From the NCBI RefSeq assembly GCF_024343775.1, contig NZ_RJUF01000194.1:62001-126000 (forward strand): DNA of 64,000 bases, read 5' to 3'. The first letter of the stretch is position 1. Every line of letters begins with the position of its first letter. The notes under the pieces were generated by a model. That model saw nothing but the letters and a program-made list of their open reading frames with translations, was not told the origin of the DNA and did not search any database. Shown piece by piece: positions 1 through 64,000 of this stretch. Source of the DNA: Lacihabitans soyangensis (lineage in GTDB: Bacteria > Bacteroidota > Bacteroidia > Cytophagales > Spirosomataceae). Made by a program: the position numbers and the translations under genes.

Positions 1-1
1 A

Positions 2-1651
2 ATCGCTGAAAAAACCAATGTTAATCTGGTGCAAAACAAGAAGAGAAACGAATTTAGAAAACAAGCACTGGCAGATATTTCCCCAAGTGAAGAAGATCTC
101 CAAAACAACCCCTATGTGGACAAATGGAGTGATATTTATGTCAATTTCTCCATTCCGATCATGATTTTGGTGCTGGCAGGATTCAATTACACCAATCTCA
201 CACTGGCTCGCTCACTAGGCCGCTCGCGTGAAGTTGGCGTAAGAAAAGTAATGGGGGCGGTTCGTTCGCAACTCATTGTACAATTTATCGCTGAAGCGGT
301 TTTGATTGCCTTTTCTGCTTTAATAGTGGGTGTACTGATACTTTCGCTAATGAAAGAATACATCCATGTCAACTGGGTGACTTGGAAGGTGGATAATCCC
401 TATTTCATTGTTATTATTTTCTGCATTTTTGCATTACTCCTGGGTGTTACTGCCGGCAGCTTGCCTGCTTGGATTTTGTCCAGTTTTCAGCCTGTAAAGG
501 TTTTGAAAGGAACATTATCTCCGGCATCGTTCGGTAAAATAAATTTCCGTAAGAGCCTGATTGTAATTCAGTTTATTGTAACACTCGGTTTTATATTTCA
601 GATTGGGCACATGTACAATCAGTTTAAATACATGGCCACCGAGAATGAGAATTTTAACAGAAAAGGTATTTTTAATCTGGCCATACCTTCCAAAAACGCT
701 AAACTCATTACCCAAGAAATTTCTGAAAATAAAAACGTAAAGAAAATTGGGTTTACTTCCGTTCCCTTTGGAGGTATAACAACGCAGCTGGGTATTGGAA
801 CACAAAAAAAGGGAGAAAATACTGCATCCTATTATTACGCCTCAGACCGAAACTTCATCGAGAATATGAATTTAACGTTTGTAGCAGGCCAAAATTTACC
901 CATATCAAGTGGAGATTCTGCTGGGAATTTTGTGATAATCAATGAGAAGGCTGTGGAAAAATTAAACTTGGGAAGCACCAAAGAGGCTGTTGGAAAGACT
1001 ATTTTTTTAAATGAAAACATAGAAGTACAAGTGATTGGCGTGGTAAAAAACTTTTGTCACTTCAATTATCAGTTTGAAATCCAGCCGCTTGTTTTTCAGT
1101 ACAATCCGGCTATGTTTAGGTCAATGGTGATCCAAACCGAAGGAAAAACAGACCAAGCCGAATTTGAAACTTTTGTAAAAACACTTTGGAAGAAACAAAA
1201 TCCATACGAATCAGTGTCTTACAGTTGGTTTGAAGAGGAAATGTACGACAGATATTATCCAGCCGAAGACATGAAAATGATGGGCATCGCCTGTTTGGTT
1301 ATATTGGTGATTGCTGTCATGGGTTTACTCGGTATGGTTATTTATACCACCGAAAAACGAGTAAAAGAAATTGGTATCCGCAAAGTTTTGGGGGCATCGG
1401 TCACCGAAGTGGTCACCATCTTGTCATGGAGTTTTTTAAAACTTTTACTCTTGGCAGGTGTCATCGCACTTCCTATCGGGATTTTCGGTGGCTTGCTATT
1501 CAATGGCCTTTTTACTTTCAACAACGGACTGAATTTCAGCCTGATGGCCATGTTTTTTATAACTGTCCTTTTGATAGCCATTCTCACCATAGCCTATTAT
1601 AGCATGCGTGCAGCTTTTACCAATCCAGTAAATAGTTTGAGAGCAGAGTAG
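2..1651 (+). CDS. ABC transporter permease, FtsX/MacB type (5' partial)
   Basis: This is the C-terminal part of an inner-membrane ABC permease of the MacB/FtsX family, which in Bacteroidota usually has about 790 residues and two permease modules. The frame is open to the left edge with no stop, so the GTG at 29 is not the real start and the N-terminus lies outside the window. What is visible: an FtsX module (FNYTNLTLARSLGRSREVGV, then hydrophobic segments to about 480), a second transmembrane anchor near 550-600, a periplasmic MacB-like domain, and a second FtsX module with the matching EKRVKEIGIRKVLGAS signature. Such proteins couple a cytoplasmic ATPase to mechanical work on lipoproteins, drugs or peptides; the substrate cannot be told from sequence. 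No ATPase gene is present downstream. Confidence 0.9.
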   Translation: MAEKTNVNLVQNKKRNEFRKQALADISPSEEDLQNNPYVDKWSDIYVNFSIPIMILVLAGFNYTNLTLARSLGRSREVGVRKVMGAVRSQLIVQFIAEAVLIAFSALIVGVLILSLMKEYIHVNWVTWKVDNPYFIVIIFCIFALLLGVTAGSLPAWILSSFQPVKVLKGTLSPASFGKINFRKSLIVIQFIVTLGFIFQIGHMYNQFKYMATENENFNRKGIFNLAIPSKNAKLITQEISENKNVKKIGFTSVPFGGITTQLGIGTQKKGENTASYYYASDRNFIENMNLTFVAGQNLPISSGDSAGNFVIINEKAVEKLNLGSTKEAVGKTIFLNENIEVQVIGVVKNFCHFNYQFEIQPLVFQYNPAMFRSMVIQTEGKTDQAEFETFVKTLWKKQNPYESVSYSWFEEEMYDRYYPAEDMKMMGIACLVILVIAVMGLLGMVIYTTEKRVKEIGIRKVLGASVTEVVTILSWSFLKLLLLAGVIALPIGIFGGLLFNGLFTFNNGLNFSLMAMFFITVLLIAILTIAYYSMRAAFTNPVNSLRAE

Positions 1652-1749
1652 TGTTGTCCTTCTAAATACCAAGTTGAATAATTTAACTTGGGCTAAATTA
1701 ATCTTAGGAATTCCTTTCGTATTTTAGCAGACAATTCAACCCAAATCTT

Positions 1750-3528
1750 ATGAAAAAATACTTAGGCATTCTATTTATTTCTTGTCTTGGAGCCACAGCA
1801 CAATTACCACAATACAACATACCAGAGGCCAATGCCACCAAAAAGAAAACCTACTGTAACCCCATGGATATCAACTATCAATACAATTGGGAGCAGGTAA
1901 ACGACAATATATCTTATAGAAGTGGAGCCGACCCGGTAGTAATCAATCATAAAGGCGAGTATTACCTTTTCCATACCATACAGGGTGGCTATTGGCACTC
2001 CAAGGACCTCTCAGACTGGCGATACATTAAGCCTAGCCGCTGGCCCATGGAAGACATGTGTGCACCTGCCGCTTGGAGCAAAGACGATACTTTGTTTCTG
2101 TTCCAATCTACCTTTCAGCAGCGTCCGATTTTTTATACCACGCAGCCCAAAACCGGTCAACTGGAATTTTATAATCGTTGGTTGCCGCAATTACCCAAAG
2201 ACATTGGCCCATGGGATCCAGCACTGTTTTACGACGAAGACTTGAAAGAATGGTACATGTACTGGGGTTCCTCAAATACCTATCCGCTTTTTGGAGCTCA
2301 ACTCGACAAGGATAAAAAACTCACTTACAAAGGCGACTACAAGCCATTTGTATACCTCGACCCAGTAAATCACGGTTGGGAACGCTTCGGACAAGACCAT
2401 AAATCGGACATTACGCCTTTCACAGAAGGAGCTTGGATGACCAAACATAATGGCAAGTATTACCTGCAATATGGTGCTCCAGGAACCGAGTACAACGTGT
2501 ACGCCAACGGCACCTATGTGGGTGATCACCCGCTTGGGCCCTTCAAATATGCCCCTTACAATCCAATTTCATACAAGCCTGGTGGCTTCATGCAGGGAAT
2601 GGGCCATGGATGTACTTTCAAAGACAATTACGGTAACTATTGGAACATGGGCACACCGTGGATAGCCGTAAACTGGAATTTTGAACGCAGAATAGAGATG
2701 GTGCCCACAGCATTCGACAAAGACGGACAGATGTTTGCCAATACCCGTTTCGCAGATTTCCCTTACAGATTACCTACAAAAAAATGGACCAATAAAGATG
2801 AACTTTTTACAGGCTGGATGCTTCTTTCTTATAAAAAACCAACAAAGTCATCATCGCAAAAAGAAGACAAATTCAGTTCGAATTTGGTAACCGATGAGAA
2901 CCCAAGAACTTTCTGGGTGGCCAAAACCAATAAAACCAACGAGTGGCTGAGCATAGACCTCGAAAAAGTTTGTACGGTAAATGCACTACAAATCAACTAC
3001 ACTGATTATAAGTCAGATATATATGATTCGGCATTGCCAAAAGTATATATTCAATACCGAATTTACAGCTCTTTAGACGGTAAAACTTGGACAAAAATAG
3101 AAGACAATTCTAACGAAAAACGTGACCGCCCAAATGCCTATATCGAATTGCCAAAAGCCGTAAAGGCCAGATATATCAAGTTTGAGAATGTACATGTTCC
3201 GATGCCAAATTTGGCTGTGAGCGACATCAGAGTTTTTGGAAATGGTGGTGAAAAAGCCCCAGAAACACCAAAAAACTTAGAAGCAAAACGTGACACGGAT
3301 GAACGCAATGCCTTCATAAAATGGGAGAAAGTAGACGGAGCCGTAGGTTACAACATCTTGTGGGGCATAGCACCAGACAAATTGTATCAAACCTACCAAA
3401 TCTGGGCGGACGAACCTTCTGAAAAAGAAATCAGAGCCTTAAACGTAGGTGTGAAATACTATTTCGCCATTGAATCATTTAATGAAAATGGGGTGAGTAA
3501 GGTGAGTGAGATTAAGGGTGGGATTTGA
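1750..3528 (+). CDS. Secreted GH43-like glycosidase with discoidin and FnIII domains
   Basis: A predicted exported polysaccharide-degrading enzyme. Residues 1-18 form a signal peptide. Residues 55-350 have the five-bladed propeller pattern of glycoside hydrolase family 43, with an acidic triad at the expected places: Asp61 in SGADPVV, Asp156 in GPWDPALFYD and Glu226 in EGAWMTKHNGKYY. An F5/8 type C (discoidin) carbohydrate-binding domain follows at about 360-500, then a fibronectin type III module at about 505-592. Family knowledge suggests an exo- or endo-acting enzyme on arabinan, xylan or galactan side chains; the exact substrate is not readable. The gene is single, converges on the next minus-strand gene with only 5 bases between stops, and is not in a SusCD locus. 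GH43 is firm at clan level; related GH families with the same fold remain possible. Confidence 0.8.
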   Translation: MKKYLGILFISCLGATAQLPQYNIPEANATKKKTYCNPMDINYQYNWEQVNDNISYRSGADPVVINHKGEYYLFHTIQGGYWHSKDLSDWRYIKPSRWPMEDMCAPAAWSKDDTLFLFQSTFQQRPIFYTTQPKTGQLEFYNRWLPQLPKDIGPWDPALFYDEDLKEWYMYWGSSNTYPLFGAQLDKDKKLTYKGDYKPFVYLDPVNHGWERFGQDHKSDITPFTEGAWMTKHNGKYYLQYGAPGTEYNVYANGTYVGDHPLGPFKYAPYNPISYKPGGFMQGMGHGCTFKDNYGNYWNMGTPWIAVNWNFERRIEMVPTAFDKDGQMFANTRFADFPYRLPTKKWTNKDELFTGWMLLSYKKPTKSSSQKEDKFSSNLVTDENPRTFWVAKTNKTNEWLSIDLEKVCTVNALQINYTDYKSDIYDSALPKVYIQYRIYSSLDGKTWTKIEDNSNEKRDRPNAYIELPKAVKARYIKFENVHVPMPNLAVSDIRVFGNGGEKAPETPKNLEAKRDTDERNAFIKWEKVDGAVGYNILWGIAPDKLYQTYQIWADEPSEKEIRALNVGVKYYFAIESFNENGVSKVSEIKGGI

Positions 3529-3533
3529 GAGTA

Positions 3534-4835
3534 TTACTCAAAACTTCTCACAATATTCGAAAGCCATTCTGAATTATGAACTTTCCCCTTCGAATCCACA
3601 AGTATTGGAGAGGAAGTTCTCGTACCGATATTAAATGACCATAACTTACTACCTGTTTTGAGACTATAAGCTACCAAGTCTTTTAAATCATGGTCAATAA
3701 GAAAGATGACTCCGTTAGAAATTAAAGGATTGTGAGTTCCCGAATCACTAATCGGCTTCTGATAGAGTATTTTCCCCGTATTTACATCAGTAAAATAAAG
3801 ATTCTTCTGAACAGCGAAAGATGCGAAATCATTAGAAACTAGAACTCCTTGAGAATAGAACATATTGTTTCTATATGCTTGAGGGGTCTTCGTTGTCCAA
3901 ATCAAGCTACCGTCTTTAAGATTAAATGCAGATAGATTTCCCTCTTCATTGACACCATTAAAATGAGAAACTATAATTTTATTGTCTTCAATTACAGGTT
4001 TCGTACCAAAATAATACCCCGAAATTTTCGAATTCTCCCAAATAATCTTACCATCCTTTAAACTTAGGGCCTGAATTTGATTTATGGAATTACTTTTAAG
4101 AAGATATATGTTTCCATTGGAAACTCCTATTCTTTGAATCTGCCAATTCTCATTTTTTTGACTCCATTTTTCTTGCCCGGTAGAAATATCAAGAACCATT
4201 AGGTTTCTTAAACCATACCCAAATATTATTTCAGAGTCAGTTACAATTGGTTTATTGGAGAAGCCATTTCCCGAGAGTGGCAATGAATAAATCCACTTGA
4301 CATCTTTTCCATTTAGATTTAAACAAATGATATTTTGATTATCTTGAAAAATAAGTCCAGAAGACCCAACACTAATCAAACCAATACCAAAACCCAAATT
4401 CCATTGATATTTCCAAATATTTTTACCTGTAGTGGCATCACTGGCATATAACTGTTTATTCCAAGTGGAATAAATGACATTATCTTTCCCAATAAATTCC
4501 GAGTTTCCATTCTCAAAACCACTTCCTTGAAGTAAAAAGTTTTTTTGTCCATTGTCTGCGTTGTAAGAGGCAAAAAAATTCAAGAAAAATGAGTTTCCTC
4601 CATTTGAATATAAGGAACCCTTATATAAATACGGATTTGTAAACATATTTACACCACCATTCGCTTCCCAAAGCATTTTTCCAGTTTCAGCATCTAAAGA
4701 GTATAATTTTTTATCGCCTTGAACGTAAAGAACTTTATTTGTGGCTATTGGTTCTTTTGATGGGTCAAGTTCGTTTTTTTCGCATGAACTTATTCCTACA
4801 AAAACTACCAAAACTATGAATATAAATAATTTCAT
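3534..4835 (-). CDS. PQQ-like beta-propeller lipoprotein
   Basis: Predicted lipoprotein: hydrophobic leader ending in VGISSC, with Cys18 as the lipidated residue. The mature part is built from repeated propeller blades of the PQQ/YfgL (BamB-like) type, seen as recurring LDAETGKMLWE, SDATTGKNIWK, LDISTGQEKWS, LSLKDGKIIWE and FNLKDGSLIWT, about seven blades in all. No catalytic quinoprotein residues are evident, so it is more likely a binding or scaffold protein than a dehydrogenase. The start lies 3 bases after the stop of the upstream YD-repeat lipoprotein gene, so the two are probably co-transcribed. BamB identity is unlikely because the context is not a bam or der locus. Function unknown. 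Confidence 0.75.
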   Translation of the reverse strand: MKLFIFIVLVVFVGISSCEKNELDPSKEPIATNKVLYVQGDKKLYSLDAETGKMLWEANGGVNMFTNPYLYKGSLYSNGGNSFFLNFFASYNADNGQKNFLLQGSGFENGNSEFIGKDNVIYSTWNKQLYASDATTGKNIWKYQWNLGFGIGLISVGSSGLIFQDNQNIICLNLNGKDVKWIYSLPLSGNGFSNKPIVTDSEIIFGYGLRNLMVLDISTGQEKWSQKNENWQIQRIGVSNGNIYLLKSNSINQIQALSLKDGKIIWENSKISGYYFGTKPVIEDNKIIVSHFNGVNEEGNLSAFNLKDGSLIWTTKTPQAYRNNMFYSQGVLVSNDFASFAVQKNLYFTDVNTGKILYQKPISDSGTHNPLISNGVIFLIDHDLKDLVAYSLKTGSKLWSFNIGTRTSSPILVDSKGKVHNSEWLSNIVRSFE

Positions 4836-4838
4836 TTT

Positions 4839-5849
4839 TTAGTTACAGATATATTTGTTTTCATAAGAATAACCTATTTGATAAGTATTTCTATCAAATA
4901 CTTTTACATTTAGAGCTTGTCCTTTGTCATTATAAACCACATCAAATGTTATGAAAACCTCAGATGTAGAATTATTTTTGAAAGAATACGATTTTTGGGT
5001 TTTTGGAATAGAATTGGGGTGATAGGTATATTCTAACATTAAATGATAATCCTTGTTGTTATTTGAATTGTAAATTTTCAACAATTTTCCATCATTGTCA
5101 TACTCAAATCTTTCACTGGAAACATATACACCGAACCTCTTAGATTCCGTTTCTTTAATTGTTTTTTCAGAATTGACCTTATAGGTTTTCTCCAATCCGG
5201 TATGGTCTTTGGTTTTCGTCAGAATACCATTTTGGTCGTAAAAATATTCCGTAGAAATATTAGAGGAGCCCTGATATACTGACTTTAATAGCCTATTGTT
5301 TACGTCATAGGTATTAAAATAAGTTAGTTGAACATTTCCGTTTTGAATAGTCTCTTGAAGTAAAATATTGTTTTTGCTATCATACTGTGTCTTACGTTCA
5401 AAAATTTCATTACCATTTTTATTCACAAAATAGGTTTCTTTACCACTAATATTATATTCGGTTGTTAATTTTGACTTGCTATAAAGGTAACCCTGTTCAA
5501 TTTTTGATTTTATTTTACCCTTTTCAAAGTAGGTATAGTCTATAATGGAGACCAATTTTGAATCTTGATCCGTAAATGTCACTTTGATTAAATCATTTTC
5601 AGCATTATACTCATTTTTATGATTATCAATCAATATCTTTCCATTCGCATACTTAGTGGTTCGTTTGATTAGATTCTTATTTTTATCGTATTCGAAACTA
5701 ACTGTATTGGAGAACTTGGTGCCTTCATAATTATCCGTCTGGGTTATCAAGCATTTGTTGGACTGCGGTTCTAAAACTTCTTCAGATTTCTGGCAAGATA
5801 GAAGTGTGGCTAACATTAAGAAGGAGTAGAATTTTGTGAATTTTTTCAT
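4839..5849 (-). CDS. YD/RHS-repeat-like lipoprotein, unknown function
   Basis: Lipoprotein signal with an LLSC box (Cys19). The mature protein is a run of short beta-rich repeats of the form Y-D/E-x-N-x-x-x-L-x-K (for example FEYDKNKNLIKRTTKY, YFYDQNGILTKTKDH, FEYDNDGKLLKIYN). This resembles YD/RHS repeats and the short secreted RHS-like proteins common in Bacteroidota. It is far too short (336 residues) to be an RHS toxin and has no core PxxxxDPxGL motif or C-terminal toxin domain. It is the first gene of a two-gene minus-strand unit with the PQQ-propeller lipoprotein. Surface or periplasmic location is inferred from the signal; the function is not known. Confidence 0.6.
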   Translation of the reverse strand: MKKFTKFYSFLMLATLLSCQKSEEVLEPQSNKCLITQTDNYEGTKFSNTVSFEYDKNKNLIKRTTKYANGKILIDNHKNEYNAENDLIKVTFTDQDSKLVSIIDYTYFEKGKIKSKIEQGYLYSKSKLTTEYNISGKETYFVNKNGNEIFERKTQYDSKNNILLQETIQNGNVQLTYFNTYDVNNRLLKSVYQGSSNISTEYFYDQNGILTKTKDHTGLEKTYKVNSEKTIKETESKRFGVYVSSERFEYDNDGKLLKIYNSNNNKDYHLMLEYTYHPNSIPKTQKSYSFKNNSTSEVFITFDVVYNDKGQALNVKVFDRNTYQIGYSYENKYICN

Positions 5850-5951
5850 TTATATTTTCTTGATTAAATTGGGAATCAACAAAATCCTCTGCAATTACTA
5901 AGCCAATAAGTTTATTTGGAATGAAAGATTATTTCTAAAACTAATTTGGAA

Positions 5952-5989
5952 TAAAAAAGGACCAAGAGAAATTGAATCTCCATTGGTCC
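5952..5989 (-). terminator. Intrinsic terminator of the NIPSNAP gene
   Basis: Inverted repeat GGACCAA (5959-5965) with TTGGTCC (5983-5989), extended by an inner GAGA/TCTC pair. Read on the minus strand the stem is followed by a run of six T. It lies about 30 bases past the stop of the NIPSNAP gene. Confidence 0.75.
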
Positions 5990-6020
5990 AAAAGTTTAAA
6001 AATAAATAACTTGTTTCAAA

Positions 6021-6764
6021 TCACAATTGCGAATACTTCAGAGGCTTCAAAAACACCCTATGAATATTTGAAACCGTATTTGCGTATTCGGGAAGTTTTG
6101 AGATACGTTTCCATTCTGGGTGGTCAGAGAATTTCTTCCAGTTGGCATCACGCTCAGCCAAATCTTTGAAGGCAAGCATATAGGTCAGACAAGGCATTTG
6201 TGGGCCTGCTATTTTTTCTCCAAACATAACCGAATGCAGTCCAGTTTCTTTGAAAATCTGCAACTCGCCTTCGTTAAACATCTTTATTTTTCTTTGGTAA
6301 GCATCTTCAATGTAGCCCTCGTAAGTACGCATTTCAAAAACCATCGAGCCAGTTTCTGGTTTGATGAGTTGCGGAATTCCCGAAAAAGCATTGAAAAAAG
6401 AAGTTTCATACCTGCTAAAAGGCACTTTGTCTTGGGTAATGGTATTATATTCCGCAGAATTTTCTGTAAAAACTTTATCGGAATTTACCGCCTTAGTTAC
6501 TTTTTCATAGGCCGCCATGCTCTCGTATGGAATCAATAGATAAATTTTGGCCGGGTTGTCTTGACTCCACTCTTCAAAAGCCCCGATGTTTTTCACACCT
6601 TGTCTGTTCAATGAAGGCAAAAGAGCCTTTTCAAGATAATTGTGTAATCCGGAAGCTGGCGAACCGAACTTCATGGTGTAAACCCGCAGTTCATAAAATT
6701 CTCGTTGGGCAGAAACAGAAATTGCAGTAAGAGCAAAAACAAAAAGGAAGAAAAACTTTTTCAT
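6021..6764 (-). CDS. Secreted NIPSNAP-family protein
   Basis: The start is placed at the ATG opening MKKFFFLFVFALTAISVSAQ because this gives a clean signal peptide. A longer reading from 6824 would add 20 residues in front of it. After the signal come two ferredoxin-like NIPSNAP (dimeric alpha/beta barrel) units, at roughly residues 25-120 (REFYELRVYTMKFGS...) and 140-240 (MVFEMRTYEGYIEDAYQRKI...). This duplicated exported form is common in Bacteroidota. No enzymatic role is established for it. The gene stands alone: the flippase gene runs away from it and a terminator follows it. Confidence 0.8.
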   Translation of the reverse strand: MKKFFFLFVFALTAISVSAQREFYELRVYTMKFGSPASGLHNYLEKALLPSLNRQGVKNIGAFEEWSQDNPAKIYLLIPYESMAAYEKVTKAVNSDKVFTENSAEYNTITQDKVPFSRYETSFFNAFSGIPQLIKPETGSMVFEMRTYEGYIEDAYQRKIKMFNEGELQIFKETGLHSVMFGEKIAGPQMPCLTYMLAFKDLAERDANWKKFSDHPEWKRISKLPEYANTVSNIHRVFLKPLKYSQL

Positions 6765-6912
6765 TTTTTGGTTTGAATAAATTGAATGGTAAAAGTAGAA
6801 AAAAAGGTTGAAGCATTTAAGCAATTTGAACTAACTAACTGAAAGTCCTTGATTCTTTTGCATTCTTGCCCAAAAATTCGGAACATTGCGGCTCAATTTC
6901 GAATCTTAATAA

Positions 6913-8427
6913 ATGAGTTTAGTAAAAAAACTGGCTGGCGACACGGTGCTTTATGGAATGAGCAGCATTGTGGGTCGACTGCTAAACTGGCTTTTGGTGA
7001 TTGTACACACCCGTGTATTTGAACAGCCCGAGCTCCTCACCGAAAACGCCCAACTCTACACTTACGTTATTCCCTTGAATATCCTTTTTACCTTTGGTAT
7101 GGAGACGGCTTTTTTCAGATATGGCTCCAAAAAAGAGAATCAATCGGAGTACTTTAATCTCATACTTAGTTTCATCATTGTTCTTAGTGGCGTACTTTCA
7201 TTAGGATTGATTTTGGGAGCGACACCCTTAGTAAATGCCATGCGTTTTCCGGGAAAAGAACGTTTGGTTATTATGTTGTCCATTATTATTGCCATTGATG
7301 CTATTTGTGCCATCGCTTTTGTAAAACTGCGGGCCCAAAACAAAGCCAAACGATTTGTTGGCATTAAAATCACCAATATTGCCATCAATATATTCTTAAA
7401 TGCCTTCTATCTGATTTTCTGTAATAATATACTGAAAGACAAGTTTTTACCTAACCTAAAACCTTTTGCGGCGTTTATTTACGATGCCAACGTTGGCCCT
7501 GATTATATCATTTGGGCCAATTATGTGGCCAGTATGATTACGTTTGGTTTATTGTGGAAAGAGTTTGTTGGTTTCAGATTCACGATAAACTGGGAAAAAT
7601 TGAAAGAAGTTTTGGTGTATGCATACCCACTTATGATAATGGGTCTAGCGGGAGCTATTAACCTTACGGCCGACCGGCTGATGTTCAGGGAGTTGCTTCC
7701 CGAAGGATTTTATTCTGACTTCCCGAAACCCGACCAGGCTTTTAGTATTTACTCGCAAGTGTATAAACTTTCTATTTTTATGACACTAGTGGTACAAGCA
7801 TATCGTTATGCGGCTGACCCACTTTTTTTCTCAAAAATGGGTGATAAAAACTCACCAAATCTGATAGCACTTAGCACCAAGTGGTTTACAATTGCCTGTA
7901 TAATTCTCTGGGTTGGCGTCAGTCTAAACCTCGACTGGATTGGTCTTTTAATTGGCGAAAACTATCGTTCAGGCCTTTACATTGTACCCATATTGCTCTT
8001 AGCCAACTTATTTATAGGCGTTTATGGCAATACCTCCATTTGGTTTAAATTGGTAGACAAGACCAAATTTGGCACTTATCTTACTATCGCTGCCATGATT
8101 TTGACAATCATTCTGAACGTAATTCTCATACCAAGGCTTGGATACTTGGGCTGTGCGATCACCTTTACTTTTTCATCATTTTTTATGGTGGTGGCTTGCT
8201 ATATTTTGGGGCAAAAACACTATCCAATTCCTTATGAACTAAAAGAAATATCGGCTTACTTGATTTTTGCTGGATTAATTATTTTAGCCAATACCCAAAT
8301 ACATATCAGAAATTATTGGGTATCAATACCCTACCACATGCTCCTGACCTTTTTGTTTATTGGTGTGGTTTATTGGTATGAGTTTAAGGTGAAAGAAAAT
8401 CCAGATTTACTCAAAAAGGCTTTATAA
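6913..8427 (+). CDS. Polysaccharide flippase (Wzx/MATE-like)
   Basis: A 504-residue integral membrane protein with about 12-14 hydrophobic helices, opening MSLVKKLAGDTVLYGMSSIVGR in the manner of the polysaccharide biosynthesis/MVF family. The N-terminal half carries the RxxSxxxR-type charged loops (ETAFFRYGSKKENQ) and the C-terminal half the typical NVILIPRLGYLGCAI segment. Family members flip lipid-linked oligosaccharides or lipid II across the inner membrane. No glycosyltransferase cluster surrounds it, so the substrate is open; a Bacteroidota-type lipid II or O-unit flippase are both possible. It overlaps the convergent HIT gene by 6 bases. Confidence 0.85.
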   Translation: MSLVKKLAGDTVLYGMSSIVGRLLNWLLVIVHTRVFEQPELLTENAQLYTYVIPLNILFTFGMETAFFRYGSKKENQSEYFNLILSFIIVLSGVLSLGLILGATPLVNAMRFPGKERLVIMLSIIIAIDAICAIAFVKLRAQNKAKRFVGIKITNIAINIFLNAFYLIFCNNILKDKFLPNLKPFAAFIYDANVGPDYIIWANYVASMITFGLLWKEFVGFRFTINWEKLKEVLVYAYPLMIMGLAGAINLTADRLMFRELLPEGFYSDFPKPDQAFSIYSQVYKLSIFMTLVVQAYRYAADPLFFSKMGDKNSPNLIALSTKWFTIACIILWVGVSLNLDWIGLLIGENYRSGLYIVPILLLANLFIGVYGNTSIWFKLVDKTKFGTYLTIAAMILTIILNVILIPRLGYLGCAITFTFSSFFMVVACYILGQKHYPIPYELKEISAYLIFAGLIILANTQIHIRNYWVSIPYHMLLTFLFIGVVYWYEFKVKENPDLLKKAL

Positions 8428-8811
8428 ACCAGCCTTAATTTTCTCGGCAATTTCGGCCAATTCCTCTTGCGAAATCTTGATTTTGGAATTGAAATTCATG
8501 TCGTTCATACTATTCATGGGTATCAAATGCACGTGGGCATGCGGCACCTCTAAGCCAATTACTGCCACTCCTACCCTTTTACATGGTACTGCTTTTCTTA
8601 TGGCTGGCTCTAAAGACTTTGCAAAGGCCATCAATCCAGTATAAAGCTCGTCTGAAAGATCAAAAAGATAGTCAACTTCCTTTTTCGGCACTACTAAAGT
8701 ATGGCCAGGTGCACATGGAAATACATCCAGAAATGCAAAGAAATCTTTTGTTTCAGCTATTTTATGGCAAGGAATCTCGCCATTTATGATTTTCGTGAAT
8801 ATGGAGGCCAT
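8422..8811 (-). CDS. HIT-family nucleotide hydrolase
   Basis: A 129-residue cytosolic protein of the histidine triad superfamily (HINT branch). The catalytic triad is intact at the C-terminal side as HAHVHLIP (HxHxHxx). The N-terminal opening MASIFTKIINGEIPCHKIAE and the APGHTLVVPKKE strand are typical. Family members hydrolyse AMP-linked phosphoramidates or Ap4A-like nucleotides. Length is normal for the family. It converges with the flippase gene; the following plus-strand lipoprotein gene begins 69 bases from its start, so the two likely share a divergent promoter region. Confidence 0.92.
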   Translation of the reverse strand: MASIFTKIINGEIPCHKIAETKDFFAFLDVFPCAPGHTLVVPKKEVDYLFDLSDELYTGLMAFAKSLEPAIRKAVPCKRVGVAVIGLEVPHAHVHLIPMNSMNDMNFNSKIKISQEELAEIAEKIKAGL

Positions 8812-8880
8812 GAGTTTGAGAATTTTTATGCAATTTTAGCCCATATTTCATTCCCTAACAAGTTAATTCGCCATTTAAAT

Positions 8881-10161
8881 ATGCATCGAATAGCTATTTT
8901 TTGTCTTTATTTCCTTCTCATTTCATGTGAAGAGTCGTCCGCGATTACTTATACTTCACATGACCCAAACCTCCAAAAAATCCCACTAGGTGGTAATGCA
9001 TGGGTTACTAATGGTGCTGAAATTACAGAGAAAGGGCTGGGAAATTGGACGAGCGTTGATCAAGTTTGCAAAGTTTATTTCAAGGTAAATAAGGCTGGTA
9101 AACTTAAACTTTCCATATTCTCAGAAGCTGTTCCTAGCAAAATAAAAATATCAATTTCAGGCACAAGTAAAGTGATTGAGCTAAAAGGCGAAGCTGAAAC
9201 CATGGCCGGTGAATGGGATATTGTGCAGGCCGGATATGTGGAAATACAACTCGTTGGTATCGAAAAACAAGGAAATACATTTGGCGAAATATCAGCCATC
9301 GGCATAAGTGGGAGTTGTGTAAACTCCGAAACTGCCTTTGTGAAAAACAACGAGGGAAATTATTTCTACTGGGGAAGGCGTGGACCATCTGTGCATCTTA
9401 ATTACAACACCGATGGATTAGAAAGTATCGAATGGTTTTACTCGGAAATAACAGTACCTGAGAAAAACGATGTGATTGGTTCTTACTATATGGCTAATGG
9501 TTTTGGCGAGGGATATTTTGGTATGCAAGTAAATTCTGAAACTGAGAGACGGGTTTTATTCTCTATTTGGAGTCCTTTTACCACAGACGATCCAAGCAAA
9601 ATACCTACAGACCAGAAAATAATTCTGCTCAAAAAGGGCAAAAATGTATACACTGGCGAGTTTGGAAATGAGGGTGCGGGTGGCCAAAGCTATTTGAAAT
9701 ACAACTGGAAAGTCGGTAATACCTACAAATTTTTAGTCGGTGCCAAACCTGATAGACTTGGTTCTACAACCTACACCGCATACTTTTTTGTACCCGAAGA
9801 AAACCAGTGGTTATTGATTGCTAGTTTCAAAAGGCCGAAGACGAACATCTACTTGAAAGGCCTGTATTCGTTTTTGGAAAACTTCGAGCCAGAAACTGGT
9901 AACCAAGCTCGTCAGGCCAACTATGGAAACCAATGGGCATTTGACAGCAAAAAAGGTTGGCAAGAAATCAACAAAATTACCTTCACAGCAGATGCCACCG
10001 CACGAATAGGTTATAGAAAAGACTACGAAGGTGGTAATGCAGAAGATGGATTTTACCTGAAAAACTGTGGATTTTCAAACAAAACAACAGCCATAAAAAC
10101 TGAAATTGTTAGACCGCTGAAAAACCTTAAACCTCAAGTTGCTTTCGCCCTACTACCGTAA
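8881..10161 (+). CDS. DUF5077/DUF3472-like lipoprotein
   Basis: The start is taken at the ATG opening MHRIAIFCLYFLLISC, which gives a lipoprotein signal with Cys16. An in-frame ATG at 8701 would run through the divergent HIT gene and is rejected. Residues about 30-140 resemble the DUF5077 all-beta domain (LGGNAWVTNGAEITEKGLGNWTS...). Residues about 160-420 match the DUF3472 pattern, with FYWGRRGPSVHLNY, YYMANGFGEGYFGMQVNS and FSIWSPFTTDDP. DUF3472 proteins are secreted and often sit near carbohydrate genes; their activity is not known to me. No co-directional partner is visible. Confidence 0.7.
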   Translation: MHRIAIFCLYFLLISCEESSAITYTSHDPNLQKIPLGGNAWVTNGAEITEKGLGNWTSVDQVCKVYFKVNKAGKLKLSIFSEAVPSKIKISISGTSKVIELKGEAETMAGEWDIVQAGYVEIQLVGIEKQGNTFGEISAIGISGSCVNSETAFVKNNEGNYFYWGRRGPSVHLNYNTDGLESIEWFYSEITVPEKNDVIGSYYMANGFGEGYFGMQVNSETERRVLFSIWSPFTTDDPSKIPTDQKIILLKKGKNVYTGEFGNEGAGGQSYLKYNWKVGNTYKFLVGAKPDRLGSTTYTAYFFVPEENQWLLIASFKRPKTNIYLKGLYSFLENFEPETGNQARQANYGNQWAFDSKKGWQEINKITFTADATARIGYRKDYEGGNAEDGFYLKNCGFSNKTTAIKTEIVRPLKNLKPQVAFALLP

Positions 10162-10228
10162 AGTGAAATTCATGAATCTTCAGAAAGACTCATGAATTAC
10201 TCTTCATTTTAAATAAAACTTACTTCCA

Positions 10229-11548
10229 TCAAATTTTGATGGCCCATTCACCATTGAGTTTACGACCTAAAAGAGCGTTGGCTTCTTTATCACCCAAGAA
10301 CGTTTCCTTCTCCGGATTCCAAGCCAAAGGCCTGTTCAATTGATATGCGATGTTCGCAATATTGCACAAGGACGAAGTACGGTGACCAATCTCAACATCA
10401 CAAATGGGTTTACTTCTATTACGCATGGCTTGCAAAAAGTCTTTATAATGATTTTCGCTTTTATACACATGCTTTTCGTTTTCACCAATCACCTTGGTGG
10501 CTAATTCTGTAGGAGTAGTTTCAATTTTTTTCCGTGCAACTTTCAGTTCACCTTCAGAACCCACAAAATGTATGGCGTTATTCCAGTCCCAAGGCTCATG
10601 GCTCATGGTAATGCCGTTGGCATATTTTAGGGTCAAGAATTTCACATCTTTACCATCGGGGGTAATGAGGGAAACAGGCCCACTCGCATCCATATCCAAA
10701 GCCCATTGTACGATATCAAACATGTGAGCTCCCCAGTCAGTCACCATTCCCCCTCCAAACTCTCTATATAAACGCCAGTTAGGAAATACATCTTTGCTAA
10801 TAGGAGGGGCTAGTTCTGAATTAAAGGGCACGTAAGCATTTGGACCCAACCAAAGTTTCCAATCGAGCCCTTCAGGAATAGATTCCTCGGCTAGATTGTA
10901 TTTAATTGGCGGTTTTCCAACGTTTACTTTTATGTGTTTTATTTCGCCAAGGTAGCCATTCCGAACCAACTCAGCGGCTTGGCGGAACTCCGGCCAAGAC
11001 CGTTGCATGCTTCCTGTTTGAAAAACTCTATTGTGCTTTCGAGCTGCTTTTACCATTGCTCTACCCTCTTTTACGGTAAGTGCTAGCGGCTTTTCGCAAT
11101 AAATATCTTTACCAGCAGCTGCGGCCTTAACTGACATTACCGCATGTTGATGGTCGGGCGTGGCAATAACCACAGCATCAATATCTTTTCTAACTAATAA
11201 TTCACGATAATCTGGAAAAACAGAAATTTCAGCATACTGACCTAAGTTTGTATTTTTCTCATAAATTCCCTTGATACGTTCAAGCATCTGATCAGCCTTA
11301 GCTTTGTAAACTTCGCTTATAGCATTAATTCTCACCTCTCCAGTGGTCAGAAAAGAATTGGCCAAGCCTTTGGCCTGCTTTCCGGTACCAATAAAACCTA
11401 GATTGATGATATCGCTTGGAGCTCGATAAAGTTCTCCAAATGCATTTTTGCCACCTAATACATGGCGAGGAACAATCATGAAACCGCCTATTGTAGCAGC
11501 CACCTGCGTAAGAAACCTTCTACGATTTTGAGTTATATTATCTTTCAT
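10229..11548 (-). CDS. Gfo/Idh/MocA-family oxidoreductase with Tat signal
   Basis: NAD(P)-dependent sugar or sugar-derivative dehydrogenase family. Residues 1-35 look like a twin-arginine signal (NRRRFLTQVAATIGGFMIVP), so export in folded form with the cofactor is likely. A Rossmann fold follows (NLGFIGTGKQAKG). The EKP motif of the family is present in YCEKPLALTVKEG, and the substrate-binding C-terminal domain has GGGMVTDWGAHMFDIVQWAL with the usual Asp-x-x-x-His. Tat-exported members in Bacteroidota act on glycosides or inositols in the periplasm; the substrate here is unknown. It stands alone, converging on the DUF3472 lipoprotein gene. Confidence 0.88.
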   Translation of the reverse strand: MKDNITQNRRRFLTQVAATIGGFMIVPRHVLGGKNAFGELYRAPSDIINLGFIGTGKQAKGLANSFLTTGEVRINAISEVYKAKADQMLERIKGIYEKNTNLGQYAEISVFPDYRELLVRKDIDAVVIATPDHQHAVMSVKAAAAGKDIYCEKPLALTVKEGRAMVKAARKHNRVFQTGSMQRSWPEFRQAAELVRNGYLGEIKHIKVNVGKPPIKYNLAEESIPEGLDWKLWLGPNAYVPFNSELAPPISKDVFPNWRLYREFGGGMVTDWGAHMFDIVQWALDMDASGPVSLITPDGKDVKFLTLKYANGITMSHEPWDWNNAIHFVGSEGELKVARKKIETTPTELATKVIGENEKHVYKSENHYKDFLQAMRNRSKPICDVEIGHRTSSLCNIANIAYQLNRPLAWNPEKETFLGDKEANALLGRKLNGEWAIKI

Positions 11549-11822
11549 TTTTTATGGTTGAATATTGAAATATGAAGATAAACATTTTAACGGAAAAATT
11601 GGATCGTTAAATAAAGTAATTCATATTTTTTGAATTGGCAACTTACACCGCAATTCCCTAAATCTGGGATAAAGTAAACTCTTCCGGAAAAGTATTAAAA
11701 GATATCTCATAATTGTGATTGATAAAATCAAGGCAGAACAGTAAAGGAGTTTAGAGGGTATTGGTATAATAATTAGTAAAAAGTGATATACCAAAAACCT
11801 AACACCAACATAGATTTTCAGC
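11549..11822. other. Intergenic region without recognisable gene
   Basis: AT-rich spacer between the oxidoreductase start and the 3' end of the tandem small ORFs. I see no ORF of note, no strong hairpin and no TAnnTTTG box on the minus strand. It should nevertheless contain the promoter of the oxidoreductase gene. Confidence 0.4.
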
Positions 11823-12029
11823 TTAAATAAAGCCTTTGATACTCAAAGTTCCATTTTCTCTCTGAAAGACTGGCATCAGCGTCTGGTTGCCTTGTTTTAC
11901 AGTTCCGAAATAAAGATGACTGTAAGATTTGATTTTCATGGGCATCAAATCTGGAAATTGAGCCTTCAAAAGAGCAGGTATTTCTCCATTGGACTTCACA
12001 ACGTGTTTCGGTACGATTATTCTGGCCAT
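11823..12029 (-). CDS. Small protein, tandem paralogue B (68 aa), unknown
   Basis: Not recognised. The predicted product opens MARIIVPKHVVKSNGEIPAL and ends NGTLSIKGFI. It matches the next small ORF at about 43 of 68 positions (conserved blocks MARIIVPKH, FPDL, GNQTL/DNQTL, PVF and GTLSIKGF). Retention of frame, length and ends between two copies argues for real coding sequence. It has no signal peptide, transmembrane segment or known motif, and is basic at the N-terminus. The two ORFs are separated by 71 bases and read in the same direction, so they probably form one transcript with copy A first. They adjoin the RAYT element. Confidence 0.6.
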   Translation of the reverse strand: MARIIVPKHVVKSNGEIPALLKAQFPDLMPMKIKSYSHLYFGTVKQGNQTLMPVFQRENGTLSIKGFI

Positions 12030-12100
12030 GATTTTGATGTTTTTTTATATTGTTTTTGATAAAAAATTAAATTTTCTAATTGACAATTAATATTATCGTC

Positions 12101-12313
12101 TCAATAGCAGGCGAAGCCTTTAATGCTTAAAGTGCCACCTACCCTTCTAAAAACTGGTGTTAAGGTTTGATTGTCTTCTTTATAGGTTCCGCAAAAATTA
12201 TGACTAAACGAACATGATTTTTCATAGGATAAATCTGGAAAATGATTTCTCAACAAAGAGATAACTTCAAGATTTGACTTTACTAAGTGCTTCGGAACGA
12301 TAATTCTGGCCAT
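12101..12313 (-). CDS. Small protein, tandem paralogue A (70 aa), unknown
   Basis: Paralogue of the following small ORF, about 63% identical without gaps and two residues longer at the C-terminus. It contains extra Cys residues (KSCSFSHNFCGT, FACY) absent from the other copy. No known domain. It is probably soluble and cytoplasmic because there is no signal. A candidate promoter box lies about 65 bases upstream. It could be a DNA-binding, antitoxin-like or structural micro-protein, but nothing in the sequence decides this. Confidence 0.6.
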   Translation of the reverse strand: MARIIVPKHLVKSNLEVISLLRNHFPDLSYEKSCSFSHNFCGTYKEDNQTLTPVFRRVGGTLSIKGFACY

Positions 12314-12378
12314 GGTATTAAGTAATTATAATTTTAGAAAAGCTTGAATTAGAATGGCTTACGCCCTCTTTCATGATT

Positions 12379-12386
12379 CAAATGTA
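12379..12386 (-). promoter_or_regulatory. Candidate -7 box for the tandem small ORFs
   Basis: TACATTTG on the minus strand fits the Bacteroidota -7 consensus TAnnTTTG, giving a 5' leader of about 60 bases. No clear TTTG -33 element is seen at the right spacing. Confidence 0.4.
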
Positions 12387-12460
12387 TATTGATTTTTTTA
12401 TGCTAAAAAATTTTGCTTAATATTGCTAATATTTTGAGCATATTGATTTTTGAATGGTAA

Positions 12461-12482
12461 GGTCAGTACCGAAGGTCAGACC
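12461..12482 (+). repeat. REP-like repeat, left copy
   Basis: A 22-bp GC-richer motif ending CCGAAGGTCAGACC, in an AT-rich spacer 172 bases before the transposase start. It contains the near-palindrome GGTCAGACC. A 13-bp core (CCGAAGGTCAGAC) recurs identically at 40149-40161. Confidence 0.7.
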
Positions 12483-12654
12483 TGGTTCAAACATAAAAAA
12501 GTAGGCTATAGCCAAGTAGTTTGAGACATGGGCTTAGTTTGACATCAAACCAAAAAGACTTTAAAGTTCTAAACTGGACTCAATTATCGTTTAAGAAATT
12601 TCTTGAAATTCAAAAAATTAAATCTAATTTTCAACACGATTTACCAGCAAAAAA

Positions 12655-13236
12655 ATGGAGTTTTACAATAATTCAATTTACCACATCTACAATCAAGGCA
12701 ACAATAGAGAAACCACTTACAGAGATATTGATGATTACTTTGAGTTTCTTCGAAAACTAGATTTTCATTTGAAACCCACCTGTACCATCCTTTCCTATTG
12801 TCTGATGCCTAATCATTTTCATGTAATTATTCTCACCACCGAAAAAAGCAACGAAAAAGTAAAGATTGGAAGTTTGGAGTTGACTAGGATTACCAATGCT
12901 TTTAGGTTGATTTTGAGTGAATATGCTCAAGATTTTAATAAAAAGTATAATAGGTCAGGATCTCTATTCCGTCAAAAAACAAAATACAAATTGGCAGATA
13001 ATATGGAGCCACAATATCTAAAAAACTTGATTTATTATGTTTTAAGTAACCCATTCGATATTAAAGACGTTAATAAACTTGAAGATTGGCATTTTAGCTC
13101 TTTTCGAGATTTGCTTGGATTAAGAAATGGAAGGCTAATTGACAAAGAACTATGCAAAGAGGTCTTTCAATTGACAGTTGAAGATTTGAATGATTTTAAT
13201 AATGGTTATTCAGATCCTTTGTATTTAAAAAAATAG
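12655..13236 (+). CDS. REP-associated tyrosine transposase (RAYT, Y1/HUH)
   Basis: A 193-residue single-strand DNA transposase/nickase of the IS200-like Y1 superfamily. The HUH metal-binding motif is in MPNHFHVIIL (His54, His56) and the typical opening is YHIYNQGNNRE. The nucleophile Tyr is expected in LIYYVLSNPF (Tyr127/128), corresponding to the YIHxNP motif of RAYTs. Length fits RAYTs rather than IS200/IS605 TnpA (about 140). Related proteins cut at REP sequences and are usually single-copy domesticated genes. The flanking REP-like repeats support this. A 79-aa reading frame overlapping its start is a shadow. Confidence 0.9.
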   Translation: MEFYNNSIYHIYNQGNNRETTYRDIDDYFEFLRKLDFHLKPTCTILSYCLMPNHFHVIILTTEKSNEKVKIGSLELTRITNAFRLILSEYAQDFNKKYNRSGSLFRQKTKYKLADNMEPQYLKNLIYYVLSNPFDIKDVNKLEDWHFSSFRDLLGLRNGRLIDKELCKEVFQLTVEDLNDFNNGYSDPLYLKK

Positions 13237-13250
13237 TTCTTGAAAAAGAG

Positions 13251-13272
13251 GGGCAGCACAGAAGGTCAAACC
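13251..13272 (+). repeat. REP-like repeat, direct copy downstream of RAYT
   Basis: Matches the left-end copy at about 18 of 22 positions, with the shared core GAAGGTCA, 14 bases after the transposase stop. With the inverted copy 36 bases further on it forms a BIME-like pair. Confidence 0.6.
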
Positions 13273-13308
13273 CTCCTGAATACTAAATGAACTTTGGAAA
13301 TCTTAACC

Positions 13309-13330
13309 GGTCTGACCTGAGGTAATGACC
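13309..13330 (-). repeat. REP-like repeat, inverted right copy
   Basis: The reverse complement matches the left copy at 19 of 22 positions; it begins GGTCTGACCT on the plus strand and closes the element. Confidence 0.7.
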
Positions 13331-13351
13331 TAATTTTTAGGTAAAATACCA

Positions 13352-13468
13352 GCATGAGGGATCGTCGCGGAGCTCTTTGTGGCCTGGCCCTAGCCGGACA
13401 CAAAAGCGGGAGCAGAGAGCCCGACCCTGACACATGTAGCGATAGCGGAATGTGTTGGGGGCATGCCC
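13352..13468. repeat. GC-rich structured intergenic element
   Basis: About 117 bases of strikingly higher GC than the surroundings, between the RAYT repeat and the metG promoter. It contains several inverted repeats: CTTTGTG with CACAAAAG around a GGC/GCC loop, ACACAT (13430-13435 area) with ATGTGT, and the perfect palindrome GGGCATGCCC at 13459-13468. Large composite GC-rich intergenic repeats of this look occur in Bacteroidota genomes, so a dispersed repeat is the likely explanation. A minus-strand reading frame across it and the metG start is judged non-coding. Confidence 0.55.
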
Positions 13469-13491
13469 AAAGATTTCTCGGAAAAATGTAC

Positions 13492-13499
13492 TAAATTTG
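13492..13499 (+). promoter_or_regulatory. Candidate -7 box of metG
   Basis: TAAATTTG matches TAnnTTTG. Its position implies a 5' leader of about 20 bases and places the GC-rich element upstream of the transcript, not inside it. Confidence 0.5.
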
Positions 13500-13523
13500 C
13501 ACCTCAATTTTCTACGAGACGTG

Positions 13524-15590
13524 ATGAAGAACAATCCGAAAAGATATACCGTAACCGCTGCTTTGATTTATGCCAATGGACCCATACACATCGGTCACTT
13601 GGCTGGCTGCTACCTGCCTGCTGATATTTATGTGCGTTACTTGAGGCTGAAAGGCAAGGATGTGGCCTTTGTGAGTGGTACCGATGAACATGGGGTGCCG
13701 ATTACGATCAAAGCCAAAAAAGAAGGCACTACGCCACAGGGTGTGGTGGACAAATATTACGGCATCATAAAGGATTCGTTTGAGCAATTCGGAATTTCGT
13801 TTGATATTTATTCACGGACTTCCAACCCTGTACACCATGAAACCTCGCAGGAATTTTTTACAACGTTGAACAATAAAGGGTATTTCGACGAGGTGGTGAC
13901 GGAGCAATATTTTGATGAGACCGCTCAGCAGTTTTTGGCCGACAGATATATAGTTGGTGAATGTCCAGTTTGCCACAACGAAGGTGCCTATGGCGACCAG
14001 TGCGAAAAGTGCGGTTCGTCCCTTTCGCCCACGGAGTTGATCAATCCTAAATCAACGATTTCAGGAGCTAAACCCGTGATGAAAGCTACCAAAAACTGGT
14101 ATCTGCCACTAGACAGAATGCAACCCGAAATAGAAAAATATGTAAACAGCCACACCGAATGGAAGCCGAACGTGTTTGGGCAGTGCCAGTCGTGGTTGAA
14201 GCAGGGTTTGCAGCCGCGTGCAATGACCCGCGACCTTGAGTGGGGCGTAAAAGTGCCGCTAGAAGATGCCGAAGGCAAGGTATTGTATGTGTGGTTTGAT
14301 GCTCCGATTGGCTACATTTCAATGACCAAAGAATGGGCTGCTGCTAATGGCAAAAATTGGGAAGATTACTGGAAGTCGGAGGATACGAAGCTGGTGCATT
14401 TTATTGGAAAAGACAATATAGTTTTTCACTGCATCATTTTTCCGGCGATGCTGATGGCCGAAGGCAGCTTTATTCTGGCGGACAACGTGCCTGCCAACGA
14501 GTTTATGAATCTTGAAAACGATAAGATTTCGACCTCAAGAAACTGGGCGGTGTGGTTGCACGAATATCTGGTGGAATTCCCGGGCAAACAAGACGTGTTG
14601 CGATATGCTTTGGCAGCAAACGCTCCTGAAAGTAAAGACAATGACTTTACTTGGAAAGATTTTCAGACCAAAAACAACTCGGAATTGGTGGGGATTTTCG
14701 GAAATTTTGTAAACCGTACGGTGGTACTTACACAGAAGTTTTATGATGGTAAAGTGCCTGAAAGAGGTACATTGCAAGATATTGACCAACAGACACTTGA
14801 CGCACTGAAACAGTTACCATGCGATGTATCAGATGCTATAAAAAATTATAAGTTTAGAGACGCCCTGGCCAGTATGATGGAAATTGCCCGATTAGGAAAT
14901 AAATATTTGGCCGAAACCGAACCTTGGAAAGCCATAAAAGAAGATCCTGAGCGTGTGAAAACCATTATGAATATAGCGATGCAAATCACTGCCACTTTGG
15001 CGATTGTGGCTGAGCCGTTTTTACCGTTTACTTCGGAGAAATTATATGAGCAACTGAAGCTTTCAGAATGGAATTTGAACGGTCCGAAACGCGAATGGAT
15101 AGATGCAGGAAATGCTGATTTGGTACCAGCAGGACTGGAAATAGGCTCAGGAGCATTGCTTTTTGAGAAAATAGAAGACGAAACCATAGACAAACAAGTA
15201 CAAAAACTACTGGACGCCAAACGCATGAACGAACTGGAAGGTAAAACCGTAGCTCCACTGAAAGAGAATATACAATTTGATGATTTTGCTAAGCTAGACA
15301 TCAGAATAGGTACAATATTAGAAGCCGAAGCTGTGAAAAAAAGCAAGAAATTATTGAAATTCTTGATTGATGACGGCTTAGAAAAACGCACGATTTTGAG
15401 CGGAATAGCCGAGCATTTCACACCTGAAGAAATGGTAGGCCGACAAGTAACCTTCATAGCCAACCTTGCCCCAAGAATGATGATGGGCATAGAGTCGCAA
15501 GGAATGATTCTGATGGCCGAAGATAAAGATGGCTCTCTTTCATTACTACAACCACATAAGGAGGTTTGGAATGGTGCTGGGGTGAGTTGA
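13524..15590 (+). CDS. metG: Methionine--tRNA ligase
   Basis: Class I aminoacyl-tRNA synthetase charging tRNA-Met in the cytosol. The start is set at [20 protein letters not shown], giving 688 residues; an upstream in-frame ATG at 13452 falls in the GC-rich element before the promoter. Seen: the HIGH motif (residues 22-25), the connective peptide with a CPVC...CEKC zinc knuckle, and the KISTSR version of KMSKS in [13 protein letters not shown]. The C-terminal part is an OB-fold tRNA-binding domain ([20 protein letters not shown] to QGMILMAED) that mediates dimerisation in this subtype. The gene is complete. A SIR2-like gene follows after 26 bases on the same strand and may be read through. 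Confidence 0.97.
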
Positions 15591-15616
15591 GGGGAGGAAA
15601 GATTAAAGTTTGATTT

Positions 15617-16606
15617 ATGAAAAGAATTTTTGGAGGTAAAATTGTCTATTACCTAGGAGCAGGAGCCAGTGCGAATTCTATTCCTACTGTAGGAGACATA
15701 TCATATAGATTAGACCACCTCTATTCTTTCCTTTTTAATAATTCCAATTCTATAATTGGAATATCCACTTCAAATGGGATAGTAGATAGAGAAAAGTACG
15801 ATGTTTTTTTGGGGATTATTAAAAAATGGAATTTACTTGTTAAACAAACACCAAGTATTGATACTTTGGCCAAAAGACTTTTTGATCAAAGAAAAGATAT
15901 TGAGTACAAGGAGTACAAATTATTCTTGACCGTTTTAATGAACTTCTTCCATTGTATTAAGAAAAATAAAGAAGGAATTACGGAAATAAACAATTTGGAG
16001 GGACGGTACGAAAATTTACTACGATCAATTAACCAATCTAGCACTCTGGTCCCGAATGGAAAAAAGATAATCCCTAATAATTTTGAATTCATATCATGGA
16101 ATTATGACTTTCAATTAGATTTATCTTCTCAACTAGATGATTTAAATCTGTTGAATGAAAATAACATTGTATTAAAAAAACTAAATGGTTCTTCTCTTGT
16201 TGTAGACATAAAACCTCCTAATCTTCTTGATGTATCTGAATCAATAATCGTTCAATATTTATTCCGATTGTACGAACATTTTCACTACAATAACCAACTT
16301 AATATCCCTCTTAAATTTTCATGGGAGCCAAATGATTTTGATTTTTTATATGAATTAGCATGCAAAACTGATTATGTGGTGGTTATAGGCTATTCATTTC
16401 CTACTTTTAATAGAGTTATCGATAATTTATTCTTTCAAAGTTTGAGAAAGAATACAATTGTCTATACACAAGGATATAATTACCAAGACTCTGAAAGAAT
16501 TGAAAAGTACTTAAACCAAACATTCTCCTCCAACAAACCAATATTTACTACAATACCAGTTGAAAGCCCATTCTTTTTTGTTCCACCCGTATATTTCGAA
16601 AGTTAA
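15617..16606 (+). CDS. SIR2-like NAD-binding domain protein
   Basis: A 329-residue protein with the SIR2 nucleotide-binding features: YYLGAGASANSIPTVGD at 11-27 (GAGAS loop), SWNYD with Asn162, and VVVIGYSFPTFNRVID at 254-269. Many stand-alone SIR2-like proteins of bacteria are NAD-depleting anti-phage effectors. However, the segment where such proteins have KLHGS reads KKLNGSS (Asn190), so the usual catalytic His appears replaced. No second domain, membrane segment or obvious partner is seen. Local composition is more AT-rich than metG just upstream, suggesting separate ancestry. Function is not assigned; a defence-related or degenerate NADase is inferred. Confidence 0.75.
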   Translation: MKRIFGGKIVYYLGAGASANSIPTVGDISYRLDHLYSFLFNNSNSIIGISTSNGIVDREKYDVFLGIIKKWNLLVKQTPSIDTLAKRLFDQRKDIEYKEYKLFLTVLMNFFHCIKKNKEGITEINNLEGRYENLLRSINQSSTLVPNGKKIIPNNFEFISWNYDFQLDLSSQLDDLNLLNENNIVLKKLNGSSLVVDIKPPNLLDVSESIIVQYLFRLYEHFHYNNQLNIPLKFSWEPNDFDFLYELACKTDYVVVIGYSFPTFNRVIDNLFFQSLRKNTIVYTQGYNYQDSERIEKYLNQTFSSNKPIFTTIPVESPFFFVPPVYFES

Positions 16607-16914
16607 ATTTTAGTAGTCAGAAATAAATATTTAATACTAACTAAAATATTTGGGTTTAAACTAAAAAAATATAAAATATCATTTTTATAATATTTACGTA
16701 TAAAAAATAATATCTATACTTGGAGAAATCTCGCTTTTTATAACACATTTCTCCAAAAATTTATTTGTATACTTGGAGAAATCTAAGTTTTTTTAACCAC
16801 ATTTCTCCAAGTATTGACAAGAATAATATTTATAAAATACTAATTACCAGAGAATTAGGAAAGGAACAATAAAAAATCAATCAATTTTGAACACTAAAAA
16901 TTCAGCCCCCACTT
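16607..16914. other. Very AT-rich spacer with tandem hairpin units
   Basis: No ORF of note. Apart from the two repeat units annotated separately, the spacer is poly-A/T and carries no recognisable gene. Confidence 0.5.
16715..16814. repeat. Two tandem hairpin-forming repeat units
   Basis: A 17-bp sequence TATACTTGGAGAAATCT occurs at 16715 and again at 16768 (53-base period). Each copy is followed by its inverted partner: TTGGAGAAAT pairs with ATTTCTCCAA (16747-16756) in unit 1, and ATACTTGGAGAAAT pairs perfectly over 14 bp with ATTTCTCCAAGTAT (16801-16814) in unit 2. Loops are T-rich and similar. It could act as a double terminator for the convergent neighbours, a structured small RNA, or a protein-binding array. 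Confidence 0.7.
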
Positions 16915-18165
16915 TTACAACTTCTCAATCAAAGCCGAAAATTTCGTAAGATCCACTTGTGCTTTTGAGGCCAAGTTTCTTGCCTGTTGGGCATCTGCTT
17001 TGGCTTTTACTAAATCACCCGCCTTTTGGTTTAATTTTGCTGATTCGAAATAGTATTCCGCCAAAAACTTATCTTCTTTAAGCAAACCTTTGGCTTTGTT
17101 TAACCAAGCCGTGGCTTTGGGTGCATAGTTTTTGTTTGGATAAAAATCATTAAACACTCTGGCGATATACACCAACGACTGTCCATTGGTACCGAATTTT
17201 GCTGCCATTTTTTCGCCTATAGCCAGTGCTTGCTCAGGCTTGCCTTCACGTATGAGGGCTTTGGTGTCAAACTCCCAAGTTACGTTTTCTATATACTGGC
17301 CTGCTCCTGTGAGATTCATGTATTTTTTAACCAAATTCAGCTTTGCAGTTCCATAATTTTGGCCCCTTTGGCTATATAATGAAGATTGTATAATGCCACC
17401 CAAGATATTATTTTCATTACCTGCGTGTCCGTCTTTTTTCTCGAACGCTGCTGCGGTAGCGACATTGTTAAACCAATGCACCGCAAAACCATTTTCCATA
17501 TCTGTTACACATTTCTTGGTCAACTTCCAGCTGGTTTCGCTGTTGAGTTGATCTTTTGGATATATTTTAAAAACTTCGTCTGCGGCAGTTATGGCTAAAG
17601 TGGTGTCTTTTGTAAGCCTCGCATAAGCGGCCAACTGCACCAACAGGTCTAGCGATCTATCACCCTTGTCATATCTGGCTTTGTAATTGGCAGCTCTTTT
17701 ATCAAGACTTAGGGCCGTTTCGGCAGCCGTCACGATGGTTTTTACATCTGGCGTAACTTCGGCTTGATGCACTATTTTACCATCGCCATCAAAGTACAAA
17801 AACTGTGGAAAACTTGGTAAATAGATATTTCGGGCATTCAAAAACTTCACTTGCTCTGCATTACCTACATCAAGTTTATAGTTTACAAAGCTGCTATTGT
17901 ATTTGGTAGCCACTTCTGTTTTTTTGAAAAAAGGCTCAATACTTTGGCAAACTGGACAAGTGGGCGAATAACACTCTACAAAAAGCAACTTACCAGAAGC
18001 CTTTGCTTGTGCTAAGGCATCGTCGATGCTTGGATTCCATGTTACCTGACTTTTATCGATATTTTCGGTACTAACTGTTGTTTGGGAAGTGCTATTTTGC
18101 GACTTCGACTGGCAGCTTGCAAAAAGCAAAACACCAGCTAAACTCGTAATTTTAAAGATATTCAT
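16915..18165 (-). CDS. Thioredoxin-domain lipoprotein with TPR-like C-terminus
   Basis: Periplasmic thiol-disulfide protein. The start is placed at MNIFKITSLAGVLLFASC, giving a lipobox with Cys18; an ATG five codons earlier is possible. Residues 40-160 form a thioredoxin fold with active site CPVC (70-73) in VECYSPTCPVCQSIEPFF, and the cis-Pro region LPSFPQFLYFDGDGKIV. The remaining 250 residues are helical and repeat-like (KAKADAQQARNLASKA near the end), consistent with TPRs. Family members reduce or shuffle disulfides in exported proteins. The gene faces away from the ArsC/Spx-family gene across a 200-base divergent region. Confidence 0.85.
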   Translation of the reverse strand: MNIFKITSLAGVLLFASCQSKSQNSTSQTTVSTENIDKSQVTWNPSIDDALAQAKASGKLLFVECYSPTCPVCQSIEPFFKKTEVATKYNSSFVNYKLDVGNAEQVKFLNARNIYLPSFPQFLYFDGDGKIVHQAEVTPDVKTIVTAAETALSLDKRAANYKARYDKGDRSLDLLVQLAAYARLTKDTTLAITAADEVFKIYPKDQLNSETSWKLTKKCVTDMENGFAVHWFNNVATAAAFEKKDGHAGNENNILGGIIQSSLYSQRGQNYGTAKLNLVKKYMNLTGAGQYIENVTWEFDTKALIREGKPEQALAIGEKMAAKFGTNGQSLVYIARVFNDFYPNKNYAPKATAWLNKAKGLLKEDKFLAEYYFESAKLNQKAGDLVKAKADAQQARNLASKAQVDLTKFSALIEKL

Positions 18166-18348
18166 TGGAGAAAAAATCATTTTATGCTATTATTTAAAAA
18201 ATGCCCGTAAAAATTGAAAAATATTAAGTTCTAAACAAATATTTGCTTGTTAATATTCAGTTAAACGCAAATAATGAGCCAAATATGTATTCCAGTTAAG
18301 ATACAAATCAAAACATACTTTCTTTCGTTTCATAGCTCCGAAATGTAT

Positions 18349-18356
18349 TAAATTTG
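18349..18356 (+). promoter_or_regulatory. Candidate -7 box of the ArsC/Spx-family gene
   Basis: TAAATTTG, an exact TAnnTTTG match 21 bases before the start codon. Confidence 0.5.
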
Positions 18357-18377
18357 TAAGAAATTAAAAAACGATAG

Positions 18378-18722
18378 ATGCTAACAGTATACGGTATACC
18401 GAATTGCGACACAGTAAAAAAATCACTGGATTTCCTAAAAGCTAAAGGCGAGACTTTTGCATTTCATAATTATAAAACAGAGGGTATTTCGAAAGATAAA
18501 CTAGAAGAGTGGATGCAGCAAATCCCGCTGGACAAACTCGTAAACAAAAAAAGCACGACCTACAAAGGCTTTGACCAAGCACAAAAAGACGCATTAGAAA
18601 CTCCCCTATCGGCTGTAGAGGTGATTATGCAAAACACCTCGGTCATCAAACGCCCCATCGTAGAAGACCAAAAAGTAGTGGCCGTGGGATTCGACAAAGA
18701 CCTTTACGAGAAGCTATTTTAG
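18378..18722 (+). CDS. ArsC/Spx/MgsR-family thioredoxin-like protein
   Basis: A 114-residue ArsC-like fold. The opening MLTVYGIPNCDTVKKSLDFL holds the single conserved Cys10, and the family Arg-Pro pair occurs in IKRPIVEDQKVVAVGFDKD. With only one Cys in the N-terminal loop it matches the YffB/Spx-related branch more than a canonical arsenate reductase. YffB-type proteins are thought to be glutathione-dependent thiol proteins of unsettled role. No arsenic-resistance genes are nearby. It ends 2 bases from the convergent GMC oxidoreductase gene. Confidence 0.85.
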   Translation: MLTVYGIPNCDTVKKSLDFLKAKGETFAFHNYKTEGISKDKLEEWMQQIPLDKLVNKKSTTYKGFDQAQKDALETPLSAVEVIMQNTSVIKRPIVEDQKVVAVGFDKDLYEKLF

Positions 18723-18724
18723 AC

Positions 18725-20449
18725 TCACAAATTCCGCTTTTTGAGTTCTTTTACCGCGAAATCACATGCACGAGCAGTAAGAGCCATGTAAGTGAGCGAT
18801 GGATTTACGCAGTTAGAAGAGGTCATGGCAGCACCGTCGGTCACAAAAACATTCTTGCATCCCCATACCTGATTGTGGGCATTGAGTACCGAAGTTTTGG
18901 GGTCTCTGCCCATGCGAGCCGTACCCATTTCGTGCTTTGATAGACCGAGATGGAAATCATCTTTTTTGAATGAACGAATATTTTTATAGCCCGCCGCTTC
19001 CATAAGTTCGGCCGCATCGTTTTGCATATCTATCCGCATTTTTTGTTCGTTTTCCTTTATTTCAGCATCAAATACTATTTTGGGTATGCCAAACTGATCC
19101 TTTTCGGTAGGATGCAGATACATCATGTTATCTTCATAAGGCAGACATTCGCCAAAAGACGTAAGATTTATACCCCAGGGACCTATTTGGGCAGCTTTTT
19201 CTTTCAGATCCGCACCGAATAGCTTTGGCGGCGTTTGTTTTGACCACCCACTTCTGCTAGCACCACCCTGAAAATCAAATCCTCGCAGATAGTCTCGTTT
19301 GTCGTTCCCTATATTTCTGAATCGTGGCATAAAGATACCGTTGGCACGTCGACCCGTGTAATATTTATCTTCAAATCCTTCTACCGTGGCTGATGCACCT
19401 ACTCTTGAGTGGTGATCCATCAGGTTTTTACCGAGCTGGCCGCTGTCATTGCCCAGTCCGTTAGGGAATCTATTTGAGGTAGAGTTGAGCATAATGGCCG
19501 TACTTGCCATGGCAGATGCATTGATGAAAATAACCTTTGCAAAATACTCGGTCACTTCTTTGGTTTCAGCGTCTATTACTTCAACACCATCGGCTTTTTG
19601 TGTTTTTTCATTGAATATAACCTTTGAAACAATGGAAAACGGCCGAAGAGTCAAGTTGCCCGTTTTCATAGCCGCAGGCAAAGTGGCCGCTTGTGTACTG
19701 AAATACCCTCCATAAGGACAACCCGAAGAGCAAGCATTACGGTATTGACAAGATACACGACCCAATGCGGTTTGCTCGGCAGTTGGTTTAGTAATATGAG
19801 CCACTCTACCGATGGTAACTATCCTATCATTGCCATATTTGGCCTTTATTTTTTCTTTGAAGCTAGCCTCTATGCAGTTCATTTGCATGGGCGGCTGAAA
19901 CAGACTATCTGGCATGTGCGGAATGTTATCGTAGCTACCAGTTACACCCACAAATTTCTCAACATAGGCATACCAAGGCTCGATGTCTTTGTACCTGATG
20001 GGCCAATCGATGGCTACACCCTCACGAGCATTGGCCTCAAAGTCAAAGTCGCCCCATCTGAATACCATACGTCCCCACAGCAAAGATTTGCCCCCGACAC
20101 CCGCTCCTCTATACCAGTCAAAGGGCTTTTTACTGATATAAGGGCTAGTATCTTCTGGCAGCCAAAAGTCTTGGTTGGCTTCATTGATGGGGTAATTCCC
20201 CTCGGCGGTTTGTATTGGAAATTTTGCTTTTATCTCTTGGGTTAGTCTGTTGGCATGATCCAATTCCCAAGGGGCTTTCATAGCGTATTTATAGTCCTCT
20301 ATATGTTTGATGTCCTTGCCCCTTTCGAGCATCAGTACTTTTAGACCTTTTTCACAAAGTTCTTTAGCCGCCCAGCCGCCGCTTATGCCTGAGCCCACTA
20401 CTATGGCGTCGTAGGTATTTTTTTCTTTACCTATTAGGTTGAGATTCAT
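18725..20449 (-). CDS. GMC-family FAD oxidoreductase
   Basis: A 574-residue FAD-dependent alcohol or sugar dehydrogenase. The dinucleotide-binding loop VVGSGISGGWAAKEL has G19xG21xxG24. The GMC signature block WYRGAGVGGKSLLWGRMVFRW lies at about 112-132. The C-terminal catalytic region has HEMGTARMGRDPKTSVLNAH and SSNCVNPSLTYMALTARA, giving the active-site His and Asn. A Cys-rich stretch (CQYRNACSSGCPYGG) is typical of the Bacteroidota/gluconate-2-dehydrogenase-like branch. The usual small partner subunit (subunit 3) and cytochrome c are not adjacent, and no Tat signal is seen. The substrate is unknown, likely a sugar or polyol. Confidence 0.9.
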   Translation of the reverse strand: MNLNLIGKEKNTYDAIVVGSGISGGWAAKELCEKGLKVLMLERGKDIKHIEDYKYAMKAPWELDHANRLTQEIKAKFPIQTAEGNYPINEANQDFWLPEDTSPYISKKPFDWYRGAGVGGKSLLWGRMVFRWGDFDFEANAREGVAIDWPIRYKDIEPWYAYVEKFVGVTGSYDNIPHMPDSLFQPPMQMNCIEASFKEKIKAKYGNDRIVTIGRVAHITKPTAEQTALGRVSCQYRNACSSGCPYGGYFSTQAATLPAAMKTGNLTLRPFSIVSKVIFNEKTQKADGVEVIDAETKEVTEYFAKVIFINASAMASTAIMLNSTSNRFPNGLGNDSGQLGKNLMDHHSRVGASATVEGFEDKYYTGRRANGIFMPRFRNIGNDKRDYLRGFDFQGGASRSGWSKQTPPKLFGADLKEKAAQIGPWGINLTSFGECLPYEDNMMYLHPTEKDQFGIPKIVFDAEIKENEQKMRIDMQNDAAELMEAAGYKNIRSFKKDDFHLGLSKHEMGTARMGRDPKTSVLNAHNQVWGCKNVFVTDGAAMTSSNCVNPSLTYMALTARACDFAVKELKKRNL

Positions 20450-20550
20450 ATTGTCAGGTTGAGATATTTATTTCAAATATAATCAAATACCTTCTTCATT
20501 TGTTTTTTGATGGTTGATTTTGTTGGTATGCCGCTCTAGTTGTGTCGCCA

Positions 20551-20572
20551 TCGTCTGTGTCCTCACAGACGA
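20551..20572. repeat. 9-bp perfect hairpin, REP-like
   Basis: TCGTCTGTG (20551-20559), loop TCCT, CACAGACGA (20564-20572). On the minus strand its centre reads GTGAGGACAC. It is GC-richer than the surroundings and resembles the next hairpin in inverted orientation. Confidence 0.6.
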
Positions 20573-20603
20573 GACGAACGTATAACTTATGCGGTTGCAG
20601 TTG

Positions 20604-20625
20604 ATGTTTGTTAGGACACAAACAT
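20604..20625. repeat. 8-bp hairpin related to the preceding one
   Basis: ATGTTTGT (20604-20611), loop TAGGAC, ACAAACAT (20618-20625). It shares the AGGACAC centre with the reverse complement of the hairpin 30 bases upstream. Confidence 0.5.
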
Positions 20626-20693
20626 GGGCAAATGATAAAAAAATTAGCAATATGGGATTTGATAGTGATGGTATTTGTATTTTACTTAAAATA

Positions 20694-20711
20694 TTACCAA
20701 TTTTATGGTAA
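20694..20711. promoter_or_regulatory. Candidate operator of the XRE-S24 repressor
   Basis: Palindrome TTACCA-N6-TGGTAA, flanked by AAATA/TATTT-type extensions, 11 bases before the preferred start codon. Its position fits autorepression by the HTH protein. Confidence 0.5.
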
Positions 20712-20722
20712 AATATTTAGCA

Positions 20723-21490
20723 ATGAAAAAGATAAGTAAAAATATAGCCCATTTGCGTCATCTGAGAGGAATTTCACAGGAAGCATTGGCCAGTGATTTG
20801 AATATTACACGGTCGAGGTTGAGCTCATGGGAGGAGCATCGGGCTGAACCGCCTATAGATTTGATTGTTCAGTTAGCTGATTATTTTACAGTATCAATAG
20901 ATTCACTTCTAAAGATTGACCTTACCAAGGTAAACGACCTCCGTGATTTGCTTAAAATCGGTGGGAACAGAATTTTGTTCCCGGTCATGGTAGACAGCGA
21001 TGGCAAAGATTTGGTAGAACTCGTGCCTATCAGAGCATCTGCAGGTTATCTTCAGGGCTTTAGTGATGAGACATTTATAGAAAGTCTGCCTCGCATTTCC
21101 TTGCCTTTTACTGACGTTGGCAAGTTTCGTGGTTTCCCCATTCAGGGCGACTCAATGCCACCATTGGAATCAGGTGCTTATGTGATAGGCAAATATGTGG
21201 AAGATGTAGCAGATATAAAAGATGGTAAAACCTATGTGGTCTTAACCCAAAACGATGGCTTAGTCTATAAGCGGTTGTATAACAAAATCGAACAAGACGG
21301 CACCATACATTTGCATTCCGACAACAAAGCATATTATCCTTACCAAATTAAACCGGAAGAGGTATTTGAGCTTTGGAGTTTTGTGTGCAGTCTCAATCCT
21401 ACTGACAGCCCTATTTCTGATTTGGTCTATAATGCTATCCAGAATATACAAGCAGACGTGGTGCAGTTAAGACAAAGTCGCCTCGATTAA
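20723..21490 (+). CDS. XRE-family repressor with S24 (LexA-like) peptidase domain
   Basis: A 255-residue regulator when started at MKKISKNIAHLRHLRGIS; an ATG at 20705 would put the candidate operator inside the gene and is less likely. Residues 5-62 form a Cro/CI-type HTH (GISQEALASDLNITRSRLSSWEEHR). Residues 105-235 are an S24 domain with a possible Ala-Gly self-cleavage site (ASAGYLQGF, 107-108), Ser144 in QGDSMPPL and Lys183 in VYKRLYN. LexA/CI-type proteins of this architecture are inactivated by autocleavage after a damage signal. No phage genes are near, so this is a stand-alone chromosomal regulator. A divergent GMC gene and a convergent glycosyltransferase gene flank it. Confidence 0.9.
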   Translation: MKKISKNIAHLRHLRGISQEALASDLNITRSRLSSWEEHRAEPPIDLIVQLADYFTVSIDSLLKIDLTKVNDLRDLLKIGGNRILFPVMVDSDGKDLVELVPIRASAGYLQGFSDETFIESLPRISLPFTDVGKFRGFPIQGDSMPPLESGAYVIGKYVEDVADIKDGKTYVVLTQNDGLVYKRLYNKIEQDGTIHLHSDNKAYYPYQIKPEEVFELWSFVCSLNPTDSPISDLVYNAIQNIQADVVQLRQSRLD

Positions 21491-22731
21491 GCCTTCGATT
21501 TCAGGCTTTTTTTGATTAAAACCATATAATCGTAGAGGTAAAGTACTATAATGGTTAAAAAAATCAGGGATACAAACCAAGGCTGAAACCAGATGGTCTC
21601 GAATTCAGCGATATTACCCTTTAGAATTTTAGATGCTCCTTCCATATTGAGGAAAATTGCAAAACTCACCAAAAAAAACCTCACAATATCTTTGCGTAGC
21701 ATAGCCAGTGCACCAGAAAAAAGTACAATGGGATGTGAATACCGAGAGTGCATTTGGGTATTGAAGTAAAAGAAAAAAAGAATAATCAATACACAAGCCA
21801 ACAAAACGTTTTCGAAGTTAAAATCGACATTTAAGTATTTTCGAAAGAGGCCCAGACTTTTGAGTGCGAAGGGAAGTAATATCAAGCCTGAAAGTCCAAA
21901 GAAAGCCATCAGTCCATAAGAATTATAACTAAAATTGAATATTCCCAAGTTATCATTTACCAACTGTGGATTTTTGAATATCAACCACCACACATTGTAT
22001 GCACCCATGTTTACGTATGGATATCTACCCACGCTGTCCGTAAATGAATTGATGGCCAATTTGAGGTCTCCAGATAAAATAAAAGGCAAAAGAATGAGGA
22101 TTTGTAAGATTACTGAAGGCAATAATATCTGTAGAATTTTGACAAACGAGTACTTCTTTATGTCTTCAAAAATAACAAGTGCTATGATGGGTAGGAAAAT
22201 AATACCTTGAAACTTAAAATTGATAGACAGAACAAGAAATATTAGGCTTAAGGTAGGCTTTTTGAACAAACCGAACGATATAGAAATAAACGCAAAAGCC
22301 GTATGAACGCCGTCCATTTGCCCAAACAAGAAGTTGTTGTACCAGAACGCAATATTACCCAGAATCAACAACGGTAATAGATCTGCATTTTTTACTTTAT
22401 GTGCCAAAAGAACCTTATACACTGCAAAAACACTTCCGATTTCTACTAAAAAGACAAGGTATTTGAGGTGATGAATTTTTAAGTATATGTTTTCCGGACT
22501 TGGGTTGATTTTGCCAAATAACCATAAGAAGTAGTGCCAAATCGGTGGGTAATCAACCTCCAATTTGTAAACATTCTGAAGACCAAAATGATTGATGTAA
22601 TTGCTCCATGTTATCCAGCAATTGCGGTCATTTTTGCCCCATACATATATATTTGGTGCCAAATAACAGCCAATTATAAAAAGAGCTGTGTATATCAAAA
22701 GTGGCCTAAGGTCTTTGGTAGTAATTTGCAC
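21487..22731 (-). CDS. GT-C-type membrane glycosyltransferase, copy 1
   Basis: A 414-residue polytopic protein with about 10-11 helices. The first periplasmic loop has the acidic motif WGKNDRNCWITWSNYI followed by VDYPPIWHYFLW. Later come FLFGQMDGVHTAFAFIS and INFKFQGIIFLP, which resemble the ALG6/ALG8-like GT-C glycosyltransferases that use polyprenyl-phosphate sugars. A paralogue lies in the next cassette, with long blocks in common. The small lipoprotein gene is immediately upstream (5 bases between). The gene overlaps the stop of the convergent repressor gene by 4 bases. Acceptor and sugar are unknown. Confidence 0.75.
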   Translation of the reverse strand: MQITTKDLRPLLIYTALFIIGCYLAPNIYVWGKNDRNCWITWSNYINHFGLQNVYKLEVDYPPIWHYFLWLFGKINPSPENIYLKIHHLKYLVFLVEIGSVFAVYKVLLAHKVKNADLLPLLILGNIAFWYNNFLFGQMDGVHTAFAFISISFGLFKKPTLSLIFLVLSINFKFQGIIFLPIIALVIFEDIKKYSFVKILQILLPSVILQILILLPFILSGDLKLAINSFTDSVGRYPYVNMGAYNVWWLIFKNPQLVNDNLGIFNFSYNSYGLMAFFGLSGLILLPFALKSLGLFRKYLNVDFNFENVLLACVLIILFFFYFNTQMHSRYSHPIVLFSGALAMLRKDIVRFFLVSFAIFLNMEGASKILKGNIAEFETIWFQPWFVSLIFLTIIVLYLYDYMVLIKKSLKSKA

Positions 22732-22736
22732 GCAAT

Positions 22737-23096
22737 TTAAGGGCTAGGTAATTTGGTGTAATACACAAACTGCTTGGTGGTGTTATCGTAATACTGTAGG
22801 GTCTTGGTCTTATAGTTTGGGTACAAAAGCGATTCATACCCATTCTCTAACTTCAGTGAAAAAGATTCCCATTTGTGGTTGGTCCATTTGCCTTCCCATC
22901 TCCCGTCTTGCTTTTGAACGAAGATAGAGTCTCTTCTTTGAGCGTCGAGATGAATTATCGGAAATCTACTAGTACATTTTTTTGGAACATTAACACAACT
23001 CAAATCCACCCATTTTCCATATAACTCTAGGGTATTATCGTGAGATTGACAGCAACAAAGGATGACTGACATTAAACCTATAATGCGGGGGAACAT
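22737..23096 (-). CDS. Small lipoprotein of duplicated cassette, copy 1
   Basis: A 119-residue protein with a hydrophobic leader ending VILCCC; any of the three Cys could be lipidated. The mature part has GKWVDLSCVNVPKKCTSRFPIIHLD and ENGYESLLYPNY, matching the copy in the second cassette. The paired Cys around CVNVPKKC are kept in both copies and may form a disulfide. No family recognised. It is translated just before the glycosyltransferase, so a joint role at the membrane is inferred. Confidence 0.7.
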   Translation of the reverse strand: MFPRIIGLMSVILCCCQSHDNTLELYGKWVDLSCVNVPKKCTSRFPIIHLDAQRRDSIFVQKQDGRWEGKWTNHKWESFSLKLENGYESLLYPNYKTKTLQYYDNTTKQFVYYTKLPSP

Positions 23097-23129
23097 CTTT
23101 AAAAACAGTTAATGGTTCATTCTATAAAC

Positions 23130-23159
23130 CAAATGTATGGATTGCTTTTAAAGTCCAAA
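23130..23159 (-). promoter_or_regulatory. Bacteroidota-type promoter of cassette 1
   Basis: On the minus strand TTTG (23159-23156), an 18-base spacer, then TACATTTG (23137-23130): a full -33/-7 pair at the consensus spacing. The leader would be about 30 bases. Confidence 0.65.
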
Positions 23160-23276
23160 TTGGAATGAGATTAGAATTTCATTAGAATGGCCAGTTTTTT
23201 ATATAATGGTCAAAGTTTAAGCCGTAAAATGTCCTTTGACGACCACAAAGACAATAACTATTTACCTAATAGGCCT

Positions 23277-24515
23277 TTAAGATATTTTTATATTATTGAA
23301 TATTAATACAAGGTAGTCATAAAAATATAGTGCAATTACCACCAAAAATAGCAATGAAACAAACAACGGCTGAAACCAAACACTTTCAAATTCAGCGATA
23401 TTCCCCTTCAAAATTTTCGAAGCACCTTCCATATTTAGAAATACAGCCATACTTACCAATAAAAACCTCAAGTAGTCTTTCCTCAGAATAGCCAAAGTAC
23501 CAGCAAAAAGCACCACCGGATGAGAATACCTGGCATGCATCTGCGTATTGAAGTAGAAGAATACCAAAATAATCAGCGTAGTGGCCAAAAGTACGTTTTC
23601 AAAACTGAACTCCAGCTGGATTTTTTCATTAAAAATACCCAAACTCTTTAGTCCAAATGGCAGTAGAATTAATCCAGATAAGCCAAAGAATGACAATAAG
23701 CCGATTGTATTGAAGCTGAAATTGAAAATACCACTATTATCATTCATAGTTTCAGGATGAGTAAATATCAGCGACCAGACATTATAAGCACCCATGCTCA
23801 CAAAAGGATATCTACCCATGCTTTCGGAGAATGAATTGAAAGCCAGTTTCATATCTCCAGTTAGTATGAATGGCAGGAAAATAATTATTTGGAGAAACAA
23901 ACTTGGCAGCAATAACAACACTATTTTTTTAAAACCGTATCGCTTTACTTCGTCAAACAAGGTTAGAAATATGATAGGTAAAAAAATGATACCCTGAAAC
24001 TTAAAATTCACACAGAGAATAAAGAAAAGCAAACTAAAGGTAGGCCTTTTGAAGACTGCAAATGCCAGCGAAATAAAAGCAAATGCGGTATATACGCCAT
24101 CAACTTGCCCAAAAAATACATTGTTGTACCAAAAGGCTATATTAAAAAGAATGATTAATGGCAAAATATAAGATAGCGTATACTTTTTGGATTCTAATAT
24201 CCTGTAAACCATGTATATACTAAGCATTTCTACGGCCAATACTAGATACTTCAACTTATAGATATTGAGGTAAATCATATCCGAACTGCCCTGTATTTTG
24301 GCAATCAACCATAAGAAATAGTGTACCAATGGTGGATAGTCTACCCCAAGTTTGTAAATATTTTGAACTCCGTAATGGTGGATATAATTACACCATGAAA
24401 ACCAACAGTTTCGGTCATTTTTTCCCCAAACGTAGACATCAGGAAGAAGCAAACACCCAATAATGAATATGATGGTGTAAAGAGCCAATACCTTTAGATT
24501 CCGGGAGAATTTCAA
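23277..24515 (-). CDS. GT-C-type membrane glycosyltransferase, copy 2
   Basis: A 412-residue paralogue of copy 1, sharing WGKNDRNCW, VDYPPLVHYFLW, FFGQVDGVYTAFAFIS, NFKFQGIIFLPII and QMHARYSHPVVLFAGTLAILRKD almost exactly, so the duplication is complete rather than a fragment. Asp in WGKNDRN and the GQVDG loop are candidate catalytic or metal-binding positions from GT-C family knowledge. The start overlaps the stop of the upstream lipoprotein gene by 4 bases, showing translational coupling in this copy. It is likely active on the periplasmic face with a polyprenyl-linked donor; the product is unknown. Confidence 0.75.
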   Translation of the reverse strand: MKFSRNLKVLALYTIIFIIGCLLLPDVYVWGKNDRNCWFSWCNYIHHYGVQNIYKLGVDYPPLVHYFLWLIAKIQGSSDMIYLNIYKLKYLVLAVEMLSIYMVYRILESKKYTLSYILPLIILFNIAFWYNNVFFGQVDGVYTAFAFISLAFAVFKRPTFSLLFFILCVNFKFQGIIFLPIIFLTLFDEVKRYGFKKIVLLLLPSLFLQIIIFLPFILTGDMKLAFNSFSESMGRYPFVSMGAYNVWSLIFTHPETMNDNSGIFNFSFNTIGLLSFFGLSGLILLPFGLKSLGIFNEKIQLEFSFENVLLATTLIILVFFYFNTQMHARYSHPVVLFAGTLAILRKDYLRFLLVSMAVFLNMEGASKILKGNIAEFESVWFQPLFVSLLFLVVIALYFYDYLVLIFNNIKIS

Positions 24516-24877
24516 TTTTTGAATGAATTTAGTTTTTTATAATAGATGAATTTCTTGTTGATACCATCGTAGTATGCTAGCATATTTTTATCGTAAATGG
24601 GATATAGTAGGGTTTCGTAGTTATTCTCCAGCGTAAGCGTAGTGGCATTGTATTTATTGCTCGACCATACGGTTAAGGTTTTGCCGCTATTATACTGCAC
24701 TTGTATAGAATCTCCAAAAGAACTATCAATTTTTATTATCGGAAATCTACTTGTACAATTCTCGGAGTTGTTCTTACAAGCTACGTCCATCCAAATGCCA
24801 TCACTTACAAATTTACTATTTCGGTTTTGGCAGGCCGTTAGATACAATAAGGCGGCTATAAGAAAGTGAGACTTCAT
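24512..24877 (-). CDS. Small lipoprotein of duplicated cassette, copy 2
   Basis: The start is chosen at MKSHFLIAALLYLTAC, which gives a standard lipobox (Cys16); a longer frame from 24946 only adds a non-signal extension. Conserved with copy 1 in CTSRFPIIKID, LENNYETLLYP, YYDGINKKFIYYKKL and the two Cys before CTSRFP. 121 residues. It overlaps the glycosyltransferase start by 4 bases. Function unknown. Confidence 0.7.
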   Translation of the reverse strand: MKSHFLIAALLYLTACQNRNSKFVSDGIWMDVACKNNSENCTSRFPIIKIDSSFGDSIQVQYNSGKTLTVWSSNKYNATTLTLENNYETLLYPIYDKNMLAYYDGINKKFIYYKKLNSFKN

Positions 24878-24908
24878 TCTTCGTGCAAAGAGGAACTTAA
24901 TTTTGTTG

Positions 24909-24916
24909 CAAATATA
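24909..24916 (-). promoter_or_regulatory. Candidate -7 box of cassette 2
   Basis: TATATTTG on the minus strand, an exact TAnnTTTG match about 32 bases before the lipoprotein start. Confidence 0.5.
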
Positions 24917-25007
24917 CTCAGAAATTAAATATCTTTTTGATTTCAAGGTCGCTTAGTAAAGTGAAGCTATACATTTTTATAAAATGGTATTCCAACACAT
25001 AAAATAA

Positions 25008-25040
25008 AAAAGGGCCGAAACGCTTGTTTTCGACCCTTTT
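25008..25040 (-). terminator. Terminator of the hexuronate operon
   Basis: Stem AAAAGGG/CCCTTTT continued by CGAAA/TTTCG with one mismatch and a 6-7 base loop, 29 bases past the exuT stop; the minus-strand side ends in T-rich sequence. Confidence 0.75.
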
Positions 25041-25068
25041 AATGTTAGTTTTCTTACTTTTATCTACC

Positions 25069-26370
25069 TTAAAGTTCAATTTTCTTCATCTTTGGAACCA
25101 ATAAGTGCATAATTAGCCAGGCCAATAAATACGCACCACCACAAATCAAGAACATTATGAAGTATGCAGTTTCTATTTGATTAATACTTCTGTAATAAAC
25201 GAACATATTCTTTTGTACGGCCCAAGTCAATAAAATACCGCCGAGTCCTCCCATCATACCTCCTATACCTGTTACAGAGGCTGTGGCCTTTTTCGGAAAC
25301 ATATCCGACACTGTGGTGAAAATATTTGCCGACCAGGCTTGGTGAGCAGATGCCGCAATACCTATTACCAAAACAGCCAACCACATATTTACTCTTCCAG
25401 CATACTGAGACAACACCACAGGCAATACACATAAAGCGAAAATAAACATGGAGGTTTTACGAGCCTTGAATGCTGGCATATTTCTATTTATAAATGCCAT
25501 AGGCAAATATCCTCCACCCACGCTACCTATTGTAGATATCATATACACCACCGCCGTTGGTATGGCAATTTCAGTAAGTGTAAGTTTGTACTCACTCTGC
25601 AAGAAATCTGGCAACCAGAAGAGATAAAACCACCAAACAGGGTCAGTCAAGAATTTACCAATAGCGAACGCCCATGTCTGACGATAAGTAAGCAATTTGA
25701 ACCACGATACTTTCTCGTTTTCTACAACTTTTTCAATGTTCTCGTCTTCTTTATCAGAGTGGATATAATCAAACTCAGCTTTGCTCAGTTTTTTGGAATC
25801 CTTCGGGTTAGTATAGTGCTTTTGCCACAAAACCAACCAGATAAAACCAATTAGACCTGTAAGAATAAAGGCCCATTGCCAACCCCAAGCAGCCGCTATA
25901 AAAGGCACTGTTAATGGAGCAACTATGGCACCTATATTGGTACCAGAGTTAAAAATACCAGTAGCTAAGGCTCTCTCCTTTTTAGGAAACCACTCTGCAG
26001 TACTCTTGATGGCTGCTGGAAAGTTACCTGCCTCGGTAACCCCCAAGAACGCTCTTGCAATCATAAAACCAAAGGCCGAATTGGCAAATGCATGGCCCAC
26101 AGCTGCCAAACTCCACAATCCAGTTGCCATTGCGTAGCCCTTTTTAGTACCTAGTTTGTCCACAACTCGGCCAGCGATGAGCATACCGAAGCTGTAGAAA
26201 AGTTTAAAGGCAATTTCGATATTGGCGTAATCTCCATCGTCCCATTTGAGTTCGACAGACAGAACGGATTTGAGAAGGCTAATGACTTGCCTGTCGAGGT
26301 AATTGACGGTTGTGGCAAAAAACACGAGGGCACAGATGGTCCAGCGATAGTTTCCGATTTTGTTCTCCAT
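25069..26370 (-). CDS. exuT: Hexuronate:H+ symporter, MFS (ExuT-like)
   Basis: A 433-residue major facilitator of the anion:cation symporter family, 12 helices. Typical segments: VNYLDRQVISLLK in helix 1, GRVVDKLGTKKGYAM (the motif-A loop) and GVTEAGNFPAAIKSTAEWFPKKERALATGIFNSGTNIGA, which is diagnostic of ExuT/DgoT-type transporters. The context, being last in a uronate-catabolic operon only 10 bases after eda, points to galacturonate or glucuronate uptake across the inner membrane. No outer-membrane transporter is in the operon. Confidence 0.9.
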   Translation of the reverse strand: MENKIGNYRWTICALVFFATTVNYLDRQVISLLKSVLSVELKWDDGDYANIEIAFKLFYSFGMLIAGRVVDKLGTKKGYAMATGLWSLAAVGHAFANSAFGFMIARAFLGVTEAGNFPAAIKSTAEWFPKKERALATGIFNSGTNIGAIVAPLTVPFIAAAWGWQWAFILTGLIGFIWLVLWQKHYTNPKDSKKLSKAEFDYIHSDKEDENIEKVVENEKVSWFKLLTYRQTWAFAIGKFLTDPVWWFYLFWLPDFLQSEYKLTLTEIAIPTAVVYMISTIGSVGGGYLPMAFINRNMPAFKARKTSMFIFALCVLPVVLSQYAGRVNMWLAVLVIGIAASAHQAWSANIFTTVSDMFPKKATASVTGIGGMMGGLGGILLTWAVQKNMFVYYRSINQIETAYFIMFLICGGAYLLAWLIMHLLVPKMKKIEL

Positions 26371-26380
26371 TTTTGTAGGG

Positions 26381-27019
26381 TTAAGGTTGAATGAAAGAAA
26401 ACAATCCTTTCACTTTGGTTTTGAATATTTCGATCTCGTTCATGTCTTTGAATAGTTGAGAACCTAGCCCGACTGCATTAGCTCCAGCCCCAAACCACTC
26501 CTTTAGGCTACTTTCAGTTGGTTCTACACCTCCAGTTACCATAATTTTCACGTTTGGCATTGGACCTCTTAATGCTTTTACATAAGCAGATCCAACCACA
26601 TTTCCAGGGAAAATCTTGACCATATTGGCACCTAATGATAAAGCCGAGTAAATTTCGGTCGGTGTCATTACACCGGGTACCCATGCAATGTTATGCTTTT
26701 TACACACATTACCAACTTCTTGTGTAGTACCTGGTTGTACTACAAAATCTGCTCCTAGAGCAATGTATTTCTCGGCTGTTTCGGCATTTACAATAGTCCC
26801 AATGCCTAATATCATTTCTGGGCAATATTGTTTTACAAACGGTTGGATATTCGAAAATACATCAATGGCATTTTCGCCTCTATTGGTAAACTCAAAAGCC
26901 CTTATTCCCGCCTCGTAACATGCTCCTATGATATTTTTAGTAACCGCGGCGTCGGCATTATAGTACACTGGCACCAATGGTTTTTCTAAAATAATAGCTA
27001 CAATATCTTCTTTGGTCAT
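26381..27019 (-). CDS. eda: KDPG aldolase
   Basis: A 212-residue TIM-barrel class I aldolase cleaving 2-keto-3-deoxy-6-phosphogluconate to pyruvate and glyceraldehyde-3-phosphate. The Schiff-base lysine is Lys135 in LGANMVKIFPGN and the general acid/base is Glu43 in AFEFTNRGEN. The phosphate loop lies in MVTGGVEPTESSLKEWFGAG. It may also act on 4-hydroxy-2-oxoglutarate, as bifunctional members do. It follows kdgK by 4 bases, so they are translated from one mRNA. It provides the last step of the operon. Confidence 0.95.
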   Translation of the reverse strand: MTKEDIVAIILEKPLVPVYYNADAAVTKNIIGACYEAGIRAFEFTNRGENAIDVFSNIQPFVKQYCPEMILGIGTIVNAETAEKYIALGADFVVQPGTTQEVGNVCKKHNIAWVPGVMTPTEIYSALSLGANMVKIFPGNVVGSAYVKALRGPMPNVKIMVTGGVEPTESSLKEWFGAGANAVGLGSQLFKDMNEIEIFKTKVKGLFSFIQP

Positions 27020-27023
27020 GTTA

Positions 27024-28055
27024 TTAATTTACCAAAATGTTATTCAAAATTTCATTTACGTCTTCCACCGACTGAGAGGTAGCATCGCCATATTCGTTTA
27101 ATTTGCCTATGGCCGCAGCTGCTGCAAAGTCGATAATATCCTGCGGATTGTGATTTTTGTATAAACCATAAAGCAATCCAGCCATAAAGCAATCGCCACT
27201 TCCCACTTTGTCGACTACTTTATTGACTTTAAAATGTGGAGAAACAAAAAGATTTCCCTCCGTGAAAATGGTTGTGTAATACTCAATCCCTTCATTTTGG
27301 TAGTCAAACCGAAATGTATTCGCCACATATTTACAATTCTTAAATTGGAGCAAAATTTCCTTAGAAACTCTTTCACACTCTTCCAAATACTCCGATTTGG
27401 TGGCATTATTCACTTCAATCTCAGGATCTATTGTGGTTCCGAGTAACTTATTGGCAGCCCAAAGGTTGCCCATGATAAGATCGCAATATGTAGCTATTTC
27501 CGGCATAATTTCTATTGGCTCTTTACCGTATTTCCATAGTTTTGAGCGATAGTTAAGGTCTACAGATATCTTTACACCTGCTTTTTTGGCTTCTTTTACA
27601 GCCTCTAAACATACCTCGGCCATTTGTTGGCTCAATGCGGGCGTGATGGCACTTACGTGAAGCCATTCCACATCATAAAAAACCTCCGCCCAGTTTACTT
27701 GGCCAACTTGAATGGAGGCAAATGATGAGTGAGCTCGGTCGTAAATCACACCTGCATTTTTCAAATCAGCCCCTTGGGGAAGCATATAAATGCCGATTCT
27801 CTCACCGCACCATTGCATTTTGGAAGTATCGATATTCTTGGATTCCAAATGTGCAGCAATTTCCTCAGCCAAAGCGTTCTTTGGCAATCCGCTACAATAT
27901 TGCACGGGTATGTTCCAACTCGCCAAAGCTGTTGCAGTATTTAATTCGGCTCCACCAACGAAGGTCGGTATTGTAGCTTTCTTAATCCACTCCCCTCCCA
28001 TTTCGGGTGATAGCCGAAGCAATATTTCGCCAAATGTTAGAATCGATTTCCTCAT
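27024..28055 (-). CDS. kdgK: 2-keto-3-deoxygluconate kinase (PfkB family)
   Basis: A 343-residue ribokinase-fold sugar kinase that should phosphorylate KDG to KDPG. It opens RKSILTFGEILLRLSPE with the PfkB N-terminal pattern; the catalytic Asp and anion hole are in VVDKVGSGDCFMAGLLYG near the C-terminus. Position between uxaC and eda, with 3 and 4 base gaps, decides for KDG kinase among PfkB sugar kinases. Cytosolic. Complete. Confidence 0.92.
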   Translation of the reverse strand: MRKSILTFGEILLRLSPEMGGEWIKKATIPTFVGGAELNTATALASWNIPVQYCSGLPKNALAEEIAAHLESKNIDTSKMQWCGERIGIYMLPQGADLKNAGVIYDRAHSSFASIQVGQVNWAEVFYDVEWLHVSAITPALSQQMAEVCLEAVKEAKKAGVKISVDLNYRSKLWKYGKEPIEIMPEIATYCDLIMGNLWAANKLLGTTIDPEIEVNNATKSEYLEECERVSKEILLQFKNCKYVANTFRFDYQNEGIEYYTTIFTEGNLFVSPHFKVNKVVDKVGSGDCFMAGLLYGLYKNHNPQDIIDFAAAAAIGKLNEYGDATSQSVEDVNEILNNILVN

Positions 28056-28058
28056 TTC

Positions 28059-29477
28059 TTAAAATCCAAAATACGTTTTGGCGTTGTTGTAACAAATATT
28101 TTGAATCGTCTTTCCAATAAATGCCTGATCGTTTGGAAGTTCGCCGTTTTCAATGTCGTTGCCATAAATGTTGCACAATATTCTCCTGAAATATTCATGA
28201 CGAGGAAACGACAGGAAACTACGAGAGTCGGTAAGCATTCCCACAAACTGGCTCAAAAGGCCCATTTGTGAAAGGGTATTTATCTGCTTCTCCATGCCAT
28301 CTTTTTGGTCAAGAAACCACCAACCTGAACCCCATTGAATTTTGCCTGCCACTGAGCCATCATTGAAATTACCTATCATGGTGGCCATGAGTTCGTTATC
28401 TGCAGGGTTTAAGTTATAAATTATAGTTTTCGTCAATTGGTCAAACTCGCCCAATTTTCCTAAAAACTTAGATAAAGATTTGGCCTGTGACCAATCTCCT
28501 ATACTATCCCAGCCCGTATCAGGACCAAGCGTTCGCATTGCTTTTTTGTTATTGTTTCGTAAAGCACCCAAGTGAAACTGCTGAATCCAGCCGAGTTCTG
28601 CGTACATAGTTCCTAAAAAATGCAATATGGCAGATTTGAAAATAGCGGCCTCATGTGCTGTAATGGCCTGCTGACTCAATGTTTTTTTGAAGACCGTATC
28701 TGCCTGTTCTTCAGTAAAATCTTCAGCATAAATCTCCTCCAGACCATGATCGGAGACTTTACCTCCATTTGCAGCAAAAAAATCTGCTCTCAATTTTAGT
28801 GCTTTTTGTAAGTCTGAATAATCCTTGATTTCGAAGCCTACTATCCCACTCAGTTTCTCGATATAAGAAACGAAGTTCGGATTTTCTATCAATATAAACT
28901 TGTCAGGCCTAAATGCCGGCAACATAACTACTTCTGAACCTGCTGGTTTTGTAGCCAATTCTTTATGGTAAGCGATGTGATGTTCTAGAGAATCTAGCGG
29001 ATCATCTGTAGTACAAACCGTAGTGACATTCATTCTTTTCAAAAGCCCACGAACACCATATTCCTTTGTTGCAAGCTTGGCTGTACAATCATCATAAATT
29101 GCTTTTGAAGAAGCTGGATTAAGTACTTCTTTTATATCAAAATAACGTTGTAGCTCCAAATGTGACCAATGATAAAGTGGGTTCCGCATGGTATTTGGAA
29201 TAGTCTCTGCCCACTTTTCAAACTTTTCGTAATCCGATTTATCTCCAGTGCAATAAGCCTCATTTATACCATTGGTACGCATGGCTCTCCATTTGTAGTG
29301 GTCGCCGTATAGCCAAGCATGGGTAAGGTTATTGAAATTTATATCGTTTAATATTTGGTCAGGAGGAAGGTGATTGTGGTAATCGATAATAGGCATATCT
29401 TTAGCATATTCATGATAAAGTATCTCTGCCGTTTTGGTTTGTAAAAGAAAATTTTCGTCTAAAAAAGCCTTTGCCAT
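28059..29477 (-). CDS. uxaC: Glucuronate/galacturonate isomerase
   Basis: A 472-residue uronate isomerase of the amidohydrolase superfamily, converting galacturonate to tagaturonate or glucuronate to fructuronate. The metal site starts at IIDYHNHLPPDQI (His34, His36), and the family stretch LGALRNNNKKAMRTLGPDTGWDSIGD is present, as is PRHEYFRRILCNIYGNDIENGELP near the C-terminus. Length is normal. Second gene of the operon. Confidence 0.95.
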   Translation of the reverse strand: MAKAFLDENFLLQTKTAEILYHEYAKDMPIIDYHNHLPPDQILNDINFNNLTHAWLYGDHYKWRAMRTNGINEAYCTGDKSDYEKFEKWAETIPNTMRNPLYHWSHLELQRYFDIKEVLNPASSKAIYDDCTAKLATKEYGVRGLLKRMNVTTVCTTDDPLDSLEHHIAYHKELATKPAGSEVVMLPAFRPDKFILIENPNFVSYIEKLSGIVGFEIKDYSDLQKALKLRADFFAANGGKVSDHGLEEIYAEDFTEEQADTVFKKTLSQQAITAHEAAIFKSAILHFLGTMYAELGWIQQFHLGALRNNNKKAMRTLGPDTGWDSIGDWSQAKSLSKFLGKLGEFDQLTKTIIYNLNPADNELMATMIGNFNDGSVAGKIQWGSGWWFLDQKDGMEKQINTLSQMGLLSQFVGMLTDSRSFLSFPRHEYFRRILCNIYGNDIENGELPNDQAFIGKTIQNICYNNAKTYFGF

Positions 29478-29504
29478 ATTCGTTATAAAATTATAAGTCT
29501 TTGA

Positions 29505-31154
29505 TTACAAGCTCACTCCTCTTTTCCAAGGAATAAAGTCATCTTGTCCGTTTGAAACGGCTTTTACTTCCTGTGTACCACTAGCGGCATTGATTACAAA
29601 ATCCAAAATTCTTCGTCCTGCCTGCTCTATGGTTTCTTTGCCTTCGATAATAGAGCCTGTATTAATATCAATGATGTCAGGCATTTTTTCAGCCAATTTG
29701 GTATTGCTCGATAGTTTTATAACTGGCACTATTGGGTTGCCCGTAGGTGTACCCAAGCCAGTTGTAAAGAGAACAATATTTGCTCCTGAACCCACCTCGG
29801 CCGTGGTTGATTCCACGTCGTTACCTGGTGTGCACAAAAGATTTAATCCCTTTTTCGTGACTTTTTCTGGATAATCCAATACATCCGTCACTGGTGAAGT
29901 ACCACCTTTTTTTGCTGCTCCAGCAGACTTTATGGCATCGGTGATGAGACCATCTTTGATGTTTCCTGGTGAAGGGTTCATGTCAAATCCCGACCCTACA
30001 GCTTTTGCTCTATTGTTGTAAGTGGTCATCAAATGGTTGAACTTTTCTGCGTTTTCTGCTATCATGCATCTGTCGCTCAGCTCTTGTTCCACACCGCACA
30101 GCTCTGGAAATTCTGAAAGTATTACGGTTCCGCCTAAAGCCACCAAAAGGTCTGAAGTATAACCAATTGCTGGATTTGCGGAAATTCCCGAAAAACCATC
30201 CGAACCTCCACATTCCAAGCCCAAAACGAGTTTGTCTAAGCTTGCTGGTTTCCTTTCTATTTTATTAGCCTCGATAAGTCCTGCGAAGGTCTGTTTTATG
30301 GCGTTACTTACCAAAAGTTCCTCAGTTCCAAGCTGTTGTTGTTCTAAAAAATAAATAGGCTTTTGGTTCATTCCGCCACGTTTTTCTATTTCTTCCTGCA
30401 ACATGTGATATTGGGCATTTTGACAACCCAAACTCAAAACTGTTGCACCGGCCACGTTTGGATGGGTTATATAACCGGCCAAAAGCCCACATAGTGCCTG
30501 GGCGTCTTGACGTGTACCACCACAGCCCATATCATGCGTTAGGAATTTTATACCATCTACATTTTTGAAGATTCTTTCGGTGACAGTATTTTCATTGCCA
30601 TCTATCTCTACCGAGAGTATTTCCTCTATGTTCTTACCTGCTGAATAGAGGTCAATTAAGCTTTTTGCGTAGTTTTTATATTTTGTTTTTTTGCCATAAC
30701 CCAAGTCATCTACCAGTGCTGCTTTCATGATGTCCAGGTTGCGATTTTCACAAAAAACCATGGGCAACACTATCCAGTAGTTGGCCGTTCCTACTTCACC
30801 ATTGGCCCTATGATAACCCATAAAAGTACGTTGGCTAAACTCACTGACGTCGGGTACTTGCCAGTCGGTATTTCGCTCACCAAGGTTAAATTCACTGGCA
30901 GCATGCTTAACATTGAAAGTAGTAATCCACTCTCCTTTTTTGATTTTTTGATGAGCCTTTCCCACCAAAACCCCATACATATATATTTCCTCTCCAATTT
31001 CGAAATCAGCCTGAGCAAATTTATGTTTTGCCGGAATGTCAGAAGTCAGTTCGTATGGTTTCTCGTCATACTCTACTATTTCGCCTTTTTTGATATCACT
31101 AAGGGCGACTATTACGTTGTCGTCAGGATGTACTTTTAATACTCTATTGCTCAT
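29505..31154 (-). CDS. uxaA: Altronate dehydratase
   Basis: A 549-residue dehydratase converting D-altronate to 2-keto-3-deoxygluconate. The N-terminal 95 residues form the small SAF-type domain (VLKVHPDDNVIVALSDIKKGE), fused to the large UxaA catalytic domain from about 110. Signature pieces are THDMGCGGTRQDAQALCGLLAGY, LGCQNAQYHMLQEEIEKRGG and LGLECGGSDGFSGISANPAIG, with conserved Cys residues likely to bind iron. Somewhat longer than the roughly 495-residue E. coli enzyme, as is usual in Bacteroidota. First gene of the operon. Tagaturonate reductase (uxaB), which would supply its substrate, is not in the window. Confidence 0.94.
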   Translation of the reverse strand: MSNRVLKVHPDDNVIVALSDIKKGEIVEYDEKPYELTSDIPAKHKFAQADFEIGEEIYMYGVLVGKAHQKIKKGEWITTFNVKHAASEFNLGERNTDWQVPDVSEFSQRTFMGYHRANGEVGTANYWIVLPMVFCENRNLDIMKAALVDDLGYGKKTKYKNYAKSLIDLYSAGKNIEEILSVEIDGNENTVTERIFKNVDGIKFLTHDMGCGGTRQDAQALCGLLAGYITHPNVAGATVLSLGCQNAQYHMLQEEIEKRGGMNQKPIYFLEQQQLGTEELLVSNAIKQTFAGLIEANKIERKPASLDKLVLGLECGGSDGFSGISANPAIGYTSDLLVALGGTVILSEFPELCGVEQELSDRCMIAENAEKFNHLMTTYNNRAKAVGSGFDMNPSPGNIKDGLITDAIKSAGAAKKGGTSPVTDVLDYPEKVTKKGLNLLCTPGNDVESTTAEVGSGANIVLFTTGLGTPTGNPIVPVIKLSSNTKLAEKMPDIIDINTGSIIEGKETIEQAGRRILDFVINAASGTQEVKAVSNGQDDFIPWKRGVSL

Positions 31155-31212
31155 ATTTTCATGTTTCCGTTTGGCAATATTTGTCGTTTTTCATGCCGAA
31201 TTTTTGGAAACT

Positions 31213-31220
31213 CAAATCTA
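31213..31220 (-). promoter_or_regulatory. Candidate -7 box of the hexuronate operon
   Basis: TAGATTTG on the minus strand fits TAnnTTTG and predicts a leader of about 50 bases before uxaA. No clear -33 box is seen. Confidence 0.4.
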
Positions 31221-31366
31221 TGCAGATTATTTAAATATAAATTCCGACTGTGGTTCTTTTTTTAATACTATTTTGACAACTTTGCTAAAAAAGATGGAAT
31301 TCTAGTGCTATTTAAGTTGATTTCTGGTAAAATAGAGTTATTAAATAGAATATTTCAAAGAAAAAA

Positions 31367-31801
31367 TCAAAGATACTTAACTGCTTGCCTGCCCAATAAA
31401 ACCCAACTCGCTTTTTCCTTAGTAAAGACCAACATTACTTTGATATTTACCTTAGCTGGTTGTTTGCCTTTGTCCATTGATTCGGCAGTGAGAATGTGTC
31501 TTACTACTGCGGTTTTACCAACAATCTCAATCTTTACGTCTGAAAAATCTAGGGAAGTAAAATCTGATGCTCCTGTTAAAAATGCCTCCATAAATTCCTT
31601 CTGGTTTTCTATTTTACCGCTGGAATGGCCATAGGTCAAAGCAGGATGAGAAATGGATTTCAATCCTGATTCGGTAGGATTGAGCATCTGAACTCTTAAT
31701 GTTTCAAGTGCTTTTTCTACCGCCGAAATATCTTTATTTTGGCCAAATGCCGCCACTGAAGCAAAAACAGAAAATAGAAAAACCGCAAAGATAGATTTCA
31801 T
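31367..31801 (-). CDS. Secreted NTF2-like (DUF4440-type) protein
   Basis: A 144-residue protein with signal peptide MKSIFAVFLFSVFASVAAFGQ. The mature part has the SnoaL/NTF2 cone-fold pattern: a helical start (DISAVEKALETLRVQMLNP), SHPALTYGHSSGKIENQKEFM, then strands VKIEIVGKTAVVRHILTAES and VMLVFTKEKASWVLLGRQAVKYL. Such proteins bind small ligands or act as unassigned enzymes in the periplasm. It lies 212 bases upstream of uxaA on the same strand but is not clearly part of that operon. Confidence 0.8.
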   Translation of the reverse strand: MKSIFAVFLFSVFASVAAFGQNKDISAVEKALETLRVQMLNPTESGLKSISHPALTYGHSSGKIENQKEFMEAFLTGASDFTSLDFSDVKIEIVGKTAVVRHILTAESMDKGKQPAKVNIKVMLVFTKEKASWVLLGRQAVKYL

Positions 31802-31893
31802 TTTTATTAAGGTTTAATTGAATAATTGGTCGAAGCTAATTCTAAACTTCGATGGTTTCAAAACTTACGGTGAAAATATTTATGCAATCGTTG

Positions 31894-31928
31894 TAAAAAA
31901 AATGCCTTGGAGAATTTCCCCAAGGCAT
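31894..31928 (-). terminator. Terminator of the padR-pspC operon
   Basis: ATGCCTTGG (31902-31910) pairs perfectly with CCAAGGCAT (31920-31928); on the minus strand the stem is followed by seven T. It lies 20 bases past the PspC-protein stop. Confidence 0.85.
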
Positions 31929-31947
31929 ACATTTAAAGTTTTGAAAT

Positions 31948-34377
31948 TTATTCTCTTTCTATTTCACTACCACCGCTGGTGTCAGACCGCAAGTCTTTAA
32001 TTTTACCCAGCTTTGCTACACTGGCACCATGTGCTTCTACATCTGCCTTGTCTACCTGAAGGCCTTTGGCATCTAGTTGTGAGGCTCCCGAAAGATTGAC
32101 TCTCAGAGTTGGTGCAGAGCCTTTTACAATCAACTGAGACGCTCCCGAGGAATTAATATCCAATACTTTGGTAATAATCTCTAAAGCCACTTGTGATGCA
32201 CCTGACAAGTTGATTTGGAAATCGTCAAGGTTTTCAAAACCTAATATTTTAGCTTTAGCCGCTCCAGAAATATCAAGACTTTCTAGGTTATTGGTAACTA
32301 TATAAATGTGTACCTCTGAATCATGATCTCTGAAAGGGTCCTCATATTCCAATTCCAGCGTTGTACCCTTTACTTTTGCTTCTATATTTTCAAGTTCTTT
32401 TTGGTCATTGCTGTAAATATCTACGGATGTTTTGTCGCCTTGTTTAATGCTTACGATAAAATTTGACCCAAACTCAACACTTTTAAAGCTCCCAACACTG
32501 ATAGATTTATGAAATTCACCGTGATCGTTAAAATCCTCACCTCCAAATGAACCATGGCTATCGTTTCTATCCAAAGCCTCCCTTTCATCATCCGTCAAAA
32601 CCGGGCAATCTGTACAAGTAATTTCACCGGTATTATCCATGACAAAAGTATATTTCTCGATATTGTCTCTGTCAATTCCAAACTTAGACTCTAGATTCCA
32701 TGATTGGCTGTAAACACTCCAAGCAAACTCTCTAGACATTTTAAACTTCTTATTTTTAGGAATATAGAGCGTGGCCTCTACTTTCTGATCACGAAAGACA
32801 TTCTTATCTTTCATTGTGAAGTTTTCTGGGAAAATGATTACTGAATCTTTTTGTGCAATCAAATAGGAAATATCTTTAGCCAAAGACAAGGCTTGTTCTT
32901 TCGATCTACCGTGTGAGCTGTATTTTGTCTTCAAAGAAAGGTTATCGTTTTCCGAGGCTTCAATAACCACCCTGGTATCGAAAATATCGTCCTCATCTTG
33001 ATCTCTTTCGAGAGCATCTAAATATAATGTGCCATTCGGAAGACTCAAATTGGTATCTTCGGTATAACTATTATATTTTGAGAAGTTTAAAGCGTATTTT
33101 GAGCCTACAGCACTGATACCAACCACACCCATTAACCATAGAGCCAACATGGTTAGCCAGAAATTCCTTTGGCCGTTTAGCTGTCCTGTCAGTAATTTAA
33201 TACCTATCAAAACAATAGCAATGGCCGGAATAAATAGGGCGAGGAATCCGAAAAATCCACCCAAAGGAGGCAAATCTCTGCTCAACATCCCTATAACGTG
33301 GTCGCCTGAAATCCAGTCTTTACTTGAAATCAATCCAAAAAATACTCCTGTAGTAACAATAGCTGCGAAACCAAACGAAGCACCGATAATCATGAGCAAC
33401 AAACCAAAGAACATTTTTACCAAGGTACCGATTGGTCCTAAAATTTTGCCTAAGGCTTTAAGAATTATACCAATCAATCTGAAAGGGAAAAGTAAAAGTT
33501 TGGCAATAGCACTTTCCTGACGAGGTGACTCTGAAAGGCTGTTAGTTTTGATTGAAGACTCTATGTTTTCTATGGTTACTGCCTGACCTTTAAGTTCCAT
33601 TTTCTGTGTGATTGAAACCGCATTTGGAGCTACTATCCAGAAAATTATGTAAAGGATAATACCGATAAAGAAAAATCCACTTACCACAAAAAGTACCCTT
33701 ACAATGACCAAATCCATGCCCAAATAAGACGAAAGTCCGGTAGCTACGCCGCCTAAAACTTTGTTCTCGGGGTTTCGATAGAATTTCTTTACATTTTTAA
33801 CTTCGTCCAAATCGTTTCTTTCTGGAAATGCTATCCAGCAAACAAAATAAGCCAAGAAAATAAAGAACCCAATTCCCAAATCTATCAGACCGAATCCTAA
33901 AACTATGAACAGAATTCTAGCCCAAACCACATCAAACTCAAACCTGTGTGCGAGTCCTGCCAAAACACCCGCTAGGGCCTTGTGCTTACTATCGCGGTAA
34001 AACTTGGTTTGCGGTATACCTGTATCTGTTTTTGACGACTCCTCAGATTTTGGCACATCTGCTTTCCCAAAAGAAGCACTTTCGCCAGTTTCTTTCGACA
34101 AATCCTCGTCTTCTTTGATAGCCTCGAAGTCAGAAACAGTACCCATAGACTTCACAATTCTGTCCACATCGTCCATTTCTATCGCACCACCATTCTGATT
34201 CTTTTCATAGAATTTTTCGGCAATTCTAGCCTCTATATCTTGAGTGATTTCGTCGCAGCTTTCGTAGCTCGAGAAATACTTTTTTATGGCTTCTAGATAC
34301 TGGCTAAGTTTGTTGTAGGCATCTTCTTCTATGTTAAAAATGAGCCCACCTATTGTTATTTGTAATGTCTTTTTCAT
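31948..34377 (-). CDS. Double PspC-domain membrane protein with DUF2807 tail
   Basis: Start at MKKTLQITIGGLIFNIEEDA, 6 bases after the padR stop; 809 residues. Residues 1-100 are a cytoplasmic helical region. Two PspC domains follow (FYRDSKHKALAGVLAGLAHRF and FYRNPENKVLGGVATGLSSYL, each with a hydrophobic hairpin), then a region of further transmembrane helices. The exported C-terminal part ends in a DUF2807 beta-helix-like domain with recurring SGAS/HGAS turns (NLSGASQ, NSSGASQ, NLSGASQ, EAHGAS). This layout is typical of Bacteroidota PspC proteins paired with PadR regulators and is thought to serve envelope-stress signalling. The exact function is unproven. Confidence 0.88.
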   Translation of the reverse strand: MKKTLQITIGGLIFNIEEDAYNKLSQYLEAIKKYFSSYESCDEITQDIEARIAEKFYEKNQNGGAIEMDDVDRIVKSMGTVSDFEAIKEDEDLSKETGESASFGKADVPKSEESSKTDTGIPQTKFYRDSKHKALAGVLAGLAHRFEFDVVWARILFIVLGFGLIDLGIGFFIFLAYFVCWIAFPERNDLDEVKNVKKFYRNPENKVLGGVATGLSSYLGMDLVIVRVLFVVSGFFFIGIILYIIFWIVAPNAVSITQKMELKGQAVTIENIESSIKTNSLSESPRQESAIAKLLLFPFRLIGIILKALGKILGPIGTLVKMFFGLLLMIIGASFGFAAIVTTGVFFGLISSKDWISGDHVIGMLSRDLPPLGGFFGFLALFIPAIAIVLIGIKLLTGQLNGQRNFWLTMLALWLMGVVGISAVGSKYALNFSKYNSYTEDTNLSLPNGTLYLDALERDQDEDDIFDTRVVIEASENDNLSLKTKYSSHGRSKEQALSLAKDISYLIAQKDSVIIFPENFTMKDKNVFRDQKVEATLYIPKNKKFKMSREFAWSVYSQSWNLESKFGIDRDNIEKYTFVMDNTGEITCTDCPVLTDDEREALDRNDSHGSFGGEDFNDHGEFHKSISVGSFKSVEFGSNFIVSIKQGDKTSVDIYSNDQKELENIEAKVKGTTLELEYEDPFRDHDSEVHIYIVTNNLESLDISGAAKAKILGFENLDDFQINLSGASQVALEIITKVLDINSSGASQLIVKGSAPTLRVNLSGASQLDAKGLQVDKADVEAHGASVAKLGKIKDLRSDTSGGSEIERE

Positions 34378-34382
34378 AATAA

Positions 34383-34718
34383 TTATTTTTGAGTTTTGGC
34401 AATGATAGATTGTACAGACTCTGCGAGTTCTATCCATGTAGCATCCAAGCCTTCGAGGAAACTTGTCCCTTTTTCTGTCAGAATATAATACTTACGAGGC
34501 GGCCCTGAAGTTGATTCTTTCCATTGATAATCTAACAATTCTGCGTTTTTGAGTCTTGTGAGTAAGGGATAAAGTGTACCTTCTACCACCATGATTTTCG
34601 CATTGAGCAGTTCGTCCAATATCTCTGAGGCGTAAACCTCGCCCCGGGATATAATCTGCAAAATGCAATACTCCAAGATGCCCTTCCGCATTTGTACCTG
34701 TGCATTTTCTAAATTCAT
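34383..34718 (-). CDS. PadR-family transcriptional regulator
   Basis: A 111-residue winged-helix regulator. The DNA-binding part covers about residues 10-85 (GILEYCILQIISRGEVYASEIL, VVEGTLYPLLTRLKNAELLDY, PPRKYYILTEKG), with a short C-terminal dimerisation helix (TWIELAESVQSIIAKTQ). PadR repressors usually control the adjacent operon in response to small molecules or envelope stress. Here it is the first gene of a two-gene unit with the PspC protein, so autoregulation is inferred. Confidence 0.93.
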   Translation of the reverse strand: MNLENAQVQMRKGILEYCILQIISRGEVYASEILDELLNAKIMVVEGTLYPLLTRLKNAELLDYQWKESTSGPPRKYYILTEKGTSFLEGLDATWIELAESVQSIIAKTQK

Positions 34719-34789
34719 AATCTTGTTGTTTTAAACTGTTTCTTAAAAAGAAATTATAGCTTTTTCATAATTGATGATGCAAATATATA

Positions 34790-34797
34790 GGATAGTA
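34790..34797 (-). promoter_or_regulatory. Candidate -7 box of padR-pspC
   Basis: TATATTTG on the minus strand, exact TAnnTTTG, about 72 bases before the padR start. Confidence 0.45.
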
Positions 34798-34886
34798 CTT
34801 TGTTATGCAAGATACTATGTAAAATTTTTTTATTTATTTTCAAAAATCTTGTAATATGTGAGTCAAAATCATTGTTAAGAGGGTAT

Positions 34887-35327
34887 ATGTTGAAATTTTC
34901 AGAATATTTAGCGGTCGCATTAGCGGCAACAATAAAGTTTGTCGGCGGCCCACTGGCGGGAGTGGCGTTTAAACTCAGTTGGTGGGAGACCAGTATTTTC
35001 TCGTCCTTGGGTATGATGCTCACGGTCTTTTTGGTAATTTATGGCGGTGAAATAATCACACAACTTATTGCTAGATTCAGAGGCAATAAACCCAAAAAGA
35101 TATTTAGTAGAACCACTCGAATAGCCATAAAAGTAAAATCTAAACTAGGCCTCTGGGGTATCGCCCTTTTGACACCATTTATATTCACACCTATTTTAGG
35201 TAGTTTCCTGGCCCTTCATTTTCGATTCAATAAAGTAGAGATTCTTTGGAAAATGTTGATATGTGCTTTGTTTGCTGGAGCTGTACAAACCTGGTTTTTC
35301 TATTTTGTAAAAAGTTGGTTTGTATAA
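34887..35327 (+). CDS. Small integral membrane protein, small-multidrug-export-like
   Basis: A 146-residue protein when started at MLKFSEYLAVALAATIKF; an upstream ATG at 34800 would add a Cys/Phe-rich stretch within the divergent promoter region and is less likely. There are about four hydrophobic segments, with a basic loop (RFRGNKPKKIFSRTTRIAIKVKSK) in the middle. The second half, GLWGIALLTPFIFTPILGSFLALHFRF, distantly recalls the small multidrug export family pattern of a Pro-Gly re-entrant loop. This similarity is weak, and the function should be taken as unknown. It runs divergently from padR. Confidence 0.6.
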   Translation: MLKFSEYLAVALAATIKFVGGPLAGVAFKLSWWETSIFSSLGMMLTVFLVIYGGEIITQLIARFRGNKPKKIFSRTTRIAIKVKSKLGLWGIALLTPFIFTPILGSFLALHFRFNKVEILWKMLICALFAGAVQTWFFYFVKSWFV

Positions 35328-35361
35328 AAAAAGCCAAATTCCTTTCAGAATTCGGCTTTTT
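35328..35361. terminator. Bidirectional terminator
   Basis: AAAAAGCC-AATTC pairs with GAATT-GGCTTTTT around a six-base loop, with one mismatch. Poly-T follows on both strands, serving the small membrane protein gene and the convergent secreted protein gene. Confidence 0.85.
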
Positions 35362-35378
35362 CAAAAAAATCAAGAACC

Positions 35379-36014
35379 TTACTTTATCTGCGAAAGAAAA
35401 TAATTGGAAGCTTCTTTTCCCCAATTAGGAGCATAAGCCGTTGCTGATTTGAAGGTACTGAATTTGGCTATAGCTTTCTCAAAATATGGTTTTGCCTTAG
35501 CCTGACCGCCACCAAATCCCTCCGGCGTATAAAAAATATTGGTGCCCATCACATATGGAACCCTCGGATTTTCTGGATTGATTTCTTCTGCTTTTTTTAG
35601 AGCTTCTTGAAAATCGGCACCATATTTCTGCCATCTGCTCATAGGATCCACAGAAAGTTTAGCTATGGCATATTGGGCTTTTAGAACCTCAATTTCATCA
35701 TTTTTCGGTGAAATAGACTCTGCTTTCTTGATGAAACCTTCTGCCTTTTCTAAAAGCAAATCCTTTTCAGCAGCCTCTTTCAATTTGAATGTCTCGTTGA
35801 TAAGACAATAGGCCATCCAATATTGCGGCGTCCATTCTTTGGCTTCGGCAGCTGCAATTCTCTCCATTTTGTTCGCCATCGGCATATAAGAGTTTTCATA
35901 GTTTGCTTGAATAGCCGCGGCCTGCTCAGTCATTGTGGCCACAAATTTTTCACTTTGGGCAAATGTTGCCATCGAACCAATTGCTAATGCGATACTTAAA
36001 ACTAACTTTTTCAT
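35379..36014 (-). CDS. Secreted helical (TPR-like) protein linked to TonB receptor
   Basis: A 211-residue exported protein with signal MKKLVLSIALAIGSMATFAQ. The mature part is helical with TPR-like spacing (EKAEGFIKKAESISPKNDEIEVLKAQYAI; FQEALKKAEEINPENPRVPYVMGTNIF) and a Gly-rich loop FYTPEGFGGGQAKAK. It follows the TonB-dependent receptor gene by 28 bases on the same strand, so it is likely co-transcribed and may work in the periplasm with the receptor. No enzyme motif seen. Confidence 0.75.
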   Translation of the reverse strand: MKKLVLSIALAIGSMATFAQSEKFVATMTEQAAAIQANYENSYMPMANKMERIAAAEAKEWTPQYWMAYCLINETFKLKEAAEKDLLLEKAEGFIKKAESISPKNDEIEVLKAQYAIAKLSVDPMSRWQKYGADFQEALKKAEEINPENPRVPYVMGTNIFYTPEGFGGGQAKAKPYFEKAIAKFSTFKSATAYAPNWGKEASNYFLSQIK

Positions 36015-36042
36015 ATTACTTTATTTTGTTTAATTGTTTATA

Positions 36043-38214
36043 TTAAAAATTTAAATCTGCTTCTTTTGATCTTCCATTAAGTTTGCCGAAGGTCCAGCTC
36101 ACACCGAAGAATATCATGCGTTTCATAGGTGGGTTTACCTCGTAACGTTTGGTGCCATCGGCAGAATATCTGTAACCAAACACGTTGTTTCTAGCCAAAA
36201 CATTATCAACAATAGCATAGAACACAATGAAACTATTGGCCGTTTGTTTTATTTTACTTGCCATAAAACTCACGTTTTGGTAAGCTTTGGTCATTTCTAC
36301 TTTCCCAAAATCATCATCTATACCATATACTGGTCGGCCAGAGGCGTGTGAAAAAGTAAGGCCTACATTGGTAGAAATTTTAGTAAAAAACTGCTTATAA
36401 ACCACACTCATGTTATGTTTTGAAGCGAAATATGGCATGACTGACTTCGGATAATTTCTAAAATATCTCTCAGTGTCGAGGAAAGAATAAGTTACCCAGA
36501 CATCTCCATTTTTTAGACTTTTTTGATCTCTAAAAAACATGTCAAAGCCTTGAGCGAATCCATTGCCGCTGTTGTCTGTTTGTCCAGTCGGGAATCTGTA
36601 GGGATTAGGATCAAAAATTTGGCCCTTTTCTACCACCAAATTATCGTATTTTTTATAGAAAACCTCAGTTCTGAATGTCCTGCCCAACTTCATAATCTGA
36701 TAGTTGGCTATGATATGATCCGACGACTCGAAGCCAAGATTTTTGTTGAGATACAAATATTCTTTGTCAGGGTTTTGATAAAATCTACCGCCCGCCAACG
36801 ACACTTGTGAGTACTTTCCAGTTTTGTAAGCCATTGATATTCTCGGCACTGCATTGTATTTACCGATAGCTGAAGAATATTCAGCCCTTGCCCCGAGTCT
36901 AACAGCCAATTTTGGTGAAGCAAACATCTCTGATTCAGCAAATACTGCTGTGTAATGGTCTTTCAAAGCTGCCAAATTCTGCTCGAATTGATTTGATACA
37001 TTTATCCAGTGTGTCTCGGCTCCGAAATTAAAAGTTGAACTGCGGTTGTTTCCGTAGAGCCGACTCATAACCGCTCTCAATTGAGTGCGTTCATCTATTC
37101 TATCGGCTTTTAAATCTGCAATTTTCAAGTTATCAATATTTTTGCTGTAAGACACGCCAGAATTTAATACCCACAGACCGTCTTTGTAGGTTTGACGGTA
37201 AGATGCGTTCGTGAAAGCATTTTGATTTTTATTATCAAAAAGATATTTGGTGTTTTCGGCATCGTAGTTTGGTAAATTTATGGCCGAACGGTTATCTGCA
37301 AAGGTTCCGTAAATTTTCAAGGAACTATTATTCTTAAAATTCTCATTTACGCTCACCGACGCACCTATGCCTTGAGGTACTTTCTCAAAATCATAGTTGT
37401 TTTCCATCAATTTAATAAGAGGCGTAATGTTACTGTAATACAACGAGCCGGTGAACCATCCTTTGTGCGTGTGCGATATAGCAGCACTGGCCAAGTTCAA
37501 ACTCGCCGTGGTTGAGGTATTTTCTCCTAATTTGTCCTGCGTATTGAGCAACAAAACCGAAGATAACGCCTGGCCATAAAGAGCTGAATAACCACCGGTG
37601 CTGAAAGCCGTACCTTTAAACATAAACGGATCAAACCTACCTCGCTGCGGCACATCAGGTGTACTACTGAAAAAAGGATTTTGGACAATCATGCCGTCGA
37701 TCACGGTCTTGGTTTCGTTGGCCGAACCACCTCTTACAAATAAACCTTCCCGTTCTCCTACCCTATTGGCACCCGGCAAAAGCTGCATTACAGACACAAT
37801 ATCGGCATTTCCGCCAGCAGTGGTCACAATATCCAAAGGCTTCAGCATAACCATTTTCTTTTCGTCTGAAGCCTCAAACATACCCGCAGTAACTACCACA
37901 GCATTAAGTGCATTGATTGTTTCTTCGAGTTTGATTTCTACTTCTACTCTTTGTCCGTTGAGCTGGATTTCTTTTTGAGCATTTAGAAATCCTACCATGG
38001 TTACAAGCAGTTTCTTTGTTCCTTTTTCATCTGTAGAAAAACTAAATTTGCCGTTTTCGTCCGCCGAGGCACCGTCATAAGTTCCTTCAAGAGCAATGTT
38101 GGCAAATGGTAAAATCTCTCCTTTTTTGTCGGTTATTTTGCCAGAAACGACCGTTTGAGCGTGTGCAGAAATAATAGCAAGAATTGTAATTAAAAATGTA
38201 AATAGCTTTTTCAT
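36043..38214 (-). CDS. TonB-dependent outer-membrane receptor
   Basis: A 723-residue TonB-dependent transporter. Signal peptide MKKLFTFLITILAIISAHAQ; a carboxypeptidase-regulatory-like beta-sandwich at about 20-105 (VVSGKITDKKGEILPFANIALEG); a plug at about 120-230 (QLLPGANRVGEREGLFVRGG, VIDGMIVQNPFF); then the beta-barrel, ending in an aromatic residue (ADLNF), as outer-membrane proteins do. It is shorter than SusC proteins and has no SusD, so it fits a metal, cofactor or small-molecule receptor rather than a glycan system. The substrate is not readable. Its downstream partner is a secreted helical protein. Confidence 0.92.
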   Translation of the reverse strand: MKKLFTFLITILAIISAHAQTVVSGKITDKKGEILPFANIALEGTYDGASADENGKFSFSTDEKGTKKLLVTMVGFLNAQKEIQLNGQRVEVEIKLEETINALNAVVVTAGMFEASDEKKMVMLKPLDIVTTAGGNADIVSVMQLLPGANRVGEREGLFVRGGSANETKTVIDGMIVQNPFFSSTPDVPQRGRFDPFMFKGTAFSTGGYSALYGQALSSVLLLNTQDKLGENTSTTASLNLASAAISHTHKGWFTGSLYYSNITPLIKLMENNYDFEKVPQGIGASVSVNENFKNNSSLKIYGTFADNRSAINLPNYDAENTKYLFDNKNQNAFTNASYRQTYKDGLWVLNSGVSYSKNIDNLKIADLKADRIDERTQLRAVMSRLYGNNRSSTFNFGAETHWINVSNQFEQNLAALKDHYTAVFAESEMFASPKLAVRLGARAEYSSAIGKYNAVPRISMAYKTGKYSQVSLAGGRFYQNPDKEYLYLNKNLGFESSDHIIANYQIMKLGRTFRTEVFYKKYDNLVVEKGQIFDPNPYRFPTGQTDNSGNGFAQGFDMFFRDQKSLKNGDVWVTYSFLDTERYFRNYPKSVMPYFASKHNMSVVYKQFFTKISTNVGLTFSHASGRPVYGIDDDFGKVEMTKAYQNVSFMASKIKQTANSFIVFYAIVDNVLARNNVFGYRYSADGTKRYEVNPPMKRMIFFGVSWTFGKLNGRSKEADLNF

Positions 38215-38556
38215 AATTGTTTTTTGCGTTTCGATGAGTCAAAATTGGTGGATTTCGCAAAAAACAGAAACGAGTTTTCGATGAGTAATATGAAAATTAC
38301 CGATGAATGGATTTTTCGTACCGACTAAAGAAAGATAAAAATGTGGGCAAATTCGTTTGTCGGTGAAAGTATAGAATCAACTAAATTTTGTCCGATTCCA
38401 AGGTTTTGTTTCTTCACAGATTATATTGAATAACCTTGAAATTACATAAAAAATCATCCCTCAGATTTCAGCAATATTCCAATTTCTAAACAGCATATTG
38501 TCTATCAAAAAAGAAATTACACTAAATTGTCACCTCAATTATCAATCTTAATCAAA
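38215..38556. other. Divergent intergenic region
   Basis: Separates the TonB receptor from the esterase gene. No ORF and no convincing operator or hairpin stands out; both promoters must lie here. Confidence 0.4.
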
Positions 38557-40134
38557 ATGTTCAGAAAACTCTGCATTCTACTGCTCATCAGTTCATTGGC
38601 TTTTTCTCAAAAAACCATAAAATTATATCCCTCCGCTGCCCCCGGCTCAGAAAACTGGAACTGGAAAGAATCTGAAATAAAAACACCAGACGGAAATACC
38701 ATTTCCTACAATGTAGTAGAGCCGACCCTAAGCATCTATTTACCAGACAAAAACAAAGCCACAGGCACCGCCATGTTGGTAGCTCCCGGAGGTGCCTTTC
38801 ACATCCTTTCAATGGACAGCGAAGGACATCAAGTAGCCAAAATGCTTCAATCCAAAGGCGTGGCTGCCTTTGTGTTGAAATACAGGGTGGTCCAACTCAA
38901 AACCACTAATCCATTTGCTGAGTTGAGCGAAAAAATGAAAGATTTCAAGAAACTAGATGAAGAAAATGCCCCAGTGATTGAACTGGCTATAAAAGATGCC
39001 CAAACAGCTCTGAAACACATCCGAGACAATGCAACTGAATATGACATCAATACTGACAGAGTAGGTATGATGGGTTTTTCGGCAGGTGGAACACTCACAC
39101 TAGGAGCTTTTTACGCTTCCTCAAAAGAAACGAAGCCAAACTTCATCGCCCCAATCTATCCATATGTGCCAGCGGTAGATTATCTCAAAAACATTCCCAG
39201 AGAAAAATATCCGATTTTCATAGCTTTAGCAGATAATGATAACCTTGGTTTTGCACCTGCAAATGCTCAATTGTATCTCGACTGGCACAATGCAGGTCAA
39301 GCTGCCGAAATGCACATTTACGAAAAAGGTCTTCATGGATTCGGAATGAACAAAAACAAAATCCCAACCGACACTTGGCATGAAAGACTCACGGATTGGA
39401 TGAAATTGCAAGGTTATTTGAAGAAAAAATACCCAAATCAATGGGAGATTGGTAAAACGGATGATCAATTAGAAGCCGAAGCCAAAAAAAACGCCGAGAG
39501 AGAACGGAGAGACTGGACCAATTTGGGCAGATATAGAGAAGCAAATGCCAAAATAGGTGCACCCAAGTCTGGAAAAACAAGAGTGGTATTGACTGGAGAT
39601 TCCATAACGGATGGTTGGGCGTATGCAAGTCCTGATTTTTTCGAAATAAATAACTACGTTGGCAGAGGAATAAGTGGCCAAACTTCACCACAAACACTAT
39701 TGAGATTTCGCCAAGACGTTATTGACTTAAAACCAAAATTAGTAGTGATAAATATCGGCATCAACGACATTGCCGAAAATACGGGAGACTATATGCCCGA
39801 ATTTACACTCGGCAATTATCGTTCAATGATAGAAATAGCCAAAGCCAACAAAATCAAAGTTATTTTGGCATCTGTTTTACCCGCATATTCTTTTCCATGG
39901 AGGCCAGAAATCAAAGATATCCCAACAAAAGTGATAGCTCTAAACGAAGGAATCAAAAAACTGGCCGATGAGTACGGCGTGAGTTATTTAGACTATTTCA
40001 ACACCCTCAAAGACGGCAGAAACGGTCTAAGCAAAGAAATGGCAGAAGATGGTGTTCACCCAACAAAAGCCTGTTATGCCATTATGGAAAAAATGGTAAA
40101 AGCTGCCATAGACAAAGAATTGGCCAGGAAGTAA
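38557..40134 (+). CDS. Two-domain esterase: alpha/beta hydrolase fused to SGNH hydrolase
   Basis: Start at MFRKLCILLLISSLAFSQ (signal peptide); a TTG 30 bases upstream is rejected. Residues 20-290 are an alpha/beta hydrolase with oxyanion region VAPGGAFHILSMDSEGH, nucleophile Ser175 in GFSAGG, an Asp near 226-228 and His260 in KGLHGF. Residues 340-525 are an SGNH/GDSL domain: Ser349 in TGDSITDGW, the Gly in GRGISGQT, Asn in NIGINDIAE, and the DGVHPT Asp/His pair. Both active sites look intact. Such fusions in Bacteroidota are carbohydrate esterases that remove acetyl groups from plant polysaccharides; the substrate is inferred, not seen. A second esterase gene follows. Confidence 0.88.
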   Translation: MFRKLCILLLISSLAFSQKTIKLYPSAAPGSENWNWKESEIKTPDGNTISYNVVEPTLSIYLPDKNKATGTAMLVAPGGAFHILSMDSEGHQVAKMLQSKGVAAFVLKYRVVQLKTTNPFAELSEKMKDFKKLDEENAPVIELAIKDAQTALKHIRDNATEYDINTDRVGMMGFSAGGTLTLGAFYASSKETKPNFIAPIYPYVPAVDYLKNIPREKYPIFIALADNDNLGFAPANAQLYLDWHNAGQAAEMHIYEKGLHGFGMNKNKIPTDTWHERLTDWMKLQGYLKKKYPNQWEIGKTDDQLEAEAKKNAERERRDWTNLGRYREANAKIGAPKSGKTRVVLTGDSITDGWAYASPDFFEINNYVGRGISGQTSPQTLLRFRQDVIDLKPKLVVINIGINDIAENTGDYMPEFTLGNYRSMIEIAKANKIKVILASVLPAYSFPWRPEIKDIPTKVIALNEGIKKLADEYGVSYLDYFNTLKDGRNGLSKEMAEDGVHPTKACYAIMEKMVKAAIDKELARK

Positions 40135-40145
40135 TTCCAACGAGC

Positions 40146-40173
40146 GGTCCGAAGGTCAGACGATAGTCGGACC
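40146..40173. repeat. Solo REP-like hairpin sharing a core with the RAYT repeats
   Basis: GGTCCGA (40146-40152) pairs with TCGGACC (40167-40173). The 13 bases at 40149-40161 are identical to part of the RAYT left-end repeat 28 kb away. It sits directly after the esterase stop. Confidence 0.6.
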
Positions 40174-40204
40174 TGAAATAGGAATGCTAAGAAATATCAT
40201 TTAG

Positions 40205-40246
40205 AAATAGCGTAGATTTCTCCCTGAGACCTACGCTATTTTTTTT
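40205..40246 (+). terminator. Intrinsic terminator after the two-domain esterase
   Basis: AAATAGCGTAG pairs perfectly over 11 bp with CTACGCTATTT around a 15-base loop, followed by a T run. Confidence 0.85.
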
Positions 40247-40385
40247 GATAAAAAACACCGAAAAAATCACTCCAAAATATTATTGTATCATTTTGCGACA
40301 ATAATCTTTTTTATTATAACTATTTGCCTTATTTTCGTACAAAAAATAAATTTTCAAGTTCAACCTTTTTAATCTTTTAACATTT

Positions 40386-41984
40386 ATGAAACTAAAACTA
40401 TTGGCAATAGCTGCGGCCATGGTGTTTTCGCAAAACACTATAGCTCAGTTACAAACTGGGGAAAATATAGCCGTAACGTCTACTGATGCAGGAAAAGTAC
40501 GTGGCTATATCAACAACGGTATTTACAACTATAAAGGCATTCCTTATGCCGAGGCAAAGCGTTTTGAATCTCCTCAAAAACCAAAACCTTGGGCCAACGT
40601 TCGTAGCTCCATGACTTATGGACCAGTGGCCCCATTGGAAAACCCAACAACAAATGTCATGGACGAGAGCGAGTTTGTGTTTGACCACAACTGGGGCTTT
40701 ACCAACGAAGACTGCATGCGTATAAATGTCTGGACACCAGGCATTAATGACGGCAAAAAACGCCCTGTAATGTTCTGGATTCATGGCGGGGGTTTTACAG
40801 CTGGTTCATCCATAGAGTTACCCTCTTATGACGGCGAAAACTTAGCAAAAAAAGGGGACGTGGTAGTAGTTTCTATCAACCATCGCTTAAATATTCTGGG
40901 GTATTTAGATCTTTCAGCTTATGGCGATAAGTATAAACAATCGGCTAATTTGAGCGTATTGGACATGAAAGCAGCTTTGGAATGGGTGAAAACCAATATT
41001 TCAAACTTTGGAGGTGACCCAAACAACGTAACCATATTCGGACAGTCGGGTGGTGGTGCCAAAGTAAATACCCTCATGGCTATGCCATCAGCAAAAGGGC
41101 TTTTCCATAAGGCCATCAACCAAAGTGGTGCTTTTCGTTCTGCCATGTTAGATAAAGCAACCACACAAGCCATAGGAGCCGAAGTAGTGAAAGAACTGGG
41201 ATTATCAGCAGACAAAATAGATGAAATTCAAAATGTACCCTACCAAACTTTGGCCAATGCAGGTAAGAAAGCTCTAAAAACCGTAGCTGACAAAATGAAA
41301 GCCGAAGGCAAGCCAGTAGTAGGTTTTGGATTAGGCTGGGGACCAAGTGCAGATGGTGAAATACTTCCTTACCAACTGTTCTCCAACGAGGCTTTTGAGT
41401 TATCGAAAAACATACCTTTAATGATTGGCACCACCATAAACGAATTTGCCGTTTTTAGAGGAGGAATCCCGAGCGGATCTACAGACGAACAAGCCAAAGA
41501 AGCTATCAAAAAAGTCTATGCCGACAAAACAGATGCCTACATAGCAGCAGTTAAAAAAGCATATCCAAATGGTAAAATGACCGATATGTTGAGTTATGAC
41601 GTAACTTTTCGCCCTGGAGCGGTGGTACAGGCCAACATGAAATCGGCCTTGGCTGGTGGTGCTCCTACTTTTATGTATTTGTTTGATTGGCAGTCACCCG
41701 TAATGGATGGAAAATACAAAGCTGTGCACTGTATGGAAATAGCTTTTTGTTTTGACAATATTCAACGTACCAAAAACATGACTGGCGGTACGAAAGAGGC
41801 ACAAGCCTTGGCCGACAAAATGAGTCAAGCTTGGATAAATTTCGCTAAAGTTGGAGATCCAAACCACAAAGGTTTGCCAAAATGGCCTGCCTACAATGCA
41901 ACAAATACAGCCACCATGCACTTTGATAATGTATCGACAGTAAAACCGCAAATGGACAAAGAACTATTTGAATTATTGAAATAA
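40386..41984 (+). CDS. Secreted type B carboxylesterase
   Basis: A 532-residue carboxylesterase/lipase family protein with signal peptide MKLKLLAIAAAMVFSQNTIAQ. The oxyanion motif is WIHGGGFTAGSS, the nucleophile Ser221 lies in FGQSGGGAKV, and the type B Cys loop region appears as NEDCMRINVWTPG. The catalytic His is expected in KAVHCMEIAF. Length is typical. It hydrolyses carboxylic esters in the periplasm or outside the cell; the natural substrate is unknown. It has its own terminators before and after, so it is a separate unit from the preceding esterase. Confidence 0.92.
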   Translation: MKLKLLAIAAAMVFSQNTIAQLQTGENIAVTSTDAGKVRGYINNGIYNYKGIPYAEAKRFESPQKPKPWANVRSSMTYGPVAPLENPTTNVMDESEFVFDHNWGFTNEDCMRINVWTPGINDGKKRPVMFWIHGGGFTAGSSIELPSYDGENLAKKGDVVVVSINHRLNILGYLDLSAYGDKYKQSANLSVLDMKAALEWVKTNISNFGGDPNNVTIFGQSGGGAKVNTLMAMPSAKGLFHKAINQSGAFRSAMLDKATTQAIGAEVVKELGLSADKIDEIQNVPYQTLANAGKKALKTVADKMKAEGKPVVGFGLGWGPSADGEILPYQLFSNEAFELSKNIPLMIGTTINEFAVFRGGIPSGSTDEQAKEAIKKVYADKTDAYIAAVKKAYPNGKMTDMLSYDVTFRPGAVVQANMKSALAGGAPTFMYLFDWQSPVMDGKYKAVHCMEIAFCFDNIQRTKNMTGGTKEAQALADKMSQAWINFAKVGDPNHKGLPKWPAYNATNTATMHFDNVSTVKPQMDKELFELLK

Positions 41985-42002
41985 TCTTAACTAGACTAAA
42001 AC

Positions 42003-42040
42003 AAAAACACGGATGGGTTTTAAGCCTATCCGTGTTTTTA
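42003..42040 (+). terminator. Terminator of the carboxylesterase gene
   Basis: AAAAACACGGAT pairs perfectly over 12 bp with ATCCGTGTTTTT; loop of 13 bases that can extend the stem by GG/CC. Confidence 0.9.
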
Positions 42041-42071
42041 TTATGTTATAATTTGCAAAAAATGGTTCACA

Positions 42072-42383
42072 TTACTTTTTCCTTTCTCTATCTTTTATCC
42101 AACATCCTCCTTCGGTAATGGCTAGTTCCTCAAGTAAATCAGAACTGCAAGAAGTGGCCAACCTTCCATCTTTATGAAATCTAGAAATCTTAACTTTCTC
42201 AATTCTCCCTGCCTCATCTCTTGAAAATACTTCAACCTCTACTTTTACTCCCAGATGGTCAAAAGCTCTTTTCTCAGCCTCCCTTAATTGTGTGTCCGTA
42301 AAATCTGGTGTTATTTTTATCGGCACAAAAGCTAAAACAAAATTAGCGAACAGGATAAATGATAATAAAATTATTCTTTTCAT
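42072..42383 (-). CDS. Small secreted protein, unknown
   Basis: A 103-residue product from MKRIILLSFILFANFVLAF, a signal peptide; an ATG nine codons earlier would precede it with polar residues. The mature part (ITPDFTDTQLREAEKRAFDHLGVKVEVEVFSRDEAGRIEKVKISRFHKDG) recalls the short periplasmic repeats found at the ends of Bacteroidota M56/BlaR1-like proteins, where they occur as degenerate duplicates. No enzyme motif. It may be a detached unit of that type. It stands alone between a terminator and the AEC transporter gene. Confidence 0.55.
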   Translation of the reverse strand: MKRIILLSFILFANFVLAFVPIKITPDFTDTQLREAEKRAFDHLGVKVEVEVFSRDEAGRIEKVKISRFHKDGRLATSCSSDLLEELAITEGGCWIKDRERKK

Positions 42384-42494
42384 GATAGAATTAGATTTGG
42401 TGGAGAACAATATAAGTTATTGATAATGAAATTAGTAAAAATTATTCAAAATCAAAACATTTGTACCAAATAAATCGGTAATTTATTAACAGAA

Positions 42495-43412
42495 TTAAAC
42501 TAAGTGCAGCAACCACACCAAGAGCCAAATCAACACAAAACTTATCAATAGTGAAATATTGACCATGGTACCAGCAATACGAGAATCAAAACCAAACTCA
42601 TCAGAAAAAGGCAGAATTGTCATACCTAAGGGTAAAATAACCAATACGATTAACACACTTTGCATCAACGATGGAGGCACAAGAAAATAAATGCCAGCCA
42701 CACAAATTCCACCGATAAGATATCTCAAAAAAAGAATCTGGCTCATATATTTCATCTGAGCCTTGTTAAGTTCAAAACTCAAATAAATACCCATTAGCAA
42801 CAACACCAAAGGTTTGTTGGCTTTGGCCAATATTCCTAAAAAATCAAAGGCAATATCTGGCAGTGGAATACTGAAGATATTTATGCTTAAGCCTATGACC
42901 ATGCCCGTAACAGGCGGAAGAGTAAAAACACGAAGTAAAAGCTTAGAAATCGGGAATTTACCGTCACCCCTTTGGGCAAAATATGAACCAACCGGATATA
43001 CCCCGCCAAATGTCATAATGGTATTGCCAATGTCAAACATTACCGCAAAAACCAAAGCCTCGGTGCCCCAAATGCCCTCTATCAGCGGAAAACCGAAAAG
43101 GCCGACATTCAACCCTCCTGCACCCATGGTAAGTACGCCTCTGAGTTTGGTTTCTAAATCTTTGAATAGGTAAAAGGCCACGGAAATCATGATGATACCC
43201 ATGGCCACACATAAAATTGGCAATAAAAAGAGAGAAGGCTCTAGTTTAACTTTCGAGGTGGAAATAATCATCAAAGCCGGAAATGTGGTGTGCATCAGAA
43301 ACTTCGAAAGCACTTTCCCTTCTTTTTCAGAAATAAAATTATACTTTTTTATCAAAAAGCCCATCAAAATCAAGGCCAACGTAATGATAAAAGTGGCGTT
43401 TGCTTGAGCCAT
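42495..43412 (-). CDS. AEC-family transporter (auxin efflux carrier-like)
   Basis: A 305-residue inner-membrane carrier of the AEC/BASS-like fold with about 10 helices. The start MAQANATFIITLALILMGFLIKKYNF, the broken helix near FLMHTTFPALMIISTS, and the second-repeat counterpart NKPLVLLLMGIYLSFEL support the family. Bacterial members export or import dicarboxylates such as malate or malonate; the specificity here is unknown. No metabolic gene is linked. Confidence 0.88.
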   Translation of the reverse strand: MAQANATFIITLALILMGFLIKKYNFISEKEGKVLSKFLMHTTFPALMIISTSKVKLEPSLFLLPILCVAMGIIMISVAFYLFKDLETKLRGVLTMGAGGLNVGLFGFPLIEGIWGTEALVFAVMFDIGNTIMTFGGVYPVGSYFAQRGDGKFPISKLLLRVFTLPPVTGMVIGLSINIFSIPLPDIAFDFLGILAKANKPLVLLLMGIYLSFELNKAQMKYMSQILFLRYLIGGICVAGIYFLVPPSLMQSVLIVLVILPLGMTILPFSDEFGFDSRIAGTMVNISLLISFVLIWLLVWLLHLV

Positions 43413-43533
43413 CTAAAATCTTTTTTTGCAAAGATAAAATCTATAAACAAGAATAGTACTATTATGTCAAGTTAGGACAATTAATAAGAAATTGAACACC
43501 ATTCTTGCCAAAACAAGTGAACTTGTGAATATT

Positions 43534-44574
43534 TCAATTAAGTACTTCGTACACTATCAATTCAGAGGACTTATTCTTTAGTGCCTTGGGCCCCAAAAGT
43601 TTACAGTTAAATGACTGTTTCACTTTTTGATAAGCATCTTCATTTATTAAAATCTGACCATTTTGAGCCACACTTTGTAGCCTTTGTGCCGTATTTACGG
43701 TATCCCCGATAACCGTGTAATCGAGCCTTTTTAGTGTTTTAGAGCCAATATTCCCTGAAATCATTTCACCCGAATTTATACCAATCGAAACTTTGGGATG
43801 GAACTCAATCTTCGACTCCGCCTGAGGCAAGGCTTCTATATGATTCCGAATGGCCAATGAGGCTTCTATGGCTCTGTCAAGGTGAAATTCCCCTTTGAAA
43901 ACAGCCATAACGCAATCTCCAATAAACTTATCAATGAAGCCTCCTTGAGCTATTATTTCTTTTACTATCAAGTCAAAATATTGATTCAACAAATTCACAA
44001 CTTTGTCTGGGCTTTCGGTTTCACTGATGGACGTGAAACTACAAATATCTATAAAAACAACGCTACCCTCAACTGTTTCGTTGGCCGAAAGCGAAGCCTC
44101 ATACTCACGACCAGACATGAAATTGAGCACGTTGTGGTCTACGTACATTTTAAGGATATTATTTTCCTTTATGGCCTTAATAGTCTCTTTGAGCTGATTT
44201 ACGTGCTGAATAGTTTTTTCAATAGTAGTTTCAAGATCGGCAAAATTCACGGGTTTGGTCACGAAATCAAAAGCTCCCCGGTTCATGGCTGTGCGTATAT
44301 TGTCCATATCGCCATAGGCCGAAACCATCACAGACTTTATCAAAGGGTGTGTCTCGCCCAATTTTGTTAAAAGGGTTAGCCCGTCCATTTCTGGCATATT
44401 GATATCGCTCAAAACGATGTCCACGTCAGGGTTCTCCTCCAAAACCCTCAGAGCCTCAGATCCATTGCAGGCAAATACAAAGGAGTAGTGTTGCTCGCGG
44501 ATTTTTTGTCTATACTTTTGCTTAATAAGTATCTCTAAGTCAGTCTCGTCGTCGGCTATTAATATCTTGGTCAT
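43534..44574 (-). CDS. Response regulator with class III adenylate cyclase domain
   Basis: A 346-residue two-domain regulator. The receiver (1-120) has the acidic pocket DDE at 8-10, the phospho-acceptor Asp57 and Lys107. A helical linker follows, then a class III cyclase (165-340). Metal Asps are Asp176 (VFIDICSF) and Asp220 (FIGDCVMAVF), and the transition-state residues are Asn294 and Arg298 (GDTVNTAQRL). Lys216 and the LDYTVIGD segment are of the adenine-selecting type, so it should make cAMP. All key residues are present. It is the last gene of a kinase-regulator-cyclase operon (4 bases after the single-domain regulator), so cAMP output is probably controlled by the linked kinase. Confidence 0.9.
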   Translation of the reverse strand: MTKILIADDETDLEILIKQKYRQKIREQHYSFVFACNGSEALRVLEENPDVDIVLSDINMPEMDGLTLLTKLGETHPLIKSVMVSAYGDMDNIRTAMNRGAFDFVTKPVNFADLETTIEKTIQHVNQLKETIKAIKENNILKMYVDHNVLNFMSGREYEASLSANETVEGSVVFIDICSFTSISETESPDKVVNLLNQYFDLIVKEIIAQGGFIDKFIGDCVMAVFKGEFHLDRAIEASLAIRNHIEALPQAESKIEFHPKVSIGINSGEMISGNIGSKTLKRLDYTVIGDTVNTAQRLQSVAQNGQILINEDAYQKVKQSFNCKLLGPKALKNKSSELIVYEVLN

Positions 44575-44578
44575 TAGT

Positions 44579-44950
44579 CTAACGTTTAAAAAGTCTCTCT
44601 TTCAAGTCACCAAAATCAAGGGGTTTGTTAAGAAAATCGTCTGCACCTAAACTCAAGGCTTTGTTACGTGTTTCATCGTCACCATAAGCGGTAATCATCA
44701 TTACAATAGGCTTAGGTTTAGTATTTTTCTCCACTATTTCTCTCAAAAGCTCTATGCCACTCATACCAGGCATATTGATGTCAGACAGAATTAGAATAGC
44801 TTCGGACTCATGTTGATGCAAATACACCAGAGCCTTTTCGCCTGAAGTGGCAAAAGAAAATTCTACTTCACCATTCCTGATTTCCTTCCTAAATTTTTGC
44901 AAAAAAAGATCCTGAATATCCTCTTCATCATCCACTACAAGAACTTTCAT
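44579..44950 (-). CDS. Single-domain response regulator
   Basis: A 123-residue CheY-like receiver: acidic pair Asp7/Asp8 in VLVVDDEEDI, phospho-acceptor Asp57 in ILILSDINMPGMSG, signalling Thr in MMITAYGDD, and Lys in DFLNKPLDFGD. No output domain, so it acts by protein-protein contact or as a phosphate relay/sink to the cyclase-bearing regulator next to it, whose receiver has a very similar layout. It lies 37 bases after the kinase gene. Confidence 0.93.
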   Translation of the reverse strand: MKVLVVDDEEDIQDLFLQKFRKEIRNGEVEFSFATSGEKALVYLHQHESEAILILSDINMPGMSGIELLREIVEKNTKPKPIVMMITAYGDDETRNKALSLGADDFLNKPLDFGDLKERLFKR

Positions 44951-44987
44951 GGTTTTGGGTTTAATGTTGGTAAAAATAATAAATGTT

Positions 44988-46346
44988 TTAGCTAATTGGT
45001 AGTTTTATAATAAATGTTGTTCCCACTCCTACCATACTTTCTACCTCCATATTACCCCCATGCCCTTTAGTCACAATATCATAAGCCAAACTTAGTCCAA
45101 GGCCCGTACCTTTTCCAGTTGGTTTTGTTGTAAAAAATGGCTGAAATATCTTCTCAATATTTTCCTCCGAAATACCTGAACCATTGTCTTTTACTGTTAC
45201 TACGATAGTGCCATTTATATTTTGAGTGGAGATTGTCACATTCGGCTTATATGATTCCGCAGCCTGAGTTTGAGTATTATTTTTAGCCCTTTCATTACAA
45301 GCATAAAATGCATTGTTGATTAGATTCAAAAATACCCTTCCTAGGTCTTGTGGAACAGCGTCTATCATCGGCAAATTAGGATCCAATTCAGCTTTGAAAT
45401 CTGCATTAAAAGTTTTGTCCTTGGCTCGCAAACCATGGTAGCTCAATCGCAAAAACTCATCTGCTAAGGCATTGATATCTGTTGGTTCTTTTTGGCCAGT
45501 ATTGGTTCTGGAGTGCTGAAGCATGCCTTTTACAATACTTGCGGCACGTTTGCCATGGTGATTTATTTTTTCGGTATTTTGGGTAATATCTCCTAAAATC
45601 TCTTCGATCAACTCGCTTGCTGCAGCTTTATCGTTTGAAGTCAAAGCCTCCTTAAGTTCTGAAATCAGTTCTATATTTAATTCAGAAAAATTATTCACGA
45701 AATTCAGTGGATTCTGAATCTCGTGGGCAATACCTGCCGTAAGCTCACCCAAGGACGCTAGTTTCTCTTGCTGAACCAACTGATTCTGCGTAGCTTTTAG
45801 TTCTTCAACAGTAGATTCCAACTGCTCTTTTTGTGCCAATATCTCAGATGTCCGCTCCTTCACGAGCATCTCCAATTTTTCGTTTTCGCCTACTACAATT
45901 CTATTTTTTTCTTCCTCCTTTTTTAGTGCCTTTATCTGATTATTGGTACTAATAGCAAAAGCGACCATCCAAAAAAGAGCTCCGAGAAAAAGAAAATCTA
46001 TATACACATCATTTGCTTCAACAAAATCATTCATGAGGTACTCCAAAAAGTCTCTGAGACTATTAACAATGTAAAATGGTAAGCCAGCTTTGAGCAAAGA
46101 ACTAGCTAGGTTATTTTGCCGCAATAACCACAAAACATAAGTTATGGCTGAAAAAATTAAAAACCAGCCGAAGTTAATAGTTGGGAGAAACCTCTTAAAT
46201 GTGGTATATACTAAAAGCAATAAAAAAGGTACGACAAAAAAATTTAAAATCTTTAAATATTGATCATACTGAGGCAAAGTCTCTTTGGTATTAAGATGCT
46301 TTCGGATAAATTTTAAGGTAAAAAAGGCTACAAAAAAATTGAGCAT
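44988..46346 (-). CDS. Membrane sensor histidine kinase
   Basis: A 452-residue kinase. About five hydrophobic segments in residues 1-132 form the membrane sensor with short loops. A coiled coil (138-195, KNRIVVGENEKLEMLVKERTSE) leads to the dimerisation/phosphoacceptor domain with His208 in GIAHEIQNPLNF. The HATPase region has the N box (LINNAFYACNERAK), G1 (VKDNGSGIS), F box (FQPFFTTKP) and G2 (GKGTGLGLSLAYD). It belongs to the group often paired with receiver-cyclase proteins. The signal is unknown. First gene of the three-gene operon. Confidence 0.92.
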   Translation of the reverse strand: MLNFFVAFFTLKFIRKHLNTKETLPQYDQYLKILNFFVVPFLLLLVYTTFKRFLPTINFGWFLIFSAITYVLWLLRQNNLASSLLKAGLPFYIVNSLRDFLEYLMNDFVEANDVYIDFLFLGALFWMVAFAISTNNQIKALKKEEEKNRIVVGENEKLEMLVKERTSEILAQKEQLESTVEELKATQNQLVQQEKLASLGELTAGIAHEIQNPLNFVNNFSELNIELISELKEALTSNDKAAASELIEEILGDITQNTEKINHHGKRAASIVKGMLQHSRTNTGQKEPTDINALADEFLRLSYHGLRAKDKTFNADFKAELDPNLPMIDAVPQDLGRVFLNLINNAFYACNERAKNNTQTQAAESYKPNVTISTQNINGTIVVTVKDNGSGISEENIEKIFQPFFTTKPTGKGTGLGLSLAYDIVTKGHGGNMEVESMVGVGTTFIIKLPIS

Positions 46347-46585
46347 GGGATTGGAATTTATCTTGCGAAATAAGATGGTTTACAAAAAACAAATCAAATT
46401 AAGAAAAGTATCGGGCTAATTAAAAGTTAGTGTTTAAATAAATTTCGCTAAACAGCAAATTGTATAAATCTTCCAATAAAAAAATAACAAAACAATGACC
46501 TCTGTAAACGTCCAAGATTTAATCCGCTAGCAACCATAAGTCGAAAATCGGATTTGTTTCTATTACTTTGTAAAAAAATACCTAA

Positions 46586-46975
46586 ATGAACCAATACCTT
46601 GCACACATAGCGTTGGTAGTTAGAGATTACGACGAGGCAATAGAGTTTTATACCCAAAAACTACATTTTGACCTAATAGAAGACACCAAACTCTCTGAAT
46701 CCAAACGCTGGGTACTGATTGCACCCAATGGTTCGAGAGGGTGCCAAATTCTTTTAGCCAAAGCAGTGGGTGACCAAAAGCTCGCCATTGGAAATCAATC
46801 TGGTGGAAGAGTTTTTTTGTTTTTACATACAGACGATTTCGAAAGAGATTATCAGAATTTGTTGCTTCAAAACATTAAAATCTTTAGAGAACCAAGTATT
46901 GAAGAATTTGGCCAAGTATGTGTCTTTGAAGATCTTTACGGTAACTTGTGGGACCTGATTGAGAAAAAACCGTAA
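46586..46975 (+). CDS. VOC-family (glyoxalase-like) protein
   Basis: A 129-residue single VOC unit with paired beta-alpha-beta modules: NQYLAHIALVVRDYDEAIEFYTQ at the start, and FGQVCVFEDLYGNLWDLIEKK at the end carrying the metal-ligand Glu. His7 and Glu near 124 are plausible metal ligands. VOC members include lactoylglutathione lyase, fosfomycin resistance proteins and dioxygenases; nothing decides between them. Single gene with a bidirectional terminator. Confidence 0.88.
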   Translation: MNQYLAHIALVVRDYDEAIEFYTQKLHFDLIEDTKLSESKRWVLIAPNGSRGCQILLAKAVGDQKLAIGNQSGGRVFLFLHTDDFERDYQNLLLQNIKIFREPSIEEFGQVCVFEDLYGNLWDLIEKKP

Positions 46976-47012
46976 AAAAATGGGAATGCAAAGTAACTCA
47001 CATTCCCATTCC
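46976..47012. terminator. Bidirectional terminator between VOC and symporter genes
   Basis: AATGGGAATG pairs with CATTCCCATT over 10 bp around a 12-base loop, with A/T runs on both sides. Confidence 0.8.
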
Positions 47013-47033
47013 ATAAAATCTTAGAAGAATACT

Positions 47034-48314
47034 TTAATCCTTCAATTCTCCCTCCCACTTGGCCACAACTGCAGTTGCTACGGCATTACCTGCCACTGAA
47101 GTTGCCGAACGGCCCATGTCTAACAGCCAATCCACCGCCAATACTAGGCTAATCCCTTCCTGAGGAAGTCCAAACATGGTAAGCGTTCCAGCGATAACCA
47201 CCAAAGAAGCCCTCGGAACACCAGCGATACCTTTACTCGTCAAAAGCAAGGTCAGTAACATCGTAACTTGCTGACCCAATGTGAGTTCTATGCCATAAAT
47301 TTGAGCAATAAAACCCGTAGCAAAAGTCATATACATCATGGATCCGTCAAGATTGAAAGAATAACCCAAAGGCAATACAAAACTGATAATTCGCTCCGAA
47401 ATTCCGAATTTCTTCAACTGCTCTATCTGCATGGGCATAGAAGCCTCCGAACTGGCGGTGCTGAAAGACAGAAAAAGTGCGTCTTTGACATACCGAAGGA
47501 GCTTCCAGTAGTCTATTTTCATAAATAAACAAATCACCCACAAGACCACAAAAATGAAAAAAGCCAATGTGGCGAAAAAACAAACAATCAAATACAAATA
47601 TCCTCCCAAAACACCAAGACCTTTGGAAGCAATTACCGCCGCAACAGACCCAAAAACCGCATAGGGTGCAAATATCATCACATAACCGACAATCTTAAAC
47701 ATAACTTCGGCAATGGCATCCAAGGCCTTTGTGACCATTTTGCCTTTGTCTCCAATAGCCGCTAAAGCCACTCCAAAAAACAGCGAGAAAACGACTATTT
47801 GAAGAACTTCATTGGTAGCGAGTGCCTCAAAAATACTTTTCGGAAAAACATGGGTGATAAAATTCTCTAGGGTCATTTTCTTCGCCTCCACACCTGTATC
47901 GGTTCCAGTTTCGGGCAAATCCAACGACATTACCTTTCCGGGCTTCATGATATTTACAGCCACAAGCCCTGCAACCAACGACAAAATTGTAGCAAAATAG
48001 AAATAACCCAATGTCTTCAGACCAATTCGACCCACAACTTTGAAATCACCTAATTTAGCAATACCAACGGTCAAAATGGAAAAAACTAGTGGACCTAAAA
48101 TCATCTGAATAAGACGAAGGAAAATCTTGGATAATAGTTGTAGATAAGAACTCCACTCTTTTACACCATCGTTCGCCTTTACTTGTTCTGCAGTAAGTAA
48201 ACTGGCATCTTTTATACCAAACTGACCCAAATCAAAGTGGTTATGAATAAAAAAACCGACAATGATACCGAGTGTCATGCCGATGAAGATTTTCCAGGTA
48301 ATGTTTAATTTCAT
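47034..48314 (-). CDS. Dicarboxylate/amino acid:cation symporter (DAACS)
   Basis: A 426-residue GltP/DctA-type transporter with eight helices and two re-entrant loops. The HP1 serine-rich motif is FSTASSEASMPMQIEQL; helix 7 has LGYSFNLDGSMMYMTFATGF in place of the usual NMDGT; HP2 and helix 8 have AGVPRASLVVIAGTLTMFG and VDWLLDMGRSATSVAGNAVA. It imports C4-dicarboxylates or acidic amino acids with H+ or Na+. An insertion-like hydrophilic loop near residues 35-55 is usual in Bacteroidota members. Single gene. Confidence 0.93.
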   Translation of the reverse strand: MKLNITWKIFIGMTLGIIVGFFIHNHFDLGQFGIKDASLLTAEQVKANDGVKEWSSYLQLLSKIFLRLIQMILGPLVFSILTVGIAKLGDFKVVGRIGLKTLGYFYFATILSLVAGLVAVNIMKPGKVMSLDLPETGTDTGVEAKKMTLENFITHVFPKSIFEALATNEVLQIVVFSLFFGVALAAIGDKGKMVTKALDAIAEVMFKIVGYVMIFAPYAVFGSVAAVIASKGLGVLGGYLYLIVCFFATLAFFIFVVLWVICLFMKIDYWKLLRYVKDALFLSFSTASSEASMPMQIEQLKKFGISERIISFVLPLGYSFNLDGSMMYMTFATGFIAQIYGIELTLGQQVTMLLTLLLTSKGIAGVPRASLVVIAGTLTMFGLPQEGISLVLAVDWLLDMGRSATSVAGNAVATAVVAKWEGELKD

Positions 48315-48531
48315 TCGTTTTAGGGTTAATTCTTCTGTTTGATGATTAAAAATAAATATAAATCAATTCTTTCAATTTCGAATTTTTCGAGGCTTAAATT
48401 TCTACAAAAATAACAATTTCTTCTTCATTCTTTCCTAAAAAAGCACCTCTATGCATTTTTCTAATACTTACTTTGAATTTTTCGTTTTGGCAATTCCAAT
48501 AAAAGAGATTTTTAATTTCAAAAATTAATCC
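48315..48531. other. Intergenic spacer upstream of the rtcB leader
   Basis: AT-rich. One minus-strand CAAAAATA (48405-48412) fits a -7 box for the symporter gene. Nothing else recognised. Confidence 0.4.
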
Positions 48532-48539
48532 TAATTTTG
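48532..48539 (+). promoter_or_regulatory. -7 box of the rtcB leader transcript
   Basis: TAATTTTG, an exact TAnnTTTG match. Transcription would begin near 48545, about 35 bases before the leader ORF. The -33 element is weak. Confidence 0.55.
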
Positions 48540-48579
48540 CGAACGAATTTAGTATTCACTATTTAAACGAAGAGAAAAA

Positions 48580-48663
48580 ATGTTTGTATTCAAATCATTT
48601 CAAAATTGCAAACCATCAGTTGGATCTGGTGTGGCAATTCTTCGTGGCTTATCTCAATCTTAG
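48580..48663 (+). CDS. 27-codon leader ORF of the rtcB operon
   Basis: A short ORF opening MFVFKSFQNCKPSV and ending AILRGLSQS, preceded by A-rich sequence with AAGAG and followed 20 bases later by a strong terminator hairpin. It lies too close to promoter and terminator to be chance noise of the usual kind. Codons 21-24 (CTT CGT GGC TT.) include CTTCGTGGCTT, which is complementary to the 5' arm of the terminator. The peptide has no run of one amino acid, so it looks more like the leaders of ribosome-targeting resistance genes than an amino-acid biosynthetic leader. Its role as a regulatory leader is inferred. Confidence 0.55.
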   Translation: MFVFKSFQNCKPSVGSGVAILRGLSQS

Positions 48664-48695
48664 AAAAAATTATTGAATATATGAAAAGCCCGAAG
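48640..48695 (+). promoter_or_regulatory. Candidate antiterminator pairing
   Basis: CTTCGTGGCTT (48640-48650, inside the leader ORF) can pair with AAGCCCGAAG (48686-48695, the terminator 5' arm) over 10 bp with one bulged U. This pairing excludes the terminator. A ribosome at the leader stop codon would cover the upstream strand and favour termination. Confidence 0.5.
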
Positions 48696-48717
48696 ACATT
48701 AAGTTTCGGGCTTTTTT
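48684..48717 (+). terminator. Intrinsic terminator (attenuator) before rtcB
   Basis: AAAAGCCCGAA (48684-48694) pairs perfectly with TTCGGGCTTTT (48705-48715), a 10-base loop, then T6. It lies between the leader ORF and rtcB with no other gene to terminate, hence an attenuator. Confidence 0.85.
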
Positions 48718-48756
48718 GTTTGATATAATTATTCAAATTTCCCCGAAAACTATTTC

Positions 48757-48823
48757 AATTCCTTTTAAGGAATTTTCGAAGCAATAGAAAATTCAAAACT
48801 GAATTTTAGAAATTTCCTATTGC
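48757..48823 (+). promoter_or_regulatory. Stem-loops in the rtcB 5' region
   Basis: Hairpin 1: AATTCCTT (48757-48764) with AAGGAATT (48767-48774). Hairpin 2: GCAATAG with CTATTGC (48781-48787, 48817-48823) enclosing AAAATTC/GAATTTT. The second ends 23 bases before the rtcB start and could affect translation or mark an RNA-processing site. Confidence 0.45.
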
Positions 48824-48846
48824 CCAATTTTAAAATAAACAAAAAC

Positions 48847-50238
48847 ATGGGAAGTAAATTATCTGGAAAAGACCTGATAAAATTGGGTTTTCCAAAAAAC
48901 AATGCAATAAATATTGCCTTAGGGCAAATAAGCAGATATAGAAAAAAAGAAAAGAAAGAGAGTGTTTTAAAAGAAGCCAAAGGCGTACTATTGGAGCCGT
49001 CAAAATATATCGGAGACGGAATATGGGGGAAACTTGCAGAAGGATTAATAGATCCAGTGGAAGTTAGTTTCCAGCAGCTTAGAAATACCCGAGCACCTTA
49101 CAGTATTTTTGGAGAAAATGAAATAGAAGAGGAAGCAAAAATGCAGTTGTATTCAGCACTAAAGCTGCCAGTAGCATTAGCGGGAGCATTAATGCCAGAT
49201 GCCCATGCCGGCTATGGACTTCCAATTGGAGGGGTATTAGCTACAGAAAACGCTGTTATTCCTTACGGTGTTGGTGTAGATATTGGCTGTAGAATGAGTC
49301 TTTCAGTTTTTGATTTGCCTTCTACTTTCATAAAAGGAAGAGAGAGTCAATTGATGGGAATTTTGTCGGACCATACAAAATTTGGTTTGAATGAAACTCA
49401 AAAAATCAAAACAGATCATGAAATATTTTCTAGGAAAGAATTCAATGAGATTCCTATTCTACAACAAAATTTAGACAAAGCTTATAAACAGTTGGGTAGC
49501 TCAGGAGGTGGAAATCATTTTGTTGAATTTGGGATTGTTCGTTTTTCGCAAAACGAACTTATTTCGATGGATACTGAAAAAGAATATCTAGCAATTCTAT
49601 CTCACAGTGGTTCTAGAGGTTTAGGAGCAAACATTGCCAAACATTATACTTATTTGGCAAAAAAACAGTGCCCTTTGCCTAAAAATGTTCAGCATTTGGC
49701 TTGGCTAAATTTAGACACGCATGATGGGCAAGAGTATTGGGCGGCAATGAATCTTGCCGGAGATTACGCTAAAGCATGTCATGATGACATTCATAGGAGG
49801 ATTTCAAAAGCATTGGGAAAGAAATCAATTTTAAAAATTGAAAACCACCACAATTTCGCTTGGAAAGAAACAGTGAATGGAAAAGAGTGCATAGTTCACA
49901 GAAAAGGAGCCACTCCTGCTGCCAAAGGAGCTTTAGGGATCATTCCAGGTTCAATGACAGCACCCGGCTTTATTGTAGTCGGCAAAGGAAATAAAGAAAG
50001 CTTAGAATCAGCTTCTCATGGTGCGGGCAGACTGTTTTCAAGAGGAGTCTGCAAAGAGAGTTTTACCCAAAACCAGTTGGCAAATGTTTTAAAAAAACAC
50101 GATGTTAGCCTTATTGGTGGAAGTATTGACGAATCGCCAATGGCTTATAAAGACATTAATAAAGTCATGAGCCTACAGCAGGATTTGGTTGAAGTAATTG
50201 GAACTTTTTCGCCTAAAATAGTTAGAATGGACAGATGA
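48847..50238 (+). CDS. rtcB: RtcB-family RNA ligase
   Basis: A 463-residue RtcB ligase, joining 2',3'-cyclic phosphate or 3'-phosphate RNA ends to 5'-OH ends with GTP and Mn2+. The start MGSKLSGKDLIKLGFP matches the family; an ATG at 48820 overlaps hairpin 2 and is less likely. Metal and active-site residues are present: DAHAGYG (Asp118, His120), GVGVDIGC (Asp145, Cys148), GGGNHFVEFG, SHSGSRG, HRKGATPA, and the guanylylated His in ESASHGAGR. It is translationally coupled to prfH by a 4-base overlap. Known RtcB-PrfH pairs rescue and repair ribosomes with cleaved 16S rRNA, which is the likely role here. Confidence 0.93.
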   Translation: MGSKLSGKDLIKLGFPKNNAINIALGQISRYRKKEKKESVLKEAKGVLLEPSKYIGDGIWGKLAEGLIDPVEVSFQQLRNTRAPYSIFGENEIEEEAKMQLYSALKLPVALAGALMPDAHAGYGLPIGGVLATENAVIPYGVGVDIGCRMSLSVFDLPSTFIKGRESQLMGILSDHTKFGLNETQKIKTDHEIFSRKEFNEIPILQQNLDKAYKQLGSSGGGNHFVEFGIVRFSQNELISMDTEKEYLAILSHSGSRGLGANIAKHYTYLAKKQCPLPKNVQHLAWLNLDTHDGQEYWAAMNLAGDYAKACHDDIHRRISKALGKKSILKIENHHNFAWKETVNGKECIVHRKGATPAAKGALGIIPGSMTAPGFIVVGKGNKESLESASHGAGRLFSRGVCKESFTQNQLANVLKKHDVSLIGGSIDESPMAYKDINKVMSLQQDLVEVIGTFSPKIVRMDR

Positions 50239-50870
50239 AAAATTTAACTATAGAACGGGAAACGATTCAAATATCGGCAGCATGTGGACCAAAAGAATGC
50301 GAATATGTGGTAAAACATGTATTCGAAAAACTACTAAAAGAGGCAGAGGATTTGGGCATAAAAACTAAAATTCATAAAGAAGAATTCATCAAAGGTTTAC
50401 CTTTTTTTGAATCTATTATTTTAGAATTACAAAGCCCAAATCTTCAGGCCTTTTTAAAAAAATGGGTTGGGACCATTCAGTGGATTAGCAATAGCAATGT
50501 AAGACCAAACCATAAAAGGAAAAATTGGTTTGTAGGTATTTCAATTTTGAAAAACACAAAGATCATTGAACCTAAAGATTCTGACTTTCAGTACCAAACT
50601 CTCAGAAGTTCAGGTGCAGGAGGACAACATATCAATAAAGTAAGTTCGGCGGTGAGAATCACTTATACGCCAACTGGTTTAAGTTTAGTGTCAATGGATT
50701 CAAGGTCACAACATCAAAACAAAAAAATTGCTCTTCAACGAATGATGCAAAAATTAAATGAGGCTTCATTTGAAGAAATGCAAGTCAGTTCGATTAACAA
50801 TTGGAAACTTCAAAAAAGCTTGATTAGAGGAAATCCAGTCAGAATTTTTGAAGAACAAATTAAAAACTAA
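50235..50870 (+). CDS. prfH: Peptide chain release factor homologue PrfH
   Basis: A 211-residue truncated class I release factor. The peptidyl-hydrolysis GGQ is at 129-131 in RSSGAGGQHINKVSSAVRI, in the full catalytic domain. The stop-codon-recognition domain of RF1/RF2 is replaced by a short N-terminal part with the PrfH-type AACGPKECEYVV opening, where RF1/RF2 would have PxT or SPF elements. PrfH acts on ribosomes with a damaged decoding centre, releasing the peptide so the rRNA can be re-ligated by its RtcB partner (established for RtcB2-PrfH systems). The overlap with rtcB and the 5-base gap to the next gene place it mid-operon. Confidence 0.93.
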   Translation: MKNLTIERETIQISAACGPKECEYVVKHVFEKLLKEAEDLGIKTKIHKEEFIKGLPFFESIILELQSPNLQAFLKKWVGTIQWISNSNVRPNHKRKNWFVGISILKNTKIIEPKDSDFQYQTLRSSGAGGQHINKVSSAVRITYTPTGLSLVSMDSRSQHQNKKIALQRMMQKLNEASFEEMQVSSINNWKLQKSLIRGNPVRIFEEQIKN

Positions 50871-50875
50871 AAAAA

Positions 50876-51400
50876 ATGAATACAGTAGACAAATATTTAG
50901 GTCAGGCTCTGGATGCATATCCGCATTGGCTAGAATCGACCATCGAATCTTTAGAATTTGCTTTAGCTCATGACGAAAATAACACAAGTGCATTGTGTTT
51001 GTACGCTCGCGTTCAATCAGAGCAATTTATGAATTATGAGGTAGCCATTAGTTACTTTCAACAGGCATTGGCTACAGATATCAATGCCTTGCACATTTAT
51101 CCGTTTTTTATTAAAACTTTAATACTAAATGAGGATTATAAGGAAGCTGAAAAACTCATCGCATTTTCGTTGAAGCTAAAAGGTACCAACAAGGTCGAGA
51201 TTTTATTCAATAGAATGAAGTTGCTCGAAATTCAAAAGGAATTTAAAGCTGCAATGGAAGTATTGAAAGAAATTCAAATGCTGATTACCGATATCGAGTA
51301 TAATACCGATATTGAAGAGTCTGAAAAAAGAATTAGGATGAAAATCAAATTGGCCACAAGTCAAAAATTAAGAATCAAAAAATTGGAAGCGTCTATATGA
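50876..51400 (+). CDS. TPR-like helical protein, third gene of rtcB-prfH operon
   Basis: A 174-residue soluble protein with no signal peptide. Helical repeats resemble TPR/SEL1 units: LESTIESLEFALAHDENNTSALCLYARV, YEVAISYFQQALATDINALHIYPFFI, DYKEAEKLIAFSLKLKGTNKVEILF and EFKAAMEVLKEIQMLI. The C-terminus is strongly basic (MKIKLATSQKLRIKKLEAS), which would suit RNA or ribosome binding. The gene starts 5 bases after prfH, so it is almost certainly expressed with the repair system. I do not know a characterised family for it; a scaffold or ribosome-targeting role is inference. Confidence 0.75.
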   Translation: MNTVDKYLGQALDAYPHWLESTIESLEFALAHDENNTSALCLYARVQSEQFMNYEVAISYFQQALATDINALHIYPFFIKTLILNEDYKEAEKLIAFSLKLKGTNKVEILFNRMKLLEIQKEFKAAMEVLKEIQMLITDIEYNTDIEESEKRIRMKIKLATSQKLRIKKLEASI

Positions 51401-51503
51401 TGCTTCCAAATTATGAAATATCAATTTTTTGAAAATTCTATTCAAAAAAGAAGAAACAATTTGCACAAAAAAACTATTTAAACTTTCTTATTCATTTATC
51501 TGT

Positions 51504-51511
51504 TAATTTTG
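51504..51511 (+). promoter_or_regulatory. -7 box immediately upstream of ygiQ
   Basis: TAATTTTG ends 4 bases before the ygiQ ATG, implying a leaderless or nearly leaderless mRNA if used. Confidence 0.45.
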
Positions 51512-51515
51512 CATT

Positions 51516-53525
51516 ATGATAACAGTAAGAGAAAGGCCAGTAACACATTGGCTGCCAATAACTAAAAAAGAAGTAGAAATGAGGGGCTGGGATGAGCTAG
51601 ACGTCATCATCATCTCCGGCGATGCCTATGTTGACCATCCCTCGTTTGGCACGGCTGTTATCGGTAGAATTATTGAAAGTGAAGGCTTTAAGGTAGCTAT
51701 TATTCCCCAACCCAACTGGAAAGATGACCTTCGCGATTTCAAAAAATTGGGTAAACCCAAATATTTTTTCGGGGTTACTGCCGGCTGTATGGATTCAATG
51801 GTGAATCACTACACCGCTAATAAACGCCGCCGCTCTAACGACAGTTACACACCAGGCGGAGAAGCGGGTTTCAGGCCTGATTACGCCACCACGGTTTATA
51901 GCAAGATTTTAAAAGAAATATACCCAGACGTACCTGTTCTGATAGGAGGCATTGAAGCTTCACTTAGAAGAGTTACCCACTACGACTATTGGGAGGATAA
52001 ACTTCTACCTTCAATATTGGTAGATTCTGAGGCCGATATGTTGGTTTATGGTATGGGAGAGCAGCCTTTACGGGATTTATTGAGGTTGGTCAAGAAAGGT
52101 GTGCCGTTAAATGCCATCAAAGATGTCAATCAAATTGCATTCCTAGAAGAGGGACTTGAAGACGTAAAAGATTACAAAAACTGGGAGACTGTAGAATTGG
52201 CCAGTCATGAGGTTTGTTTGGAAGATAAAATAAAATATGCCTCCAATTTCAAGATAGTAGAAGTAGAATCGAACAAATGGCAAGCCAATAGGATAGTGCA
52301 AAAAGTGGGCAATAAAACTTTGGTTATCAACCCGCCATACAAAACCATGGATGAGGAAGAAATGGATAAATCGTTTGATTTGCCTTATACCCGCATGCCA
52401 CATCCTAAATACGCCAAACGTGGCACCATTCCGGCTTATGAAATGATCAAATTCTCCATCAATATGCACCGTGGGTGTTTTGGTGGTTGCAGTTTTTGTA
52501 CCATTTCGGCCCACCAAGGCAAGTTTATAGCATCTCGTTCGGAGGAATCTATCATGAAAGAAGTGGATGCTCTGACCCAACACCCTGAGTTTAAGGGGTA
52601 CATTTCCGATCTAGGTGGTCCATCGGCCAACATGTATCGAATGAAAGGCAAAGATGAATCTATTTGTAATCGTTGCCAAGCTCCGAGTTGTATTCACCCC
52701 GTAATATGCTCGAATCTAGACACTTCTCACAAGCCACTGACCAAACTTTACCAAAAAGTAGATGCCCATCCTGAAATCAAAAAAGCATTTGTGGGTTCAG
52801 GCGTAAGGTATGACCTCTTGGTGGACGATTTCAACAAAAACAATCAAGACGGCAACCATGACGAATACATGGAGCAGTTGGTCACTCGCCACGTTTCGGG
52901 CAGACTGAAAGTAGCACCAGAGCATACTTCCGATGCAACACTTAGAGTTATGCGTAAGCCAGGTTTTAAATATTTCAGAAAATTCAAAGACAAATACGAC
53001 AAAATACAAGAAAAACACGGCCTGAAACAGCCATTGATTCCGTATTTCATCAGTTCGCACCCAGGCTGTGAAGAAGCTGACATGGCCAATTTGGCAGCTG
53101 AAACCAAGGATTTGGGTTTTAAATTGGAACAAGTACAAGACTTCACTCCCACACCAATGACAGTAGCTGAGGTGATTTACTACACCGGCGTGCATCCATA
53201 CACCTTACAACCGATACATACTGCCAAAACCAAAGAAGAAAAACTGACGCAGAACAAATATTTCTTCTGGTACAAGCCAGAAGTAAAAGGCTGGATAAAG
53301 AGTCGTTTATTAAAACTCGGACATAAAGAACTGGCAGCAAAACTTTTGAGCCCGATAAAACCACACAATAACGAGGTTAAAAAAGTAGAGGAACTTCAGA
53401 AAAAATCGACTACTGTAATGTCTCAAAAACCAAATTTCGACCATAAAAAACAGTTCGAAACAAAACCGAAAGAAGATGTTTTTCAAAAGAAAAAACCATT
53501 GAAAAAGAAGAAAGGTTGGGCGTAA
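51516..53525 (+). CDS. ygiQ: YgiQ-family radical SAM protein
   Basis: A 669-residue radical SAM enzyme of the UPF0313/YgiQ family. The N-terminal B12-binding-like domain contains DVIIISGDAYVDHPSFGTAVIGRI and SLRRVTHYDYWEDKLLPSI. The cluster-binding motif is CFGGCSFC (CxxxCxxC) in MHRGCFGGCSFCTISAHQGK, followed by a second Cys group (CNRCQAPSCIHPVICSNLD) for an extra Fe-S site. The last 60 residues are Lys-rich and probably disordered. The reaction is not known. The start is supported by the conserved RPVTHWLPITKKEVEMRGWDELD, which begins within seven residues. Confidence 0.95.
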   Translation: MITVRERPVTHWLPITKKEVEMRGWDELDVIIISGDAYVDHPSFGTAVIGRIIESEGFKVAIIPQPNWKDDLRDFKKLGKPKYFFGVTAGCMDSMVNHYTANKRRRSNDSYTPGGEAGFRPDYATTVYSKILKEIYPDVPVLIGGIEASLRRVTHYDYWEDKLLPSILVDSEADMLVYGMGEQPLRDLLRLVKKGVPLNAIKDVNQIAFLEEGLEDVKDYKNWETVELASHEVCLEDKIKYASNFKIVEVESNKWQANRIVQKVGNKTLVINPPYKTMDEEEMDKSFDLPYTRMPHPKYAKRGTIPAYEMIKFSINMHRGCFGGCSFCTISAHQGKFIASRSEESIMKEVDALTQHPEFKGYISDLGGPSANMYRMKGKDESICNRCQAPSCIHPVICSNLDTSHKPLTKLYQKVDAHPEIKKAFVGSGVRYDLLVDDFNKNNQDGNHDEYMEQLVTRHVSGRLKVAPEHTSDATLRVMRKPGFKYFRKFKDKYDKIQEKHGLKQPLIPYFISSHPGCEEADMANLAAETKDLGFKLEQVQDFTPTPMTVAEVIYYTGVHPYTLQPIHTAKTKEEKLTQNKYFFWYKPEVKGWIKSRLLKLGHKELAAKLLSPIKPHNNEVKKVEELQKKSTTVMSQKPNFDHKKQFETKPKEDVFQKKKPLKKKKGWA

Positions 53526-53587
53526 GATGATATAATATTTTTGAAAGTTTAAAATTAATATCTAATATTGACAATAAATTCAGAAAA

Positions 53588-53791
53588 ATGGAAGCTATAG
53601 AATTAGGTCGTGAAATAGGAAAATTACCTCATAATTTACAAAGTGAGGTTTTGGCATTCATAGAATTATTAAAAGCCAAGCAAGAGAATTTATCCAAGAA
53701 AAAACAAAGAGAATTTGGTATTGGGAAAGGTAAAATAAAAATAAGCGAGGACTTCGATGCTCCTTTGGAAGACTTCAAGGACTACATGTGA
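53588..53791 (+). CDS. DUF2281-type antitoxin
   Basis: A 67-residue protein with an N-terminal helix pair typical of DUF2281 (ELGREIGKLPHNLQSEVLAFIELLKAK) and an acidic C-terminal tail (SEDFDAPLEDFKDYM) that should wrap and neutralise the toxin. Such proteins pair with PIN-domain toxins. The stop codon overlaps the GTG start of the toxin gene, giving translational coupling. Confidence 0.85.
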   Translation: MEAIELGREIGKLPHNLQSEVLAFIELLKAKQENLSKKKQREFGIGKGKIKISEDFDAPLEDFKDYM

Positions 53792-54174
53792 ACATGGATT
53801 TATTAATAGATACACACACATTACTTTGGTTTTATGCTGGTGATTCAAAACTCGACCAAAAGTCAAAAAACGTAATACTCGATACTGAAAATACCATTTA
53901 TTTAAGTATCGCTACTCTTTGGGAAATTGCTATTAAAGTAAACATTGGAAAATTAGATTTAAAAGGTGATATAATTGAGTTTTTCGCTTTTGTGGAAAGA
54001 AATGATTTTACTATTTTGCCCATTTCATTTCAGAATCTAATTGTTCTTAGTAACCTACCATTTCATCATAAAGACCCATTTGATAGAATAATTATCACAC
54101 AAGCCATCACTGAAAACCTCATAATCGGCTCTGACGATGCCATATTCAAAGAATACAATATTAAGCTGTACTAA
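53788..54174 (+). CDS. VapC-like PIN-domain toxin
   Basis: A 128-residue PIN RNase. Acidic active-site positions are visible: Asp in LLIDTHTLLW, Glu in SIATLWEIAIK, Asp in HKDPFDRIIITQA and Asp in GSDDAIF. The GTG at 53788 overlaps the antitoxin stop; an ATG at 53794 is the alternative start. VapC toxins cut tRNA or rRNA and are held inactive by the antitoxin. It lies between ygiQ and murI, with no mobile element alongside. Confidence 0.88.
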   Translation: MNMDLLIDTHTLLWFYAGDSKLDQKSKNVILDTENTIYLSIATLWEIAIKVNIGKLDLKGDIIEFFAFVERNDFTILPISFQNLIVLSNLPFHHKDPFDRIIITQAITENLIIGSDDAIFKEYNIKLY

Positions 54175-54232
54175 TTGAGTTTAAATTCAAAAGAAAATAC
54201 AAAAATGAATGGCTTAGTCTTAATTTTACAAC

Positions 54233-54988
54233 ATGATTGGAGTTTTTGATTCGGGCATTGGTGGCCTTACGCTACTCAAAGAAATGATGCACACCCTGCC
54301 TCATGAAAATTTCTTGTATTTTGCCGATACTGAAAACGTACCTTATTCTTACAAAACCACCGATCAAATCAAAGAATATGTAGAAAAAGCAGTGGTTTTC
54401 TTGAGAAATGAGGGCTGTAAAGCAATAGTTTTGGCTTGCAACACAGCCACCAATGTGACCATAGAATTCCTAAGAGAAAAGTACGACTTTCCAATAATTG
54501 CTATTCAACCAGCTGTAAAGGTGGCATTTGATAACAATACCGAAAACAAAAGAATCTTGGCCTGTGCTACACCTGTTACATTAAAAGCGGATAGATTCGA
54601 ACACCTCATCAATTCACTCGATATCAACCATTTGGTAGACAGACTTCCACTCCCTGGTCTGGTAGAATTTGCTGAAAACGAGCAATTTGAAAGTCCTGAG
54701 GTTTTGGAATATCTCAAAAAAGAATTCTCAAAGTTTGATTTAGAAAACTATAAATATGTAGTATTGGGCTGTACACATTTTACTTATTTCGAAAAACTAA
54801 TTCAAGATAACTTCCCGACTTTACATCCCGTAGATGGCAACGAGGGGACTTCTCGGCATCTCAAAAACACTTTGGCTGGTTTAAATCTTCTAAATCTCAA
54901 CGATAATGGCACAGTGAGATTCATAGAATCGGGTAAATATGTAACCGACGAAACAAGATTTTGGAGGTATTTGAATCGACAGTATTAA
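54233..54988 (+). CDS. murI: Glutamate racemase
   Basis: A 251-residue racemase providing D-glutamate for peptidoglycan. It opens MIGVFDSGIGGLTLLKEM with the phosphate-binding-like DSGIGG loop. The two catalytic cysteines are Cys69 in VLACNTATN and Cys180 in VLGCTHFTYF. The gene is complete. It overlaps the convergent nucleoside transporter by 4 bases. The near-consensus TAATTTTA box just before the start suggests a very short leader. Confidence 0.96.
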   Translation: MIGVFDSGIGGLTLLKEMMHTLPHENFLYFADTENVPYSYKTTDQIKEYVEKAVVFLRNEGCKAIVLACNTATNVTIEFLREKYDFPIIAIQPAVKVAFDNNTENKRILACATPVTLKADRFEHLINSLDINHLVDRLPLPGLVEFAENEQFESPEVLEYLKKEFSKFDLENYKYVVLGCTHFTYFEKLIQDNFPTLHPVDGNEGTSRHLKNTLAGLNLLNLNDNGTVRFIESGKYVTDETRFWRYLNRQY

Positions 54989-56226
54989 AACAATAACCCA
55001 GCAATGGTAGCAGACATGTAACTAGCTAAAGTTCCAGCAATCAAGGCTCTAACGGCCACTTTCGTCAAATCTTCCCTTCTAGAAGGCTCCAAAGCAGATA
55101 TTCCACCTATTTGAATTCCCAAAGAGCCGAAATTGGCAAAACCACAAAGTGCGAAACTAACAATAGCTATGGTTTTCGGAGATAAAGCTCCAGCTTCCAT
55201 CATTCCCTTTAGGTTAAGATATGCTACAAATTCGTTGGCCGCTAATTTGGTACCCATCAACGATCCGGCTTGTACAATCTCAGCTGAAGGAACACCCATG
55301 GCCCAAGCAAATCCAGCGAAAAGATAACCCAAAATCAAGTCTAAACTCAAGGTTGGCATTGCAACCAAACCACCGATTTTACCCAATAAAAAGTTAATCA
55401 AAGCTATCAAGGCAAGAAAACCTATTAACATAGCCAATACATTCAAACCCACTTTTAGTCCGTCTGAACAACCAGCTGATACGGCGTCTATGAAATTGGT
55501 ATGTTCCTTTTTTACTTTTAAAGAAACCTCTCCTTTTGTTTCGGACTCTTCTGTCTCAGGAAACATGATTTTGGCAATAGCCAAAGCCCCCGGAGCAGCC
55601 ATTATACTTGCAGCAATTAGATATTCGGCTTTTACTCCAAACTGTATGTATGTAGCCATTACCCCACCTGCAATACAAGCATAACTTCCTGCCATCGAGG
55701 CTGTCAGCTCAGAATTGGTCATGCCTTTCAAGTAAGGCTTTATCATGATTTGTGCCTCTACTTGACCGACAAACGTACTAGCAATATTAGAAAGAGCTTC
55801 CGCACCGCTTATGTTCATGATTTTTTTCATACCAATAGCCAACCACTTCACCACAAACTGAATGATACCAAAATAATAGAAAATATTTACCAAAACTGCC
55901 ACAAAAATGATAGTTGGAATGATCTTAAAAAAGAAAATAAAACCACCTCCACCAAATGCCTTAGCCACGAGGTCATTTTGAGCCAATGGACCAAAAACAA
56001 ACATGGCTCCGTCGTTGGAAAAGTCAATAATGCGAGTCACCCATCTGCCCAAAGTGGAGAAAAGTTCTTTTCCAATAGTGGTTTTCAAAATAAACAATCC
56101 CAAAAGCAGCTGGAGAAACAGCCCCACACCAACTGTGCGGTAATTAATGGCTTTGCGATTATTTGAAAGCAAAAATGCTACTACGAGAATAAGTACCACT
56201 CCAAGGAGGCCAATGAGGTTTTGCAT
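54985..56226 (-). CDS. Concentrative nucleoside transporter (NupC family)
   Basis: A 413-residue CNT-family Na+ or H+ nucleoside symporter. Family blocks: the N-terminal helices with NRKAINYRTVGVGLFLQLLLG, EALSNIASTFVGQVEAQIMIKPYLKGMTNSE in the first re-entrant region, and GVPSAEIVQAGSLMGTKLAANEFVAYLNL in the second, which carries the nucleobase/ribose-contacting residues. Sits in the inner membrane. Single gene, not linked to nucleoside catabolism here. Confidence 0.93.
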   Translation of the reverse strand: MQNLIGLLGVVLILVVAFLLSNNRKAINYRTVGVGLFLQLLLGLFILKTTIGKELFSTLGRWVTRIIDFSNDGAMFVFGPLAQNDLVAKAFGGGGFIFFFKIIPTIIFVAVLVNIFYYFGIIQFVVKWLAIGMKKIMNISGAEALSNIASTFVGQVEAQIMIKPYLKGMTNSELTASMAGSYACIAGGVMATYIQFGVKAEYLIAASIMAAPGALAIAKIMFPETEESETKGEVSLKVKKEHTNFIDAVSAGCSDGLKVGLNVLAMLIGFLALIALINFLLGKIGGLVAMPTLSLDLILGYLFAGFAWAMGVPSAEIVQAGSLMGTKLAANEFVAYLNLKGMMEAGALSPKTIAIVSFALCGFANFGSLGIQIGGISALEPSRREDLTKVAVRALIAGTLASYMSATIAGLLF

Positions 56227-56283
56227 AGGTTATAAGTTTTTTAGGGCGTTGACTAGGTTTTTAGGAAGTAAAATGATGATAAA

Positions 56284-56829
56284 TTATTGAAAAATTGATT
56301 TAACCGAAATTTCGAATTCATTTAAAACTGGACTTGCTGAACAAATATCATTTTCATTACAGATTTTGACAGATTTTCTTGAAGTATAGACATAAACCAA
56401 TTGCTGCTCTGGCATAATATTCCAAACTACTTTTACACCCGATTTGAAATATTCTGTTATCTTTTCTTCTACTTTGTTGATATTATCAGTGCCTGAAATA
56501 ATCTCTATGATAAATTCAGGAATAACATCTTCTCCATTTTTCCCCAATTGTACTTGATTCTTTGTCAAATAAGCAATATCTGGCCTTCTCAATTGTATCC
56601 CTGACAATTTAGTATCAAATTCACTGACCAAAATTCCAGATAAATTATAACCTTTCAAAATGAACAAATCAAGCAAAGTATTGTAAATGTAAAGTTGGTG
56701 TTTATTCATTCCTACGAATTTTATAAGTTCGCCATCATTCCATTCATATTTAAACCCATCTTCCGCTTCCCAAATCTCAAATTCGGCAAGAGTAGTAGGA
56801 ACGTCCGTATTATTCTTTTCTATTATCAT
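56284..56829 (-). CDS. Uma2-family (DUF820) putative nuclease
   Basis: A 181-residue protein of the Uma2/DUF820 group with a PD-(D/E)xK nuclease-like core: Asp in QLRRPDIAYLTKN, Glu in EFIIEIISGTD, and the following Lys in EEKITEYFKSGVKVVW. The C-terminal strand has the usual YVYTSRKSVKI. The family is abundant in cyanobacteria and some Bacteroidota and lacks a firm function. Its composition is AT-rich. It stands alone between nupC and cysS. Confidence 0.85.
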   Translation of the reverse strand: MIIEKNNTDVPTTLAEFEIWEAEDGFKYEWNDGELIKFVGMNKHQLYIYNTLLDLFILKGYNLSGILVSEFDTKLSGIQLRRPDIAYLTKNQVQLGKNGEDVIPEFIIEIISGTDNINKVEEKITEYFKSGVKVVWNIMPEQQLVYVYTSRKSVKICNENDICSASPVLNEFEISVKSIFQ

Positions 56830-56906
56830 ATCGAATGTTGATTGTCAACCAAATTTAATAAAAAAAATTCAACTACCAATTTTGAAACTTTTCCATTTCC
56901 CTTTTC

Positions 56907-58397
56907 CTACTCCTCCCAAGCCCAATCAATCTTGTGCTTCATATCTTTGATGCTCATGCTGTTGGCTTTGAAATAAGTCCTGATTTGGTCTACTTTATCG
57001 TATTCTTGTTTGGCTTTGTGGTCACGATAGAGTTCTAACATTCCTTGGATAACTGCTTCGTCATTAGTCGGTTTTTCTTCTTCAAGACCCAAAATATTCT
57101 CAATAAAGTCAACAAATTTGGCCTTTAATTTTTCAAAAGTATCTTCTCCAATAGCCGCTGGCTGAAGCTGATTCATGTAGATCATATTCACGTATTTCAG
57201 CAACGTAAACAATTGAGCAATAGCTACTGCAGTATTTAAATCATCATTTAATGCTTCATAAAAACCCTCAATGGATTTCTCAATTTCAGCCTTCTTTTTT
57301 TCATCAATAACAACCTCATCATTCGCCACAAATTCAAGATTTTTAGAAACTCTCAAACCATTAATCAATCTTCTATAGCCTTTTTGAGCTGCCTTGAGTG
57401 CATCGTTCGAAAAATCCAAAGTAGAACGATACTGCGACTGTAACATAAAGAAACGAACGGTCATTGGGCTATAAGCTTGCTCCAAAAGAGGATGATTGCC
57501 GGTGATTAATTCAGCAGGCAAAAAGCTGTTCCCCAAGGATTTAGACATTTTTTGTCCATTAACCGTGAGCATATTAGAATGCATCCAATATTTCACAGGT
57601 TCCACACCTGTTAGGCCAGTTCCTTGTGCTATTTCACATTCATGATGTGGGAATTTCAAGTCCATTCCTCCGCCATGAATATCAAATTGTTTACCCAAAT
57701 ATTTGGCACTCATACAAGTACACTCCAAGTGCCAGCCTGGAAATCCCATTCCCCAAGGACTAGGCCATTGCATAATATGCTCTGGAGCAGCCTTTTTCCA
57801 TACCGCAAAATCCAGTGGATTACGTTTTTCAGCTTGTCCGTCCAATTCACGGGTTTCGTTCAACAAATCTTCCAAAATTCTTCCAGAAAGCTTTCCGTAA
57901 TTATTACCTGACTCATTGTATTTATTGATATCAAAATACACCGAACCATTGGCTTCATAAGCCAATCCTTTATTTATCAAATCTCTAACGGCTTCTATTT
58001 GCTCCACCATATGACCGGTGGCCGATGGCTCAATACTTGGAGGAAGAAAATTAAACAACTTCAAAACATCGTGAAAGTCATTGGTGTAACGTTGTACAAT
58101 TTCCATGGGTTCCAATTGCTCCAACTTGGCCATTTTTCCAATCTTGTCCTCTCCTTCGTCACCGTCCCCTACCAAATGACCCACATCAGTGATGTTTCTA
58201 ACGTATCTTACTTTATATCCAATATGAATTAAGTACCTATAAAGCACATCGAAAGTCATAAAGGTGCGAACATTTCCCAGATGTACAAAGTTGTAAACAG
58301 TAGGACCACAAACATACATACCCACGTGTTTGGGTACGATGGGTTCAAAAACTTCTTTCTGTCTGGTAAGCGAATTGTATATTTTCAGAGTTTGCAT
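56907..58397 (-). CDS. cysS: Cysteine--tRNA ligase
   Basis: A 496-residue class I synthetase charging tRNA-Cys. Motifs: zinc-ligand Cys30 in YVCGPTVYNFVHLGNVRTF, with HLGN as the HIGH equivalent; WHLECTCMSAKYLG; and KMSKSLGNSF. The anticodon-binding DALR-like helical domain follows and the C-terminal tail ends DMKHKIDWAWEE. Complete. A TATTTTTG box upstream gives a short leader. Confidence 0.97.
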   Translation of the reverse strand: MQTLKIYNSLTRQKEVFEPIVPKHVGMYVCGPTVYNFVHLGNVRTFMTFDVLYRYLIHIGYKVRYVRNITDVGHLVGDGDEGEDKIGKMAKLEQLEPMEIVQRYTNDFHDVLKLFNFLPPSIEPSATGHMVEQIEAVRDLINKGLAYEANGSVYFDINKYNESGNNYGKLSGRILEDLLNETRELDGQAEKRNPLDFAVWKKAAPEHIMQWPSPWGMGFPGWHLECTCMSAKYLGKQFDIHGGGMDLKFPHHECEIAQGTGLTGVEPVKYWMHSNMLTVNGQKMSKSLGNSFLPAELITGNHPLLEQAYSPMTVRFFMLQSQYRSTLDFSNDALKAAQKGYRRLINGLRVSKNLEFVANDEVVIDEKKKAEIEKSIEGFYEALNDDLNTAVAIAQLFTLLKYVNMIYMNQLQPAAIGEDTFEKLKAKFVDFIENILGLEEEKPTNDEAVIQGMLELYRDHKAKQEYDKVDQIRTYFKANSMSIKDMKHKIDWAWEE

Positions 58398-58422
58398 TTA
58401 TGTTTTTTTCGAGTATTAGACA

Positions 58423-58430
58423 CAAAAATA
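58423..58430 (-). promoter_or_regulatory. Candidate -7 box of cysS
   Basis: TATTTTTG on the minus strand, exact TAnnTTTG, 26 bases before the start codon. Confidence 0.45.
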
Positions 58431-58538
58431 ATTCTATTCAATTGATATTTATCTTTTTTTTTGTGGAAGTGTCGTCCTTAAAACAATTTCAGTCCGTATT
58501 TATTACCAAATTTGCATAATCGCCAAAGAAAAGCATTG

Positions 58539-59618
58539 ATGAAAAAGCCAAAATTCCTGATTGTTCTACTGATTTTAATTTGCACTTACAGCTTCGGGCA
58601 AAAGGATTCAACACAAAAAATATTTCGTGATAAAAGCATCGTGGTTTTACCGGTTGTTTTTCGCCTTCCAGAAACCCGCTGGGGTGGCGGCGTGGCAGGT
58701 GCGGCAAGTTTTTCATTTGCCAAAGATTCGCTGGGTGCCAAACCCTCGCAAATAACCTTCGGAACAACATTTACCCAAAACAAACAGATTTTGGTGTTTT
58801 TCCCTTTTAAAATTTTCACCAACAACGACAAATATTATTTCTTCTCTGAAAACGGTTGGTACAGATTTAATTATCTCTACTCTGGCATTGGCGAAAATAG
58901 AGTCCCTGACGAAAAATACGACACGGACTATTTCAGAGTAAGGCTATTGGCCGCAAAACAGGTTCGGAAATCAACCTATGTGGGACTTAGGCTCAATTTC
59001 GAGGACTACAAGGTCACCGGCACCTTACCCGGCGGTGAGTTAGAAACTGGAAAAATCAACGGAAGTGATCAATCAAGAACACTTGGCGTTGGTTTATCGG
59101 TCTTAAGAGATACCAGAGATGCAGTATTTTATCCCAGAAAAGGTGTTTTTGGAGAATTCTACGTGGTTCCTTCATCTAAAATATTTGGTGCAAATCGAGA
59201 ATTTACGAAAATTAGCCTTGACATCGCACATTATAACAGCTTGACTCCGAAGACTGTATTGGCCAAACAATTATTCTCTCAGTTTAATGTCGGCGACGTG
59301 CCTTTTAATCAACTGGCCTATTTGGGCGGACAGCAAAGAATGCGTGGCATCTACGAAGGTTATTTTAGAGACAAAAATGCCATGATTTTACAGACCGAAA
59401 TCAGACAAGAAGTCTGGAAAATGTTTGGGGTAGTTGGTTTTGGTTCTGCGGCGTTTTTGGGGAATCAGAATGATCTCTTAAGATTTAAATATCCAAAATT
59501 CACCTATGGGCTTGGCTTACGAATAGCCACCAAGAATCATCTGAATTTGCGACTTGATTACGCACTTTCTCCTTACACAACCGGCAATTTTTACGCCACG
59601 GTAGGCGAGGCATTTTAA
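58539..59618 (+). CDS. BamA/TamA-like outer-membrane barrel protein
   Basis: A 359-residue protein from MKKPKFLIVLLILICTYSFGQ (signal peptide). An ATG 27 bases upstream is less likely. The mature part is a 16-strand-type Omp85 barrel without POTRA domains. The barrel-specific RGxYxG-type loop appears as GGQQRMRGIYEGYFRDKNAM, and strands such as LGVGLSVLRDTRDAVFYPRKGVFGEFYV are typical of the bacterial surface antigen family. It ends in VGEAF with a C-terminal Phe. Stand-alone barrels of this type in Bacteroidota are of unknown function; passive secretion or lipid handling are possible. Confidence 0.88.
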   Translation: MKKPKFLIVLLILICTYSFGQKDSTQKIFRDKSIVVLPVVFRLPETRWGGGVAGAASFSFAKDSLGAKPSQITFGTTFTQNKQILVFFPFKIFTNNDKYYFFSENGWYRFNYLYSGIGENRVPDEKYDTDYFRVRLLAAKQVRKSTYVGLRLNFEDYKVTGTLPGGELETGKINGSDQSRTLGVGLSVLRDTRDAVFYPRKGVFGEFYVVPSSKIFGANREFTKISLDIAHYNSLTPKTVLAKQLFSQFNVGDVPFNQLAYLGGQQRMRGIYEGYFRDKNAMILQTEIRQEVWKMFGVVGFGSAAFLGNQNDLLRFKYPKFTYGLGLRIATKNHLNLRLDYALSPYTTGNFYATVGEAF

Positions 59619-59707
59619 TTGGATAGATACTAAAATACCGAATTAGCCATAAATGATTTACCGAAATTCTTCCTAAATTGCGGTTCAAATTCAACCTTTC
59701 CCAAATT

Positions 59708-60388
59708 ATGAAGAATCTTCTTTTTATAGCATTCACTTCTATCCTTCTCTCCTGCTCCCCTATCCGCAAGTTTCAGGAAGCAGCAAAAAGCTGGGAACCA
59801 GAAATACAGAAACTGGAAGCCAAAGACAAGGCCGAAAAAGACCCCGAGAATGCCATTTTATACATTGGAAGCTCAAGTATCAGACTTTGGAAAAATATTG
59901 ACAAAGACATGGCTCCATACCCAGCCATTCAGCGTGGTTATGGCGGTGCTAAGTTTACAGATTTGTTGGTTTATGCCAAACGCATCATTTATCCGCATCA
60001 ATTCAAAGCTTTAGTGGTTTATGTAGCTAACGACATCACTGGAGGAAAAGACGATAAAACTCCCAGAGAAGTATTGGGAATGTTTAAAACCCTAGAAAAA
60101 ATCGTTAGAAAAAAATACAAGAATCAGCCTATCTATTTCGTGGCTTTCACGCCCACCAAGTCTCGTTGGAATGCTTGGCCACAGATAAGAGAGGCCAATG
60201 CCTTGATCCAAGCTTATTGCAAAACCAAAAAGAATCTCCAATTTGTAGAAACCGAAGCTCAGTATTTAGGTTCCGACGGTTTGCCAATTGACGAGTATTT
60301 TATTGCTGATAAACTGCATCAAACCCAAAAAGGATACGATGTCTGGGCTTCTATTATTAAGAAAAAACTAAACGAGACCTTAAAATAA
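59708..60388 (+). CDS. SGNH-hydrolase-family lipoprotein
   Basis: Start at MKNLLFIAFTSILLSC, a lipoprotein signal (Cys16). Residues 45-225 form a GDSL/SGNH fold: block I is YIGSSSIRLW (nucleophile Ser), block II RGYGGAKFTD, block III is VYVANDITGG where the usual GxND reads AND, and block V is ADKLHQTQKGY with the Asp/His pair. The oxyanion Gly in block III is thus replaced by Ala, but the Asn is kept. It is probably an envelope esterase. The lactonase gene begins with the very next base after its stop. Confidence 0.88.
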   Translation: MKNLLFIAFTSILLSCSPIRKFQEAAKSWEPEIQKLEAKDKAEKDPENAILYIGSSSIRLWKNIDKDMAPYPAIQRGYGGAKFTDLLVYAKRIIYPHQFKALVVYVANDITGGKDDKTPREVLGMFKTLEKIVRKKYKNQPIYFVAFTPTKSRWNAWPQIREANALIQAYCKTKKNLQFVETEAQYLGSDGLPIDEYFIADKLHQTQKGYDVWASIIKKKLNETLK

Positions 60389-61495
60389 ATGAAAAAAGCA
60401 CTCGGTATAATGACTTTGACACTACTGTGTTTGGGTCAGGTTCAAGCTCAAAAAAGCGATACCTACAAAATATTGGTTGGAACATACACACAGAAAACCT
60501 CAGAGGGAGTTTATTATGTGACGGTTGACAAGAATTCTCTGAAATCAACCATAGTTAGCCACTCAGACAAAATAGATAATCCATCGTTTTTAGACATATC
60601 TAAAGACAAAAAAAACATTTACACGGTTTGTGAAACAGATGGTGGAAGTGTACAAGCTTTAAAATTTAATCAAACCACCGGAGAGTTTAGGCATTCAAAC
60701 ATTGTAAACTCCGGCGGAGCACATCCTTGTCATATAGCTTTGGATAAAACCGGAGAATGGATTTTTACAGGAAACTATACCGGCGGAAGTTTGGGGGTTT
60801 TGCCTATAAAAACCAATGGCACTGTTGGCGAACCAACCCAAATTATTCAGCATTATGGAGCAGGCCCAAATAAAGATCGACAAGAAAAACCGCATGTACA
60901 CTCCGTAAATATTTCGCCAGATAACAAAAACCTATTTGTGGCAGATTTAGGTATTGATGAGGTGGTAAACTATGCTTTCGATGTCAAAATAGGTAAACTA
61001 AAAGAAGTTCAAAGAATAAAATTATCAGCTGGTTCTGGTCCTCGACATTTTACCTTTCATCCGACTTTGCCCTACGCTTATGTCATTCAAGAACTTACTG
61101 GCAAAGTAACCTTATTTTCCTACAAAAATGGCCTGCTAAAAACACTGGAAGAAGTAAGCACCTTGCCTGAAGGCTCGACAGTCAATAATGCCTGTGCAGA
61201 TATACATATTTCGCCTGATGGAAAATTTCTTTATGGCTCTAATAGGTTTTATGATACCATTGTAACCTTTTCTATAAATCCAAAAACTGGGAAATTGAAG
61301 CAATTAAGCCAAACACCAGTCGGTGGAAAAGTACCAAGAAATTTCGGAATTTCTCCAGATGGTAAATATCTGTTCGTGGCTAACCAAAACACCGACAACA
61401 TCGTAATATTCGAAAGAAATGCCACAACGGGCATACTAAAAAACACAGGAAAAGAAATAAATATTTCGATGCCCGTTTGTATTAAATTTCTTTGA
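60389..61495 (+). CDS. Lactonase family (7-bladed propeller) protein
   Basis: A 368-residue exported protein (signal MKKALGIMTLTLLCLGQVQAQ) of the lactonase/YbhE-Pgl family. Blades recur as YKILVGTYTQKTSEGVYY, FLDISKDKKNIYTVCE, HIALDKTGEWIFTGNYTGGSLGV, HSVNISPDNKNLFVADLGIDEVV, DIHISPDGKFLYGSNRFYDTI and FGISPDGKYLFVANQNTDNIV. Cytosolic members hydrolyse 6-phosphogluconolactone, but an exported copy cannot serve that pathway and probably acts on other sugar lactones or only binds. It is co-transcribed with the SGNH lipoprotein. Confidence 0.9.
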   Translation: MKKALGIMTLTLLCLGQVQAQKSDTYKILVGTYTQKTSEGVYYVTVDKNSLKSTIVSHSDKIDNPSFLDISKDKKNIYTVCETDGGSVQALKFNQTTGEFRHSNIVNSGGAHPCHIALDKTGEWIFTGNYTGGSLGVLPIKTNGTVGEPTQIIQHYGAGPNKDRQEKPHVHSVNISPDNKNLFVADLGIDEVVNYAFDVKIGKLKEVQRIKLSAGSGPRHFTFHPTLPYAYVIQELTGKVTLFSYKNGLLKTLEEVSTLPEGSTVNNACADIHISPDGKFLYGSNRFYDTIVTFSINPKTGKLKQLSQTPVGGKVPRNFGISPDGKYLFVANQNTDNIVIFERNATTGILKNTGKEINISMPVCIKFL

Positions 61496-61644
61496 TTATT
61501 TTCACAAAATTTTCGAAGGCTTCGAAGAGTTTTACAGAAAGAAAAACATTTATCCATAAAACACGAGAGACAAGGTGACTATAAAAAATAGTTTTTAGCA
61601 TTTTTGTACCTTGTGGTGTTATTGAAAGAAAGTCTAAAAATTGT

Positions 61645-63000
61645 ATGCAGAACATTTGTGTTGTATTTGATATCGGCAAAACCAATAAAAAAATATTGGC
61701 CTTCAACGAAAGTTATGAAGTAGTTTATGAAAAACAAACTTCATTTCCTGAAATACTTGATGACGACGGTGAGGCGTGCGATGACTTGTTTTCTCTAACC
61801 AACTGGCTAAAATCGGAGTTTGAGTTATTAAAAAACAACCCTGACTTTAGCATTAAAGGACTTAACTTTTCGGGTTACGGGGCAAGTTTGGTTCATTTAG
61901 ATCACCAAGGCAACCCAATAGCCCCATTATACAACTATTTAAAGTCTTTCCCGAAGGAACTCAAGAAGACATTCGAAGAGAAATATGGGCCATTGGTCAC
62001 TTTTTTTAGTGACACCGCATCGCCTGACCTTGGAATGCTCAACTCAGGTATGCAATTGTACTGGTTGAAATACAAAAAAACAGAGGTTTTTAAAAACACC
62101 AAATACAGCCTTCATTTACCCCAATATTTGAGTTTTGTCTTCAGCCAAATACCGCAGTCAGAGTTTACTAGTGTGGGCTGCCACACCGCTATGTGGGATT
62201 TCACCAAGCAAGCCTATCACCATTGGCTAGAAAACGAACACCTTGAATCAGGACTTTTACCATCTGTTTCAGCCAATCAAGTGGCTATTAAGGACGGAAT
62301 ACCCATCGGGCCAGGAATCCATGATAGCTCCTCGGCCTTGGTCCCCTACCTGAAAACCATCAAAGAGCCATTTGTACTTATTTCTACGGGCACTTGGTGC
62401 ATTAGTATAAATCCATTTAATGAGGAACCATTGAGCCGACGTGAACTTGAAAGCGATTGTCTCAACTTCTTAAGCTATGAAGGTAAATCCGTGAGAGCGT
62501 CTCGTTTATTTTCTGGTAACGAACACGAAAGACAAATAAAACACCTTTCTAGCTATTTTGAAGTGGACTCAGACTACTATAAAAATGTAAAGTTTGACTA
62601 CAAAGTCATTCAAGCCTTAAGAAAAACACATACACAGGCCACACCAGATAAAACAGATTTGGGCCAATTACGTGAATGCCCTTTTGTGGAAAGAAATCTC
62701 AACCAATTCAAGACCTTCGAACAAGCTTATCATCAGTTCATTATGGACTTGGTAGCCCAACAAGTAGCCTCTACGAAATTGGTTTTTGGAAAAAACACAC
62801 CGAAAAAAATATTTGTGGATGGTGGATTTTCGAAAAATCCCATTTTCATGAACCTCCTTTCAGAAGCATTTTTTAACTCAGAAATTTATGCTTCAGAAGT
62901 TGCCCAAGCTTCAGCTTTAGGAGCAGCTTTGGTTATTTCAGAGCACTGGTCTGGCAATACCTTTGACGATTCTAAACTAAAACTGAGTAGATTTTTTTAA
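61645..63000 (+). CDS. FGGY-family carbohydrate kinase
   Basis: A 451-residue ASKHA-fold sugar kinase. Phosphate-1 loop CVVFDIGKTNKKILAF; second domain starts near LISTGTWCISINPF (phosphate-2); adenosine motif KKIFVDGGFSKNPIFMNLLSEAF. The layout resembles rhamnulokinase/fuculokinase-like members of Bacteroidota, but the sugar is not decided by sequence alone, and no isomerase or aldolase is next to it. Cytosolic. It has 149 bases of upstream spacer that include a palindrome at 61512-61526. Confidence 0.88.
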   Translation: MQNICVVFDIGKTNKKILAFNESYEVVYEKQTSFPEILDDDGEACDDLFSLTNWLKSEFELLKNNPDFSIKGLNFSGYGASLVHLDHQGNPIAPLYNYLKSFPKELKKTFEEKYGPLVTFFSDTASPDLGMLNSGMQLYWLKYKKTEVFKNTKYSLHLPQYLSFVFSQIPQSEFTSVGCHTAMWDFTKQAYHHWLENEHLESGLLPSVSANQVAIKDGIPIGPGIHDSSSALVPYLKTIKEPFVLISTGTWCISINPFNEEPLSRRELESDCLNFLSYEGKSVRASRLFSGNEHERQIKHLSSYFEVDSDYYKNVKFDYKVIQALRKTHTQATPDKTDLGQLRECPFVERNLNQFKTFEQAYHQFIMDLVAQQVASTKLVFGKNTPKKIFVDGGFSKNPIFMNLLSEAFFNSEIYASEVAQASALGAALVISEHWSGNTFDDSKLKLSRFF

Positions 63001-63133
63001 GAAAAAGCCTGATTATTTGGGTATTTATCATAATTCTAATCGTACATTATTTGAAAATTCAATTAATGTAACTACATTGGTATTGCGGAAATTGCAACCC
63101 ATTACTATTCTTCTCCGTAACTATTGATGTACC

Positions 63134-63703
63134 ATGAATCCAATTCCAGAGTCTGAAAGGCTCAGAATCTTACTTGAAGGATGCCTAAAAGCAGACCGAA
63201 AGAGTCAAGAATTGCTCTACAAGCAATACTTTGGATTTGTGATGAGTATATGTTTGCGTTATTCAAAGTCAAAAGACGAAGCCCTAGAGGTTCTTAATGA
63301 CGCATTCTTAAAAGTTTTCTTAAAAATAAACACTTATGATTTTACGCGGCCGTTCAATGTATGGCTAAAAAGAATTGTGGTAAATACAGCAATAGACGCA
63401 TATAGAAGCCAAAATAAACACTATCATCATCTTGATATTGAGAGTGTATATTCATTTCCGAATGAGGAGACGAGTCCTATTCAAAAAATGGGCTACGAAG
63501 AATTATTATTGATTGCGAAAAGACTTCCAAAAAACTATCAGATAAACTTCAACTTGTATGTGGTAGAGGGCTATTCGCATGATGAAATAGCCAAAATGAT
63601 GAACATTTCGGTAGGAACTTCAAAATCGAACTTATCTCGAGCAAGAGAAATGCTTCGTAACTTTCTGAAAGATGTTGAATCCCACAAAATAAAACAAAAA
63701 TGA
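63134..63703 (+). CDS. ECF-type RNA polymerase sigma factor
   Basis: A 189-residue sigma-70 family factor with region 2 (QELLYKQYFGFVMSICLRYSKSKDEALEVLNDAFLKVF, then PFNVWLKRIVVNTAIDAYRSQ) and region 4 (LPKNYQINFNLYVVEGYSHDEIAKMMNISVGTSKSNLSRAREMLR). Typical length. Its stop overlaps the ATG of an anti-sigma-like membrane protein by 4 bases, so the pair is translationally coupled, as in other ECF modules. Confidence 0.93.
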   Translation: MNPIPESERLRILLEGCLKADRKSQELLYKQYFGFVMSICLRYSKSKDEALEVLNDAFLKVFLKINTYDFTRPFNVWLKRIVVNTAIDAYRSQNKHYHHLDIESVYSFPNEETSPIQKMGYEELLLIAKRLPKNYQINFNLYVVEGYSHDEIAKMMNISVGTSKSNLSRAREMLRNFLKDVESHKIKQK

Positions 63704-64000
63704 AAGACTGGAACGATATATCAGATGAGGAATTCGACGATGCATTCAAGGATATTTCCTTGAATCATAGTGAAGAAGTATGGCCAGATGCTTGGCAACT
63801 CATGGAAGAAAAACTGGATGAAGAAAACCGCAAAAGACGCTTTATAATATTTTGGAGATCGGCAGCTGCTATCTTAATTTTTGGTACACTTGGCATTATA
63901 TCGACCTTATATTTTGAGAATGAAAATAGAAGTACCAAAACGGATAATCTTGAAGTAAGAAACGAAAATAATACTTCTGCAAAAGAAAATAGAACCCAGC
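63700..64000 (+). CDS. Anti-sigma-like membrane protein (3' partial)
   Basis: The open frame from the overlapping ATG runs off the right edge (100 codons visible). A cytoplasmic acidic N-terminus (MKDWNDISDEEFDDAFKDIS, then EEVWPDAWQLMEEKLDEENRKRR) precedes one transmembrane helix at about 57-72 (SAAAILIFGTLGIIST) and a polar, Asn/Glu-rich external stretch. This is the layout of Bacteroidota anti-sigma or FecR-independent membrane regulators encoded after ECF factors. The role is inferred from position and topology; the rest of the gene is outside the window. Confidence 0.75.
   Translation, partial: MKDWNDISDEEFDDAFKDISLNHSEEVWPDAWQLMEEKLDEENRKRRFIIFWRSAAAILIFGTLGIISTLYFENENRSTKTDNLEVRNENNTSAKENRTQ

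Follow-up and report, generated by a model that had tools for sequence, protein, structure and literature searches.

A putative ribosome-controlled transcription attenuator ahead of the rtcB-prfH RNA-repair operon in Bacteroidota

How damage to the substrate is signalled to an RNA-repair operon has, to our knowledge, been worked out in few cases. The question arises for an rtcB-prfH pair of Lacihabitans soyangensis, spanning positions 48847–50870 of the window analysed here, which is the whole 64,000-nt stretch from 62,001 to 126,000 on the forward strand of contig NZ_RJUF01000194.1 (assembly GCF_024343775.1). Our main reading is that the operon is under the control of a ribosome-controlled transcription attenuator, to which we give a probability of about three in four. 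No expression, term-seq or structure-probing data are at hand, and the dependence of read-through on leader translation is an inference.

Layout of the leader and operon

Re-scanning the region confirmed the parts from which the original prediction had assembled an attenuator, namely a TAnnTTTG box, a 27-codon ORF and a hairpin followed by T6, the terminator ending about 130 nt ahead of the rtcB start at 48847. The features are as follows, all on the + strand.

48532–48539, +: sigmaA-type promoter box TAATTTTG, fitting TAnnTTTG (sequence scan)
48567–48574, +: segment 1, ACGAAGAG, immediately 5′ of the leader start codon, pairing with segment 2
48580–48663, +: leader ORF of 27 codons, ATG to TAG, MFVFKSFQNCKPSVGSGVAILRGLSQS (ORF listing)
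48638–48650, +: segment 2, TTCTTCGTGGCTT, codons 20–24, partner of segments 1 and 3 (alternative pairings)
48686–48695, +: segment 3, AAGCCCGAAG, terminator 5′ arm and antiterminator 3′ arm (pairing analysis)
48704–48713, +: segment 4, TTTCGGGCTT, terminator 3′ arm (terminator scan, folding)
48712–48717, +: T6 tract of the intrinsic terminator (terminator scan)
48847–50238, +: rtcB, RNA ligase (Pfam PF01139, E 6.5e-82)
50235–50870, +: prfH, peptide chain release factor H (TIGR03072 at 203.7 bits, cut-off 166.65)
50876–51400, +: TPR-repeat gene 3′ of prfH (Pfam TPR_19, 26.3 bits against 25)

The Pfam match to RtcB and the TIGR03072 score above cut-off uphold the proposed identity of the gene pair. 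The window RtcB reaches 146.3 bits against TIGR03073 (release_rtcB), below the cut-off of 271.8, and from its position ahead of prfH we take the product to be RtcB2. Similar TPR-repeat genes follow prfH in several relatives, as judged by eye from the ORF listing.

The leader hairpin with its T6 tract was listed first of 13 terminator-like sites in a scan of 46000–52000, and its folding energy of -16.7 kcal/mol (z -5.8) was equalled by none of 200 shuffles. The expected pairing of leader codons 21–24 (CTTCGTGGCTT, 48640–48650) with the terminator 5′ arm (AAGCCCGAAG, 48686–48695) was likewise recovered. The attenuator reading itself gains support from the masked folding described below, although it had overlooked a fourth element, segment 1, in which ACGAAG(A) of ACGAAGAG pairs with TCTTCGT of the leader ORF. 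The four segments make up a layout of mutually exclusive pairings 1:2, 2:3 and 3:4, and when the window ORF was recoded synonymously at random 5000 times, only 6 versions reached the natural strength of both 1:2 and 2:3.

TAnnTTTG is given as the sigmaA box of Flavobacterium psychrophilum in the available part of PMC9723704. Of 70 leaders, 42 carry it in exact form in the 85 nt that precede the leader start; 200 mononucleotide shuffles gave a mean of 2.2 and a maximum of 7. A separate promoter serving rtcB had been named as a possible refutation, and this is settled only in part. The box, exact or with one mismatch, is absent from the window's terminator–rtcB interval, and the exact box is absent after the terminator in the 33 leaders lying less than 260 nt from rtcB, the window's included (4731 bases, without a chance comparison). 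A sigma-70 scan did return one 9-of-12 site at 48807–48836, so a second promoter before rtcB is not fully excluded; this promoter class may not fit Lacihabitans.

Conservation and covariation of the pairings

A comparison set of 80 loci was fetched using the window RtcB. A pattern search over 573,708 bases found the leader ahead of rtcB in 64 of these and in the window, with one match downstream and none on the reverse strand; the match at L100 was to a wrong ORF and was replaced by hand. Hand additions bring the count to 69 of 80 (L093 being doubtful) and, with L098 and L125, to 71 of 80, so counted as heading the operon in several Bacteroidota families. The leader ORF is 24–28 codons long in 69 of 70 leaders, starts with ATG in 69 and GTG in one, and stops at TAG (53) or TAA (17) and never at TGA; a T5 run lies 3′ of the terminator stem in 65.

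Pair counts were made on alignment A1, which holds 57 distinct rows of 69 windows. A second alignment, A2, and the covariance model R1 were built from 43 of the 70 leaders. L093 was excluded from pair counts and tree tests, and L110 and L115 had their anchors moved manually. Among the 57 distinct rows, cells of the 2:3 pairing changed on both sides numbered 41 against 15.9 in shuffled controls, and those of 1:2 plus 3:4 numbered 81 against 34.3, values not attained in any of 500 shuffles in either case; 96.2% of 3:4 cells are paired. Because these shuffles take no account of relatedness, a tree-based null was added, with a quick RtcB tree, independent columns and 400 runs, scored by how often a run had as many paired rows together with covariation as high. 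For 1:2 this occurred in 0/400 runs at pair 8:16 and 4/400 at pair 2:22, for 2:3 in 0/400 at pair 25:34 and 10/400 at pair 24:35, and for 3:4 in 0/400 at both 34:49 and 35:48. The same null was unremarkable for pairs 9:15 (36/400), 26:33 (25/400) and 27:32 (108/400).

Pair 8:16 takes the forms AU (26 rows), CG (15), UG (11) and UA (5) and is unpaired in none of the 57, and pair 2:22 is unpaired in 13. The combinations at segments 2, 3 and 4 include GC/GC/GC (20 of 70 leaders), GT/AC/GT (16) and AC/GT/AC (9). In the aligned leaders, then, segments 2, 3 and 4 co-vary, as do segments 1 and 2, and the putative antiterminator 2:3 and protector 1:2 are both backed by covariation, more weakly at the pairs neighbouring 8:16. 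The check set by the original prediction, that homologous loci keep the ORF and a co-varying 2:3 pairing, was thus passed. Chance or a plain terminator was rejected as an explanation on the strength of the recodings together with the tree-null covariation.

Ribosome position and the proposed signal

Folding was carried out on 68 of the 70 leaders (L093 and L100 omitted). Median duplex energies are -10.3 kcal/mol for 1:2, -14.2 for 2:3 and -16.1 for 3:4, and in 11 of 68 leaders 3:4 does not exceed 2:3 in strength. While segment 3 is still to be transcribed, 1:2 has a median probability of 0.97 and exceeds 0.5 in 61 of 68. A masked ribosome at codons 1–4 leaves 1:2 above 0.5 in no leader, and at codons 5, 6, 7 and 8 in 9, 29, 34 and 41 of 68. 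The 2:3 pairing stays likely (>0.5) with the ribosome at most codons up to 15–16; by codon 17 only 5 of 68 leaders still exceed 0.5, and from codon 18 onward none does. A second, smaller window lies at codons 14–16, where 1:2 drops and 2:3 is still likely. The model therefore predicts ON for a ribosome held early, most clearly at codons 1–4 and fading by about codon 7, and OFF once a ribosome is close to the stop.

In the mechanism we propose, RNA polymerase would make segments 1 and 2 first, 1:2 would form, and an unread leader would go on to the terminator 3:4 and remain OFF. A ribosome finishing the ORF would occupy segment 2, again allowing 3:4 and OFF. An initiated ribosome held within the first few codons would instead cover segment 1 and leave segment 2 free to pair with segment 3 before segment 4 exists, and rtcB-prfH would be transcribed. 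Given segment 1, the early-held ribosome would do more than fail to reach the stop, which was all that had been envisaged. Failed initiation had also been grouped with stalling, and this seems unwarranted: since the ribosome-free leader is predicted to fold 1:2 first and hence is probably OFF, non-initiation has to be kept apart. The weakest step is OFF without translation and for ribosomes in mid-ORF. With no ribosome and segment 3 present, 2:3 exceeds 0.5 at equilibrium in 57 of 68 leaders, so in the model those OFF states depend on the order of folding.

We infer that the natural signal is ribosomes whose 16S decoding centre has been cut: these would initiate but come to rest after a few codons, and the repair enzymes would be made from the read-through mRNA by ribosomes that are intact. 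In the available text of PMC2615495 (Lancaster 2008), ribosomes cleaved by colicin E3 keep about 75% of the control level of initiation, and the authors extrapolate that virtually no product exceeds about eight residues; RtcB2-PrfH guards E. coli against colicin E3, according to the portion available of PMC9223846. The predicted ON window fits this halting range. It is possible, at a little under even odds in our judgement, that the leader is a dedicated cis detector of broken ribosomes, in which the spacing between segment 1, ahead of the start codon, and segment 2, close to the stop, creates an antitermination window that catches decoding-centre-cut ribosomes halting within about eight codons and is opened neither by healthy ribosomes nor on ribosome-free transcripts, and that the same solution arose before rtcB-prfH in three lineages or more: as transcriptional control in Bacteroidota, as PA5471.1 in Pseudomonas, and in Enterobacterales as a 15-codon leader with pairings pointing to translational control of rtcB2. 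If so, the damaged machine itself flips the repair switch with no protein regulator. The sharp prediction is that ribosomes starting and then stopping early turn rtcB-prfH on; the element can be found with R1, and its predictions are at the level of codons.

An early hold is a generic event, and drugs or starvation could produce one. The same attenuator may accordingly respond to impaired elongation in general, whether from antibiotics, tRNA damage or starvation, and not to cut ribosomes as such, a reading that we regard as a serious contender without thinking it probable. The ON fold would follow from any ribosome held early, and the accessible parts of the sources describe E. coli toiL as answering at least five drug classes through stalls at different positions (PMC12121999) and PA5471.1 as responding both to loss of cca and to drugs that target the ribosome (PMC12057347, PMC13041342). 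Against this, cleaved 16S rRNA is what the controlled genes mend, and the predicted ON window matches the range over which cut ribosomes have been reported to halt, although neither point excludes other inducers.

It is unlikely, in our estimate, that the 1:2 helix merely throttles leader translation by hiding the start region, so that the terminator follows whether the leader is translated or not. Segment 1 does touch the start region, 1:2 is predicted in most leaders before segment 3 is made, and 2:3 is favoured in the ribosome-free leader at equilibrium. Throttling alone nevertheless leaves unexplained why the ON window and segment 1 coincide at the ORF start. The covariation of 2:3 is compatible with throttling.

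Under ribosome-controlled attenuation it seems to be the position of the ribosome and not the peptide that matters, leader translation itself being inferred: start and length are kept and the amino acids are unconstrained. Across 21 independent pairs, changes at codon positions 1, 2 and 3 number 40, 38 and 38, and segment 2 is kept in a different frame in L073 and L123. A peptide- or amino-acid-specific device, acting by nascent-peptide arrest or a stall at starved codons, is for this reason very improbable, even though 52 of 70 leaders have Phe at codon 2 and this residue makes up 11.2% of the leader peptides, compared with 4.0% for four window genes. Trp accounts for 0.1%, no single-codon runs were found in the leader peptides by eye, and the two named operon genes make no amino acid. 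An arrest-peptide leader was rejected for want of a conserved amino-acid sequence, and an amino-acid operon leader (trp, his, phe etc.) for want of a run of regulating codons.

Distribution and comparison with known systems

In the 47 genomes of the loci, R1 gave a match below 1e-6 in 43, one each, and the next match stood at 9.6e-5. In the window's genome R1 matches a single place when E is allowed up to 0.1. Among 395 genomes sampled from the class there were nine matches below 1e-6, the window's included, all ahead of rtcB, and overlapping sets of 222 family and 390 order genomes held no other match below 1e-4; searches of more than 40 genomes ran with stricter filters. The best other match in the family and order samples (L130) was set aside, being the tail of a 338-aa ORF with a terminator behind it. 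No R1 match at E up to 1 was found on either strand of the 1.5-kb flanks of 29 control RtcB loci from the window's family that were prfH-negative by tblastn (L020–L048). The leader is kept in L086 and L112, which have no near prfH match in the genome, and diverged leaders precede prfH-less rtcB in L104 and L105. Hen1 operons were rejected as a general carrier, the leader occurring in two of 30 Hen1 loci (L217–L246) plus L159, all of one genus. Rfam 15 had no match in the window at gathering cut-off, no known RNA family being recognised there; at 48300–48900 and E up to 10 it gave 31 matches, all below gathering scores.

That the leader is an independent small RNA or small-protein gene whose terminator happens to adjoin rtcB can practically be dismissed: it can lie far away (at least 500 nt from rtcB in 27 of 70), and in L103 and L112 the gap lacks a long ORF, but there is no peptide constraint, the alternative pairings co-vary, each genome has one strong copy, at the rtcB operon, and 15 of 18 examined gaps hold one long same-strand ORF of 228–457 aa, consistent with a single transcript.

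In trp-type attenuators, segments pair as 1:2, 2:3 or 3:4, the leader ORF overlaps the early segments and ribosome position decides the outcome. The rtcB-prfH leader shares these segments, the ORF and the logic of position, and has the leader ORF, the terminator before the first gene, the covarying antiterminator and the covarying 1:2 protector of that type. It differs in having neither a run of control codons nor an amino-acid pathway, and in that segment 1 precedes the start codon, which is why the ON position is the ORF start. Attenuation by leader peptides has been inferred in a flavobacterium, F. psychrophilum, where the available text of PMC9723704 names amino-acid operons; the word rtcB is absent from its main text, the supplements being outside the scope of this comparison. 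The short ORFs toiL (topAI-yjhQ, E. coli; PMC12121999) and uORFC-6-1 (before hflX, Bacillales; PMC8632094) are, in the accessible parts of these papers, proposed as stall reporters for stress genes, a likeness to the present leader, although other genes are controlled and toiL acts on the topAI ribosome-binding site and Rho.

The closest system corrects the original statement that no example was known for rtcB-prfH. PA5471.1 is the leader of P. aeruginosa armZ (PA5471, RtcB-like), adjoining PA5470/prfH, and as far as the available portions of PMC12057347 and PMC13041342 go, its full translation leads to a 3:4 terminator, a stalled ribosome leads to read-through, and an early amber codon (Q3) raises expression. 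The mechanism is called proposed in the review, and the deletion described removes 226 nt and not the ORF alone. In both systems a leader ORF precedes an rtcB-like gene that neighbours prfH (no sequence comparison was made), whereas PA5471.1 belongs to a different phylum and armZ is there the MexZ anti-repressor. The Bacteroidota leader is a new and deeply conserved variant, in another phylum, of the PA5471.1-armZ-like leader.

Leader layout upstream of rtcB-prfH

Re-reading of the window sequence bore out the original prediction's coordinates for a TAnnTTTG box, a 27-codon ORF and a terminator before rtcB, which lie within the following layout.

47034-48314, opposite (-) strand: sodium:dicarboxylate symporter family gene, upstream neighbour of rtcB
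48532: TAnnTTTG box, between the symporter gene and rtcB
48567-48574: leader segment 1
48580-48663: leader ORF, 27 codons
48638-48650: segment 2
48686-48695: segment 3
48704-48713: segment 4
ending at 48717, + strand: terminator with T6
48847-50238, + strand: rtcB (PF01139)
50235-50870, + strand: prfH (TIGR03072, above cut-off)
+ strand, same window as rtcB and prfH: TPR gene

Since the symporter gene lies on the other strand, the + strand terminator before rtcB is not that gene's end. Side-by-side reading of relatives revealed that ACGAAG (48567-48572), directly 5′ of the leader start codon, can base-pair with CTTCGT of the ORF, which is also the partner of the terminator 5′ arm; the leader thus has four segments. 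The protector (1:2), antiterminator (2:3) and terminator (3:4) pairings are mutually exclusive. We assign a probability of roughly 0.93 to the reading that the leader before rtcB-prfH has the architecture of an attenuator.

Conservation, covariation and origin

A conserved short ORF and terminator in related rtcB-prfH loci had been named as a check, and the leader is found in 71 of the best 80 loci for the window's RtcB from one genome-contig scan (more than these 80 exist). In a rule-based search of 573,708 bases, 64 of these loci and the window had the layout before rtcB, while a single match fell past the start of rtcB and the reverse strand gave none; the match in L100 was to a wrong ORF. 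Leaders added or corrected by hand (L074, L076, L093, L100, L102, L110 and L115, with L093 doubtful) brought the count to 69 plus the window, and a covariance model of the leader (R1, built like alignment A2 from 43 of 70 leaders) added two that stand farther from rtcB, at 1.6 kb upstream in L098 and ~3.6 kb upstream in L125, the latter heading a rearranged operon in which prfH precedes rtcB. Neither finder, hand nor R1 gave a leader in L085, L090 (only 142 nt of upstream sequence available), L104-L108, L119 or L128; weak diverged matches occur in L104, L105, L106, L107 and L119. Carriers include Flavobacterium, Tenacibaculum, Polaribacter, Aquimarina, Myroides, Chryseobacterium, Sphingobacterium, Fluviicola and others, genera that we take to belong to Flavobacteriaceae, Weeksellaceae, Sphingobacteriaceae and Crocinitomicaceae. 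By tblastn prfH is present in 71 of the 80 loci, and the leader accompanies 68 of these 71 versus 3 of the 9 loci without prfH; in one of those three, L117, the stretch ends soon after rtcB and a prfH-like match lies elsewhere in the genome.

The leader lies less than 260 nt from rtcB in 33 of 70 cases (window included) and at least 500 nt away in 27 (maximum 1668), and one long ORF of 228-457 aa fills the gap in 15 of 18 loci examined. By eye, a gap gene of about 228-257 aa is conserved in many loci, for example L056:2251-2997, L076:2327-3013 and L111:2229-2975, none of which gave a Pfam match; in L083 a PcfJ-like gene takes this place. The Capnocytophaga locus (L125:2397-2966) has the order leader, 200-aa ORF, prfH and then a protein before rtcB that, by eye, resembles KptA/Tpt1. 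A conserved protein of ~180-200 aa (MGA.HNIKRYGE..WHFMSE..HAHDHKDID.FV) follows rtcB in 12 of 17 loci listed, before prfH where prfH follows (L109:4497-5042; L117:4512-5123, at a contig edge; others). In several marine Flavobacteriaceae another strong terminator, its arms CGTCCAA/TTGGACG, recurs some hundreds of bases before the leader (relative to rtcB, L071 -521..-488, L075 -518..-485, L081 -549..-516, others).

The 57 distinct alignment rows have paired cells at 89.9% for 1:2, 89.5% for 2:3 and 96.2% for 3:4. Compensatory change in the 2:3 pairing, looked for as a check on the original prediction, is evident as concerted triples across segments 2/3/4 (GC/GC/GC in 20, GT/AC/GT in 16 and AC/GT/AC in 9 of 70). 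Because kinship inflates covariation counts, a null was run in which each column was simulated independently on the RtcB tree of 81 proteins, scoring cases where pairing and covariation were both as good. Columns 25:34 (0/400) and 24:35 (10/400) stand out for 2:3, 34:49 and 35:48 (both 0/400) for 3:4, and 8:16 (0/400) and 2:22 (4/400) for 1:2; on the same null 9:15 (36/400), 26:33 (25/400) and 27:32 (108/400) were unremarkable. Pair 8:16 underwent at least 9 changes on the tree and occurs as AU in 26, CG in 15, UG in 11 and UA in 5 rows, with none unpaired.

The leader ORF has 24-28 codons in 69 of 70 leaders, segment 2 lies 21 nt from the stop in 53 of 67, and the stop lies 22-39 nt from segment 3 in 68 of 70. 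Changes fall evenly on codon positions 1/2/3 (40/38/38 in 21 independent close pairs), and segment 2 is in a different reading frame in L073 and L123. Judged from sequence, the amino acids look free while start, length and nucleotide segments look constrained, as expected if only the ribosome's place matters. Stops are TAG in 53, TAA in 17 and TGA in none of 70 leaders (no background usage for comparison), and Phe occupies the second codon in 52.

R1 matches below 1e-6 occur once each in 43 of 47 genomes drawn from those that carry the 80 loci (41 at leaders already known, 2 at those of L098 and L125; next match 9.6e-5) and are absent from the genomes of L100, L104, L105 and L107. A class sample of 395 genomes, overlapping this set in at least one case (G642 and G543, same coordinates), gave 9 such matches including the window's, the other 8 with rtcB downstream (1.5 kb examined). 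No other genome in samples of the window's family (222) or order (390) has a match below 1e-4. Among 10 genomes of the genus only the window's has a near prfH match (others ≤28% identical); the tree places its RtcB closest to Flavobacterium-type proteins, with L049 the nearest, and its leader is 82% identical to L050's, the closest of 42 others in A2. The likeliest account is that this genome may have received operon and leader together.

Predicted switch and its proposed signal

Median duplex energies over 68 leaders are -10.3 (1:2), -14.2 (2:3) and -16.1 kcal/mol (3:4), with -9.4, -15.5 and -18.1 kcal/mol in the window; 3:4 is stronger than 2:3 in 57 and 2:3 stronger than 1:2 in 63. Before segment 3 is made, folding gives 1:2 a median probability of 0.97 (above 0.5 in 61/68). 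With the ribosome modelled as a 31-nt mask around the P-site codon, 1:2 exceeds 0.5 in 0/68 leaders at codons 1-4 and in 9, 29 and 34 at codons 5, 6 and 7, is regained at codons 8-13 (41 to 60/68) and drops at 14-16 (30, 30 and 6/68). Once segment 3 is present, 2:3 is likely up to a ribosome at codon 15-16 and lost from 17-18 to the ORF end. The clearest prediction of read-through thus concerns ribosomes stopped on the first few codons, where 1:2 is gone while 2:3 is still likely; codons 14-16 form another small window. Without a ribosome and with segment 3 present, 2:3 wins at equilibrium in 57/68; termination without translation would require a formed 1:2 to last until segment 4 has been transcribed (equilibrium folding only, without kinetics). 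That the attenuator reports early-held ribosomes we consider probable.

In vitro repair is reportedly the subject of Tian et al. 2022. Lancaster et al. 2008 (PMC2615495) report that colicin E3-cleaved E. coli ribosomes initiate at ~75% of control and halt after a few codons; extrapolation puts the limit at peptides of about eight residues, with virtually nothing beyond. RtcB2-PrfH confers protection against colicin E3 on E. coli (PMC9223846). The predicted read-through window coincides with the halting range of cleaved ribosomes. This agreement is between two numbers obtained independently, one of which is predicted by folding, and is not proof; whether cut ribosomes act as the chief signal in nature seems an even bet.

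Related leaders and precedent

At L104:1042-1205 and L105:1114-1273, ~1.7-1.8 kb before rtcB, stand diverged leaders with this layout (segments by eye CCGGGTTT/AAGCCCGG/CCGGGCTT and CCGGGTT/AACCCGG/CCGGGTT, respectively), loci with no prfH in the stretch examined, and another at L164:1480-1650 (MFYAAVLNMINQNWKLCQQVRGVC, GTTCGGG/CCCGAAC/GTTCGGG, R1 E 0.014) precedes an RtcB gene from the window's order. Three genomes, all from one genus, have before Hen1 (PF12623, Pnkp-Hen1 RNA repair) a leader ORF (MKQQSIFNIF...CCY) with TCCGGG/CCCGGA/TCCGGG and a terminator, at L159:1500-1650, L162:1500-1650 and L218 upstream of 1501, the last with TTCGGG; among the 30 loci L217-L246, the remaining 28 showed no such leader by eye within 300 nt upstream.

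Enterobacterales rtcB2-prfH loci (L249:1540-1730, L250:1540-1790, L247:1160-1500 in E. coli, L258:1720-1865 in Proteus) carry an AAGGAGG site followed by a leader of 15 codons (MTNPLSMTLCRPFQD / MTTTNMNTLCGQSQK). Judged by eye, CTGCAAGG can pair with CTTTGCAG/CTTTGCGG, GCAGAC/GTCTGC becomes GCGGAC/GTCCGC, and the pairing CCATTTCC/GGAATGG, which lies over the start of rtcB2, changes to CCAATC/GATTGG. With only two distinct sequences this looks like putative translational attenuation; the L249 fold is no better than shuffles (z -1.3).

Literature searched on prfH/rtcB, stalling leader peptides and Bacteroidetes/Flavobacterium attenuators gave no description of the rtcB-prfH leader, as far as the partial text goes. 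The original prediction's view that no example had been described needs amending: as described in PMC12057347 and PMC13041342, PA5471.1 stands before armZ and controls it by proposed attenuation under ribosome stalling, and armZ is RtcB-like and adjoins PA5470/prfH.
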